A DNA stretch of 48,252 nucleotides from Candidatus Geothermocultor quzhuomuensis (GTDB taxonomy: Bacteria > Actinomycetota > Aquicultoria > Geothermocultorales > Geothermocultoraceae). The translations under genes were made by a program, and so were the position numbers. Below, piece after piece: positions 1-48,252 of this stretch. The notes below the pieces were generated by a model. The model saw nothing but the letters and a program-made list of their open reading frames with translations, searched no databases and was not told the DNA's origin. The first letter of the stretch is position 1, and every line of letters begins with the position of its first letter. The stretch covers positions 1-48,252 of the forward strand of contig JACVJC010000018.1 in assembly GCA_015711795.1 (NCBI GenBank). Direction: 5' to 3'.

Positions 1-107
1 AAGTAGTTTTAATTGGACCAATTGCAATGGAAGAAGGACTCCGCTTTGCTATTAGAGAAGGTGGAAGAACAGTAGGGGCTGGAACAGTCACTAAGATACT
101 AGAATGA
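1..107 (+). CDS. tuf: Elongation factor Tu, C-terminal end (partial)
   Basis: The last 34 codons of EF-Tu, the GTPase that carries aminoacyl-tRNA to the ribosome, are read from base 3 to the TGA at 105-107; the gene starts outside the window. The conserved C-terminal beta-barrel motifs [20 protein letters not shown] and TVTKILE are visible, which is diagnostic. It lies directly upstream of rpsJ, the usual str-to-S10 junction. Only the extreme C-terminus can be judged. Confidence 0.93.
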
Positions 108-166
108 AAAGTGAGCAGAGAGTAGAAAAAATTAATTGCTAACTAAAAAGAGATTTGGGTGGAGAG

Positions 167-478
167 ATGGTAGTAGCTCAAAAAATTAGAATAAGATTAA
201 AGGCTTACGATCATGAAATTTTAGATCAATCAGCTAAAAAAATTGTTGAGACTGTGACAAGAACTGGTGCGCGTATTTCTGGTCCAATACCGCTTCCAAC
301 TGAAAAAAGCCTTTATACTGTTTTGCGTTCTCCTCATAAGGACAAAGATTCGCGAGAGCAGTTTGAAATTAGAATCCATAAAAGGTTAATAGACATTCTT
401 GACCCTTCGCCGAGGACAATTGATTCATTAATGCGATTAGATTTACCAGCTGGAGTTGATATTGAGATAAAACTTTAA
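167..478 (+). CDS. rpsJ: 30S ribosomal protein S10
   Basis: S10 belongs to the head of the 30S subunit and also acts as NusE in antitermination. The [17 protein letters not shown] motif and the C-terminal [12 protein letters not shown] are typical. Starting at the ATG at 167 gives 103 residues, the usual family length. A TTG at 155 in the same frame would add four residues. GGAG lies very close to the ATG, so the start is not certain. This is the first gene of the S10 operon after tuf. Confidence 0.95.
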
Positions 479-499
479 AAAGTTAGTTGGGAGATTTAA

Positions 500-1153
500 A
501 TGAGTAAGGGTTTGCTTGGGAAGAAAGTAGGAATGACACAAGTTTTTAAGGAAGATAAAGCTATTCCAGTGACGGTAATTGAAGCTGGACCTTGCTTTGT
601 TGTTCAATTAAAGACGGTTGAAAAGGATGGTTATGAAGCAATCCAAATTGGCTTTAATGAGCAAAGAGAGAGCTTAGTTAATCTTCCTATAAAAAATCAT
701 TTTAAAAAAGCTGGTGTTTCTCCAATGAAGCACTTAGTTGAACTTCGATTAAATAAAGGGGAAATAGAAAATTATCAATTAGGACAAGCAATAACAGTAG
801 AAATCTTTTCACCAGGAGAAAAAGTTGATGTCAGAGGTGTTTCAAAAGGGAAAGGTTTTGCTGGTGGTGTTAAAAGGTGGGGATTTGCTGGTTTTCCTGC
901 TTCTCATGGCTCAAGGTACCATCGAGCACCAGGATCCGTTGGGTCAAGTACTTTCCCAGCTCGGGTGATCAAAGGAAAAAGAATGCCGGGGCATATGGGC
1001 AATTGTCGAAGGACAGTTCAAAATCTTGAGATAATTGAGGTTATTCCAGGGGAAAATCTTCTTTTGGTTAAAGGTTCGGTTCCAGGCGCTAATGGTTCAG
1101 TTGTTTTAATTAAAGAAGCTGCTAAACTAAGCACCCGTTTGAAGAAAAAATAG
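500..1153 (+). CDS. rplC: 50S ribosomal protein L3
   Basis: L3 is an early assembly protein of the large subunit near the peptidyl-transferase centre. The protein has 217 residues, opens with [13 protein letters not shown] and carries the conserved central loop [16 protein letters not shown] and the [12 protein letters not shown] motif. A GGAG ribosome-binding site precedes the ATG. It sits in standard order between rpsJ and rplD. Confidence 0.97.
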
Positions 1154-1162
1154 GAGGAAGGA

Positions 1163-1792
1163 TTGGAATTACCAATTTTTAATCCAGATAGCCAGGGGGG
1201 AAAGAAAAAGATTTTTTTGAAGCCTGAAGTATTTGAGGCTGATATTAATGAAAATGCTGTTTATCAAGTTGTTAGGGCTTATCTTTCCTCGGTTAAAAAG
1301 AAGACAGCTAAAGTTAAGACGCGTTCTGAGGTGAGTGGTGGAGGGAAAAAACCTTGGAGACAAAAGGGGACAGGTAGGGCTAGAGCTGGTACCATTCGCT
1401 CTCCGCTTTGGAAAGGTGGTGGTGTTGCCTTTGGCCCCTCCCCTAGAGAGAGCTCAATAAAAGTGACAAAGAAAATAAAGCAAAAAGCTTTGCTTTCTGC
1501 TTTATCTTATAAGGCAAAAGAAAACCAAATTATAATTTTAGACGACTTAAGGATGGAAAAACCCCAGACTAAAAAGGCGAAAGAAATTTTAGATAAGTTA
1601 AATCTAAAAGAAAGTATTACTCTGGTTTTTGGTGAAGGTGAAGAGGTGGTTGGAAAATCTTTTCGCAATCTTCCTAAGATAGAAATAGTTAATGCTAAAG
1701 AAATTAATCCTTACTTTGTTTTAAATAATGAGAAGCTTATTTTAACCAAAAAGTCGGTTGAATATATTAATCAAGTGTGGGGAAAATGTTAG
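1163..1792 (+). CDS. rplD: 50S ribosomal protein L4
   Basis: L4 binds 23S rRNA and lines the peptide exit tunnel. The protein has 209 residues. The tunnel-loop signature GGGKKPWRQKGTGRARAG followed by RSPLWKGGG is clear. The start is a TTG at 1163, chosen because a strong AGGAGG lies just upstream and no ATG fits the family N-terminus. The 3' end overlaps rplW by 7 bases, suggesting translational coupling. Confidence 0.97.
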   Translation: MELPIFNPDSQGGKKKIFLKPEVFEADINENAVYQVVRAYLSSVKKKTAKVKTRSEVSGGGKKPWRQKGTGRARAGTIRSPLWKGGGVAFGPSPRESSIKVTKKIKQKALLSALSYKAKENQIIILDDLRMEKPQTKKAKEILDKLNLKESITLVFGEGEEVVGKSFRNLPKIEIVNAKEINPYFVLNNEKLILTKKSVEYINQVWGKC

Positions 1793-2073
1793 ACGCAAGA
1801 GAGATAATCATCCAACCTATAATTTCTGAAAAGTCATATAATGAGATTGAAAAGAATAAATACACATTTAAGGTTCATCCTAAGGCAAATAAAATTGAGA
1901 TTAGTCAAGCAGTAAAAGAGTTGTTTAATGTTCAAGTTATAAAAGTAAATACAATATGGGTTAAGAGCAAACCTAAGAGTTTAGGAAAATGGTCGGGGAA
2001 AAGTTCGAGTTGGAAGAAGGCAGTTGTTACTTTAAAACCAGGAGATAAAATTGAATTCTTTGAAGGAGCTTAG
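1786..2073 (+). CDS. rplW: 50S ribosomal protein L23
   Basis: L23 sits at the exit of the peptide tunnel and docks trigger factor and SRP. The start is taken at the ATG at 1786 (95 residues), which overlaps the rplD stop; a GTG at 1777 would add three residues. The motifs IIQPIISEKSY, YTFKVHPKANKIEI and VNTIWVKSKPK are characteristic. Confidence 0.96.
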   Translation: MLDAREIIIQPIISEKSYNEIEKNKYTFKVHPKANKIEISQAVKELFNVQVIKVNTIWVKSKPKSLGKWSGKSSSWKKAVVTLKPGDKIEFFEGA

Positions 2074-2088
2074 TAAAGGAGAATTTTG

Positions 2089-2910
2089 ATGGGATTAAAA
2101 GTTTTTAAACCAACTTCACCTGGGCAAAGATTCAAGACTGTTTCTGACTTTTCCGAGATTACCAAAAAGAAACCAGAAAAATCGTTAACTAAAACTCTTA
2201 GTAAAAAGGCTGGCAGAAATAATTATGGTCGAATTACTACTAGACATAAAGGAGGAGGCCATAAAAGACTTTATCGAATAATTGATTTTAAACGAGATAA
2301 AGATGACATTCCTGCTAAAGTTGTAGCAATTGAATATGACCCAAATCGTTCAGCAAGAATTGCTCTTCTTCATTATAAAGATGGAGAAAAAAGATATATT
2401 TTAGCTCCATCTGACCTTAAAATTGGAGATGAAGTGATTTCTGGAGAGAAAGCCGAAGTAAAACCAGGGAATACCCTTCCTTTAAGAAAGATTCCAATTG
2501 GGACAATGGTTCACAATATAGAATTAGTTCCAGGTGGAGGAGGAAAACTTGTTAAGTCAGCTGGAAGTGCTGCTCAAATTTTAGCTAAAGAGGAGAAGCA
2601 AGCTCATCTTCGTCTTCCATCGGGTGAGATTAGACTATTTAATATTGATTGCCGAGCAACTATTGGTCAGGTTGGAAATATTGAGCATGAATTGACAAAA
2701 ATGGGAAAAGCAGGGAGATCAAGGTGGTTGGGGAAGAGGCCTACGGTTCGAGGTACTGCTATGAATCCAGTTGACCATCCCCATGGTGGTGGCGAAGGGA
2801 AATCAGGTCCAGGCAGACATCCTTCAACTCCTTGGGGAAAGCCGACTTTGGGTTTTATAACAAGGAGAAAAAAACCTTCAGACAAACTTATTGTCAAGAG
2901 AAGGAAGTAA
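2089..2910 (+). CDS. rplB: 50S ribosomal protein L2
   Basis: L2 is a core large-subunit protein needed for subunit association and peptidyl-transferase assembly. The protein has 273 residues. The motifs [17 protein letters not shown], the [12 protein letters not shown] loop and the C-terminal [20 protein letters not shown] are hallmark sequences. The ATG at 2089 is preferred to the overlapping TTG at 2086 because AAAGGAGA is well spaced from it. Confidence 0.97.
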
Positions 2911-2933
2911 AGTGAAAGGGGGTTATTCTAGTT

Positions 2934-3218
2934 ATGGGACGTTCTCTTAAAAAAGGACCTTATGTTGACGAGAAGCTCTTAAGAAAGGTTTTAGAGTTAA
3001 ACAAAAAAAGGGAAAAAAGAATTATAAAGACTTGGTCGAGAAGATCGACAATTTTACCTGAAATGGTTGGGCACACTATTGCAGTTTACGATGGTCGGAG
3101 GCATGTTCCCGTTTTTATTACTGAAAGTATGGTTGGGCACAAGTTAGGTGAGTTTGCCTCTACGAGGAGTTTTAAAGGACACGGGGAACACACGGAAAGA
3201 TCAACAGCACTTAAATAA
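2934..3218 (+). CDS. rpsS: 30S ribosomal protein S19
   Basis: S19 lies in the 30S head and forms a complex with S13. The 94-residue protein starts [15 protein letters not shown] and contains [20 protein letters not shown] and [11 protein letters not shown], all family signatures. It follows rplB in the usual S10-operon order. Confidence 0.97.
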
Positions 3219-3230
3219 AGGAGACTAAAG

Positions 3231-3596
3231 GTGGCTGAGTTACCAGAAGCTCAAAATGAGGCTAGAGCAAGAGCAAGATTTGTTCGAGTGGCACCTCGAA
3301 AAGCGAGAGAAGTAATTAATTTAATTCGAGGTAAACCAGTTAGTGAAGCTTTAACTATTTTAAAGTTTTGTCCCAAAGCAGCTGCTAAATTAGTCGCAAA
3401 AGTAGTTAATTCAGCTATTGCTAATGCTGAGAGGAATCAAAAGCTCAATCGTGAATTGCTTTACATTTCGGAAGGATTTGTTGATGGTGCAACCATTCTT
3501 AAGCGATATCAACCCAGGGCTATGGGAAGAGTAACATTAGTCCGTCGGAGGCTAAGTCATATAACAGTGGTTGTTAAAGAAAAGGGAGTGAATTAG
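3231..3596 (+). CDS. rplV: 50S ribosomal protein L22
   Basis: L22 extends a hairpin into the exit tunnel next to L4. The protein has 121 residues, with RARFVRVAPRKAREVINLIR near the start and the hairpin region RYQPRAMGR followed by RRLSHITVVV. The start is a GTG at 3231 with GGAG upstream. Its stop codon directly abuts the rpsC start. Confidence 0.96.
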   Translation: MAELPEAQNEARARARFVRVAPRKAREVINLIRGKPVSEALTILKFCPKAAAKLVAKVVNSAIANAERNQKLNRELLYISEGFVDGATILKRYQPRAMGRVTLVRRRLSHITVVVKEKGVN

Positions 3597-4295
3597 TTGG
3601 GTCAAAAGGTTAACCCTATTGGTTTAAGGATTGGTATAGTCGAGGACTGGCGCTCTCGCTGGTTTACCAAGGAAAAATACACTGATTTTCTCCAAGAGGA
3701 CATTAAAATAAGAAAACACATCAGCGAGAAGCTTTCCCGATCTGCTATTTCTCAAATTGAGATTGAGCGAAAGGGGACTAATATTAAAATTGATATTTAC
3801 ACTGCTCGACCTGGTGTGGTTATTGGAAGGAAGGGGCAAGAAGTTGAGAATCTTCGAAAAGAGCTTGAGAAAATGATAGAAAAACAAGTTCAAATTAATA
3901 TTCAAGAAGTGAGTGTGCCTGAACTTAATGCAAATTTGATTGCTCAAAGTGTTGCTGAGCAAATTGAAGCACGTGTTTCTCATCGTCGGGCTATGAAAAA
4001 AGCTATAGCTGCTAGTCTTAAACTTGGAGCCTTGGGGGTCAAAATTTCATGTTCGGGAAGATTAGGAGGGGCTGAAATGGCTCGAACTGAATGGTATCGA
4101 GAGGGTCGTGTCCCTCTTCATACCTTAAGAGCAAAAATTGATTATGGTTTTGCGGAAGCTTTAACAAAATTTGGAAAAATTGGAATTAAAGCATGGATTT
4201 ATTTAGGTGATGTTATCCCAAAAAAAGAAAAGTCTAGTGAGGGAGAATCCCAAGAAGGAAAGGAGAGTATAAGTGCTTCTACCGCGGAAAGTTAA
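3597..4295 (+). CDS. rpsC: 30S ribosomal protein S3
   Basis: S3 forms part of the mRNA entry channel and helicase of the 30S subunit. The protein has 232 residues. It begins [12 protein letters not shown], has a KH domain with the motif [14 protein letters not shown], and ends in the S3 C-terminal domain ([20 protein letters not shown]). The TTG start at 3597 immediately follows the rplV stop. The Ser/Glu-rich C-terminal tail overlaps rplP by 23 bases. Confidence 0.96.
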
Positions 4296-4692
4296 ACATC
4301 GAAAAGTTCAACGGGGGAGAATGAAGGGGAAAGCAAAAGGCGGAACTGAGATTCATTTTGGAGAGTATGGTTTACAAGCGCTTAAACCTGGCTGGATTAC
4401 TGCTCATCAAATTGAAGCAGCTCGAGTTTCTATTGCCCGCTATATAAAGCGGGGAGGAAAAGTGTGGGTCAATATTTTTCCACATAAACCCGTGACAGCT
4501 AAACCAGTAGAGACTCGTATGGGGAGCGGTAAGGGAACAACTGAATTTTGGGTAGCGGTAGTTAAACCAGGAAGAATCATGTTTGAATTAACTGGTGTTG
4601 ATGAGAAAGAAGCAAAAGAGGCTTTAAGACTTGCTTCTCACAAGATTCCTATTGAATGTCGAATTGTTAAGAGAGAGAAAGTGGGGGGTTAA
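4273..4692 (+). CDS. rplP: 50S ribosomal protein L16
   Basis: L16 helps shape the A-site tRNA binding region. The protein has 139 residues, starting [20 protein letters not shown] and containing [19 protein letters not shown]. The start is a GTG at 4273 inside the end of rpsC with AAAGGAGAG upstream, so translation is probably coupled. Confidence 0.96.
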
Positions 4693-4693
4693 A

Positions 4694-4897
4694 ATGAAAG
4701 CAGAAGAATTAAGGAACTTGTCAGAGGTTGACTTAAAAGAAAAGCTTAAAAATTCTCGCCAGGAATTATTTAATTTAAGATTTCAATTAGCAACCGGTCA
4801 ATTGAAAAATGTTAGAAGAATTAAAGAAGTGAAAAAAGATATTGCTCGAATTCAAACTATTATGAGAGAAAAAGAATTACAAGCGCAAAAGCCATAG
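4694..4897 (+). CDS. rpmC: 50S ribosomal protein L29
   Basis: L29 is a small helical protein at the tunnel exit. The ATG at 4694, with GGGG upstream, gives the usual 67 residues ([18 protein letters not shown]). The same frame is open upstream into rplP, but that extension is not homologous. The conserved [20 protein letters not shown] region is present. Confidence 0.94.
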
Positions 4898-4906
4898 GAG
4901 GAAAAG

Positions 4907-5161
4907 GTGCTTCGAGGTAAAAGAAAGTTTCTAATAGGAAGGGTCGTTAGCAATAAGATGGATAAAACCATTGTTGTCTCTGTAGAAAGGCTTGTTAAGC
5001 ATCCTTTATATAAAAAGCGGGTTAAAAAGACAAGTAAATTTAAAGCTCATGATGAAAAAAATGAATGTCAAGTTGGCGATATTGTTCGGATAGCTGAGAC
5101 TCGCCCTCTTAGCAAAGAGAAGAGATGGCGATTAGTCTCAATAGTTGAGAAAGCTAAATAG
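4907..5161 (+). CDS. rpsQ: 30S ribosomal protein S17
   Basis: S17 is a primary 16S rRNA-binding protein with an OB fold. The protein has 84 residues, with [19 protein letters not shown] and [20 protein letters not shown] as signatures. The start is a GTG at 4907 after a strong AGGAGG. Confidence 0.95.
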
Positions 5162-5174
5162 AGGTTAGATATCA

Positions 5175-5543
5175 ATGGTTCAGCAAGAAACCAGAATCAA
5201 TGTAGCTGATAATACAGGAGCTAAACAAATTCTTTGTATTCGAGTTTTAGGTGGCTCAGCCAAGAGGTATGCTCGAATTGGAGATGTTGTTGTTGCTTCA
5301 GTTAAGGATGCAACTCCGGGTGGAGCCGTTAAAAGAGGAGAAGTTGTTAGAGCTGTTATTGTTAGGACAAAAAAAGAACTAAGGCGACCTGACGGTTCAT
5401 ATGTAAAATTTGATGATAATGCAGCTGTGATTTTAAATGAGCAAGGAAATCCGAGAGGAACAAGAATTTTTGGCCCTGTGGCAAGAGAGTTGAGAGACAA
5501 AAATTTCATGAAGATAATTTCTTTAGCACCAGAGGTTATTTAA
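5175..5543 (+). CDS. rplN: 50S ribosomal protein L14
   Basis: L14 lies at the subunit interface. The 122-residue protein has the full family pattern: [20 protein letters not shown], the [20 protein letters not shown] segment, and [20 protein letters not shown] at the end. Confidence 0.97.
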
Positions 5544-5549
5544 GGAGAA

Positions 5550-5870
5550 GTGATAGTTTTGAAGCTGAAAAAAGGTGATAAGGTTTTAGTTATAGCAGGT
5601 AAAGATAGAGGTAAGAGAGGAAAAATTCTTATTAATATTCGCAAGAAAAATCGAGTTATTGTTGAGGGAATTAATTTGGTCCGTCGCCATACTCGACCTA
5701 GTCAAAAAAATCCTCAGGGTGGGATCATTCAAAAGGAAGCTTCTTTAGATGCCTCCAATGTTCAATTAATTTGTCCAAATTGCAATAACCCAACGAGGGT
5801 TGGGATGAAAGTAAGCCCTAAAGGGAAGAAGATAAGAGTTTGCAAGAAATGTGGTTCTGAGATTGATTAG
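5550..5870 (+). CDS. rplX: 50S ribosomal protein L24 with zinc ribbon
   Basis: L24 is an assembly initiator with a KOW domain. The KOW region is [19 protein letters not shown]. The C-terminal half carries two CxxC pairs (Cys75/78 and Cys98/101) forming a likely zinc ribbon, as in many but not all bacterial L24 proteins. The start is ambiguous: the GTG at 5550 is very close to AAGGAG, while a TTG at 5559 is eleven bases away and removes three residues. Confidence 0.95.
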
Positions 5871-5879
5871 GGGGTTTAA

Positions 5880-6440
5880 TTGGCTGAAAATAAGTATTTA
5901 CCAAGATTAAAGGAGAAATATAAAAAAGAAATTATTCCCAATTTCATGAAAGAATTTTCTTTAAAAAATCCAATGGAAGTCCCCAAAATTGAAAAGATCG
6001 TTATTAACATGGGAGTTGGCGAAGCTGTTCAGGAGCCAAAGGTTTTAGAGCAGGCAACCCGTGATTTATCTTTAATTACAGGGCAAAAACCTGTAATAAC
6101 AAAAGCTAAAAAATCTGTTTCTACTTTTAAGTTACGCAAAGGAGTTCCAATTGGTTGTAAAGTTACTTTAAGGGGAAATCGTCTTTATGAATTCTTAGAT
6201 CGCTTCTTAAATATTGCCCTACCTCGAGTAAGAGATTTTCGGGGTTTATCAACTAAATCTTTTGATAAAAATGGGAATTATTCTTACGGGGTCAGTGAGC
6301 AGGTAATTTTCCCAGAAATTGATTATGATAAGGTTGAGCGGATTTTAGGAATGGACATAACTTTTACCACAACGACTGGGGATAAAGAAAAAGCTTTATT
6401 TTTGCTTAAAATGTTTGGTTTTCCTTTTCGGGAGGACTAA
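5880..6440 (+). CDS. rplE: 50S ribosomal protein L5
   Basis: L5 binds 5S rRNA and contacts P-site tRNA. The protein has 186 residues. [39 protein letters not shown] and the C-terminal [20 protein letters not shown] are family signatures. The start is a TTG at 5880 next to the upstream stop with a GGGG-type ribosome-binding site. Confidence 0.96.
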
Positions 6441-6538
6441 TTATAATTTTTCCTCTTTTAAAGGCTACCTTAATCCATTGAAGTGAATAAATAAGGAATT
6501 GGGGATGCTTGAGAAAAGAAAATATAGGAGGTTAAAAA

Positions 6539-6724
6539 GTGGCAAGAAAGTCTTTAGTAGTTAAGCAAAAAAAGAAACAAAAATTTAAGGTAAGATATTA
6601 CAATCGATGTTCTCGATGTGGTCGAGCCCGAGGCTACTACACTAAATTTGGTCTTTGTCGAATTTGCTTGAGAGAGCTTGCTCATCAGGGGGAGATTCCT
6701 GGCTTAAGGAAAGCAAGCTGGTAA
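6539..6724 (+). CDS. rpsN: 30S ribosomal protein S14, zinc-binding type
   Basis: This is the short 61-residue S14 form. Cys24/Cys27 and Cys40/Cys43 form the CxxC-x12-CxxC zinc site, with the C-terminal [11 protein letters not shown]. The start is a GTG at 6539 after AGGAGG. It follows a 98-base gap without a recognisable gene after rplE. Confidence 0.96.
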
Positions 6725-6744
6725 GTTTATCAGGAGGTAAGAGA

Positions 6745-7143
6745 ATGGGAATGACTGATCCAATTGCTGATATGTTAACTCGAATCCGCAACGCTATTTC
6801 TACAAATTGTTCAAATGTTGAAATGCCATCTTCAAAAATGAAAATAGAAATAGCTCGGATTTTGCAGAATGAGGGGTATATTAAAAGTTATGAAGTAATT
6901 AAGGGAATTGGACATGACACTTTAAAGATTACATTAAAATATGGACCTAATAAGGAGAAAGCAATTAATGGAATAAAAAGGATTAGTAAACCTGGGTTGA
7001 AAATTTTTGCTCGGAAAGACGAGATTCCTAAAGTCTTAGGGGGCTTAGGTATTGCCATTATTTCTACTTCTCAAGGTCTTATGACTGACAAGCAAGCGCG
7101 TAAGTTAGGGGTGGGGGGAGAAGTTATTTGTTTTGTTTGGTAA
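6745..7143 (+). CDS. rpsH: 30S ribosomal protein S8
   Basis: S8 is a central-domain 16S rRNA binder and the translational repressor of the spc operon in E. coli. The frame is open further upstream through rpsN, but the ATG at 6745 with AGGAGG seven bases before gives the family N-terminus ([14 protein letters not shown]) and 132 residues. The C-terminal [20 protein letters not shown] is conserved. Confidence 0.95.
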
Positions 7144-7172
7144 CTATTTTTAAATTCAAGGAGGAGTAGAGG

Positions 7173-7712
7173 TTGTCGAGGATAGGGAAAAAGCCAATTT
7201 TAATTCCAGAAAATGTTGAAGTTGAAATTAATGATACTCTTGTTCGAGTAAAGGGGCCTAAGGGTCAGTTAAGTCGAGTTATTCCTTCTGGTATAAAAGT
7301 TAAGAGAGAAAACAATGAGATAATTGTGGCCAGAACAAGCGAGAGTAAACTTTGTAAATCGTTACATGGGTTGGTGAGGACTCTTCTTTTTAATATGGTT
7401 AAAGGAGTGACCGAAGGGTATGAGAAAGTTTTAGAGATGGTTGGTATTGGCTACAGGGCTGTTAAGAAAGGAAATGACTTAGAAATTTTTGTTGGATATT
7501 CTCATCCTGTGTTAATTAAGAAACCAGAAGGCATTGATCTTGAAGTCCCCTCGCCAAATACCATAATTGTTCGGGGTATTGATAAAGAAGAAGTAGGGCG
7601 TATTTCTGCTGCTATTAGGGCAGTTAGGAAACCGGAACCATATAAGGGGAAAGGGATTAAATATCAAGGAGAATTAATTAGAAGAAAAGCTGGAAAAGCA
7701 AGTAAAAAGTAA
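7173..7712 (+). CDS. rplF: 50S ribosomal protein L6
   Basis: L6 is built of two related domains near the factor-binding site. The protein has 179 residues, starting [16 protein letters not shown] and ending with [20 protein letters not shown]. The start is a TTG at 7173 with AGGAGG upstream. Confidence 0.96.
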
Positions 7713-7713
7713 G

Positions 7714-8079
7714 ATGAGAATGGACAAAAAGAAATTAGCAAGATTTAAAAGACACAAAAGAATAAGGAAAAAAATCTTTGGGACATTAGAGGTTCCACGG
7801 CTTTGTGTTTATCGGAGCAATACCAGTATTTATGCGCAAATAATCGATGATAGCGAAGGAAAGACACTTGTGGCAGCTTCAAGTAACGAAAAAAACTGGA
7901 GAAATGGTCAAAAAAACAGAAAGAATGTTGAAATGGCTAGGAAGGTTGGGTTATTAATTGGCCAGCGTGCCCTAAAAAAAGGAATTCAAAAAGTTGTTTT
8001 TGACCGTGCTGGTTATTCTTTCCACGGTCGGGTTAAAGCTTTAGCTGATGGAGCGAGAGAAGCTGGCCTCAAATTTTAA
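7714..8079 (+). CDS. rplR: 50S ribosomal protein L18
   Basis: L18 binds 5S rRNA with L5. The protein has 121 residues. The motifs [18 protein letters not shown] and the C-terminal [20 protein letters not shown] with AREAGLKF are diagnostic. Its start lies one base after the rplF stop. Confidence 0.96.
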
Positions 8080-8101
8080 AGAAAAAAGTAGTGGGTGAAG
8101 A

Positions 8102-8602
8102 ATGGAAGAGGAATTAGAAAAAGTTGAACAAGTTGAACTTCAAGAAAAGATTGTCTTCATTAACCGTGTTGCTAAAGTTACAAAAGGAGGAAGACGTTTT
8201 AAGATGAGTGCTTTAGTTGTTGTTGGAAATGGGCAGGGCTTAGTTGGTGTTGGTTATGGTAAAGGTTCTGAGGTGCCAGTTGCGGTTCAAAAAGCTATCC
8301 AAGATGCTAAGAAAAATCTTTTCCAAGTTCCTTTAGTGGGCTTAACTATACCCCATAGTGTGATTGGTGAGTTTAAAGCTAGCCGTGTTCTTTTAAAACC
8401 AGCTTCAGAAGGAACGGGGATTATTGCTGGTGGACCTGTTAGAGCTTTAATGGAGCTAGCTGGCATTAAGGATATTTTAGCAAAGTCTCTGGGTTCATCT
8501 AATGCTATCAACATATTAAAAGCAGCTGAAATTGGCTTAAGAAATCTCAAGAGTGCGGAAAAAATAGCTGAGATTAGAGGAAAAAATAAGGAAGAAATTT
8601 GA
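8102..8602 (+). CDS. rpsE: 30S ribosomal protein S5
   Basis: S5 shapes the mRNA entry site and decoding fidelity. The protein has 166 residues: the N-terminal dsRBD-like domain ([38 protein letters not shown]) and the C-terminal fold with [20 protein letters not shown]. The gene order before rpmD is standard. Confidence 0.96.
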
Positions 8603-8615
8603 ACCGGTGATATAA

Positions 8616-8819
8616 ATGAAAAAACTAAAAATAACTCAAAAAAGGAGTCTTATAGGTTGTTCTCAAAATCAAAGAAGAACGATTAAAGCATTGGGCTTAA
8701 AGCGGATTCGCCATTCAGTTGTAAAAAATGATACACCTCAAATTAGAGGAATGGTTAAGAGGGTTTCTCATCTAATTGAGTGGAGTGAGTTTGAGGAGGG
8801 CAAAAGTGAAGTTAAATAG
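8616..8819 (+). CDS. rpmD: 50S ribosomal protein L30
   Basis: This 67-residue protein fits L30: LKITQKRSLIGCSQNQRRTI, then the LGLKRI motif and IRGMVKRVSHLI. L30 is absent from some bacterial lineages. Its 3' end overlaps the rplO start by 14 bases. Confidence 0.93.
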   Translation: MKKLKITQKRSLIGCSQNQRRTIKALGLKRIRHSVVKNDTPQIRGMVKRVSHLIEWSEFEEGKSEVK

Positions 8820-9252
8820 CTTAAAAGCAAACCTCAAAGCAAGCAAAAGGAAAAAGAGGGTTGGAAGGGGTTTGGGTTCTGGCCACGGGGTTACAGCTGG
8901 TCGAGGGACGAAAGGCCAAAAAGCACGTTCAGGAAGGGGCAAAGGTCCTTCTTATGAAGGCGGTCAAACTCCCTTACAGAGAAGACTTCCTCGTTATCCA
9001 GGTTTTAAAAATCCTTTTAAAAAAGAAATTATTCCAGTTAATCTTGAAAAATTAAATATATTTGAGGACGGGACGGTGGTTGACGCGAAACTCTTAACAA
9101 AGAAGGGATTAGTTAAAAAAAAGAATAAATTAATTAAAATTTTAGCTAAAGGAGAGCTTAAAAAGAAATTAACAGTGAAAGCCTATGCTTTTTCTAAGAA
9201 AGCTCAGGAAAAGATTGAAGCTCTTGGGGGAAAGGTAGAAGTTGTTAAATGA
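8806..9252 (+). CDS. rplO: 50S ribosomal protein L15
   Basis: L15 is a late-assembly large-subunit protein. The GTG at 8806, five bases after GAGGAGGG, gives 148 residues. The glycine-rich N-terminus (RVGRGLGSGHGVTAGRGTKG) and GPSYEGGQTPLQRRLP are characteristic, as is the acidic/glycine end EKIEALGGKVEVV. The stop overlaps the secY ATG. Confidence 0.96.
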   Translation: MKLNSLKANLKASKRKKRVGRGLGSGHGVTAGRGTKGQKARSGRGKGPSYEGGQTPLQRRLPRYPGFKNPFKKEIIPVNLEKLNIFEDGTVVDAKLLTKKGLVKKKNKLIKILAKGELKKKLTVKAYAFSKKAQEKIEALGGKVEVVK

Positions 9253-10496
9253 TTCAGTCACTAAGAAATGCTTTTAAAGTTCCTGATTTAAGAAACCGCA
9301 TCATCTTTACCTTAATGATAATTGCTATCTATCGTTTAGGTTCACATATCCCCGCACCTGGAATAAATATTGCTCATGTAAAAGAGATATTTAAACAAGG
9401 AGGCTTATTAGGTTTTCTTGACCTTTTTGCAGGTGGAGCCCTTTCTGAGTTTGCCATTTTTGCTTTAGGGATTATGCCCTATATTACTGCCTCTATCATA
9501 ATGCAACTTTTAACTGTAGTTATTCCTAAGCTTGAAGAATGGATGAAAGAGGGGGAAATTGGTCAGCGGAAAATAACTCAGTGGACTCGATATTTAACAC
9601 TTATCTTAGCCCTGATCCAGTCAATAGCAATTACTCAATTTTTCCAAGGTCTTTTAAAAATTCAAATATCTCTTTTTAATCGTTTTTTGACTGTTATTAG
9701 CCTGGTGGCTGGAACTGCTTTAATTATGTGGTTGGCGGAGTTAATTACTCAAAGAGGAATTGGCAATGGGATGTCTCTTTTGATTTTTGTTAATATTATT
9801 TCCCGCTTCCCTAGTGCAGGCACTCAAACCTATGAAGTGGCAAGTGCTTTTAATATTTTTTTAGTTATTGTGATTATCTTGTTTGTTATGGCAGCAATTA
9901 TCTTAATCGAGGAAGGCCAAAGGAGAATCCCGGTTCAATATGCTAAAAGAATTATTGGAAGGAGAGTTTATGGTGGGACAAGCACTTATATTCCTCTCAA
10001 AATAAATTCGGCTGGGGTTATCCCAATTATTTTTGCTTCTTCAGTTCTTCTTTTTCCTGCTACATTAGCCCGATTTTTCCCTTCACAATCTTTGCAAAGA
10101 TTTAGTGAGGTAATTAGCCCTGGTTCAACCTTTTATCTTTTAACTTATTTTCTTTTAATTATTTTCTTTACTTACTTTTATTCAGAGATTGTCTTTAATC
10201 CTCTTAATTTAGCCGATGATTTAAAAAAATGGGGGGGCTTTATTCCGGGAGTAAGACCAGGTCAACCTACAGCTATTTATATAAACAAAATTTTAAATCG
10301 AATCACTTTTCCTGGAGCACTTTTTTTAGGGGTAGTTGCTATTCTTCCAATGATTTTAATGTCAACAATGAGGGTTCCTTTTTTTAAATATTTTGGTGGG
10401 ATTTCTATTTTAATTGCAGTTGGTGTTGCTTTAGAGACGGTTAAGCAAATTGAGGCTCAACTCCTCATGCGTCATTATGAAGGATTTTTAAAATAG
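9249..10496 (+). CDS. secY: Protein translocase subunit SecY
   Basis: SecY is the channel subunit of the SecYEG translocon in the cytoplasmic membrane. The protein has 415 residues with about ten hydrophobic spans. It carries the plug-region motif FLDLFAGGALSEFAIFALGI, GIGNGMSLLIF, and the cytoplasmic loop RRIPVQYAKRIIGRR used by SecA and the ribosome. Its ATG overlaps the rplO stop, so it is cotranslated with the spc operon. Confidence 0.97.
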   Translation: MIQSLRNAFKVPDLRNRIIFTLMIIAIYRLGSHIPAPGINIAHVKEIFKQGGLLGFLDLFAGGALSEFAIFALGIMPYITASIIMQLLTVVIPKLEEWMKEGEIGQRKITQWTRYLTLILALIQSIAITQFFQGLLKIQISLFNRFLTVISLVAGTALIMWLAELITQRGIGNGMSLLIFVNIISRFPSAGTQTYEVASAFNIFLVIVIILFVMAAIILIEEGQRRIPVQYAKRIIGRRVYGGTSTYIPLKINSAGVIPIIFASSVLLFPATLARFFPSQSLQRFSEVISPGSTFYLLTYFLLIIFFTYFYSEIVFNPLNLADDLKKWGGFIPGVRPGQPTAIYINKILNRITFPGALFLGVVAILPMILMSTMRVPFFKYFGGISILIAVGVALETVKQIEAQLLMRHYEGFLK

Positions 10497-10519
10497 TTAG
10501 AAAAGAGTTTGGAGTGAGA

Positions 10520-11167
10520 ATGAATCTTGTTTTACTTGGGCCACCTGGTGTTGGCAAAGGAACCCAAGCGGGGAAAATATCTCAGTATTTGAACATTCCT
10601 CATATCTCAACTGGTGATATTTTGAGAGAAGCGGTTAAAAGAGGAACCCCTTTGGGTTTGAAGGCTCGTCATTATATGGAAAAAGGGGAGCTTGTACCAG
10701 ATGAAATTGTTATTAGTATTATTAAAGAGAGAATTCAAGAAAATGATTGCCAAAAGGGGTTTGTGCTTGACGGATTTCCTCGAACTGTGGTTCAAGCAGA
10801 GGCGCTAGAGAAGGTTCTTTCTGAATTTGGAAGAGCCATAAATGTTGCCCTTTATATCGAAGCTGATGAGGAAGAGATCATCCGCCGCTTAAGTGGTCGA
10901 AGAACATGTAAAGAATGTGGCCAGATTTACCATATGATTTTTAATCTTCCTAAGGATGGAAAGAGATGTGAGCTCTGTGGGGGAGAGTTATTTCAAAGGG
11001 AAGATGATAAAGTTGAAACGGTGAGAAATCGCTTTCGCGTTTATTTAGAAAAAACACTCCCTTTAGTTAATTTTTATAATAAAAAAAAGTTACTTAAAAA
11101 AATTGATGGAGCAAGATCTGCTGAAGAGGTTTTTAATGAGATAAAAAGAGTCTTGAGCCAAAAATGA
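10520..11167 (+). CDS. adk: Adenylate kinase (zinc-containing LID)
   Basis: This enzyme interconverts ATP, ADP and AMP. The P-loop GPPGVGKGTQ lies at residues 7-16, with the AMP-binding region STGDILREAVKRGT and the DGFPRT motif. The long-form LID domain holds Cys130, Cys133, Cys150 and Cys153, a four-cysteine zinc site typical of Gram-positive and related enzymes. The ATG at 10520 is preferred over the GTG at 10514 because GGAG is then correctly spaced (215 residues). Its stop overlaps the map start. Confidence 0.97.
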   Translation: MNLVLLGPPGVGKGTQAGKISQYLNIPHISTGDILREAVKRGTPLGLKARHYMEKGELVPDEIVISIIKERIQENDCQKGFVLDGFPRTVVQAEALEKVLSEFGRAINVALYIEADEEEIIRRLSGRRTCKECGQIYHMIFNLPKDGKRCELCGGELFQREDDKVETVRNRFRVYLEKTLPLVNFYNKKKLLKKIDGARSAEEVFNEIKRVLSQK

Positions 11168-11907
11168 TTATTTTAAAATCTAAAGAGGAAATTTTTTTAA
11201 TGCGGAAGGCAGGAAAAATAGCAGCTGAAACAATGAAGCTAATTAAAAAAGCAATTAGGCCTGGGGTTGAGACAATTTACCTTGACAAGATAGCAGAGAA
11301 GTTTATTTTAAGCCAAGGAGCTAGACCTTCTTTTAAAGGTTATCGAGGTTTTCCTTTTTCTATTTGTACGTCTTTAAATGAGGAAGTAGTTCATGGTATT
11401 CCAAGTCACCGGAGGTTAAAAGAAGGGGACATTATTAAAATTGATTTAGGGGTTGAGGTTGATGGATATAATGGAGACCTTGCCTCCAGTTTTCCAGTTG
11501 GGAAGGTGAGTGAAGAAGCTTTTAGATTGATAAGAGTGACTAAAGAAGCCTTGGAAATGGGAATAAGCCAGTGTATTCCAGGCAATCATCTTTCTGATAT
11601 TTCTTACGCTATCCAAAGTCACACTGAAAAAAATGGTTATTCAGTTGTTAGGCAATTTGTTGGGCACGGAATAGGGCAAGCTATTCACGAGGACCCTCAA
11701 ATTCCTAACTTTGGGACGCCGGGGAAGGGTCCTCGACTTGAAGAAGGGATGGTTTTTGCCTTAGAGCCAATGGTTAATCTAGGTCAATCTGAAGTTGAAA
11801 TTCTTTCTGACAACTGGACGGTTGTAACTTGTGATAGGAAGCTTTCAGCTCATTTTGAACATACAGTTGCTATAACATCACACGGGCCTTTAATATTAAC
11901 AGCTTAA
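11164..11907 (+). CDS. map: Methionine aminopeptidase, type I
   Basis: This metalloenzyme removes the initiator methionine from new proteins. The protein has 247 residues. Metal ligands are recognisable in IDLGVEVDGYNGDLASSF (two Asp), GHGIGQAIHEDP (His), ALEPM (Glu) and FEHTVAI (Glu). No N-terminal SH3-binding zinc extension is present. The gene lies between adk and infA, a common order. Confidence 0.96.
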   Translation: MIILKSKEEIFLMRKAGKIAAETMKLIKKAIRPGVETIYLDKIAEKFILSQGARPSFKGYRGFPFSICTSLNEEVVHGIPSHRRLKEGDIIKIDLGVEVDGYNGDLASSFPVGKVSEEAFRLIRVTKEALEMGISQCIPGNHLSDISYAIQSHTEKNGYSVVRQFVGHGIGQAIHEDPQIPNFGTPGKGPRLEEGMVFALEPMVNLGQSEVEILSDNWTVVTCDRKLSAHFEHTVAITSHGPLILTA

Positions 11908-11975
11908 AAAGACAAAATTTAATAGACATCTGATGTTATTTTTGTTAAAATTAAGTTTTGTTGTTTTGAAATAAG

Positions 11976-12194
11976 ATGAAGAAAGAAGAAAAAATCGAAG
12001 TTGAAGGAACGGTAATCGAGCCTTTACCCAATGCTCAATTTAGAATAGAGCTAGACACAGGGCATAAGGTTCTAGCTCATGTTTCTGGGAAGATGAGGAT
12101 GCATTATATAAGGATTCTTCCTGGAGATAAAGTGATTGTTGAGCTTTCTCCTTATGATTTATCTAGAGGAAGGATTATTTATCGAAAGAAGTGA
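11976..12194 (+). CDS. infA: Translation initiation factor IF-1
   Basis: IF-1 blocks the A site during initiation. The protein is 72 residues, the standard length, with an S1-type OB fold: [39 protein letters not shown] and [16 protein letters not shown]. It is followed by rpmJ seven bases downstream. Confidence 0.97.
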
Positions 12195-12201
12195 GGTAGG
12201 A

Positions 12202-12315
12202 TTGAAAGTTAAACCTTCAGTGAAAAGAATTTGCGCTAAATGTAAGGTTATTAAAAGAAAAGGTAGAATTATTATAATTTGCTCAAACCCTCGACATAAG
12301 CAAAGACAGGGTTAA
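12202..12315 (+). CDS. rpmJ: 50S ribosomal protein L36
   Basis: A 37-residue protein starting with TTG at 12202 behind GAGGTAGG. It begins [14 protein letters not shown] and has Cys11, Cys14, Cys27 and His32, the CxxC-x12-C-x4-H zinc site of the zinc-binding L36 type. Position between infA and rpsM confirms it. This gene is easily missed because of its size and non-ATG start. Confidence 0.96.
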
Positions 12316-12406
12316 AGGCAATTGAAAGTTGTTGGTGGGGAGTTAGAAAATCTTGAACCTAATTAAAGCAACCCTTAGCAACAATTACTAATTTGAGGTG
12401 GTTTTA

Positions 12407-12781
12407 ATGGCAAGAGTTGCTGGTGTTGATTTACCGAGGAATAAAAGAGTAGAGGTGGCTTTAACTTATATTTTTGGTATTGGTTGGACAAGATCTCGGG
12501 AAATTCTTAAAGCTACTTCCATCGATAAAGATACAAGAGTTAAAGACTTAACTGAAGAAGAAGTTGCTAAGATAAGAGAATATATTGATAGAAATTATAA
12601 AGTTGAAGGTGAATTAAAGCAGGAGATTTCTCAAAACATTCGGCGATTAATGGAAATAGGTTCCTATCGGGGAATTCGTCACAAAAGAGGTCTCCCAGTG
12701 AGAGGGCAGAGGACAAGGACTAATGCTCGAACAAGAAAAGGACCTCGAAGAACAGTTGGGGTCAAACGAAAGAAAACCTAG
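12407..12781 (+). CDS. rpsM: 30S ribosomal protein S13
   Basis: S13 lies in the 30S head and contacts P-site tRNA and the L5 bridge. The ATG at 12407 gives 124 residues starting [20 protein letters not shown]. The helix-two-turn-helix motif and basic C-terminal tail with [13 protein letters not shown] and [10 protein letters not shown] are conserved. A GAGGTGG lies just upstream. Confidence 0.96.
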
Positions 12782-12872
12782 ATGGGGTAAAGAATTAAAT
12801 CTTGGCTGAGCAAAGCGAAAAGCTAGCTAAGGCTAGTAAAATTTGATTTAAATTTATTTTTTGGGAGGTTTG

Positions 12873-13268
12873 ATGGCTAAAAGAAAAACTTCAGGAAAAT
12901 TAAAGAAGAGAGAAAAGAAGAATATTCTTCAAGGAATAGCTTACATTAAATCTACATTTAATAACACTATTATAACCATTACTGATTTAGAAGGAAATAC
13001 TATTGTCTGGGGAAGTGCGGGTTCTGCTGGCTTTTCGGGGACAAAGAAAGGGACACCATTTGCAGCTCAAGTTGCTGCTGAGGCAGTAGTAAAAAAAGCC
13101 TTGGAGCATGGACTTAAGAAGGTTGACGTTAAAGTTAAGGGAGCTGGTTCTGGAAGAGAGACAGCAATTAGAACTTTGCAGGCAGCTGGGCTTGAGGTTT
13201 TGAGCATTGTTGATGTGACACCAATACCACATAATGGTTGTCGACCAAGAAAAAAGCGGCGTGTGTAG
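12873..13268 (+). CDS. rpsK: 30S ribosomal protein S11
   Basis: S11 lines the mRNA exit on the 30S platform. The ATG at 12873 with GGGAGG upstream gives 131 residues. Conserved motifs are [39 protein letters not shown] and the C-terminal [16 protein letters not shown]. Confidence 0.97.
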
Positions 13269-13280
13269 GTGATGAATTAA

Positions 13281-13907
13281 TTGGCTCGATATACTGATGC
13301 AGTTTGTAAATTATGTCGTCGGGAAGGAGTTAAGTTATTTCTTAAAGGCGAGAGGTGCCTAAGTGAAAAGTGTCCTCTTGAGAAGCGACCTTTCCCCCCT
13401 GGTGAGCATGGGAGAAAAATGCAGCGGGAAACTAGCTATGGTGTTCAATTAAGGGAAAAACAAAAAGCAAAGCGCATTTACGGTGTCTTAGAAAATCAGT
13501 TTCGAAAATACTACGAAAAAGCAGCTAAACAAAAGGGGAAAACTGGTGAAAATCTCCTCCGAATGCTGGAAACAAGATTTGACAATGTTATTTTCAGAAT
13601 GGGCTTTGCTTTTTCCAGGAGAGAGGCAAGGCAGTTGATTACTCATCGTCATTTTAAAATAAACGATAGAACTGTTAATATTCCTTCTTATTCTTTAAAA
13701 CCAGGAGATAGCATTTCTTTAAGTGAGCGGGGGAAAAAATGCGCTCGGATTAAAGAATGTATTGAATCGGCGAATAAGCCAGCTCTTCCTGCTTGGTTGG
13801 AGGTAAACTATGAGACAATGACTGGAAAAGTCATTGCTTTACCTCAGCGGGGGGACATTGATTTTATGATTAAAGAGCAATTAATTGTTGAACTTTATTC
13901 GAAGTAA
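13281..13907 (+). CDS. rpsD: 30S ribosomal protein S4 (zinc-binding type)
   Basis: S4 is a primary 16S rRNA binder and part of the mRNA helicase. The protein has 208 residues with an S4 RNA-binding domain (RREARQLITHRHFKINDRTV). Cys9, Cys12, Cys26 and Cys31 at the N-terminus form the zinc site of the C+ S4 type. The start is a TTG at 13281. Confidence 0.96.
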   Translation: MARYTDAVCKLCRREGVKLFLKGERCLSEKCPLEKRPFPPGEHGRKMQRETSYGVQLREKQKAKRIYGVLENQFRKYYEKAAKQKGKTGENLLRMLETRFDNVIFRMGFAFSRREARQLITHRHFKINDRTVNIPSYSLKPGDSISLSERGKKCARIKECIESANKPALPAWLEVNYETMTGKVIALPQRGDIDFMIKEQLIVELYSK

Positions 13908-13934
13908 TTAAGGAATTTTTGTGAGGAGGGAAAA

Positions 13935-14876
13935 ATGTTAGAAATTTTAAAACCTCGATTAAAATTTGAAGAGGTTTCTGAAAAAGTAGGGAGATTTTAT
14001 GTTGAACCACTAGAAAGAGGATTTGGCCATACTTTGGGAAATTCCTTAAGAAGAGTTCTTCTTTCTTCTTTGCCTGGAGCTGCTCTTACTTCTGTTAAGA
14101 TAGAAGGAATAGTTCATGAATTTTCAACCATTCCTGGAGTTTTAGAAGATGTAGTTGATATTATTCTTAATCTAAAAGGAGTAGTTTTTAAGCTTCATAC
14201 AGGGGAAGCAACAGCAACGATAAAAACAAAAGGCCCAAAGGAAGTAAAGGCTTCTGATATTGTTACTCCCAGTGGGCTTGAGGTGGTAAATCCGGAGCAT
14301 CACATTGCTACTCTTGGTGAAAATGCTAAGCTTGAAATGTCAATGAGGGTTGAAAGAGGACATGGATATGCTTTGGCAGAGAGAAACAAAAGACCAGGAG
14401 ACCCTATTGGGGTAATTCCCATTGATTCTAATTTTTCCCCTATCAGGAGAGTAACCTATCGGGTTGAAGATACTCGAGTTGGACAGCGAACTGATTATAA
14501 TCGTTTGATTTTAGAGGTGGAAACTGATGGCTCAATTACTCCTCAAGAAGCTGTTTCTATGGGGGCAAAAGTCATTGGTGAACATCTCAATTTATTTTTT
14601 GATGAAGAAAAAGATATGTTAGGTGATATTTTTACCACTCGAATAGGGGAGAAGAAAACATTTTTGAGTACTCCCATAGAAGACTTGGAACTTTCCGTTC
14701 GTTCTTATAATTGTTTAAAAAGGCAAAAAATTGATACTCTTGAGCAGCTTATTAACTATACTGAAGAGGATTTATTAAAAATAAGAAATTTTGGCCAAAA
14801 GTCAATGAATGAAATAAAAGAAAAGCTAGCTAGTTTAAATCTTAGTTTAAAAGAAAAGAAGTGGGAGAAGAGATGA
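13935..14876 (+). CDS. rpoA: RNA polymerase subunit alpha
   Basis: Alpha dimerises to nucleate RNA polymerase assembly. The protein has 313 residues: an N-terminal dimerisation domain (FYVEPLERGFGHTLGNSLRR, VHEFSTIPGVLEDV) and a C-terminal domain with two HhH-like helices (IEDLELSVRSYNCLKRQKI, LLKIRNFGQKSMNEI) that binds UP elements and activators. Its stop overlaps the rplQ ATG. Confidence 0.97.
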   Translation: MLEILKPRLKFEEVSEKVGRFYVEPLERGFGHTLGNSLRRVLLSSLPGAALTSVKIEGIVHEFSTIPGVLEDVVDIILNLKGVVFKLHTGEATATIKTKGPKEVKASDIVTPSGLEVVNPEHHIATLGENAKLEMSMRVERGHGYALAERNKRPGDPIGVIPIDSNFSPIRRVTYRVEDTRVGQRTDYNRLILEVETDGSITPQEAVSMGAKVIGEHLNLFFDEEKDMLGDIFTTRIGEKKTFLSTPIEDLELSVRSYNCLKRQKIDTLEQLINYTEEDLLKIRNFGQKSMNEIKEKLASLNLSLKEKKWEKR

Positions 14877-15223
14877 GACACTTAAAAAAGGGGCGGAGGT
14901 TAGGAAGCGATCGAGAACACCACTGGTCAATAAAGAATAACTTAGTTAAAGAAATATTTGAGCACGAAAGAGTAAAAACAACTGAAGCAAAAGCAAAGGA
15001 GGTTTGCCCTTTAGTTGAAAAGATAATTTCTTTAGCCAAGAAAGGTGACCTTCACTCTCGAAGACAAATATTTGCTTTTTTGAGAGACAAAGAACTAGTT
15101 CATAAAGCCATAAATGAAATTGGTCCCCGTTTTGCTGAACGAAATGGTGGATATACAAGAATTGTCAAGATTGGAGCACGGAAAGGTGACGCTGCTCCTA
15201 TGGTTCTCATCGAGCTTCTTTAG
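14873..15223 (+). CDS. rplQ: 50S ribosomal protein L17
   Basis: L17 is the last ribosomal gene of the alpha operon. The ATG at 14873 overlaps the rpoA stop and gives 116 residues: MRHLKKGRRLGSDREHHWSI, HERVKTTEAKAKEV and the C-terminal GGYTRIVKIGARKGDAAPM. A GGGAG site precedes the start. A hairpin terminator follows. Confidence 0.96.
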   Translation: MRHLKKGRRLGSDREHHWSIKNNLVKEIFEHERVKTTEAKAKEVCPLVEKIISLAKKGDLHSRRQIFAFLRDKELVHKAINEIGPRFAERNGGYTRIVKIGARKGDAAPMVLIELL

Positions 15224-15248
15224 TTAAAGAGAAATTGGTGATAATTTA

Positions 15249-15283
15249 ATGAGCAATGAAAATTTCCTTGCTCATTTTATTTT
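15249..15283 (+). terminator. Intrinsic terminator after rplQ
   Basis: An 8-bp stem (ATGAGCAA at 15249-15256 with TTGCTCAT at 15268-15275) with an 11-base loop is followed by a T-rich tract. It lies between rplQ and the ECF transporter genes and probably ends the ribosomal transcript, though some readthrough into ecfA is possible because no clear promoter is seen before 15305. Confidence 0.7.
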
Positions 15284-15304
15284 AGGGAAAATTTTTTAGG
15301 GGAA

Positions 15305-16132
15305 ATGATTGTTGTTAAAAATTTAAGTTATTCATATCGCCAAGGAGGGGAGGATATTGAGGCTTTAAAAGGGATAAATTTAACTATTTCTCCTGGTGAT
15401 TTTGTTGTTATCTTGGGAAGAAACGGTTCTGGTAAATCTACATTAATTAAGCACCTCAATGGACTTCTTCTCCCTGATTCAGGTGAAGTTTTAATTGATG
15501 GGCTTTCAACAAAAAATCCTCAAGAGCTATGGAAAATTCGTAGAAAAGTTGGAATTGTTTTTGAAAACCCAGAAAATCAAATTATTGCTACTTTAGTTGA
15601 GGAAGATTTAGCTTTTGGCCCAGAAAATTTAGGTTTGCCTCGCGAGGAAATTAAAAGGAGAATTAAAGAGGTTACTGAATTTCTAGAGATTGAAGGTTTT
15701 CTCCGTCATGAACCACATCTTTTATCAGGCGGAGAGAAACAAAAAGTCGCTGTTGCTAGTGCTCTTACTCTTAAACCAGCTTATCTTCTCTCTGATGAAT
15801 CAACTTCAATGCTTGATCCCAATGAAAGGAAAGAAATTCTCAATCTTTACACTCGCTTAAATAAAGAGTGGGGAATGACCCTTATTCATGTGACTCATTT
15901 CCCTGAAGAGGCGATCTTGGCTAATCGAGTAATTGTAATGGATAAGGGGACGATAGTTCTTGATGGAAGCCCAGCTGAAGCTTTTTCTCAAGTTGAATTC
16001 CTTAATGAATGCGGTGTCTCTCTCCCTAAAATTGTTCTTCTTTCTTATCAGTTAACAAAATCAGGTTTTTTATCTAAGTTTCCCCTTCTTTCTATCGATG
16101 AGATGGTGGAGGTTTTATGCTCGTTGAGTTAA
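15305..16132 (+). CDS. ecfA1: ECF transporter ATPase EcfA1 (CbiO family)
   Basis: This is one of two ABC ATPases powering an energy-coupling-factor vitamin or metal transporter. The protein has 275 residues: Walker A GRNGSGKST at 38-46, Q-loop ENPENQI, signature LSGGEKQKVAVA, Walker B with LLSDESTSMLD (DES rather than the usual DEP), and H-loop HVTHF. It overlaps ecfA2 by 16 bases. No substrate-binding S component is in the window, so a group II shared module is likely. Confidence 0.93.
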   Translation: MIVVKNLSYSYRQGGEDIEALKGINLTISPGDFVVILGRNGSGKSTLIKHLNGLLLPDSGEVLIDGLSTKNPQELWKIRRKVGIVFENPENQIIATLVEEDLAFGPENLGLPREEIKRRIKEVTEFLEIEGFLRHEPHLLSGGEKQKVAVASALTLKPAYLLSDESTSMLDPNERKEILNLYTRLNKEWGMTLIHVTHFPEEAILANRVIVMDKGTIVLDGSPAEAFSQVEFLNECGVSLPKIVLLSYQLTKSGFLSKFPLLSIDEMVEVLCSLS

Positions 16133-16950
16133 GAGATGTTAATTTTTCTTACACCCAAGGTCCGCACAGGAAAAATGTTTTGCGTGGAGTTAATCTCTCG
16201 ATTGATCAGGGAGAACTTATTGGGTTAATTGGTCCAACTGGGGCTGGAAAATCAACCCTTATTCTTTTAGCTAGCGGCCTTCTTTTCCCAACTCAAGGTA
16301 CAATTTTATTTGAAGGAAGAAGAATCGATAATTTCTGGGAAGTTCGAGGGAAGATTGGTGTTCTTTTCCAATTTCCTGAATCTCAATTTTTTGAACCAAC
16401 AGTTTTTGATGAGATTGCCTTTGGTCTTAAAAATTTTGGCTTTTCTTCATTAGAAATTAGAGAAAGAGTTTTTAACATCTTAACTCAACTTGGTATTAAT
16501 TTTGAAGATTTTAAGAATCGTTCTCCTTTTAGTTTAAGTGATGGGGAAAAAAGGAGAGTCGCCCTTGCTTCAATTTTAGCTTTTGAGCCTAAAATCATTT
16601 TTTTAGATGAACCAACCTCCAATTTAGATAAGGAGGGACGGGAAGAAATTTTTTCTTATTTAAAACTTTTAAACAAGAAAAAGAATATTGCAATTGTTAT
16701 CGCTTCTCATGATGTTGATGAAATTGTTGAGGTGGTTGAGAGAGTCATTGTTCTTAATAAGGGACAAATTTTACTAGACGATTCAACTAAGAAGATCTTT
16801 CGTTCTTACGATGAGTTAAAAAAGATGGGTTTAGAAGTTCCTCAAATAGCACAGTTGTTTTATGAGCTTAGGAAAAGAGGATTGAGATTTTCTCAAGATA
16901 TTTTGACTGTTGACGAAGCAAAAGCGGCAATTATGAAAGGATTCTCATGA
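16117..16950 (+). CDS. ecfA2: ECF transporter ATPase EcfA2 (CbiO family)
   Basis: The second ATPase of the ECF module has 277 residues. Walker A is GPTGAGKST, the Q-loop QFPESQFF, the signature SLSDGEKRRVALAS (SDGE in place of SGGE) and Walker B IIFLDEPTSNLD. It pairs with EcfA1 as a heterodimer under EcfT. It overlaps ecfT by 4 bases, so the three genes are translationally coupled. Confidence 0.93.
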   Translation: MLVELRDVNFSYTQGPHRKNVLRGVNLSIDQGELIGLIGPTGAGKSTLILLASGLLFPTQGTILFEGRRIDNFWEVRGKIGVLFQFPESQFFEPTVFDEIAFGLKNFGFSSLEIRERVFNILTQLGINFEDFKNRSPFSLSDGEKRRVALASILAFEPKIIFLDEPTSNLDKEGREEIFSYLKLLNKKKNIAIVIASHDVDEIVEVVERVIVLNKGQILLDDSTKKIFRSYDELKKMGLEVPQIAQLFYELRKRGLRFSQDILTVDEAKAAIMKGFS

Positions 16951-17747
16951 TTCAAGTATCAATTGGCCAGTATTATCCATTTCCTTTTTTTCTCCATCGC
17001 CTTGACCCCCGCTTAAAAGTGGTTCTTCTTCTTTTTTTTACCACCGTTGTCTTCCTAGTCACAAGTTTTTTCGGGCTTTTCTTTCTTCTTGCCTTTCTTT
17101 TTTTTCTAATTTTGGTTGGGAGGCTACCTTTTAGTTGGATTTTAAGAAATCTCTGGAGCCTTTCTTACTTTCTTCTGTTCACACTTATAGCCCATCTTCT
17201 TTTTACCCCTGGAGAAATTATTTTTAAATGGGGTTTCCTAAGTGTTACCAAAGAGGGGGTTGAAAATGGCTTTTTCTTTTTTTTCCGTATCTCTCTTTTA
17301 ATAATTTCCAGTGCAGTTCTAACTTTTACTACTACTCCAATTGAACTTACCGATGCTTTAGAGAATCTTTTGGCTCCACTTAAGAAGATTAAAGTGCCAA
17401 CGGATGAAATTGCACTGATGATGACCATTGCTTTACGTTTTATCCCGATTTTGATTGTTGAGGCTGACAAGATAAAGAAAGCTCAAATGGTTAGGGGAGC
17501 TGACTTTGAAAGTAAAAATATTTTTCGGCGTGCTAAATGTTTGCTTTCTTTGCTGGTTCCCCTCTTCGTCAGTGTTTTTCGGCGGGCTGACTATCTAGCA
17601 ATGGCAATGGAAGCAAGATGTTACCGCGGTGGGGAGGGGAGAACTAGGTTGAAGGAGCTTAAGATGCATTTGAGAGACTGGTTTTCCCTATTTTTTAGCT
17701 TGACTTTTTTAATAGGTGCAATTTTTATTTCAAGGATTTACTCATGA
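16947..17747 (+). CDS. ecfT: ECF transporter transmembrane protein EcfT
   Basis: EcfT is the membrane scaffold that couples the ATPases to interchangeable S components. The protein has 266 residues with about five hydrophobic spans and the two cytoplasmic coupling-helix motifs near AQMVRGADFES and AMEARCYRGGEGRTRLKEL (the Ala-Arg-Gly-type motifs of the CbiQ family). The rplQ-ecfA-ecfA-ecfT-truA arrangement is common in Gram-positive bacteria. Confidence 0.93.
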   Translation: MIQVSIGQYYPFPFFLHRLDPRLKVVLLLFFTTVVFLVTSFFGLFFLLAFLFFLILVGRLPFSWILRNLWSLSYFLLFTLIAHLLFTPGEIIFKWGFLSVTKEGVENGFFFFFRISLLIISSAVLTFTTTPIELTDALENLLAPLKKIKVPTDEIALMMTIALRFIPILIVEADKIKKAQMVRGADFESKNIFRRAKCLLSLLVPLFVSVFRRADYLAMAMEARCYRGGEGRTRLKELKMHLRDWFSLFFSLTFLIGAIFISRIYS

Positions 17748-17924
17748 AAGTAATAAGGCTAGAAGCACTGAAGACAAAACTAGTGAATAGTGAGCGGGGA
17801 AAGAAAGGTAAAGGTTAAGTAACATTTTTAAATAATTTAAAAACCCTTAGCCTCAATTTCAGCCTGAACCGGTTACGAGCAACAAAACACGATTCACAAA
17901 TAACAGTTCTTGGATTAAGAGAAA
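17748..17924 (+). other. Intergenic gap between ecfT and truA
   Basis: This 177-base stretch holds no recognisable gene. A 25-codon frame starting at the ATG at 17743 has no resemblance to a known protein. No hairpin terminator or convincing promoter was seen, and truA could be cotranscribed with ecfT. Confidence 0.5.
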
Positions 17925-18665
17925 ATGAGAAACATTAAGCTAACATTAGAATTTATAGGGACAAATTATTATGGATTTCAAAGACAAAAAAATTTACCGA
18001 CAATCCAAGGAGAGTTGGAAAAAGCCCTTTCAATTATCCTAAGAGAAAAAATTAAAGTGATTGGTGCTGGTCGGACTGATGCTGGTGCTCATGCTCTTGC
18101 TTACATTGTTAACTTTTTAACTGGTACTCAGATGACAATTGATGAACTGGTTTATCGAGCTAATGCTGTTTTACCAAATGATATTACAATTATTGAAGCA
18201 GATGAAGTCTCTTTAGATTTTGATGCTCGTCGTAATGCTCTTTGGCGGGAGTATGAGTATTATATATTAAACCGACCTTACCCTTCGGCTTTTTTCCGGC
18301 ATTTCACTCATCATATTTGCAAACCCTTGAATTTGCGAAAAATGAAGGAGGTTTCCTCAATCTTTTTAGGGAAGCATGATTTTTCTGCCTTTTGTGCCGA
18401 TGCGAGTTCTTATAAAAGTTGTGTTAGGGAAGTCCTGCTTTTTGAGGTAAAGAAAAAAGGCGATTTTATAGTTTTTCGTGTTCGGGCAAATGCTTTTCTT
18501 TACAATATGGTTCGGACAATGGTTGGTACCTTAATTAAAGTTGGGGAAGGCACCTTAAACATTAAAAAAGTTAAAGAAATATTGGAAAGTAGAGACAGGA
18601 GAAAAGCACCCCAAGCTGCTCCTGCCCATGCTCTCTTCTTAACCCAAATCTCCTACCCAAAATAA
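17925..18665 (+). CDS. truA: tRNA pseudouridine(38-40) synthase TruA
   Basis: TruA converts uridines 38-40 of the tRNA anticodon arm to pseudouridine. The protein has 246 residues. The catalytic Asp is Asp52 in GAGRTDAGAHALAY; FRVRANAFLYNMVRTMVGTL and RRKAPQAAPAHALFL are conserved. In many genomes rplM-rpsI follow truA, but here the next genes are a toxin-antitoxin pair. Confidence 0.96.
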   Translation: MRNIKLTLEFIGTNYYGFQRQKNLPTIQGELEKALSIILREKIKVIGAGRTDAGAHALAYIVNFLTGTQMTIDELVYRANAVLPNDITIIEADEVSLDFDARRNALWREYEYYILNRPYPSAFFRHFTHHICKPLNLRKMKEVSSIFLGKHDFSAFCADASSYKSCVREVLLFEVKKKGDFIVFRVRANAFLYNMVRTMVGTLIKVGEGTLNIKKVKEILESRDRRKAPQAAPAHALFLTQISYPK

Positions 18666-18695
18666 AAACTTTTAAAAATCTTTTTTAACCAAATT

Positions 18696-18724
18696 TTGTC
18701 ACCACTTTATGTTAAAATTATGCT
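18696..18724 (+). promoter_or_regulatory. Sigma-70-type promoter of mntA-hepT
   Basis: TTGTCA at 18696-18701 and TATGCT at 18719-18724 with a 17-base spacer, about 50 bases before the mntA ATG. This suggests the toxin-antitoxin pair has its own promoter. Confidence 0.55.
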
Positions 18725-18771
18725 ACTGCCTTAGGAGCTTGATAAAAGCTGATACTAGGAGAGCGTAATTA

Positions 18772-19203
18772 ATGAAATCATCGTCACAGCTTTTACTAAA
18801 AAAAGACGATAAAAGCTTTGAGAGGATTGCCAAGAAATTTAATCTTCGGTTAATTCTGCTCTTCGGCTCAGCTGTGTCTAAAAAAGTACATTCTCAGAGC
18901 GATATCGATATCGCTGTTCTCTTTCAAAAACCCAACCTTTCTTTTAAAAAGTATTCTAACCTTCATTTGGAGCTACAACGGCTTTTCCCCAAGGTGGAAG
19001 TTGATCTTGCATTGCTTAATCAAGCTGATCCTTTGTTTCTAAAGAAGATAACTGAGAAGTGTGCAATCCTTTACGGTAAACCGCGTGACTTGGCTTTGCT
19101 TAAGATATACGCGTTCAAACGCTATGTTGATCATCAGAAATTTTTTAAGATGGAAGAGGAGTTTGCTCGCAAATTCATCACTCAGTATGTTGGAGGAAAG
19201 TGA
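18772..19203 (+). CDS. mntA: MntA-type nucleotidyltransferase antitoxin
   Basis: A minimal nucleotidyltransferase of 143 residues. The GSx10DxD motif is exact: Gly32-Ser33 and Asp44/Asp46, with a third acidic residue at Asp78 (VEVDLALL). In the type VII HepT/MntA system such proteins AMPylate a tyrosine of the HEPN toxin and thereby silence it. It overlaps the hepT start (TGATG). The C-terminal part (residues about 105-143) is helical and charged. Function is inferred from family and pairing. Confidence 0.85.
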   Translation: MKSSSQLLLKKDDKSFERIAKKFNLRLILLFGSAVSKKVHSQSDIDIAVLFQKPNLSFKKYSNLHLELQRLFPKVEVDLALLNQADPLFLKKITEKCAILYGKPRDLALLKIYAFKRYVDHQKFFKMEEEFARKFITQYVGGK

Positions 19204-19625
19204 TGATTGACAAAACCTTAATCATGCGAAAAATTAATCTAATCAGTGAAGACTTTGAAGCGATAAAGTCTTTAGCCAAGCTAAGTTATCAGGATTACCG
19301 GAAGAGCCCAGCTAATGAAGTGTTGGCCGAGCGATATCTCGAGCGAATGATAGGCAGAATGATAGATATTAACTATCACCTTATCACGGAGACGGGACAG
19401 CCACCTCCAGCTGATTACTTTCAATCCTTCTTAAGGCTATCAAAAATCGGTGTTTACCCAATGGATTTTGCTCAAAAGATTGCACCTTGCGCTGGCCTTC
19501 GCAATCGCATCGTTCACGAGTATGATGAGATTGATTCTCGAAAAATTTATGAGGGTCTAAAGGCAGCTGTAAAAGATATCCCACGATTTCTAAAATACGT
19601 TACAGAGTTTGTAGACAGTTTCTGA
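19203..19625 (+). CDS. hepT: HepT-like HEPN ribonuclease toxin (DUF86)
   Basis: A 140-residue, mostly helical HEPN-domain protein. The RX4HXY motif is present (Arg100, His105, Tyr107 in RNRIVHEY): Arg and His form the RNase site and Tyr is the residue modified by MntA in characterised pairs. The ATG at 19203 is preferred over the GTG at 19200 because GGAGG is six bases upstream. The overlapping stop/start with mntA indicates coupling. Confidence 0.86.
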   Translation: MIDKTLIMRKINLISEDFEAIKSLAKLSYQDYRKSPANEVLAERYLERMIGRMIDINYHLITETGQPPPADYFQSFLRLSKIGVYPMDFAQKIAPCAGLRNRIVHEYDEIDSRKIYEGLKAAVKDIPRFLKYVTEFVDSF

Positions 19626-19720
19626 CGAAAGATGAACAGAGGAGAGAACACAGATTGTCTAACCTCCGATTATGATAGTGATGCTGTAATGATACAAGTT
19701 GAAAAAACGGAGACTTTTTG

Positions 19721-19861
19721 ATGAATTGGTTAACTATCTTTGAGATTGTTATCGGTTCTTCGGTTGTGGCTCCTGTAGTTAGTAAGATTTTAGATTGAGT
19801 TGATAAGAAACGAGAGATGGAAGAAAAAAGACGAGAAGAACTTTATGGCCCTTTAAACTAA
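19721..19861 (+). pseudogene. Small membrane protein gene broken by in-frame TGA
   Basis: From the ATG at 19721 (GGAG upstream) the frame encodes a hydrophobic segment (MNWLTIFEIVIGSSVVAPVV, then SKILD), reaches TGA at 19796-19798, and continues in frame as VDKKREMEEKRREELYGPLN to the TAA at 19859. One transmembrane helix followed by a charged helix ending in a LYGPL motif resembles small membrane proteins of accessory regions. The part after LYGPL is absent. A TGG-to-TGA change would explain the stop, so I read it as a decayed fragment; I cannot name the family. Confidence 0.45.
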
Positions 19862-19880
19862 CCCCTGTAGGGGATTTTTT
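19862..19880 (+). terminator. Short hairpin with T-run
   Basis: CCCC-TGTA-GGGG at 19862-19873 followed by ATTTTTT. The stem is only four base pairs (five if T-A closes), so it is a weak terminator candidate at the end of the broken small gene and just before the lipoprotein promoter. Confidence 0.4.
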
Positions 19881-19907
19881 GAAAAGCTGACATAATTTAC
19901 AAAAGGG

Positions 19908-19937
19908 TTGACAAAAGGGAAATATTTCTAATAGTAT
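19908..19937 (+). promoter_or_regulatory. Promoter of lipoprotein gene
   Basis: A perfect -35 TTGACA at 19908-19913 and TAGTAT at 19932-19937 with an 18-base spacer, about 55 bases before the ATG at 19992. Confidence 0.55.
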
Positions 19938-19991
19938 CAAATGCTTTATCGAGAAAATGGTTAAGAAAAACATTATGAAAGGAGCGCTGTG

Positions 19992-20576
19992 ATGAAAGCA
20001 TTTAAAAGAGGTTTTTTGGGGGCGCTGGCAATTGTTGCAATTTTCGTTTCTGTGGGGTGTTCATCTTATCAAACTGAGGAAGCTAAGAAGCTAAACAAGG
20101 ATGGGGATGCACATATAAATAAATACATTGAACTCGATGACGAGCTAGAGAAGATTGCTAACAACCTTGGTGAAGTTGACATAACACCAGCAGAAGCTAA
20201 GAGAGCTTTAGAGCTTGTAAAGCAAGCAAAAGGCAACCTCAATAACCAAAAATCAGAAATGCAAGCAGCAGAGGATGATTATGAAAAAATCAAATCTCTT
20301 AATGTAAGTGAGGAATTCAAGACCTATGCTTCTAAGAAAATCGCTGCGTGTGATGCTGTGCTGGAGATGATTGGCTATGGCTCCCAATTAATTGATGAGT
20401 TTGATAAGTTTTTTAAAGGGGTTAAGTCTAGGAAGCTTACAAAAGAGGGCATAAATAGCTTTCAAAAGAACATTGAAAGCACTTCTAAAAAAATCGATGT
20501 GTCCAAAGAAAAGTTTATGAAACTATCGAAGGAAGTTGACGATTATGCCAAAGATAAAAATCTTCCGGTGGAATAA
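19992..20576 (+). CDS. Predicted lipoprotein of unknown function
   Basis: The protein has 194 residues. A basic start (MKAFKRG) and hydrophobic stretch end in a lipobox-like VSVGC with the lipidated Cys at residue 23, so it should be anchored outside the cytoplasmic membrane. The rest is charged and mostly helical with coiled-coil-like heptads and no recognised domain. The ATG at 19992 follows AAAGGAG at good distance. It has its own promoter and lies in an accessory stretch after a toxin-antitoxin pair. Confidence 0.75.
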   Translation: MKAFKRGFLGALAIVAIFVSVGCSSYQTEEAKKLNKDGDAHINKYIELDDELEKIANNLGEVDITPAEAKRALELVKQAKGNLNNQKSEMQAAEDDYEKIKSLNVSEEFKTYASKKIAACDAVLEMIGYGSQLIDEFDKFFKGVKSRKLTKEGINSFQKNIESTSKKIDVSKEKFMKLSKEVDDYAKDKNLPVE

Positions 20577-20621
20577 ACAACAAAGGTAATTGAAAGGTTT
20601 GTGCGCTTAGAAATATAAATT

Positions 20622-21098
20622 TTATTTGAAGTTTTTTTCTTCAATTGCTTTAATTTCTTTTCTTCTTCTTACATATTTTTCATCATTGCTTGGCTTTGTA
20701 TGGAGCCACAATCTTATCATCTGCCTAGCATCTTGCCGGGGAAAATTCCAAGCCGGAATGCATAGAACATTTGGGTCATCTCTTTTAACTATCTCTACCA
20801 GTTCTTTAAAATTATTAACCACTGTTGCATAAACACCCTTAAATTTGTTTGCTACCATTGCCATACCGCTTCCCGTTCCACCGATAAGAATAGCACGGTC
20901 AAAAGCACCAGAACAAATTTTTTCTACTGCTCCGCTGGCAATGATTGGAAAATCATCATTTGGGCCACAATCTTTGTCGTAAATTTCACATTTATATCCG
21001 TGATATTCCAAAAAATTTTTAATCTCTTTTAAAATAGCATTATTTCGATCAGTGTGGTCAGAGGCAATGACAAAACTCAATTTTTTTTCTTTTACCAT
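20622..21098 (-). CDS. RpiB/LacAB-family sugar-phosphate isomerase homologue, atypical active site
   Basis: The 158-residue protein has the RpiB fold signature: an N-terminal ASDH (Asp14, His15) and the phosphate loop GGTGSGMAMVANK. In ribose-5-phosphate isomerase B the loop reads CGTG with a catalytic cysteine in many members; here the aligned residue is Gly73. The usual HN before NVL is replaced by RD (KRDDPNVL). The C-terminal helices and basic tail are normal in length. It may act on a different sugar phosphate or be catalytically altered, so no gene symbol is given. Confidence 0.75.
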   Translation of the reverse strand: MVKEKKLSFVIASDHTDRNNAILKEIKNFLEYHGYKCEIYDKDCGPNDDFPIIASGAVEKICSGAFDRAILIGGTGSGMAMVANKFKGVYATVVNNFKELVEIVKRDDPNVLCIPAWNFPRQDARQMIRLWLHTKPSNDEKYVRRRKEIKAIEEKNFK

Positions 21099-21136
21099 CT
21101 AAGTTACCTAGCCTTTCTTGATAAGTTAAAAATTTT

Positions 21137-21589
21137 TTATAAACCCTTTTTTCGAGGGACGAATGAAGGGCAATAATAGTTAATCTTACCTTCTTCTCTA
21201 GTTTCTCTAGGGTGGATTCCTAAGTTGCACTTTTGAGTAAAGTTGAGACATCCTAAACAAGCTGACCAGCTAATTTCCCATTCTTTTTTGTCAAGATGAT
21301 TAAGGTAGCTTTTAAAATGTTCTGGATAAATTTGGAGAAACATTTCTCTTGCTTTTATCATTTCGTTAAAGTCAACTGCCCCACATAGCTCAGAAAGGAG
21401 ACAAAAACGGGTTAAGAGTTTTAAGCGGATTTTTTTCTCATCCTTATCTTTAATTAGCCTTTTAATGTCTTTTCTTAAAATAGATATTTCTTCATTGATA
21501 TTAGATGATTTTTCAATGATTTTTTGGTGAAGTCTAGCGATTCCTTTTATGCTTTCTTCAAGTTCTTTGTCAACTTGGCTTTTCACCAT
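21137..21589 (-). CDS. Hypothetical protein with C-terminal cysteine cluster
   Basis: A 150-residue protein I do not recognise. Residues about 1-60 are charged and coiled-coil-like (EISILRKDIKRLIKDKDEKK). The C-terminal third contains CLGC, a further Cys and a late YYCPSF, arranged like a metal or Fe-S binding site. It lies just upstream of the RpiB-like gene on the same strand, 38 bases apart, so the two probably form an operon. Confidence 0.6.
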   Translation of the reverse strand: MVKSQVDKELEESIKGIARLHQKIIEKSSNINEEISILRKDIKRLIKDKDEKKIRLKLLTRFCLLSELCGAVDFNEMIKAREMFLQIYPEHFKSYLNHLDKKEWEISWSACLGCLNFTQKCNLGIHPRETREEGKINYYCPSFVPRKKGL

Positions 21590-21728
21590 TTGTCCCCCTC
21601 TTTTAATTCATCTTATCCGATTTCATTTAAAATTTCAATTTGGTAAATTCAATTTGATGAATTCTAAGGTTACTGTTGGTTTGTTTGAGGTTTTTCTCTA
21701 GAGAGGGTTTTAGCTTTAGAAAAGTTGC

Positions 21729-21758
21729 TTGACACTTTTTTTTACAGAATGTTAACAT
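21729..21758 (+). promoter_or_regulatory. Promoter upstream of guaB3
   Basis: A perfect TTGACA at 21729-21734 and TAACAT at 21753-21758 with an 18-base spacer, about 55 bases before the guaB3 ATG. The 224-base gap between the divergent genes holds nothing else recognisable. Confidence 0.55.
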
Positions 21759-21813
21759 AAACTAACTTTTAAGCAGTTTATTAATTTAAATGGGATATTT
21801 TAGTTGAGGGAAA

Positions 21814-22965
21814 ATGGAAGTTGAAATAGGTAAAGGAAAAAGTGGTCGAATTGCTTATGGTTTTGATGACATAGCTATTGTTCCCAGCCGACGAACTCGA
21901 GACCCAGAAGATATTGACATTTCTCTCCAGATTGGGAATTTTAAGCTTGAGCTCCCTCTTCTAGCCTCTGCTATGGATTCTGTAGTCTCACCTCAAGTTG
22001 CCATTTTGATTGGGAAGTTGGGTGGATTGGGTGTCTTAAATTTAGAGGGTCTTTGGACACGTTACGAGGACCCTCTCCCAATATATAAAAAGATTGCCTC
22101 TTTTTCTAAAGAAGAAGCAACTAGAGGAATGCAAGAATTATATCAAGAGCCAATTAAACCTGAGTTAATTAAAAAGCGAATAAAAGAAATTAAGGAAGCT
22201 GGCGTTATTACTGTTGCCTCCTTAACACCTCAAAGAGTTGAAAAATATTATAAGATTGCTTTAGAAGCTGGGCTTGATATTTTAGTTATTCAGGGAACAG
22301 TTGTTAGTGCGGAGCATGTCTCAAAAACTAAAGAACCACTTAACCTTTTTGATTTTATTTCTTCGCTCGAAATCCCAGTTATTGTTGGGGGGTGTTGTTC
22401 ATATTCAACTGCTTTACATTTAATGAGAACAGGAGCAGCAGGGGTCTTAGTAGGTGTTGGGCCCGGTGCTGCCTGTACAACCAGAAAAGTTTTAGGAATT
22501 GGGGTTCCTCAAGCAACGGCAATTGCTGATGCCGCAGCGGCTCGAATGAGGCATCTTGAAGAATCAGGCAATTACTCACTGGTTATTGCTGATGGTGGAA
22601 TGGCTTATGGTGGTGATATTGCAAAGGCTATTGCCTGTGGAGCTGATGCCGTCATGATTGGCTCACCTCTAGCTAAAGCTAAAGAAGCGCCAGGAGGCGG
22701 TTTTCACTGGGGAATGGCTACTTTTCACTCTGATTTACCTCGAGGAACTCGAATTGAAGTGGGAGTAAGGGCAACTCTTAAAGAGATACTGCTTGGTCCC
22801 GCTCATGAAAATGATGGGACTTTAAACCTTTTTGGTGCCCTTCGAACAGCCATGGCAACTTGTGGGTATGAGAACATTAAAGATTTCCAGCGAGCTGAAA
22901 TAATGGTTGCTCCTGCTTTGCAAACAGAAGGCAAGTTGATTCAGAAAATTCAAAAGTTAGGCTAA
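21814..22965 (+). CDS. guaB3: GuaB3-type IMP dehydrogenase family protein
   Basis: The 383-residue protein has the IMP dehydrogenase TIM barrel without the CBS pair. The N-terminus (GKSGRIAYGFDDIAIVPSRR) and the nucleotide loop GVGPGAACTTR with its active-site cysteine match the GuaB3 group typical of actinobacteria and cyanobacteria. IMPDH oxidises IMP to XMP, the step before GuaA, which lies 288 bases downstream; some GuaB3 proteins have been reported to act elsewhere in purine metabolism. ADGGMAYGGDIAKAIACGAD is the phosphate-binding region. The gene has its own promoter. Confidence 0.88.
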   Translation: MEVEIGKGKSGRIAYGFDDIAIVPSRRTRDPEDIDISLQIGNFKLELPLLASAMDSVVSPQVAILIGKLGGLGVLNLEGLWTRYEDPLPIYKKIASFSKEEATRGMQELYQEPIKPELIKKRIKEIKEAGVITVASLTPQRVEKYYKIALEAGLDILVIQGTVVSAEHVSKTKEPLNLFDFISSLEIPVIVGGCCSYSTALHLMRTGAAGVLVGVGPGAACTTRKVLGIGVPQATAIADAAAARMRHLEESGNYSLVIADGGMAYGGDIAKAIACGADAVMIGSPLAKAKEAPGGGFHWGMATFHSDLPRGTRIEVGVRATLKEILLGPAHENDGTLNLFGALRTAMATCGYENIKDFQRAEIMVAPALQTEGKLIQKIQKLG

Positions 22966-23100
22966 AGAGCAAATAACAGGTATCAGGGTGCAACGAGTAA
23001 AATTAAGGACTGAGAAAAGAAATGTAAAAGTCAAAGTAAGAAAGCGTTTTAGTTGTAAGATGCAAGTGATATAAAGAGTCCAGTTGAGTTAAAAACTGGC

Positions 23101-23128
23101 TTGACACTTAATGTAAACCTTAAATAAT
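23101..23128 (+). promoter_or_regulatory. Putative promoter upstream of guaA
   Basis: TTGACA at 23101-23106 and AATAAT at 23123-23128 (16-base spacer), with a TATAAT at 23131. It would leave a leader of about 120 bases before guaA. I found no purine-riboswitch core in that leader. Confidence 0.4.
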
Positions 23129-23253
23129 TTTATAATTTTCACTTTGCGACTCACATTTTTCAATAGGTATAAAGTAAGTGACCTACAAACTTCGATAATT
23201 AAGTTCAGCATCATTTTATCACTAAAAATAATAAGCTAGAATTATTAATTGAG

Positions 23254-24801
23254 ATGGTTGAAAATAAGGCATTTGATACAATTTTAGTTCTTGATTTTGG
23301 TGCTCAATATGCTCAGTTAATTGCTCGTCGCGTAAGAGAATGTAAGGTTTTCTCGGAAATTGTGCCTTACAATATTTCCTCGCGAGAAATTAAGAAGAAA
23401 AAACCCAAAGGGCTTATCCTTTCTGGTGGCCCAGCTAGTGTTTATGAAAAGAATGCTCTTTTTTGTGATAAAGAAATTTTTAATTTAGGTTTACCTGTTT
23501 TGGGAATTTGCTATGGAATGCAATTGATGGCTCACTTTCTAGGGGGGAAGGTGGCAAAAACTGACAAGAGTGAATTTGGCAAAACAAGGCTTTTATTAGG
23601 AAAAACTGATTCTCTTTTATTTGAAGGTTTGCCCAAAAAACAAAATGTTTGGATGAGCCACAAAGATTCAGTTACCTTCCCTCCACTAGGCTTTTCTTCA
23701 ACTGCTATTACGGAGTCTACCCCAGTTGCTGCTTTTGAGGATTTAAAGAGAAATCTTTTTGGGGTTCAATTTCACCCTGAAGTTGCTCATACACCTTATG
23801 GGCTTGAAATTTTAAAAAACTTTCTTTACAAAGCTTGTGGCTGTTTACCTTCTTGGACGATGGTTTCAATTATTGAAGAAGCGGTGAATTATATTCAGGA
23901 GACTGTCGAAGGCGAAAAAGCGATTTGTGCTTTAAGTGGTGGTGTTGATTCAGCAGTTTCTGCTCTTTTAGTTCATAAAGCAATTGGTGAGAATTTAACT
24001 TGCGTCTTTGTTGATCATGGTCTTTTACGTTGGGGAGAGCCAGAGCAAGTTGAGGAAACTTTTCGAAAGCATTTTCGAATTAACTTAATTCATCTCAAGG
24101 CTAAAGAAAGATTTTTAAAAAAGTTAAAGGGAGTTACTGACCCAGAAGAGAAAAGAAAGATTGTTGGTGAAGAGTTTATTAGAGTCTTTGAGGAAGAAGC
24201 AAAAAAACAAAAAGTGAAATTTCTTGTTCAAGGAACTCTTTATCCAGATGTTATTGAGAGTGGTACCCGTGAAGCAGCTCGGATAAAGACGCACCATAAT
24301 GTTGGTGGTTTACCGACTGAAATGGAGTTCGAAAAGGTGGTTGAACCATTAAGATTACTCTTTAAAGATGAGGTAAGAGCAGTTGGAGAAGAGTTAGGTT
24401 TACCAGAAGAAATTATTTGGCGACATCCCTTTCCTGGACCTGGCTTAGCTATAAGAATTATTGGCGAAGTAACTCCTGAGAGGCTGGAGATACTTCGGAA
24501 GGCTGATGCTATAGTCGAAGATGAAATAAAAAAAGCAGGACTTTATAGAAAACTCTGGCAAGCTTTTGCAATTCTTCCTTGTATCAAGACGGTTGGCGTG
24601 ATGGGTGATAAAAGGACTTATGCTTATCCCATTGTTGTCAGGGCTGTTACTAGCGAGGATGCTATGACGGCTGATTGGTCAAGACTCCCTAATGAAGTTT
24701 TAGAAAAGATTTCTAATCGCATTATTAATGAGGTCGAAGGAGTTAATCGTGTCGTTTATGATATTTCCTCAAAACCACCAGCTACTATTGAATGGGAATA
24801 A
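23254..24801 (+). CDS. guaA: GMP synthase (glutamine-hydrolysing)
   Basis: This enzyme converts XMP to GMP using glutamine and ATP. The protein has 515 residues. The N-terminal class I glutamine amidotransferase has Cys86 in GICYGMQLM and His/Glu in QFHPEVAHT. The ATP pyrophosphatase domain has the P-loop [12 protein letters not shown], and the C-terminal dimerisation domain ends [14 protein letters not shown]. No clear ribosome-binding site precedes the ATG. It pairs functionally with the upstream IMPDH-family gene. Confidence 0.97.
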
Positions 24802-24843
24802 AATGACAATATAATCTGGTGAAAATTAACTTAGGGGGAGAAA

Positions 24844-25119
24844 ATGAAGGAAGAGGTCGAGGAAAAAATTGAGAAACTGAGAAAACAGATCGATGAGATT
24901 GATCAAAAGATTATCTATTATTTAAATGAAAGAGCTAAAGTTGTCTTAGCGATAAAAGAGTTAAAGAGTAAGGCTAAAATTCCTATTTTTGACCCTCGGA
25001 GAGAGAAAGAAATTTTTAAAAAACTGGTTTCTTGTAATCAAGGGCCTCTTTATGATAATGATGTTAAAGAGATTTATGAAAAAATTCTTCATTGCATGAA
25101 GTCACTAGAGAAAAGCTAA
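24844..25119 (+). CDS. aroQ: Chorismate mutase, AroQ class
   Basis: A 91-residue all-helical protein with the AroQ pattern: LRKQIDEIDQKIIYYLNERA, IKELKSK, then IFDPRREKEIFKKL and GPLYDNDVKEIYEKI. It would convert chorismate to prephenate for phenylalanine and tyrosine. It is free-standing rather than fused to prephenate dehydratase. A GGGGGAG-type site precedes the ATG. Confidence 0.88.
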   Translation: MKEEVEEKIEKLRKQIDEIDQKIIYYLNERAKVVLAIKELKSKAKIPIFDPRREKEIFKKLVSCNQGPLYDNDVKEIYEKILHCMKSLEKS

Positions 25120-25387
25120 TAAACCAGTAAACAGGGAGCAGTTTCTCCTCTATTGCCTGTCCGCCATTGGCAGGGGAATTATTGATAAGGTCAAACTTCA
25201 GTACTCTCATTTACCAGCAAATTTAAGATCTACTTTCATTTTTTAATTACTTATCAGAATCATCTAAGAAATTTTAATTAAGGTTTTATTTTGGCTGTTT
25301 AAGATAGGCTCTAGGGTCTGACCCCTAGGTTGACTTTTTGTCATCCCAGGTTGATAAAATTGTATGTGGTATTTAAAGGAGAAAAAA
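25120..25387 (+). other. Intergenic region with two inverted repeats
   Basis: No gene is seen. It contains an imperfect hairpin (CCTG-T-CC at 25156-25162 with GGCAGG at 25169-25174) and a perfect palindrome-like dyad CTAGGG-TCTGAC-CCCTAG at 25311-25328. TTGACT at 25330-25335 right after the second dyad could be a -35 element for rmuC. Confidence 0.5.
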
Positions 25388-26398
25388 TTGAATTATATTA
25401 TATTGTTATTTATTTTTTTAATAGTGGCTCTTTTTGTCTACTTAATAATAAAGAACAGCGAGGCTTTGGGTTTAATGCAAAAACATGTTGATAACTTAAC
25501 TAACCAGGTTAATCAGCAGCTCCAGGGGATCACAATGCAGCTTCAAAGTACTACCGGTCAAATTGGCAATCGTTTAGACAAAACTACACAAATAGTTAAA
25601 GATGTTGGTGAAAGTTTGGGGAGAGTTTCTGAGGCTACCAAGCAGCTATATGAGGTCGGAAAAGATATCTCTTCCTTGCAAGATCTTTTGAGAGCTCCCA
25701 AATTTCGAGGGGAGTTTGGAGAATTTTTACTTGAAAGCCTTCTTTCTCAAATTCTCACCCCAGAATTTTACCGACTAAATTATGGTTTCAAGGATGGAAC
25801 CAAGGTAGAAGCGGTCATTTGCTTGGGAGATAAGGTGGTTCCTGTTGATGCAAAGTTCCCCCTTGATTCTTTCAAGAGAATTATCGAGAGCGAAAGTGAA
25901 GAAGAGAAGCAGGTTTGGCGTAAAGATTTTATCCGTAAAGTTAAAGAGAAAATTGACCAAATTTCTAAATATATTAAGCCAGACGAAGGAACTTACGATT
26001 TTGCTTTAATGTATATTCCAGCAGAAAATGTATATTATGAGACAATTATACGGGATGAGTCTTTTGGTGGTGAAAATAGTATCCTTGGATTTGCTTTGGA
26101 AAAAAGGGTTATCCCTGTTTCTCCCAATAGTTTTTTAGCTTACCTTTATGCAATAGCTTCAGGCTTGAAGGGTTTAAAAATTGAAGAAAGAGCTCATGAT
26201 ATTCTTATCCGTTTGAATTCATTAGTTTTAGAGTTGAATAAGTTTAAAGAAGATTTTGAGACCCTTGGTATGCACTTAAATAGAGCTAAAAATAAATACG
26301 AAGAAGCTGACAAACAACTTTCACGATTTGATAATAAACTTTCTTCCCTTAATGAACTTTCAACTCAAGAAGATGATAGGAAAAGCTTACCGTCTTAA
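25388..26398 (+). CDS. rmuC: RmuC-family DNA recombination protein
   Basis: RmuC proteins are membrane-anchored and limit recombination-linked inversions; the fold is PD-(D/E)XK nuclease-like. The TTG at 25388 is chosen because AAAGGAG is six bases upstream; an ATG at 25364 would add eight residues without a ribosome-binding site. From the TTG the protein has 336 residues: an N-terminal membrane helix, a coiled coil (about residues 30-110), then the RmuC domain with RGEFGEFLLESLL, VVPVDAKFPLDSF and a late coiled coil. Confidence 0.85.
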   Translation: MNYIILLFIFLIVALFVYLIIKNSEALGLMQKHVDNLTNQVNQQLQGITMQLQSTTGQIGNRLDKTTQIVKDVGESLGRVSEATKQLYEVGKDISSLQDLLRAPKFRGEFGEFLLESLLSQILTPEFYRLNYGFKDGTKVEAVICLGDKVVPVDAKFPLDSFKRIIESESEEEKQVWRKDFIRKVKEKIDQISKYIKPDEGTYDFALMYIPAENVYYETIIRDESFGGENSILGFALEKRVIPVSPNSFLAYLYAIASGLKGLKIEERAHDILIRLNSLVLELNKFKEDFETLGMHLNRAKNKYEEADKQLSRFDNKLSSLNELSTQEDDRKSLPS

Positions 26399-26416
26399 AA
26401 ATAGGAAAAAGAGAAA

Positions 26417-26911
26417 ATGGACATCTTAAATTTAATTAAAACGAGAAGAAGTGTAAGAGAGTTTACTGATGAACCTGTTTCTGATCAGGAGATTGAGAAG
26501 ATACTGGAAGCTGCTCGCTGGGCTCCGTCTGGCCTAAATAATCAGCCTTGGCGCTTTTTAGTGATTAAAGATAAAGAAAAAAAGGATGGCCTTGGAGCTT
26601 TTACCACTGATAAACCCATAATTAAAAAGGCTAACTTACTTATTGTTGTCTTTTTGGACAAGAAAAGAAGTTATGACCGCACTAAAGATGTTCAAGCAAT
26701 TGGTGCTTGCATTGAAAATATGCTCCTAGAAATTCACGCCTTGAACTTGGGGGCTTGCTGGCTTGGTCAAATTCTTAATCAGCGTGAAGAAGTTGAAAGA
26801 TTTTTAAAGGTTTCCGAAGAGCTTGAATTAATGGCAGTTTTAGCAATTGGGCATCCAACACTTCAAGAACGGAAAAGTTCTCGCCGTCCCCTTAATGAGC
26901 TTTTAATTTAG
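26417..26911 (+). CDS. Nitroreductase-family FMN oxidoreductase
   Basis: The protein has 164 residues. The N-terminal IKTRRSVREFTDEPVS and AARWAPSGLNNQPWRF are FMN-binding signatures, and LGACWLGQILNQREEV with VLAIGHP completes the family pattern. It would reduce nitro or quinone-like substrates with NAD(P)H; the natural substrate is unknown. It follows rmuC by 18 bases. Confidence 0.88.
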   Translation: MDILNLIKTRRSVREFTDEPVSDQEIEKILEAARWAPSGLNNQPWRFLVIKDKEKKDGLGAFTTDKPIIKKANLLIVVFLDKKRSYDRTKDVQAIGACIENMLLEIHALNLGACWLGQILNQREEVERFLKVSEELELMAVLAIGHPTLQERKSSRRPLNELLI

Positions 26912-26914
26912 CTT

Positions 26915-28030
26915 TTAGCTTAAAAGGTGAACATTGCCAATTTTAACCCTCTTTAATCCTGCTTCAAAGGCTACCTGGTAGCATTCTTGAGCTTGGCTTC
27001 TTGAGGTAGTTGGGAGGTCACTCATTTTAAATTGAGGGAAGAAAGCAAGGAGAGAATAGGGAATATTGGGGTCGAGGTGAGCAATAAATTTTGCGATTTT
27101 TCTTATTTCTTTTGCATCAATGTAACCCGGAACCAAAAGGGTACTGGCAATTAGAAAGGGTGGACTGGGTCTTTGAGGAATGTAGCTTGCTAATTCGCTA
27201 AAGTTTTCGAGGGTTCTTTTATTGCTCACACCGGTCAAGGCAATGTGCAAATTTTCATCAAAGGCTTTAAGGTCAAACTTGACACAGCCGCCTGAGCTGA
27301 GTGAAAGTTTTGCTACTTTCTTTAATAGTTTTTTATTCATTGAACCATTAGTTTCCCAGCAAATTCTCAAAATTCGGTTAGCTTTTTTTTCGAGAGCAAT
27401 TTCTGAAGCTTTAATTGCAAAGGGGAGTTGAGGGGTAGGGTCACCGCCAAAAAAACAAATACAAGATGTATTATCGTCGACAAATTGAGCAAAGTCAGGT
27501 GCGGTAAAGGTTGGTTTTAACTTTTGAGTTAATTTTTTAAAATGCCAGTTTTGACAAAAAAGGCAGTTAAAAGTGCAAGCTCCAAAAAAGACAGCTAAAT
27601 TTTTATATCCATATTCAGGCCCTTTTCGATAAGCATATTGAGGATAACCACTTCCAGTGCCACCGGGGCAAACCCAATCACCAACGCAATTTGTAGGTAA
27701 TGGGTCGTAATACCATGTCAAGATGCCTTTTGATGAAGTTCCACCAAGATGATGGAGTTTACCATTTTTGTTTACCCGAAGCCCACAAAATCCCTTTTCA
27801 CCCACTCCTATTAAGCACTCATTGACACAAAGATGGCACTTAATCCCTCTTGAAGTACGAGGTGGAATAGGAGGTAGACTAAATTCCTTTCTTGACAGTG
27901 AATGTGCTTGGCAAGAAAAAGCCTTTGACTCTTCTGGAAACTTAATAACACACTGACCACATACTTTTAAATTTCTTGAGATTAAATAAGATTTTTGATG
28001 ACAAACTTGGCACTCATTTAATTTAAACAT
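26915..28030 (-). CDS. Radical SAM protein, PflA-like / AmmeMemoRadiSam-type
   Basis: The 371-residue protein has the radical SAM cluster motif CTFNCLFC (Cys152, Cys156, Cys159; CX3CX2C). It is preceded by an N-terminal zinc-ribbon-like pair (Cys7/10, Cys24/27) and the CHLCVNEC...GFCG module (Cys65, 68, 72, 82) typical of the uncharacterised PflA homologues that often accompany the AMMECR1/Memo pair. Neither AMMECR1 nor Memo is present here. It converges on the nitroreductase gene with three bases between stops. Confidence 0.82.
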   Translation of the reverse strand: MFKLNECQVCHQKSYLISRNLKVCGQCVIKFPEESKAFSCQAHSLSRKEFSLPPIPPRTSRGIKCHLCVNECLIGVGEKGFCGLRVNKNGKLHHLGGTSSKGILTWYYDPLPTNCVGDWVCPGGTGSGYPQYAYRKGPEYGYKNLAVFFGACTFNCLFCQNWHFKKLTQKLKPTFTAPDFAQFVDDNTSCICFFGGDPTPQLPFAIKASEIALEKKANRILRICWETNGSMNKKLLKKVAKLSLSSGGCVKFDLKAFDENLHIALTGVSNKRTLENFSELASYIPQRPSPPFLIASTLLVPGYIDAKEIRKIAKFIAHLDPNIPYSLLAFFPQFKMSDLPTTSRSQAQECYQVAFEAGLKRVKIGNVHLLS

Positions 28031-28153
28031 TCTAATTCCATTTTAGATTTTTCAAATTAGTTTTTCTATTTAATTAAAGAAAAAGTAACAAAATTGACAA
28101 AGTCCTCTAAAGAAATTTTTAAGAAGTGTCGATAAAAAAGTAAGGTGGCTGGG

Positions 28154-28384
28154 ATGGAGAAAAAGATAAAAGACATTGCAAAGTGCAGTTTTTGTGGTTC
28201 AACAAAAGGAAAAATTTTGGGGGAGTGTTACTTTTGCCATAAGGTCGTTTGCTATGAGTGTGGCAACAAGCAGTTTTCTCAAGAAAATGGAGAGTTTATT
28301 CTCCATTCTTATTGTTTTAATAAAAAATTTTCTACTCAGAAAATTTCTTATAAGTTTTTCCTGTTCAAATCCAACTCTTCTTAA
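28154..28384 (+). CDS. Small zinc-finger protein, unknown
   Basis: The ATG at 28154, behind AAGGTGG, gives 76 residues. Cysteines are arranged as CSFC, CYFC, VVCYEC and a final HSYC, a cross-brace or LIM/B-box-like pattern able to bind two zinc ions. The C-terminal 20 residues are basic and hydrophobic. I cannot assign a family. A GTG at 28145 would add three residues. Confidence 0.55.
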   Translation: MEKKIKDIAKCSFCGSTKGKILGECYFCHKVVCYECGNKQFSQENGEFILHSYCFNKKFSTQKISYKFFLFKSNSS

Positions 28385-28457
28385 TCCATCTTTAACCAAC
28401 TTACAAGCGAAACAGTTTCAAGTTAACAAAGCCAATAACCTGAAAGGGTTTTTCTTT

Positions 28458-28486
28458 GAGACAAGTACTTATCCCTAAGGTATAAT
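28458..28486 (+). promoter_or_regulatory. Promoter giving a likely leaderless uvrD/pcrA transcript
   Basis: TATAAT at 28481-28486 with GAGACA at 28458-28463 (17-base spacer). The -10 ends seven bases before the ATG of the helicase gene, so transcription would start at or next to the start codon. No Shine-Dalgarno sequence is present. Confidence 0.55.
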
Positions 28487-28493
28487 ATTTTTT

Positions 28494-30605
28494 ATGGAAT
28501 TACTTAAAGAGCTAAATCCAGCTCAAAGAGATGCTGTTACTCACGGTGAAGGTCCCCTTTTAATTTTCGCTGGAGCCGGTAGCGGTAAAACTAAAGTTCT
28601 TACTCATCGAATTGCTTACCTTATAAAGGAAAAAGGAGTTTTGCCTCAAGAGATTTTGGGTATAACCTTTACAAACAAAGCAGCTGAAGAAATGCGAGAG
28701 CGGGTTTTTTCTCTCATTGGAAAAGAGGCAGAAAAAATTTGGTTAATGACCTTTCATTCTGCTTGTGCTCGTATTTTAAGGAAGGAAATTGAAAGGTTAG
28801 GTTATCGAAAGAATTTTATTATTTATGATGAAAGTGATGCTCATCGGCTTATTACTTCTTGCCTTAAAGATTTAGACTTCGACCCAAAGAGATACACTCC
28901 TGGAGGAATATTAAGTGCGATTTCGATGTCGAAGGACAATCTGATTGACCCAGAAGAATATGCTTCTATGGTTCACACTTATCAAGAAAAAGTTATCTCA
29001 GAAGTTTATCGTATTTATCAGGAGAGACTTTCTCAAAACAATGCTTTAGACTTTGATGACTTAATTGTTCTTACCGTTCGGTTGTTTGAACTCTATCCTT
29101 CAGTTTTGAAGGCTTATCAAAGAAGATTTAACTACATTTTAGTTGATGAATATCAAGATACCAATCACGCTCAATACCGGTTAGTTAGCCTTTTAGCTCA
29201 AAAACATCGCAACCTTTGCGTTGTGGGCGATGATGACCAGAGTGTTTATGGATGGAGGGGAGCTGATATTCGAAATATTTTGGAGTTTGAGAAGGATTTT
29301 CCTGATGCAAGAGTGATTAAGCTGGAGCAAAACTACCGTTCAACACAGATTATCCTTGAAGCAGCCAATTATGTTATTAGAAACAATCAAGGAAGGAAAC
29401 CTAAGACTTTGTGGACAACCAATGTGCGTGGTGAAGCTATTACTACTTATCAAGCAGAAGATGAACATGATGAGGGTATCTTTGTTGCTACTGAAATTGA
29501 AAGATTAGTTAACTTAGATAAAAGAAAATACACTGATTTTGCTATTTTCTATCGAACCCATGCTCAATCAAGAGTTTTTGAAGAGATTCTAATGCGTTAC
29601 GGAATTCCCTATAAAATTGTCGGTGGGTTAAAGTTTTATGAGCGCCAGGAAATCAAAGATATCATCGCCTATCTTAGAGTAATTTTAAATATTTCTGATT
29701 CAGTAAGCATTAAAAGAATTATTAACAATCCTAAGAGAAGAATTGGTAAGACTACCTTAGAGCATGTCGATTGGTTTGCTCGCCGTAACAATATATCTTT
29801 TTATCAAAGCCTTTTGAGGGTGGAGGAAAATCCTTATCTTTCACCTAAAGCAAGGCTGGAAATTCAGTCTTTCCTTTTTCTTATGGATGATTTAAGAGCA
29901 TTAAGAGAGAAGGAAGATTTGGTCAATTTGGTGAAAAAAGTTTTAGAGAGAACAGGTTATTTAAAAAGTTTAAAAGAACAAAGAACCATTGAAGCGGAAT
30001 CAAGAGTTGAAAACCTCAATGAGTTTCTAACCGTAGTTAGAGAATTTCAAGATTCACACCCCGGTGAAGGACTTGAAGAATTTTTGGAAAAAATCTCTCT
30101 TATTACTGAAATAGATGTTTATGACGAGAAAGAAGAAGCAGTTACTCTAATGACCCTCCATAATGCAAAGGGATTAGAATTTCCTGTGGTCTTTATGGTT
30201 GGTCTTGAGGAAAATCTTTTTCCTCATATTCGCTCAAAAACAGATCTTTCTGAGCTTGAAGAGGAAAGAAGACTTTGTTATGTTGGCATTACTAGAGCTC
30301 GGGAAAGGCTTTATCTTACCCACGCTTGGACTCGAAGCCTTTGGGGAGGGCGCAATTACAATTCTCCTTCCCGATTTTTAAAAGAAATTCCAGAGGAATT
30401 AACTCAGTCAAAGCAAGAAGAGAAAATAAAGGAAAGAGCAAAGGTTATTTACTCTTTTAATGTTGGTGATGAGGTTTTTCACAAGCAATTTGGCAAAGGA
30501 AAGGTTTTGACAGTAAAAGAGCCAGACCAGTTGGTTGTTTATTTTCCATCCTTTGGTGAAAAAACTCTCCTTGTTGAGTATGCTCCCCTGGAGAAAATTA
30601 GCTAG
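28494..30605 (+). CDS. pcrA: ATP-dependent DNA helicase, UvrD/PcrA type
   Basis: This superfamily 1 3'-5' helicase acts in nucleotide excision and mismatch repair. The protein has 703 residues: GAGSGKT (27-33), TFTNKAAEEMRERV, VDEYQDTN, GDDDQSVYGWRGAD, QNYRS, VTLMTLHNAKGLEFPVVF and YVGITRARERLYL cover the helicase motifs. The C-terminal segment GDEVFHKQFGKGKVL is the Tudor-like PcrA/UvrD domain that contacts RNA polymerase. The start follows a TATAAT box with no leader. Confidence 0.95.
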   Translation: MELLKELNPAQRDAVTHGEGPLLIFAGAGSGKTKVLTHRIAYLIKEKGVLPQEILGITFTNKAAEEMRERVFSLIGKEAEKIWLMTFHSACARILRKEIERLGYRKNFIIYDESDAHRLITSCLKDLDFDPKRYTPGGILSAISMSKDNLIDPEEYASMVHTYQEKVISEVYRIYQERLSQNNALDFDDLIVLTVRLFELYPSVLKAYQRRFNYILVDEYQDTNHAQYRLVSLLAQKHRNLCVVGDDDQSVYGWRGADIRNILEFEKDFPDARVIKLEQNYRSTQIILEAANYVIRNNQGRKPKTLWTTNVRGEAITTYQAEDEHDEGIFVATEIERLVNLDKRKYTDFAIFYRTHAQSRVFEEILMRYGIPYKIVGGLKFYERQEIKDIIAYLRVILNISDSVSIKRIINNPKRRIGKTTLEHVDWFARRNNISFYQSLLRVEENPYLSPKARLEIQSFLFLMDDLRALREKEDLVNLVKKVLERTGYLKSLKEQRTIEAESRVENLNEFLTVVREFQDSHPGEGLEEFLEKISLITEIDVYDEKEEAVTLMTLHNAKGLEFPVVFMVGLEENLFPHIRSKTDLSELEEERRLCYVGITRARERLYLTHAWTRSLWGGRNYNSPSRFLKEIPEELTQSKQEEKIKERAKVIYSFNVGDEVFHKQFGKGKVLTVKEPDQLVVYFPSFGEKTLLVEYAPLEKIS

Positions 30606-30651
30606 AAAAGAAGAAAATGAGCTTTTTGTAAACAATTGTTAAGGAAGAAGA

Positions 30652-31122
30652 ATGGGAAAAAGGAAAAAGAGTTGGCAAGAAAAATTACTGGATAGCAAAG
30701 ACCTGCCGCGAGTTGAGAAAATTCCAGAAAAAAGGAGTAAGAAGTGGGGAAGAGGAACAGTTGTTATTCCTGCTCCCATTGAAGTAAATGAAATTATGAG
30801 CAAGGTTCCCAAGGGGAAACTTATCACGATTAATGATATTCGGAAAAAACTTGCTCAAAAACATGGTGCTACCGTTGCTTGACCAATAACTACGGGCATT
30901 TTTGCCTCAATTGCGGCTCGTGCGGCCGAAGAGTTAGCTGTTCAAGGAAAACCAATTACTCCCTATTGGCGAACTTTAAAAATGGGTGGAGTTATCAACG
31001 AAAAGTACCCTGGAGGAGCTGAGTATCAAAAAAAGCTTTTAGAGGGAGAGGGGCATACTGTCCTTAAAAAAGGTAAAAAATTTATTGTCCTTGATTATGA
31101 AAAAGCTTTGATTAAATTGTGA
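30652..31122 (+). CDS. MGMT-family (alkyltransferase-like) protein with in-frame TGA, candidate selenoprotein
   Basis: The frame from the ATG at 30652 reaches TGA at 30880-30882 (codon 77), then continues without a stop for 79 codons to a TGA at 31120. Both halves form one conserved-looking protein: PKGKLITINDIRKKLAQKHG before, then ATVA-(TGA)-PITTGIFASIAARAAEE and ITPYWRTLKMGG. From memory, relatives often carry cysteine at the TGA position, which suggests selenocysteine. The C-terminal half resembles the DNA-binding domain of O6-alkylguanine transferases but lacks PCHR (here PYWR). A possible bacterial SECIS hairpin lies at 30911-30930. A nonsense mutation remains possible. With readthrough the protein is 156 residues. 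Confidence 0.7.
30894..30930 (+). promoter_or_regulatory. Candidate bacterial SECIS hairpins downstream of in-frame TGA
   Basis: Two hairpins follow the TGA. GGGCA-TTTT-TGCCT at 30894-30907 puts its loop 16 bases after the TGA but has no G in the loop. TT(G)CGGC-TCGTGCG-GCCGAA at 30911-30930 has 6 pairs plus a possible T-G pair; its loop starts 35 bases after the TGA and then reads CGTGC, with G second. Known bacterial SECIS elements place the loop roughly 16-37 bases downstream and favour an early G. This is fit by eye, not by folding. Confidence 0.4.
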
Positions 31123-31160
31123 CATTATTAGCTTGCTTTTTAAAAGGTGTATTTGGATGT

Positions 31161-31189
31161 TTGACCTCGAGTTATTAATTAAATACAAT
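31161..31189 (+). promoter_or_regulatory. Promoter of the methionine-synthase-like operon
   Basis: TTGACC at 31161-31166 and TACAAT at 31184-31189 with a 17-base spacer, 61 bases before the GTG at 31251. The three downstream genes are closely spaced on the same strand. Confidence 0.6.
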
Positions 31190-31250
31190 TAATATATTAA
31201 GATTATTTATTTGATTCTCCTAAATCTTTTATCTGACTGAAAGGGGAAAA

Positions 31251-31553
31251 GTGAAAGAACCTAGAAAGTTTTTGATAAAACTCGGATTCGAAATGGTGAT
31301 TGTTCCAGGAAATCCTCCTACTGTTCAGGTCATCAGTGACGCTGGTGACCTAATTTACAAAGCTACTCTTAATACTTTTGATAGAAGAAAGGTTTCTAGA
31401 AGATGGCTCAGTTTTAACACCATTCTTTTTAATTTAGGAAGTGGTTTTGCTAAGAGTAGTAAAGAGGCAGATGAGCTAGTTGAAAAAAAGCTTATTGAGC
31501 TTTGGGGAAATCCTCATGTAAATGATTTTCCTGACTGGGCAATCTTAAGTTAA
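31251..31553 (+). CDS. Hypothetical protein, first gene of methionine-synthase-like operon
   Basis: A 100-residue protein with no family I recognise. It starts with GTG at 31251 after a GGGGA site. It is basic in its first half (RKFLIKLGFEMVIVPG, then DRRKVSRRWLSFN) and ends with WGNPHVNDFPDWAILS. No membrane span or cysteine motif is present. It is followed after 18 bases by the activation-domain gene, so a link to corrinoid-dependent methionine metabolism is a guess from context only. Confidence 0.55.
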   Translation: MKEPRKFLIKLGFEMVIVPGNPPTVQVISDAGDLIYKATLNTFDRRKVSRRWLSFNTILFNLGSGFAKSSKEADELVEKKLIELWGNPHVNDFPDWAILS

Positions 31554-31571
31554 TTTACTTTGGAGTTAAAC

Positions 31572-32195
31572 TTGATAAAAGAATTTCCACCCTTTGCTTT
31601 AGAATTAAATGAAAAGGATGTTCAAGTTTTACTTGGTTATCCTCGATATTTCATTGTTGAGGAGCCAGTTCAATCATATATCAAGAAGGAAATTCTTCAA
31701 GGAAGAAAGTTGATTAAACCAGTAGGGGTTTACGCTTTTTTCACTGTTAAAAACTCTTCTGGTTCAACTATTACAGTAAATGGAAAAAAATTAAGGTTTA
31801 AAGACAAGAAGCTAATCAAAGAGATTAAAGAGGTAGAGAAACTAGTTTTTTTCCTGGTTACGCTTGGTGACATACTGGAAAAAAAAGTAAAAAAATATTT
31901 TTCAACTGGTGAATTTGAACGGGGAACAATTTTAGATGCAGTTGGAACTGCTTTTATTAAGTCCTTTTCAGAAAAAGCCAGGAATTTTCTTGAAGAGTTA
32001 TTAAAAAAACAAGGTCATATTATAACTTCTTGTTATTCTCTAGATCAAGTTCAGTGTGGTTCTCAAACCTTAAAAACAATTTTTGAATTGTGTAAGGCTA
32101 GCAAAATTGGCATTTTCTTAACTGAAGGATTAATGTTTAAGCCAAGAAAATCAAAGCTAGCCGTTCTTGGTTGGAGAAAGCAAGATTTAAATTAA
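31572..32195 (+). CDS. B12-dependent methionine synthase activation-domain-like protein
   Basis: The TTG at 31572, six bases after GGAG, gives 207 residues; a TTG at 31560 is an alternative. The C-terminal half resembles the MetH reactivation domain: LVTLGDILEKKVKKYF, ILDAVGTAFIKSFSEKA and TEGLMFKPRKSKLAVLGW correspond to the family's TLG, LDA-G and M-P-KS-G signatures. Such stand-alone domains are common in organisms with Wood-Ljungdahl metabolism and may help keep a corrinoid reduced. It is followed 16 bases later by a MetE-core homologue, which supports a role in methionine synthesis. Confidence 0.75.
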   Translation: MIKEFPPFALELNEKDVQVLLGYPRYFIVEEPVQSYIKKEILQGRKLIKPVGVYAFFTVKNSSGSTITVNGKKLRFKDKKLIKEIKEVEKLVFFLVTLGDILEKKVKKYFSTGEFERGTILDAVGTAFIKSFSEKARNFLEELLKKQGHIITSCYSLDQVQCGSQTLKTIFELCKASKIGIFLTEGLMFKPRKSKLAVLGWRKQDLN

Positions 32196-32211
32196 ATTTT
32201 AAGGAGCAAGT

Positions 32212-33273
32212 TTGAGGTTTAAACCATTTTGTTTACCAACAGCTATTGGGAGCGTTCCTCATATCGATCCCAGAGAAGCTTGTAAAATAATCTTAGAAAA
32301 TTTTAAAGAGATTCCCCCTTGGCCTCAGTTGCCCAATCGGTCATTTTTGGAAAATATGTATGTTCAATATACTGAAGGAATGCCTTGTGTGGTGATTGAT
32401 AAAGAAAACAGGAAAATTTATTTTGACCTTTCTAAACAGTTTGATCAGCAAGTTGAAGATTTTTACCAGAGGTATTTATCTGACGATTTGGAGAGTTTTT
32501 CGATCAGCCGTCGTTTTGCTTCTGGTTTTTACTCCATGCTCGAAGCTTTGAAGGAAAGCTCTTGGGAAGGGATTAAGTTTATTAAAGGCCAAATAACAGG
32601 TCCTGTAAGTTTTGGCCTTACTGTAACGGATGAAGATAAAAAGCCCCTTCTTTATAATGAGCTTATGATTGATGTCATTGTTAAATCGCTTTCAATGAAA
32701 TTACGTTGGCAAGAAAAGGAATTAAATAAAAATTTTCCCAAAACAAAAGCGATTATTTTTTTTGATGAGCCTTACTTAATGTCTTACGGCTCAGCTTTTG
32801 TTAGTTTGGATAGAGAAGCAATCATTGGTTATTTAAGAGAATTAAAGAATTCAATTAAAGGTCTTTCTGGGGTTCATTGTTGTGGCAATACTGACTGGAG
32901 TCTTTTCACTGAAGCAGGAGTCGATATTATCAGTTTTGATGCTTATGATTACACGGAAAAAATCGCTCTTTACCCTTCTCAGTTAAAAAGTTTTATTAAA
33001 AAGGGAGGGATTCTGGCTTGGGGAATTGTTCCTTCATCCTTTCCTACTCCTAACCAAATTGCTAAAGAAGACTTAAGAAGCTTAGTTAAGAAATTTGAGG
33101 AGAAGGTGGGGCTTTTTGTAAGTAAAGGATTTGATAAGGATGAGCTTTTTCAAAATGCTCTCGTTACTCCTAACTGTGGAACTGGTTCAATGCCTCAGGA
33201 TTTAGCAGAAAAGACGCTAAAGCTTACTCGAGAAGTTTCTGATGAAATGAGAAGAAAATACAAACTAGCTTAG
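32212..33273 (+). CDS. Core MetE-like methionine synthase, probable corrinoid-dependent (MesB-like)
   Basis: The 353-residue protein matches the C-terminal catalytic barrel of cobalamin-independent methionine synthase without the N-terminal folate half. It opens with TAIGSVPHIDP, has FIKGQITGPVSFGL, DEPYL, and zinc-ligand-like motifs GVHCCGNTDW (His222, Cys224) and TPNCGTGS (Cys322). Short core enzymes of this type, such as MesB, take a methyl group from a corrinoid protein rather than folate. A uroporphyrinogen-decarboxylase-type methyltransferase is the alternative. The TTG start at 32212 follows AAGGAG. Its pairing with an activation-domain protein favours methionine synthesis. Confidence 0.75.
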   Translation: MRFKPFCLPTAIGSVPHIDPREACKIILENFKEIPPWPQLPNRSFLENMYVQYTEGMPCVVIDKENRKIYFDLSKQFDQQVEDFYQRYLSDDLESFSISRRFASGFYSMLEALKESSWEGIKFIKGQITGPVSFGLTVTDEDKKPLLYNELMIDVIVKSLSMKLRWQEKELNKNFPKTKAIIFFDEPYLMSYGSAFVSLDREAIIGYLRELKNSIKGLSGVHCCGNTDWSLFTEAGVDIISFDAYDYTEKIALYPSQLKSFIKKGGILAWGIVPSSFPTPNQIAKEDLRSLVKKFEEKVGLFVSKGFDKDELFQNALVTPNCGTGSMPQDLAEKTLKLTREVSDEMRRKYKLA

Positions 33274-33280
33274 TGGTTTG

Positions 33281-34441
33281 TTATTTCTTAAAATGATAAG
33301 GGAAAATTAGCTCTTTAACTTTTTCAACTAAAGCTTTAGTCCTTTCTAATTTTTTATTTTCTTCTTTCATTTTAACAGGAAATTCTTCAATATAAAGATT
33401 TTTAGGTAATCGGTGGGAAGCTGATTGACAAAGTTTAAACCAGCTGGAAGGAATTTCTGGTGGGAGAGTGACACTAGACATTTCAGCAAAAAGAATTGTC
33501 CAGGCTCGGGGAACAACTGAAAAAATATCATATCCACCACCCCCTAAAGCAAGCCATTTTCCATTTGTTTTTTCATGTGCCAGTTGGTGCATTTCTTTAA
33601 AAACTTTTTGGTAAGCTCGAATTGATAAGTTTAGGTGGGAAAGAGGGTCTTGAAAATGAGCATCACATCCACACTGAGTTACGAGGATATTAGGCTTAAA
33701 TGTTTCAATTAGGGGGGGAACAATTTGATTGAAAGCGTAGAGAAAAGACTGATCATCTGTTTCTGGCTCAAAGGGGACATTAACTGAGTAACCTCTCCCT
33801 TCTCCCTCTCCAATTTCTTCAACGAAACCAGTTCCGGGAAAAAGATATTTACCTGATTCATGAAGGGAAATAGTTAGAACTTGAGGGGAGTTGTAAAATG
33901 CCCACTGGACACCATCGCCATGATGGGCGTCAATATCAATATAAACCACTTTCATTTGATAATTTTTAACCAAATGAGCAATGGAAATAGCTGCATCATT
34001 GTAAATACAAAAACCAGAAGCTCTGCTTTTTAAAGCATGGTGGAGTCCGCCAGAAATGTTAAAAGCATGCTCAGCTTTCCCTTGAGCAATTAAATCAGCA
34101 GCGATTAATGAGCCACCAACAATATAAGAAGAGACTTCATGGATTTTAGGAAAAACTGGATTATCTGAGGTTCCCAAACCATATCGAAGAGCACGGGTAA
34201 GACTTAAACCACCCTGACCAGCTTTTTTAACTGCTTCTATATACTCACGGTTGTGGATTAATTCCAGCTCCTTTTCAGTTGCTCTTTTTGGTTTCTTTTC
34301 TTCACCATCAGGGATAAGTTTATAAGACTTAATTAAATCATAAGTGAGTTTAAGACGAATTGGTTGCATTGGATGAGCTGAGGAGAAATCAAATTTCCAG
34401 TAAATATTATCAAAAATAAAAAATGATTTTTTACTCATCAT
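33281..34441 (-). CDS. acuC: Histone deacetylase / AcuC-family deacetylase
   Basis: The 386-residue zinc hydrolase has the class I HDAC fold. Visible active-site motifs are GGLHHA (catalytic His pair), YIDIDAHHGDGVQ (Asp and His zinc ligands), QCGCDAHFQDPL (third ligand Asp), and the closing LGGGGYD. In bacteria this family removes acetyl groups from proteins or small molecules; AcuC controls acetyl-CoA synthetase in Bacillus. Acetate or acetyl-CoA control would suit the CooS neighbourhood, but this is inference. The start may be 34441 or the next ATG at 34438. Confidence 0.88.
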   Translation of the reverse strand: MMSKKSFFIFDNIYWKFDFSSAHPMQPIRLKLTYDLIKSYKLIPDGEEKKPKRATEKELELIHNREYIEAVKKAGQGGLSLTRALRYGLGTSDNPVFPKIHEVSSYIVGGSLIAADLIAQGKAEHAFNISGGLHHALKSRASGFCIYNDAAISIAHLVKNYQMKVVYIDIDAHHGDGVQWAFYNSPQVLTISLHESGKYLFPGTGFVEEIGEGEGRGYSVNVPFEPETDDQSFLYAFNQIVPPLIETFKPNILVTQCGCDAHFQDPLSHLNLSIRAYQKVFKEMHQLAHEKTNGKWLALGGGGYDIFSVVPRAWTILFAEMSSVTLPPEIPSSWFKLCQSASHRLPKNLYIEEFPVKMKEENKKLERTKALVEKVKELIFPYHFKK

Positions 34442-34465
34442 TTCTCTCTTTTAGTGGTTATATTA

Positions 34466-34485
34466 TTTTAGCACAATTGCTAAAA
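34466..34485. promoter_or_regulatory. Dyad in the acuC-hypD divergent region
   Basis: A perfect 7-base inverted repeat TTTTAGC-ACAATT-GCTAAAA lies between divergently transcribed acuC and hypD. It resembles a dimeric repressor site rather than a terminator, because no T-run follows on either strand. The cognate regulator is unknown. Confidence 0.4.
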
Positions 34486-34519
34486 ATGGTATTAATTTTT
34501 AGAAAGTTCAAAGAGGTGT

Positions 34520-34548
34520 TTGCATAAGGAGAAAGATCATAGTAAACT
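34520..34548 (+). promoter_or_regulatory. Promoter of the hypD-cooS operon
   Basis: TTGCAT at 34520-34525 and TAAACT at 34543-34548 with a 17-base spacer, 33 bases before the hypD start codon. Confidence 0.45.
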
Positions 34549-34581
34549 AATTGAACTCTAAATGATATATAGGGAGAAAAA

Positions 34582-35667
34582 GTGAAATTTGTTAATGAGT
34601 TTCGTAATCCCAAACTAGTTCAAGCTTTAATTAAAAAAGTTAGGGAGTATTCTTCTACTCCGATTAAACTAATGGAAGTTTGTGGAACCCACACCGTTGC
34701 CATTTCCAAGAGTGGACTTCGTCAAGTTATCCCTAATTCCATTACGCTTCTTTCAGGACCAGGTTGCCCCGTTTGCGTTACTTCTCATCGAGACCTTGAC
34801 CGTGCAATTACTCTAGCTAGCATCCCTAATGTTATCATTACGACCTTTGGTGATATGATGAAAGTCCCTGGTTCTTTTTCTAGTTTGTCTAAGGAGAAAG
34901 CATCAGGGAAAGATATCCGAGTTGTTTACTCCACTCTTGATGCACTTAAAATTGCTGAAGAAAACAGGGATAAAAGGATAATCTTTCTAGGAGTGGGGTT
35001 TGAAACTTCAGCACCAACAGTTGGACAAGCCATTATTGAGGCAAGAAGAAGAAACTTAAAGAATTTTTTTGTTTTTTCGGCTTTAAAGACAATGCCTTTA
35101 GTTTTGAAAGCACTTATTGATTTAGGTGAGGTAAATTTTCAAGGATATATCTTACCAGGCCATGTTAGTGTGATTATTGGGGTTAAACCTTATCAATTTT
35201 TAAGTCGAGATTATGGTATGCCAGGGGTTATTGCGGGATTTGAGCCTCTCGATGTTTTACAAACCATTTTAATGCTGGTTGAAATGATTGAAAAAGGTGA
35301 ACCTGAGATAAAGATACAATATAAGCGGGCAGTAAGTCCTGAAGGAAATTTGATTGCCCAAGAACTTTTAAAGAAAGTTTTTGAGCCTTCCGATGCCGAT
35401 TGGCGAGGGATTGGAGTTATTCCTGAGACAGGATTAAAGATAGCTGAGAATTATGGAGATTTTGACGCAGAGAGAATTTTTAAGGTTGAAACACCTGAAC
35501 CTGTTGAACCAAAAGGCTGTCGTTGCGGCGAGGTTCTTCGCGGTCTTATTTTTCCTTATCAGTGCGGGCTTTTTGCTAAAGCTTGTACCCCAGAGAGTCC
35601 AGTAGGTCCTTGTATGGTCTCAAGCGAAGGTGCTTGTGCAGCTTATTACCGCTATAATAAACTTTAA
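34582..35667 (+). CDS. hypD: Hydrogenase maturation factor HypD
   Basis: HypD is the iron-sulfur scaffold on which, with HypC, the Fe(CN)2CO group of NiFe-hydrogenase is built. The protein has 361 residues. Conserved cysteine motifs EVCGTHTVAIS and SGPGCPVCVTS are present, and the C-terminal 4Fe-4S region has KGCRCGEVLRG, YQCGLF, CTPESPVGPCMVSSEGAC. The start is a GTG at 34582 after AGGGAG. No hypC, hypE, hypF or hydrogenase gene is nearby; instead cooS follows by 38 bases. Confidence 0.95.
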   Translation: MKFVNEFRNPKLVQALIKKVREYSSTPIKLMEVCGTHTVAISKSGLRQVIPNSITLLSGPGCPVCVTSHRDLDRAITLASIPNVIITTFGDMMKVPGSFSSLSKEKASGKDIRVVYSTLDALKIAEENRDKRIIFLGVGFETSAPTVGQAIIEARRRNLKNFFVFSALKTMPLVLKALIDLGEVNFQGYILPGHVSVIIGVKPYQFLSRDYGMPGVIAGFEPLDVLQTILMLVEMIEKGEPEIKIQYKRAVSPEGNLIAQELLKKVFEPSDADWRGIGVIPETGLKIAENYGDFDAERIFKVETPEPVEPKGCRCGEVLRGLIFPYQCGLFAKACTPESPVGPCMVSSEGACAAYYRYNKL

Positions 35668-35705
35668 CAAATATGAGCTGAAATTTAAAATGAAAGCTTC
35701 TTAAG

Positions 35706-37658
35706 ATGGCTAAAAAAGAAAGGAAAGATTCTCAATCTTTTAATGAAGAACTGATTGAGAAAGCTAAAAAATTAGGAGTTTCAACTTGCTTGACTAGGGC
35801 AAAAGAAATAAAACCTTGTTCTATTGGAGTTACTGGGGCTTGCTGCTCTCTTTGCTATATGGGCCCTTGTCGTTTAGCAGGAGGAGAAGCACAAGGTGTA
35901 TGTGGTGCAACTATTGATACCATTACCTCAAGAAACTTCGCTCGCTCAGTAGCAGCTGGTGCGGCCGCCCATTCAGATCATGCTCGTGACCTTGTTTTTA
36001 CATTATTGGCTGTTGCTTTGGGTAAAATTCCTGGAATTAAGATAAAAGATGAGGAAAAATTGCGCAAAGTCGCTCTTGACTGGGGAATAAAGGTTGAAAG
36101 TAAAACAACCCTTGAATTAGCAAAAGAGGTTGCTCAAATTGCTCTTGACCAGTTTAGCTTGAAAAATAAAGAACTAAATTTTCTTTCTCGAGCCCCTCGA
36201 AAGCGTCAAGATTGTTGGAAGAAACAAGCTCTTTCTCCTAGAGGAATTGATTGGGAAGTAGCTGAAACTTTAAACCGAACTCATGAAGGAACTGACCAAG
36301 AAGCGGAAAGTATTTTAAATCAAGCTTTGAGAACAGCTTTAGCTGACGGATGGGGAGGCTCTATGCTAGCAACTGAAATTTCTGATATTCTCTTTGGAAC
36401 ACCCAAAGCAGCTCTTTCTCGAATAAATTTAGGAGTGATTAAAGAAGACGAGGTCAATATTGTTGTTCATGGCCATAATCCCTTAGTAGCTGAGGCAATT
36501 CTTCAAGTAGCAAATGAAAATGAATTTAAAAAAACTGCTCTTGAAAGAGGAGCAAAAGGAATAAATTTGATTGGTATTTGTTGCACTGCTAATGAGATTT
36601 TAATGCGTCACGGGATACCTTCAGCTGGCAATTTCCTACACCAAGAGCTAACGATTTTAACTGGAGCTGTCGATTTAATGGTTGTTGATGTTCAATGTAT
36701 TATGCAAGCTTTAGCTGAAGTAGCAAAAAAATTTCATACCAAATTGGTAACGACTTCTTCAAAGACAAGGATTCCAGGGGCAATTCATATTGAGTTTAAT
36801 CCTGAGGATTGCTTAAAGAAAGCAAGGGAAGTAGTTGAGTTAGCGATTGAAAATTTTCCAAGGCGGTTAAAGGTTAATATTCCTTCAAAAGAAACTCCTT
36901 TAGTAACTGGTTTTTCCCATGAATATATCAATTTTATGCTAGGTGGCAAATATTTAGCTTCTTTAAGGGAGCTTAATAACTCGATAATTGATGGACGGCT
37001 TCAAGGAGTTGTCGCTGTTATTGGTTGTAATAATCCACGGGTTGGGTTAAATGAAGGACATCGGTATGTGGTTAAAGAATTAATCCGAAACAATGTTGTA
37101 GTTTTTCAAACAGGTTGTGGTGCTTTAACTAACGCCCAATATGGTTTTCTTTTACCAGAAGCAATGGAGGAAGCTGGTCCTATCCTTAAGGTAATTTGTA
37201 AATCAGTGGGAATTCCACCCGTTCTTCATCTTGGCTCTTGCGTTAATAATTCTCGCCTTTTAACTATCTTTTCTCAGATGGTAAAGGATGGTGGTTTAGG
37301 AAATGACATAAGCACTTTACCAGTAGCTGGCATTTGTCCTGAGTGGAAAAGCGAAAAAGCTCTTTCCATTGGAACATATTTGGCTGCTTCTGGTGTTTAT
37401 GTCCTTTTTGGAGTAGGCTCTCCTGTCGGTGCAAGCTGTAAAGTTGTTGAGCTTATGAGTAAGGGGTGGGAAAGAAAGATTGGAGGAAAACTTGAGTTTG
37501 AACCCAATTATCAAAAGATTATTCAAAAAGTTTTAGAACACTTAAAAGAGAAAAGGAAAGCTTTAGGATTAGGGCCAGAAAGGGATAGAGAGGTTCATGA
37601 CATTGAAAGGAGAAGAGCTTTGTTATGGTGGAGGAACCAGTTAAAAGGTTGGCAGTAG
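35706..37658 (+). CDS. cooS: Anaerobic carbon monoxide dehydrogenase, catalytic subunit CooS
   Basis: CooS interconverts CO and CO2 at a NiFe-S C-cluster. The protein has 650 residues, the normal length. The N-terminal B- and D-cluster cysteines appear in KPCSIGVTGACCSLCYMGPC and GVCGA. C-cluster motifs include HGHNPLVAEA, GICCTANE, VDVQCIMQ, IGCNNPRVG, TGCGALT, LGSCVNNSR and ICPEWKSEKALSIG with the catalytic lysine. No cooC or cooF is adjacent. The downstream gene starts inside its 3' end, and hypD precedes it, so the three form an operon. Confidence 0.95.
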   Translation: MAKKERKDSQSFNEELIEKAKKLGVSTCLTRAKEIKPCSIGVTGACCSLCYMGPCRLAGGEAQGVCGATIDTITSRNFARSVAAGAAAHSDHARDLVFTLLAVALGKIPGIKIKDEEKLRKVALDWGIKVESKTTLELAKEVAQIALDQFSLKNKELNFLSRAPRKRQDCWKKQALSPRGIDWEVAETLNRTHEGTDQEAESILNQALRTALADGWGGSMLATEISDILFGTPKAALSRINLGVIKEDEVNIVVHGHNPLVAEAILQVANENEFKKTALERGAKGINLIGICCTANEILMRHGIPSAGNFLHQELTILTGAVDLMVVDVQCIMQALAEVAKKFHTKLVTTSSKTRIPGAIHIEFNPEDCLKKAREVVELAIENFPRRLKVNIPSKETPLVTGFSHEYINFMLGGKYLASLRELNNSIIDGRLQGVVAVIGCNNPRVGLNEGHRYVVKELIRNNVVVFQTGCGALTNAQYGFLLPEAMEEAGPILKVICKSVGIPPVLHLGSCVNNSRLLTIFSQMVKDGGLGNDISTLPVAGICPEWKSEKALSIGTYLAASGVYVLFGVGSPVGASCKVVELMSKGWERKIGGKLEFEPNYQKIIQKVLEHLKEKRKALGLGPERDREVHDIERRRALLWWRNQLKGWQ

Positions 37659-38497
37659 CAGCCATTAAAGGAGCTGAGAACATCCTCAATGAAGCTGAGG
37701 AAAAGTTAAATTTATCTTTAAAGACGAGGGGCTTAAAAAGAGATATAAATTTTCATCACTTCTTTCCAGTCACTTATGGTTTAAATAGTTGGCAAGTTAA
37801 AAACCTTTCTCATCTCGGTAAATTATTAAAAGACATTAAAAAGCTTCTTCCTACTCAAATTCCCTTTGAGAAGAACTGGCTTCCTTATTTAGGTGATGCT
37901 CTTAATGCTGGAATAGCTGCTATTTTTGCCCAAGAGATTCTGGTATTTTTATCACAATTAGAGAATAAGAAAGATAATGAAGTTGAAAAAATTTATAGTT
38001 ATTTTACTAAGAAAGCATTATCACATATTAAGAAAAGAGAACCTTCTGGATTTGTTGTGGTTATTGGAAAAGCCCCTTCTTTAAAGAAAGCCTCTCAGTT
38101 GGTTGAGATGATTAAAGGAAAAAAGCTAGTTGCTTTTTTAATTGGCGATGAAAAAAGAGAAAGTTTAGCCTATCAAGCTTTCCTTCATCCAACCTCAAAA
38201 ATTGAATTCCTAACTATTTTAAATGACTCATTTGTTTTCCTTGGGAATGAGCTTTTTAATATAACCCCTTTTTTTGGATTTTTAGTTAAATTTTCTTTAG
38301 CTTATGGCAAGTTTAGACCAGGTCAATCTAGGGAAATTCTTAATTTTATTAAAGAAAACCTCTTTTCTTTTCTCCTAGTTTTAGGGAAAATTACCGACAA
38401 AAAAGCAGCTAATATTGCTGGAGCCATTTCTTTTGGTGTCCAGTCAGTTGGCCAAACTTATATCCCTCAGCTTTTACCTATTCATTCTTTACCCTGA
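37625..38497 (+). CDS. Stand-alone acetyl-CoA synthase N-terminal-domain protein
   Basis: The 290-residue protein overlaps cooS by 34 bases. It resembles only domain 1 of bacterial acetyl-CoA synthase (AcsB), the part that docks on CODH and forms the CO tunnel. Recognisable matches are the FPVTYGLNSWQVKNLSHL, NAGIAAIFAQEILVFL, VVVIGKAPSLKKA with VAFLIGD, and the late ANIAGAISFGV. It stops where domain 1 ends, and the cysteines of the A-cluster domain are absent; the DNA after 38497 does not continue it. It may be one half of a split ACS or an ACS-derived CooS partner. The homology call is from memory of the ACS sequence. Confidence 0.72.
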   Translation: MVEEPVKRLAVAAIKGAENILNEAEEKLNLSLKTRGLKRDINFHHFFPVTYGLNSWQVKNLSHLGKLLKDIKKLLPTQIPFEKNWLPYLGDALNAGIAAIFAQEILVFLSQLENKKDNEVEKIYSYFTKKALSHIKKREPSGFVVVIGKAPSLKKASQLVEMIKGKKLVAFLIGDEKRESLAYQAFLHPTSKIEFLTILNDSFVFLGNELFNITPFFGFLVKFSLAYGKFRPGQSREILNFIKENLFSFLLVLGKITDKKAANIAGAISFGVQSVGQTYIPQLLPIHSLP

Positions 38498-38575
38498 TAG
38501 TTGTCTAGATACAATTGTTTACATGGAATAATGCCTAGGGTATTTACTTCAATATTAACAGAGCTTTGTTAGTTT

Positions 38576-39541
38576 CTAAGCAGGTTGTGGTTCGGGTGGC
38601 TCTTTTGGTTTAGTTAATTCCAGGTAGCAAAAGGTCCAGTAATTACATTTAAAAGCTCCCATGAATCCCTGAGCAATCAAGGAGAAAACAATTAAAAGGA
38701 AAATCCCAATCGAGGCGATAAAAATTCCTAAAGCAATTAAGGGAATAGATTTAATGCTGATTGAATAACCAACAAGAAGAACGATTGGTATAGCCAGGAG
38801 AATAAAAAAGACAATGGCTATAATTAATAAAAATCCTAAAACGATTCCAATTACTAATCCAATAAGCCAGAGAATAAAAAGATTTAATAAATTAGATTTA
38901 AATAAAGTCCAAGTTGACTTAATTGATTCTATAACTTTTTTATCTTTGGTTACCAGTTCCCGATAAGCTAACTCAGTGAAAACAGAAAGGGGAATTATAA
39001 TTGGTAGAAAGAGAAGAGCAAATCCCAGTAAGGGGAGTAGACTCGAGAGTAATTTTAATGGGTTAGTAGGTTTGAGGGTAAAAAGATAAATATGGTAAAT
39101 GAATAAGATGATTACTGGAGCGAACAAAAGGACCAGAGGAAACCAAAGGAGCCAACCAAGAAGAATATAACGGATGAGAAAATGCCAACCTGTTTCAAGA
39201 CCTTTTTTTAAAGTAGGTTTTTCCACTTCGGCTTGATTGACTAATCCTATCAGGGCTGGTTTAGAAAGGTATCTCGCAATTAGGAAAAGAAGAAAGAAAA
39301 GAAACAAGATGAATCCAACTATCAAGACGATAGCGAGGTAGTTAATTAAAAACTCTCTAATTAATTTAATGATTTCATTAGGGGGAACTGTTTTTTTTAC
39401 TTTTGTTTCTGAAAAGCTAGGTAGATTTAAATTAAAGTTGGCACCACTTCCTCCAAGAAAAAAACCAAAGACCCAAAGAATTTTGTATTTCCATGTGACT
39501 TCCCATGTTCTTTTAATGATTTTTCCAAAATCAATGCTCAT
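38576..39541 (-). CDS. Polytopic membrane protein, unknown
   Basis: The 321-residue protein has about six to seven hydrophobic spans, beginning near the conserved-looking FGKIIKRTWEVTWKYKILWV. A loop after the third span contains GLETGWHFLIRYILLG and another carries KVIESIKSTWTLFKSNLLNL; the C-terminus is proline-rich (PKEPPEPQPA). This layout resembles the glycerophosphoryl-diester-phosphodiesterase membrane domain or DUF4013-like proteins, but I cannot assign it with confidence. It converges with the cooS operon. Confidence 0.6.
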   Translation of the reverse strand: MSIDFGKIIKRTWEVTWKYKILWVFGFFLGGSGANFNLNLPSFSETKVKKTVPPNEIIKLIREFLINYLAIVLIVGFILFLFFLLFLIARYLSKPALIGLVNQAEVEKPTLKKGLETGWHFLIRYILLGWLLWFPLVLLFAPVIILFIYHIYLFTLKPTNPLKLLSSLLPLLGFALLFLPIIIPLSVFTELAYRELVTKDKKVIESIKSTWTLFKSNLLNLFILWLIGLVIGIVLGFLLIIAIVFFILLAIPIVLLVGYSISIKSIPLIALGIFIASIGIFLLIVFSLIAQGFMGAFKCNYWTFCYLELTKPKEPPEPQPA

Positions 39542-39621
39542 TTCTATTCCTTTCTGTGACTATTGATAAGTGAGATGCGACATGTAAACAGCTTCAAAAT
39601 TCTACTAATCACTTTTCACTT

Positions 39622-40095
39622 TCAGAGGGTTTCTTTTAGCTTTTTGTAAGTTTCTCTTAGGTGTTCTGGCATAACCTTCGTATCAGCAATCACAGGCATA
39701 AAATTAGTATCTCCAAGCCAGCGGGGAACAATATGGATATGAAAGTGATCTTCAACTCCTGCTCCTGCTATTTTCCCTAGGTTGATTCCGATATTAAAAC
39801 CATCAGGTTTAAGCACTTTCTTTAGAACCTCGATGCTTTTTCTTAAAAGAAGCATCATCTCTAAAAGCTCATTTTCCTTTAAACCACTGGGTTCAGCTAC
39901 ATGTCGGTAAGGAGCAACCATTAAGTGACCATTATTATAAGGGAAAATATTCATGATGATAAAACCTAGTTGACCTCGCCAAATAATATAGTTTTTTTCA
40001 TCCTTGTTTTCTTGGGATTTTTGGCAAAAGATACAGTTTTTGTCTTTTTTGTTCAAGATATATTTAATTCGCCATGGTGCCCAAAGATTTTTCAT
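39622..40095 (-). CDS. HIT-family nucleotide hydrolase/transferase
   Basis: The 157-residue protein has the histidine triad HFHIHIVPRW and the N-terminal NLWAPWRIKYI seen in actinobacterial and related HIT proteins, with a CIFC pair likely to bind zinc. These enzymes act on dinucleoside polyphosphates (Ap4A phosphorylase-like) or nucleoside phosphoramidates. The start is the ATG at 40095. It is followed on the same strand by nothing recognisable until the membrane-protein gene. Confidence 0.9.
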   Translation of the reverse strand: MKNLWAPWRIKYILNKKDKNCIFCQKSQENKDEKNYIIWRGQLGFIIMNIFPYNNGHLMVAPYRHVAEPSGLKENELLEMMLLLRKSIEVLKKVLKPDGFNIGINLGKIAGAGVEDHFHIHIVPRWLGDTNFMPVIADTKVMPEHLRETYKKLKETL

Positions 40096-40142
40096 TTTTA
40101 AAACTTGCTAATCATTTTACCAAAATAAAAAGCGGTAAGAAA

Positions 40143-41351
40143 TTATCCTTCGAGTGAAGCTCTTCCCCAGAGGCTACTAGCTCGAAGAATTGATTCCATC
40201 CCAAATCGATTTCGGATTGAGTCGATTGCTTTTTCCACTTTTTCTTGAGAATATTCTGAGGGGAAAAGGGAGAGCTGAGAATTTTTCTTAGGAGTTAAAC
40301 TTGATTCAACTATCCCTATCAATCTAACTGGGAGTTTCAAGGGAAAGAAGCTATTTATTATTGACCAAGCTTTTTTAAAAATAAAGTTAAAATTATCAGT
40401 TGGGGAAGAAAGCCTAGATTGAGCAAATTGGTAAGTGAGGTCACTGTAGCGAACACCAACTGAAATAACTTGAGTGAGAAGGCAGGAATTTCTTAATTTT
40501 TGGGTGATTTCATCAGTTAAATAAAAGAGAGTTGAGCGGATTAATTCTTTATCGGAGGTATTTTCTTTTAAAGTAGAAGCGTGACTAAGTGATTTGGGCA
40601 GGGAATTGATAAGATTAGGATTAACGGGGGAGTCATCAAGTCCCCAGGCAGCGTTATAGAGATACTCACCAGTTATTCCAAAAGTGCGGCGAAGATTAGC
40701 GAGGGGATAATTGGCTAAATCACCAATGGTTCTAATACCAAGGATTCTCAACCTCCTTTCTCGGCGCTCACCAATTCCAGGTATTTCCTTGACTGAAAGA
40801 TGCCAGAGGCATTGGGGTAAATCTTTTGCCTTTAAGAGAGTAAGACCATTAGGTTTTTGCATATTGGAAGCCATTTTAGCGATTAGTTTATTAGGTCCAA
40901 TCCCAATTGAACAAGTGATACCAAAACGTTTTTGAATTTCCTTTTTAATTAAGATTGCAATTTTCTCTGCTCCTCCAAACCGTGAGCTGGTTTCACTAAC
41001 ATCAAGAAAAGCTTCATCAATTGAATAAGGCTCGACTAAATCAGTGTATTTTTCAAAGATTTTAAGGATTTCGAGGGAAATAGTTTCGTATTTGTGAACA
41101 TTTCCCTTGACTAAAATAGCATTGGGGCAGAGAGCTAGAGCTTCAAAGAGGGGCATTCCTGACTTAATTCCTAAAGCTTTTGCTTCATAGCTAGCTGCAG
41201 CAGTAACAGAGCGCTTTCCTTTAGGATTTCCGTAAGGATCGGCGGTGACAATTAATGGTAAGTGGCGCAAATAAGGGCGATGAGCTTGTTCAACTGAGGC
41301 AAAGTAAGAATTCATATCAATGTGAAGGATTATACGATTACTCTGCTTCAA
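40143..41351 (-). CDS. dinB: DNA polymerase IV (Y-family)
   Basis: This translesion polymerase is typically SOS-induced. The TTG at 41351 is taken as start, giving 402 residues beginning KQSNRIILHIDMNSYFASVE with the catalytic Asp11; an ATG at 41411 would add 20 residues unlike the family and overlap the upstream gene by 74 bases. The second metal motif YSIDEAFLDVS and GIGPNKLIAKMASNMQKPNG are present, as is the HhH region EIPGIGERRERRL. The little-finger domain follows. It lies behind a LexA-regulated small gene. Confidence 0.92.
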   Translation of the reverse strand: MKQSNRIILHIDMNSYFASVEQAHRPYLRHLPLIVTADPYGNPKGKRSVTAAASYEAKALGIKSGMPLFEALALCPNAILVKGNVHKYETISLEILKIFEKYTDLVEPYSIDEAFLDVSETSSRFGGAEKIAILIKKEIQKRFGITCSIGIGPNKLIAKMASNMQKPNGLTLLKAKDLPQCLWHLSVKEIPGIGERRERRLRILGIRTIGDLANYPLANLRRTFGITGEYLYNAAWGLDDSPVNPNLINSLPKSLSHASTLKENTSDKELIRSTLFYLTDEITQKLRNSCLLTQVISVGVRYSDLTYQFAQSRLSSPTDNFNFIFKKAWSIINSFFPLKLPVRLIGIVESSLTPKKNSQLSLFPSEYSQEKVEKAIDSIRNRFGMESILRASSLWGRASLEG

Positions 41352-41589
41352 CCTGGTTGAGATACCAAGCAAAGGTCTTGGGATTGAAGGAAATCTCGTA
41401 ATAGGTTCCATTCTCGTTCACCACACTCAAGTGGAGAATTTCTGTTTGGCCTTCCTTGCTTTTCCAAAAGCCTGTTACTTGCACAATTTTGTGGGTTACT
41501 CCATGCCAATTGATTTTAAGAGGAAAAATCTGCCCCCGACTAAACTTAGCTAAAACTGAAATTGGCTCATTAACTTGAGTAACGTTCAT
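41338..41589 (-). CDS. DUF6504-like small protein, partner of dinB
   Basis: The 83-residue, mainly beta protein has the pattern of the small DUF6504-type proteins found beside Y-family polymerases in actinobacteria: PISVLAKFSRGQIFPLKINW, then VQVTGFW and a final YYEISFNPKTFAWYLNQVE. Function is unknown. It overlaps the dinB start and is first in the SOS-regulated operon, with ATG at 41589 behind AAAGGAAGAAAG. Confidence 0.65.
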   Translation of the reverse strand: MNVTQVNEPISVLAKFSRGQIFPLKINWHGVTHKIVQVTGFWKSKEGQTEILHLSVVNENGTYYEISFNPKTFAWYLNQVEAE

Positions 41590-41625
41590 CTTTCTTCCTT
41601 TAGGTTTTTGTTAACTGCTACCTAA

Positions 41626-41654
41626 ATTATCGAACAAATGTTCGCATAAGTCAA
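41626..41654 (-). promoter_or_regulatory. LexA-controlled promoter of the DUF6504-like/dinB operon
   Basis: On the minus strand TTGACT (41649-41654) and GATAAT (41626-41631) are separated by exactly 17 bases. The palindrome CGAACAAATGTTCG at 41631-41644 lies in that spacer and matches the CGAAC-N4-GTTCG LexA box of Gram-positive bacteria. Binding would block RNA polymerase until DNA damage. Confidence 0.85.
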
Positions 41655-41710
41655 GGGTTTAGATACTAAGAACCAAGAGCCAAATTTCAAATTTTGATAT
41701 TTAGAATTTT

Positions 41711-42376
41711 TTATGAGTTGAGAATGGCTCTTTTGACTTCTTCAAAACCAATTCGGTCAATCATTCGACCTAATCTTTCATGGGGCCTAGCATTTTTCTC
41801 ATAATAGTTGATAATTTTCTCGACCAAAGAGGTGATTTTATCAGGAGGAATATCTTCAGCAAGCAAATCAGCAATTCGTGGACGGGCTCCAGCTGTTCCT
41901 CCAATTAAGATATTAAAACCGTTTTTTCTTCCAATTAAGCCTATATCCTTAACTGCTGCTTCGGCACAAGAATTAGGACAGCCGCTGACTCCTATTTTAA
42001 GCTTACCTGGAAGTTTTTTTCCTGTGTAAAGGGAATCCAACTTTAAGCCAATTGAAACAGAGTCTTGAATACCTCTTTTACAAAAAGTAGTACCCGGACA
42101 AATTTTTACACTTCGCACACACAGTCCTATGGCAGCTCCTGGTTTCATCTTTAACTCTTTCCAGATAGCATCAATATCTTCTTTCTTTATGCCGATTAAA
42201 GCAATGCGTTGAGCGCCGGTAATTTTAATTGCTTTTACCCGATATTTGTCAGCAACATCAGCAATTTTCCGAAGGATGTTGGAGTCAAGAATTCCTCCTG
42301 GAATATGAGGAGCAACAGCAAAAAGTTCTCTATCCCGCTGAATAATAGCACCTTTTTCTTCAATGTCACCTTTCAT
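41711..42376 (-). CDS. Small siroheme [4Fe-4S] sulfite/nitrite reductase
   Basis: The 221-residue protein has one nitrite/sulfite reductase ferredoxin-like half and one siroheme half. The cluster ligands are Cys93, Cys99, Cys133 and Cys137 (CPGTTFC and SGCPNSC). Its length matches the low-molecular-weight assimilatory-type sulfite reductase of Desulfovibrio and methanogens (about 220 residues). It would reduce sulfite to sulfide or nitrite to ammonia; the physiological substrate is not evident. The ATG at 42376 follows AGGAGG. Confidence 0.85.
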   Translation of the reverse strand: MKGDIEEKGAIIQRDRELFAVAPHIPGGILDSNILRKIADVADKYRVKAIKITGAQRIALIGIKKEDIDAIWKELKMKPGAAIGLCVRSVKICPGTTFCKRGIQDSVSIGLKLDSLYTGKKLPGKLKIGVSGCPNSCAEAAVKDIGLIGRKNGFNILIGGTAGARPRIADLLAEDIPPDKITSLVEKIINYYEKNARPHERLGRMIDRIGFEEVKRAILNS

Positions 42377-42751
42377 TTGTAACCTCCTTGTTTAAACTTC
42401 ATTAAAAATTATAGTTTGATTCATCTTTTATTATTTTATTAAGTACAGATGGTTTTAAAATTTACAAAAACTCTCTTTTCTTTAATATTTGTAAGGCTTA
42501 TTATAATATTAAAAAAAGTAAAAAAGTGTTATGGTTTTCTAATTTAAAGGAGAGAAGTAGTGGAGTAATTTTCTATTTTTCCAAGGAAGGTAAAAGATTT
42601 AGTTCAAATTTCTCTTCTATTTCACTTAATTTTACCTTTTTTATCTCTTGGAAGATTAATAAAAGGTTCTAAAGTTTTTTCTGAGAATTACCTTCCTGTT
42701 AATTTCTCTCCTCGTTATAAAAAGTCTAGTAATTTAAAGGGAAGGGAGAAG
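42377..42751 (+). other. Intergenic leader region before the giant surface-protein gene
   Basis: No gene is seen in this 375-base, very AT-rich stretch. It holds a plus-strand TATAAT at 42502-42507 and a 13-pair imperfect hairpin (42583-42595 with 42630-42642, two G-T pairs, 34-base loop). A direct repeat AATTTAAAGG occurs at 42541 and 42731, the second next to the ribosome-binding site of the downstream gene. Confidence 0.5.
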
Positions 42752-45700
42752 ATGAAAACAAACTGTAATGTGTTTCTAAGTCAGTCCTTTTTTCGCAATC
42801 TTTCTTACTTTCTTATATTCCTTTTAATTGTGGAACTTACTTTATCACCTTTTATTATTACTCCTGCATGGGCAAGCAACAGCCCTAAACCAGTAACTCT
42901 TACTCAAGATGTTACTTTTGTTTGTGACGCGCCTGCAGGAGAGTGGCCACCTCCTCCCTGGGAAGGTGAGTTGGCAGTGGAAGACCCTTGGTGGCACCAG
43001 ACCAAAGTAGGTTACCAATGGATGGTTGGCTCTATGCCTTATTCTTTCCGCTTTCCTTTTAGAGTTACCATTCACTATGACCAGAGTCAAGTATATCCCG
43101 GGAATACTTTTCCGGTAGAAGTTTCTATTAAGCCGTTATCAGGCGCTAAGCTGAAGGTTAAATATGGTTTAGAGTATGGCTTAAATGTTAAAAATCGACC
43201 AAATCCATTTGCCAAGTGGCAAACTATTTACAGTAATTTTGGGTTTGATTTTGGTTTAAATGTTGACGAAGAGGGAATAACCCCTCTTAACAACCAGGAG
43301 CTTATAGGTTATGATAGTGTGCAATTTCTTGATCTTCTCGAATTGATTGAAGCGTCATATCAAGCTTCAAAAAGCGGTGGCAACCAGAGCGGTCAAAGCA
43401 CCGGCGGCAGTCAGTCTGATGGCTCAGGCGGTTCAGGTTGGTCTTTAGATGATGTCAAGGATGTCTTAATGCCCAGTATTAATTTAAATCTTCTGGGTGG
43501 TTTAAAAGTTAAAGGGAAGCATCTTAGAGCCAGATTAGTGGCAGTTGGCGCAGGATATGGAGACGGTGGCTACATAAACTTTAATGGAACAGAGGACACC
43601 CAAACAGTAAATGTTACTGTTTCTTCGCAGGCTAAGGTGGGTGATGTCATTTATTTTGAAGTGAATGAAATGGAATATTTTTTTGATTTATATAAAGGCT
43701 TAGGAGTTCAACTGGATGTTTTTGGCATCGGCAGCGCTGAATCGCCTCTTTCTTGGATATCAACCGGGGAGTGGTCAAGCTACAATCTCTCTCCAGCCAA
43801 TGTTTTTTCGAGCAATGGCGCCGGCACGCCAAATGCAGTTTGCTTGCCTTTACGAGTAACAAACTCCCCCTATGATTTAGCAGCTAAAAATGCTTTTTTC
43901 GTTGATAATCACGGGACTTCTCATCTTCTCAGTGATGGAAAAATTTTTCCAGTAGCGGCTGGTCTGCCCCTTGACTTTGCTTTTGAAGTAATCAATTTGG
44001 GTTGGCAAGATTTTCTGACAGACCCTTCCGATAATCGCCCACTAGCAGCTTTATATATTGATGGGGTCTGTGAAGGAACAGTTTCGGCAGGTAGTATTAA
44101 TAGTTTTCCAGTGGGGTGGGAGCAAGTTATTACTTCTCCAGCCTGGGATGATATCACTTTAGCCCCTGGTTATCACACAGTAAAATTTGTTTTAGATCCT
44201 CAAAAAGTCTTTTTTGATTCTTTTCGGGAAAACAACGAACTAACTTTTAACTTTTTGGTGCCACCTTACCAGGGTGAACTCTTTGGTTACCTTTACCAGT
44301 CTGGTACCGATGACACTTCAGTTCCTCTTGAACAAATTGAGCGGGTTTGTTTAGATGATGGTTCTTACCATTACGAAACATCAGTTACTTCCAATGCTCT
44401 TGGAACTTATTATTATTTTCATAATATTTCAGCCACTATTGATTCGACAACTTCAGATTCTACTCCGAGAGAGTATGTTTTAAGCGTGATTACCAAACCC
44501 ACTTCTACTTTCGCCAACAAAATCACAACAGTGACTATTCCTATCAATAATTTAGGTTTTTGCGACCTCTGGCTTGACCAGACAGCCCAGCTGTCGGGAG
44601 TGGTAAGAGATACTGCTGGGAATCCCTTGGAAAATGCTCAAATTTCTTTGTTTGGCGGCATTACCACCACTGCTCCCGACGGAAGCTACTTCATCAGCAA
44701 GTTAAAACCCGATATTTATGATATTTGCTATGACCATCCAAAATGCTTTAGCCATACCTATACAAGCGTTACTCTCTCCTCAGGCTCGAATACACTGGAT
44801 TGCACCTTAACACCTTACTTTGACTCTTTAGTCATGAACATTAATCAAGGAGCAGCTCAGACTACCTCATCAGCGGTTAAAATCAATTTTACTGGTCGGC
44901 CCGAAAACATGGCTCCTGTTTATGTTCGACTCAGCGAAAATTTAAGCAGTTTAAGTTCTTCACCCTTTCAAGCTTATCCTGAAAGCGATGAATTACCATT
45001 TTCTTTATCAACAACTGAGGGTTCTAAAACCGTTTGGGCGCAGTTTCGAGCACCAGATGGTTGGTGGTCTAACCCTATTTTTGACAGCATTATTCTCGAT
45101 GGGACAGGCCCAACAGGAACTGTACTTATTAATAATGACGAGGCTACTTCAACATCATCTCAAGTAAACCTATCTTTATCTGCTAATGATGTTTCCAATG
45201 TCACTGAAGTTGAAATATCTAACGATGGGGTCAAATGGTGGAGATTGCCTTACTCTACCTCTCTTTCTTGGACACTTAATGGTGGAGGCTATCAAACCGT
45301 TTATGTCCGTTTTATTGACGAGTGGGGCAATATTGGTCCAGTTGCCAGCGATGGAATTAATGTAGATTATCCCTCGGCTGTAATTATTAATGACGGAGCT
45401 ACTTATACTAATTCGCTTACCGTTACTTGTCAGTTTATTCCTGGTGGTACTCCGGTGGTTGAGCAAACTGAGGATTATAGTGGTGCCCTTTTTGGAGCAC
45501 TTGGCTATCCTTATAAAGTAGCTCAACCCTTTTCTCTTAGTCAGAGCAAATTGGTTTCAGGTTTTAGTCTGGCTTTAGCTCACTCAGACCCTTGTGAAAG
45601 TAATGTACAAGTCGGCATATATAATTCTTCTGGTGGAGTTCCGGGGCAACCTGTATCTGGGGCAACAATTACCCTTACACCAGCTCAGATTCCCCCATCT

Positions 45701-48252
45701 ATTTATATAACGAAGAGTTTTTCTCAACCAGTAAACTTGGCTGCTGGCGATTATTTCTTGGTAGTTGAAACTTCACCTTCAGCTGGAAACTGGTACTGGC
45801 TTTTCGGGACAATAGGTTATCTTCCTGGGGGGGTTCTTTCTTACGAGGACGACCCGCCATCTTGGCAAGACACTGGTTACTGGGACAATCTTGGTTTTAA
45901 AATCTGGCCAAGCCAGCCTTATATGCGGATTTCTTTAGACGGGTTATTTGATACTGAAACCTGGCAATCTTATCAAACCGCTCGCCAGCTTAATTTAGGT
46001 GGGGAAGGAGAAAAAACTGTTTGGGTTCAATATGGCAATTCTTCCTACCAAGTAGTTGCTACAGCTTCTAATAATATATTTGTTGACACAGAGCCACCAA
46101 CGACTAGTTTTCAGGTTAAAAATTATACTCCTGGGACCTGGAGTGCTTCACGAGACCTTGTTTTAGATATTACTGCAACAGACACAGCTGGTGGATCGGG
46201 GATTGAAGCAATGCGGATACAATATGGCTCAACAATTGGGGCTTGGGAACCTTTTTCTCCACTCAAACAAGTTAATTTGCCAACTGATGGAATTTTTGAA
46301 ATTCAGCTGGAAGTTAAAGATCGGGCTGGAAATGTTACAGCTACAAGTCAAACGGTGAAAGTAGACACAGAACCACCTTTAGCTTCTGTTTCTATTAATG
46401 ATGGTCAGGATTTTACAAATAGCAATATTGTTACCGTTTCTTTGGAAGCTACTGATTCTGCTTCTGGAGTTAAAGATGTTCGATTAGCTTCAGGACCACT
46501 CTGGACTGAATGGATACCTTATTTACCAGGTATGTCAATAGGTTGGATTCTTCCTTCAGCGGAAGGGTGTAAAACTATCCGAGCCCAGTTTCGAGATAAT
46601 GCCGGTCGGGTCAAAGAAGTTTCCGATGGGATATGTATTACCTATATTCGCCCTCCTAAACCGATGCCGGGCTGGCTTAACTTTCTGGGAGATTATGTTA
46701 ATAGTTTACCTGTAACCGCTATTTGGAATGCGGTTCAAGACTTCACCGGTGTTAAATTTTATAAAGTTCAGCTTGCCGAAGATGACCCTAATTTTAGCTC
46801 TGCTTCAATTCGTGATAGTCGCACGGTTACGCCAGATAGTTTTGCAATTTTTCAGATTTTATATGGAAGTCCTACTTTGAAAGATGGTCATACCTACTAT
46901 TTGCGCGTTTTAGCAATCAACAATGCTGGTAGTGAAAGTGAATGGGGCAAATCAACTTGGCCTCTTATGGTGGATTTAAGTCCACCTCAAATTCAGTTTA
47001 CCCCTTCTAACTTATCTGGAGGCGCGTTTAATACTACCATTACACCTTGGGCAATTTTTAGTGATAATTTCTCTGGAGTGAGCACAACAAATACTGTTCT
47101 TTATAAAGAGGGGACTACTGTCACTGCTTGGCAGTCAGGTGACCCAATCGCTGATGAAGGAAAATACACCCTCTTTGCTGAAGCTATTGACATTGCTGAA
47201 AATTATTCAACAGCTTCAGCAAGCTTTATAATTGACAAAACATCCCCAACTATTACTATTACAGGTATTTCTGGTGGAGATTATTACAATACTAATGTTA
47301 CTCCAATAATTACTATTATTGATAGCAACTTAACAACTACGACAATCACTTTAAACAGCAATCCATTTACATCTGGCACAATTATAACAGCAGAAGGTAA
47401 CTATACTCTTTATGCATTAGGGAAAGATGCTGCTGGAAATGAAACCACACAATCTATCAATTTCACTATCGATAAGACTAATCCAACAGAAGTTTCTCTT
47501 TCTTGGACAAACATCACAACAAACTCTGTTACCTTATCTTGGACTAATTCAATTGATACCATAGGATTGGCTGGTTATTATCTTTACGATGGGGACAATG
47601 ATACTACTATTACCCAAACCACTAACACTACTTGGGCAGCTACTAATCTTATCCCTTCGACAACTTATTCCTATTATGTTAAAGCTTATGATTTAGCAAA
47701 TAATTATTCTTTAAAAAGTAATACTTTAAAAGTAACTCTTCCTTCAGATATGGTTAATCAAACTATTTCAACTACTGGCACTGTTGAAACAACTCAAACC
47801 GTTCCTCTTCCTTCTGGTGAAACGATAACAATTACCGTAAGCTTCACCCAAATTGTTTCTGAAGGTGTTCTTAATATTGCAGCTACTGAAAGCACTCCAA
47901 CAACTGGTCCCCCAAGTAGTTACAAGTTTATGGGCTACTACTATGATATTACCTTTACTGGGGTTACAACTGATTATATTTACATTACTTTGCCTTATAA
48001 CCCTTCAATTCCTGATGCTCAAGCTCAAAATCTAAAGTTTCTTCACTGGAAAAACAGCAGTTGGGAGGACTGCACTTATTCTCGCGATTTAACTAATCAT
48101 ACTATTACTGGAAGGGTAACTTCACTTTCTCCCTTTGTTCTTGCTTTATATACTCCTCCACCTAGTGGAGGAGGTGGTGGAGGAGGTGGCTCTACCACTA
48201 CCTTAGAAAAAGTTGAGCGTTTGTGGGGCTCAAATCGATATGCTACAGCAGC
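42752..48252 (+). CDS. Giant secreted multidomain surface protein with CWB2 anchor (3' end outside window)
   Basis: The frame from the ATG at 42752 (GGGAG upstream) has no stop through the window end, giving more than 1830 codons. A signal peptide cuts after PAWA (residue 41). A Gly/Ser-rich linker lies near 206-230, a CARDB-like region about 371-505, and a carboxypeptidase-regulatory-like beta domain about 611-660. Bacterial Ig-like modules occur around 780-880, 1112-1210 and 1210-1310, with a choice-of-anchor-like region at 891-1053 and a fibronectin III-like domain about 1581-1663. After GGGGGGGG the sequence VERLWGSNRYATAA begins a CWB2 repeat that binds cell-wall polymer. Likely role: cell-surface structure or adhesion. 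Confidence 0.9.
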   Translation, partial: MKTNCNVFLSQSFFRNLSYFLIFLLIVELTLSPFIITPAWASNSPKPVTLTQDVTFVCDAPAGEWPPPPWEGELAVEDPWWHQTKVGYQWMVGSMPYSFRFPFRVTIHYDQSQVYPGNTFPVEVSIKPLSGAKLKVKYGLEYGLNVKNRPNPFAKWQTIYSNFGFDFGLNVDEEGITPLNNQELIGYDSVQFLDLLELIEASYQASKSGGNQSGQSTGGSQSDGSGGSGWSLDDVKDVLMPSINLNLLGGLKVKGKHLRARLVAVGAGYGDGGYINFNGTEDTQTVNVTVSSQAKVGDVIYFEVNEMEYFFDLYKGLGVQLDVFGIGSAESPLSWISTGEWSSYNLSPANVFSSNGAGTPNAVCLPLRVTNSPYDLAAKNAFFVDNHGTSHLLSDGKIFPVAAGLPLDFAFEVINLGWQDFLTDPSDNRPLAALYIDGVCEGTVSAGSINSFPVGWEQVITSPAWDDITLAPGYHTVKFVLDPQKVFFDSFRENNELTFNFLVPPYQGELFGYLYQSGTDDTSVPLEQIERVCLDDGSYHYETSVTSNALGTYYYFHNISATIDSTTSDSTPREYVLSVITKPTSTFANKITTVTIPINNLGFCDLWLDQTAQLSGVVRDTAGNPLENAQISLFGGITTTAPDGSYFISKLKPDIYDICYDHPKCFSHTYTSVTLSSGSNTLDCTLTPYFDSLVMNINQGAAQTTSSAVKINFTGRPENMAPVYVRLSENLSSLSSSPFQAYPESDELPFSLSTTEGSKTVWAQFRAPDGWWSNPIFDSIILDGTGPTGTVLINNDEATSTSSQVNLSLSANDVSNVTEVEISNDGVKWWRLPYSTSLSWTLNGGGYQTVYVRFIDEWGNIGPVASDGINVDYPSAVIINDGATYTNSLTVTCQFIPGGTPVVEQTEDYSGALFGALGYPYKVAQPFSLSQSKLVSGFSLALAHSDPCESNVQVGIYNSSGGVPGQPVSGATITLTPAQIPPSIYITKSFSQPVNLAAGDYFLVVETSPSAGNWYWLFGTIGYLPGGVLSYEDDPPSWQDTGYWDNLGFKIWPSQPYMRISLDGLFDTETWQSYQTARQLNLGGEGEKTVWVQYGNSSYQVVATASNNIFVDTEPPTTSFQVKNYTPGTWSASRDLVLDITATDTAGGSGIEAMRIQYGSTIGAWEPFSPLKQVNLPTDGIFEIQLEVKDRAGNVTATSQTVKVDTEPPLASVSINDGQDFTNSNIVTVSLEATDSASGVKDVRLASGPLWTEWIPYLPGMSIGWILPSAEGCKTIRAQFRDNAGRVKEVSDGICITYIRPPKPMPGWLNFLGDYVNSLPVTAIWNAVQDFTGVKFYKVQLAEDDPNFSSASIRDSRTVTPDSFAIFQILYGSPTLKDGHTYYLRVLAINNAGSESEWGKSTWPLMVDLSPPQIQFTPSNLSGGAFNTTITPWAIFSDNFSGVSTTNTVLYKEGTTVTAWQSGDPIADEGKYTLFAEAIDIAENYSTASASFIIDKTSPTITITGISGGDYYNTNVTPIITIIDSNLTTTTITLNSNPFTSGTIITAEGNYTLYALGKDAAGNETTQSINFTIDKTNPTEVSLSWTNITTNSVTLSWTNSIDTIGLAGYYLYDGDNDTTITQTTNTTWAATNLIPSTTYSYYVKAYDLANNYSLKSNTLKVTLPSDMVNQTISTTGTVETTQTVPLPSGETITITVSFTQIVSEGVLNIAATESTPTTGPPSSYKFMGYYYDITFTGVTTDYIYITLPYNPSIPDAQAQNLKFLHWKNSSWEDCTYSRDLTNHTITGRVTSLSPFVLALYTPPPSGGGGGGGGSTTTLEKVERLWGSNRYATA

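Follow-up and report, generated by a model that had tools for sequence, protein, structure and literature searches.

A probable selenocysteine codon inside a conserved gene

The window analysed here, the whole 48,252-nucleotide stretch of a Candidatus Geothermocultor quzhuomuensis contig, contains a reading frame that runs through a TGA at its 77th codon. The locus therefore raises the question of whether this TGA ends the gene, marks damage to it, or is read as selenocysteine (Sec). We place the probability at about 0.92 that the gene encodes a 156-residue ATL-fold selenoprotein, with Sec77 inserted by means of SelB and a downstream hairpin; decoding of UGA77 as selenocysteine by SelB is itself very likely, as judged from comparative sequence evidence. 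The features of the locus, with the basis for each, are as follows.

30642-30650, forward strand: plausible ribosome-binding site, purine-rich AGGAAG/A directly 5' of the ATG (read in the sequence; inference)
30652-31122, forward strand: predicted selenoprotein gene, ATL-like/MGMT-fold, Sec as residue 77, 156 codons plus stop (translation; homologues aligned through the TGA; AlphaFold2 pLDDT 95.5)
30880-30882, forward strand: in-frame TGA at codon 77, very likely read as selenocysteine 77 (78/83 relatives have Cys; two Dehalococcoidia genomes repeat the TGA)
30894-30907, forward strand: hairpin 1, GGGCA-TTTT-TGCCT, 5 bp, 7 bp in both other TGA genes (folding; comparison)
30914-30928, forward strand: hairpin 2, candidate SECIS, stem CGGCT/GGCCG at 30914-30918/30924-30928, loop CGTGC at 30919-30923, 36 nt past the TGA (folding; bSECIS limits; comparison)
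30961-30972, forward strand: PYWR motif, coding for residues 104-107, in the place of the MGMT PCHR motif, with the acceptor Cys replaced by Tyr 105 (Tyr in 81/83 relatives; profile alignment with canonical MGMT)
31120-31122, forward strand: ordinary stop, the terminal TGA (translation; TGA stops 8/37 long ORFs of the window)

Translation shows that the frame is unbroken apart from codon 77. The sequence-only reading had described 79 further conserved codons beyond the TGA, and homologues confirm this by aligning across TGA77 free of gaps, at identities ranging from 58% (a genome of the same class) up to 74% (elsewhere). Because relatives align in this way, the downstream half is no accidental frame. 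Third-position GC is alike on either side of TGA77, at 0.33 and 0.29, and the neighbouring pcrA/uvrD-type helicase has 0.28. Standard ORF calling reports a 76-aa piece alone, just the truncation that had been anticipated from ordinary annotation. Global reassignment of TGA is ruled out, since TGA terminates 8 of the window's 37 long ORFs and the selenoprotein gene itself.

Conservation and recurrence at column 77

The family sample comprises 83 members drawn from collections of genomes and viruses. Cys occupies column 77 in 78 of them; one has TGA there (L054, Dehalococcoidia), one Tyr, three Glu or Asp and none Trp. This is the sole column of the 156 in which at least 80% of relatives have Cys. 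The TGA, which had been placed on a probable cysteine, thus does align with one, and homologues that could have lacked cysteine at this column have it in nearly all cases. A UGA aligned to a conserved homologue Cys, the arrangement that marks bacterial selenoproteins, is accordingly present.

As a background control, 3 of the 83 relatives have a stray stop inside the frame, in no case at column 77. Two relatives, L025:1519-1896 (genome G018) and L043:523-981, have a stray TGA at the Trp32 column, and such relatives give a usable background rate for false internal stops. In the G018 copy, from the same class as the window, the PYWR region is scrambled as well, and the gene looks decayed. The three IMG/VR viral contigs (L108:3001-3459, L109:3001-3459 and L110:3001-3468) have Glu or Asp at column 77 and AGIF replacing TGIF; these members are possibly an altered or loss-of-function branch.

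Of 397 genomes in the phylum of the window, one matched the DNA pattern TGA-Pro-[Ile/Leu]-Thr-Thr-Gly-Ile-Phe, namely the window's own, and of 393 genomes in the class of the Dehalococcoidia genome two did (G397 and G742). Both Dehalococcoidia genes have frames that are intact except for the TGA. Comparing relatives for TGA against TGC/TGT, as had been proposed, yields the same codon in two further genomes beside a column that is otherwise mostly Cys. In a tree computed with column 77 left out, the two Dehalococcoidia TGA genes pair up inside Dehalococcoidia Cys sequences and stand apart from that of the window; two changes are required on the best tree. A single origin of all three TGA genes lowers the log-likelihood by 42.8 and is disfavoured by this phylogeny, while not being formally rejected (AU p = 0.054).

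Selenocysteine machinery of the genome

The window's genome (1.76 Mb in 38 contigs, listed as 100% complete) carries selA, selB, selC and selD clustered on contig C13, the full set that a genome encoding selenoproteins should have. The selC gene has the anticodon TCA (UCA in RNA) and scores 77 bits; SelB has 629 aa and scores 398 bits; SelA and SelD were identified by eye from their sequences. An absence of selB and selC, which would have counted against selenocysteine, is thereby ruled out. Among the other TGA carriers, G397 has selC (tRNASec) and SelB, and G742 has SelB; a search of G742 for selC (tRNASec) did not find it, possibly because of assembly incompleteness.

SelD of the window's genome contains a TGA of its own, in the context KLVKKAG-U-ASKISPSDL, read 5' of the called ORF. 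It lies at L019:2343-2345 on the reverse strand (17342-17344 on contig C13), and ordinary calling opens SelD at a TTG that lies too far in (306 aa). The TGA in KAGUASKISP is at what we take to be the catalytic Cys/Sec position. After it comes an 8-bp stem with the loop GUC at a distance of 17 nt, which makes a textbook bacterial SECIS. At least one further gene of this organism therefore shows the expected selenoprotein design. The two genes of this one organism are alike in having UGA for Sec and a SECIS behind it, a candidate one in the window gene; they differ in that SelD is a long-known kind of selenoprotein and has another fold.

These results bear on the explanation that the TGA is either an artefact of sequencing or assembly or a nonsense mutation of recent origin, in what is in truth a Cys77 gene or a new pseudogene. 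Metagenome-type assemblies do carry stray stops, as in 3 of the 83 relatives at other positions, and the copy in the same class does look decayed. The TGA, however, falls on the only conserved Cys column, no other break interrupts the frame, two further genomes share the codon, which makes a base-calling error unlikely, and the window's genome both makes Sec and has a second TGA-coded protein in SelD. We consider this explanation highly improbable.

The genome also has a second SelB (contig C6:72797-74964; L020:8795-10964, reverse strand), of 639 aa and 36% identical to the first. Directly 5' of it lies a tRNA-Cys with anticodon GCA, an 8-bp acceptor stem and a U before CCA, which exceeds the tRNA-Sec model cut-off. 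Similar selC*-selB* pairs are known in deltaproteobacteria, and some bacteria have an opal anticodon in this system (PMC7609411); the anticodon in the window's genome is GCA. A further four genomes of the class (G003, G020, G002 and G018; L147:2695-2783, L148:1656-1745, L127:1389-1478 and L128:1373-1465) likewise have this tRNA-Cys adjoining a SelB, and the pair is therefore conserved in the class. Its Sec-like tRNACys was considered as a decoder of UGA77 and rejected on account of the GCA anticodon.

Readthrough of UGA77 by some other tRNA, whether a Trp near-cognate or an opal-reading tRNACys, would place Trp or Cys at residue 77. The pairing of the second SelB with a Sec-like tRNACys lends this some plausibility, since such systems carry an opal anticodon in some bacteria (PMC7609411), but the GCA anticodon is unable to read UGA, Trp occupies column 77 in 0 of 83 relatives, and the genome has a dedicated tRNASec(UCA). 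The chance that this explanation holds is minute.

Hairpins downstream of the TGA

Selenocysteine insertion at UGA77 would call on a signal in the mRNA just downstream. The sequence-only reading had pointed to a GC-rich hairpin with its loop about 35 bases beyond the TGA, and folding places the loop of hairpin 2 at 36 nt. The bSECIS model (PMC13188914) allows a loop of 3-9 nt, a stem of 4-16 bp, a G within the first two loop positions, a spacing of 16-37 nt and an energy of at most -7.5 kcal/mol. Hairpin 2 falls within the structural limits, having the loop CGUGC with G second, a 5-bp stem and a spacing of 36 nt; the energy limit is reached by a 49-nt segment (-12.4 kcal/mol), hairpin 2 alone giving -6.9.

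Folding past the TGA thus recovers the hairpin, but its energy is ordinary: the 60-nt fold after TGA77 has -14.3 kcal/mol with z = 0.15, which is not exceptional in single-sequence folding. Among synonymous recodings of the window region, 12-24% fold as stably, as against fewer than 1% for the Dehalococcoidia TGA genes. An Rfam search gave sub-threshold noise only. Because the single-sequence fold is not significant, the case for a SECIS is built on comparing TGA genes with Cys genes.

In that comparison the three distinct TGA genes all have helix 1 complete (5/5 pairs), as do 5 of 85 other members; helix 2 is complete (5/5 pairs) in 3/3 and 7/85, and both are complete in 3/3 and 0/85. The TGA sequences served to choose the helices in the first place, and coding constraint is common to all compared genes, so these counts amount to support and not proof. 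Both helices are kept in 0.6-1.6% of synonymous recodings of the same peptides, the region being alanine-rich coding sequence that favours GC-rich palindromes. Hairpin 2 is closed at the top by U-G, C-G and U-A, respectively, in the three TGA genes.

Fold and family of the encoded protein

The protein had been assigned to the MGMT family. What stands of this is a distant relationship to PF01035 and an MGMT fold; what does not is full membership, for the match to PF01035 scores 22.3 bits, below the curated cut-off of 27, and the Cys of PCHR is missing. PF01035 is matched at E <= 0.01 by 53 of 56 relatives, and a profile comparison of the family with canonical MGMTs gives E = 3.9e-6, which indicates homology at a distance. 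Among NCBIfam models no MGMT model matched, and an L7/L12 match of 16 bits, where the cut-off is 84, was discarded as noise. A sequence search of the PDB returned no match, and the fold search alone gave matches.

The AlphaFold2 model has a pLDDT of 95.5, and its best PDB matches in Foldseek are S. pombe Atl1 alone and with DNA (3gva/3gx4), at probability 1.00 and TM 0.73-0.74 on target, with MGMTs next. The acceptor motif PCHR has become PYWR, with Tyr in 81 of 83 relatives, so the acceptor Cys that defines an MGMT is lacking, and an MGMT fold that lacks it is what defines an ATL. From sequence and model together, the protein is better termed ATL-like/MGMT-fold than MGMT. Profile alignment shows about 16 extra residues in the family on the N-terminal side of the recognition-helix motif, and in the model a long helix spans residues 78-97 with residue 77 at its N-terminal end.

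That TGA77 is a true stop, of the ordinary sort that ends 8 of the window's 37 long ORFs, and leaves a truncated 76-residue protein with a remainder untranslated or separately made, is scarcely credible: the cut would hit the start of the recognition helix, and the conserved downstream half has its first usable start (ATG/GTG/TTG) at codon 111, already 3' of PYWR.

Besides this protein, the genome encodes a canonical MGMT that has PCHR. No conserved gene neighbourhood emerged from a comparison of six loci; aconitase-like genes adjoin the Dehalococcoidia copies, and unrelated genes lie elsewhere. In the window, a hypD-like gene and a carbon-monoxide dehydrogenase-like gene (650 aa), recognised by eye at 34582-37658 near the selenoprotein gene, fit an anaerobe.

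Comparison with known proteins

The sequence-only reading knew of no described selenoprotein of this family, which is wrong at the Pfam level. PF01035 is already among published predicted selenoproteins through ABB14497.1, a 'methylated-DNA-protein-cysteine methyltransferase' (PMC13188914, PMC9312934), and one GOS ocean metagenome sequence is likewise listed as a predicted PF01035 selenoprotein (PMC2398784). ABB14497.1, compared here by its published listing alone, resembles the window protein as a predicted selenoprotein of the same Pfam/COG family; the window protein differs in scoring under the PF01035 cut-off (22.3 versus 27 bits).

With the O6-alkylguanine-DNA alkyltransferases MGMT, Ogt and Ada-C the window protein shares the domain fold, but it lacks their acceptor Cys and its Sec is located elsewhere. 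ATLs carry Trp or Ala in PxHR. The window protein is like ATL proteins such as S. pombe Atl1 (3gva/3gx4) in having the MGMT fold without the acceptor Cys; unlike them, it has PYWR and the family-specific insertion of about 16 residues, which lengthens the recognition helix and bears the Sec or Cys.

Proposed function and implications

On the selenoprotein reading, SelB with GTP and Sec-tRNASec would bind the mRNA hairpin just 3' of UGA77, and insertion of selenocysteine there would yield the 156-residue protein. The product would bind DNA, perhaps alkylated or otherwise damaged, and DNA binding is likely given the predicted ATL-like fold. Its selenolate would then be a reactive nucleophile or a redox centre at the DNA interface. 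That Sec77 acts in this way is a possible but doubtful proposal, which draws on conservation and the predicted fold. Since the MGMT acceptor Cys is Tyr in PYWR, Sec would not be the classical alkyl acceptor.

Residue 77 is likely the reactive site of a poorly studied family. That a family lacking the usual nucleophile keeps this Cys, and has repeatedly exchanged it for Sec, is easier to reconcile with a catalytic or redox role than with a structural one. More speculatively, the genes may represent an undescribed ATL-like selenoprotein family whose reactive centre has shifted from the PCHR Cys to a Sec or Cys where the extended recognition helix has its tip; on DNA this residue would serve as a redox switch or as an alkyl acceptor of a new sort.

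The family has at least 580 members in bacteria and archaea, which are filed as 'MGMT-like' yet lack the MGMT nucleophile. Reading the TGA as selenocysteine would correct an annotation that cuts the gene at 76 residues. Because UGA recoding in bacteria is spent almost solely on residues that perform chemistry, Sec at column 77 would point to the family's active site and make its function testable.
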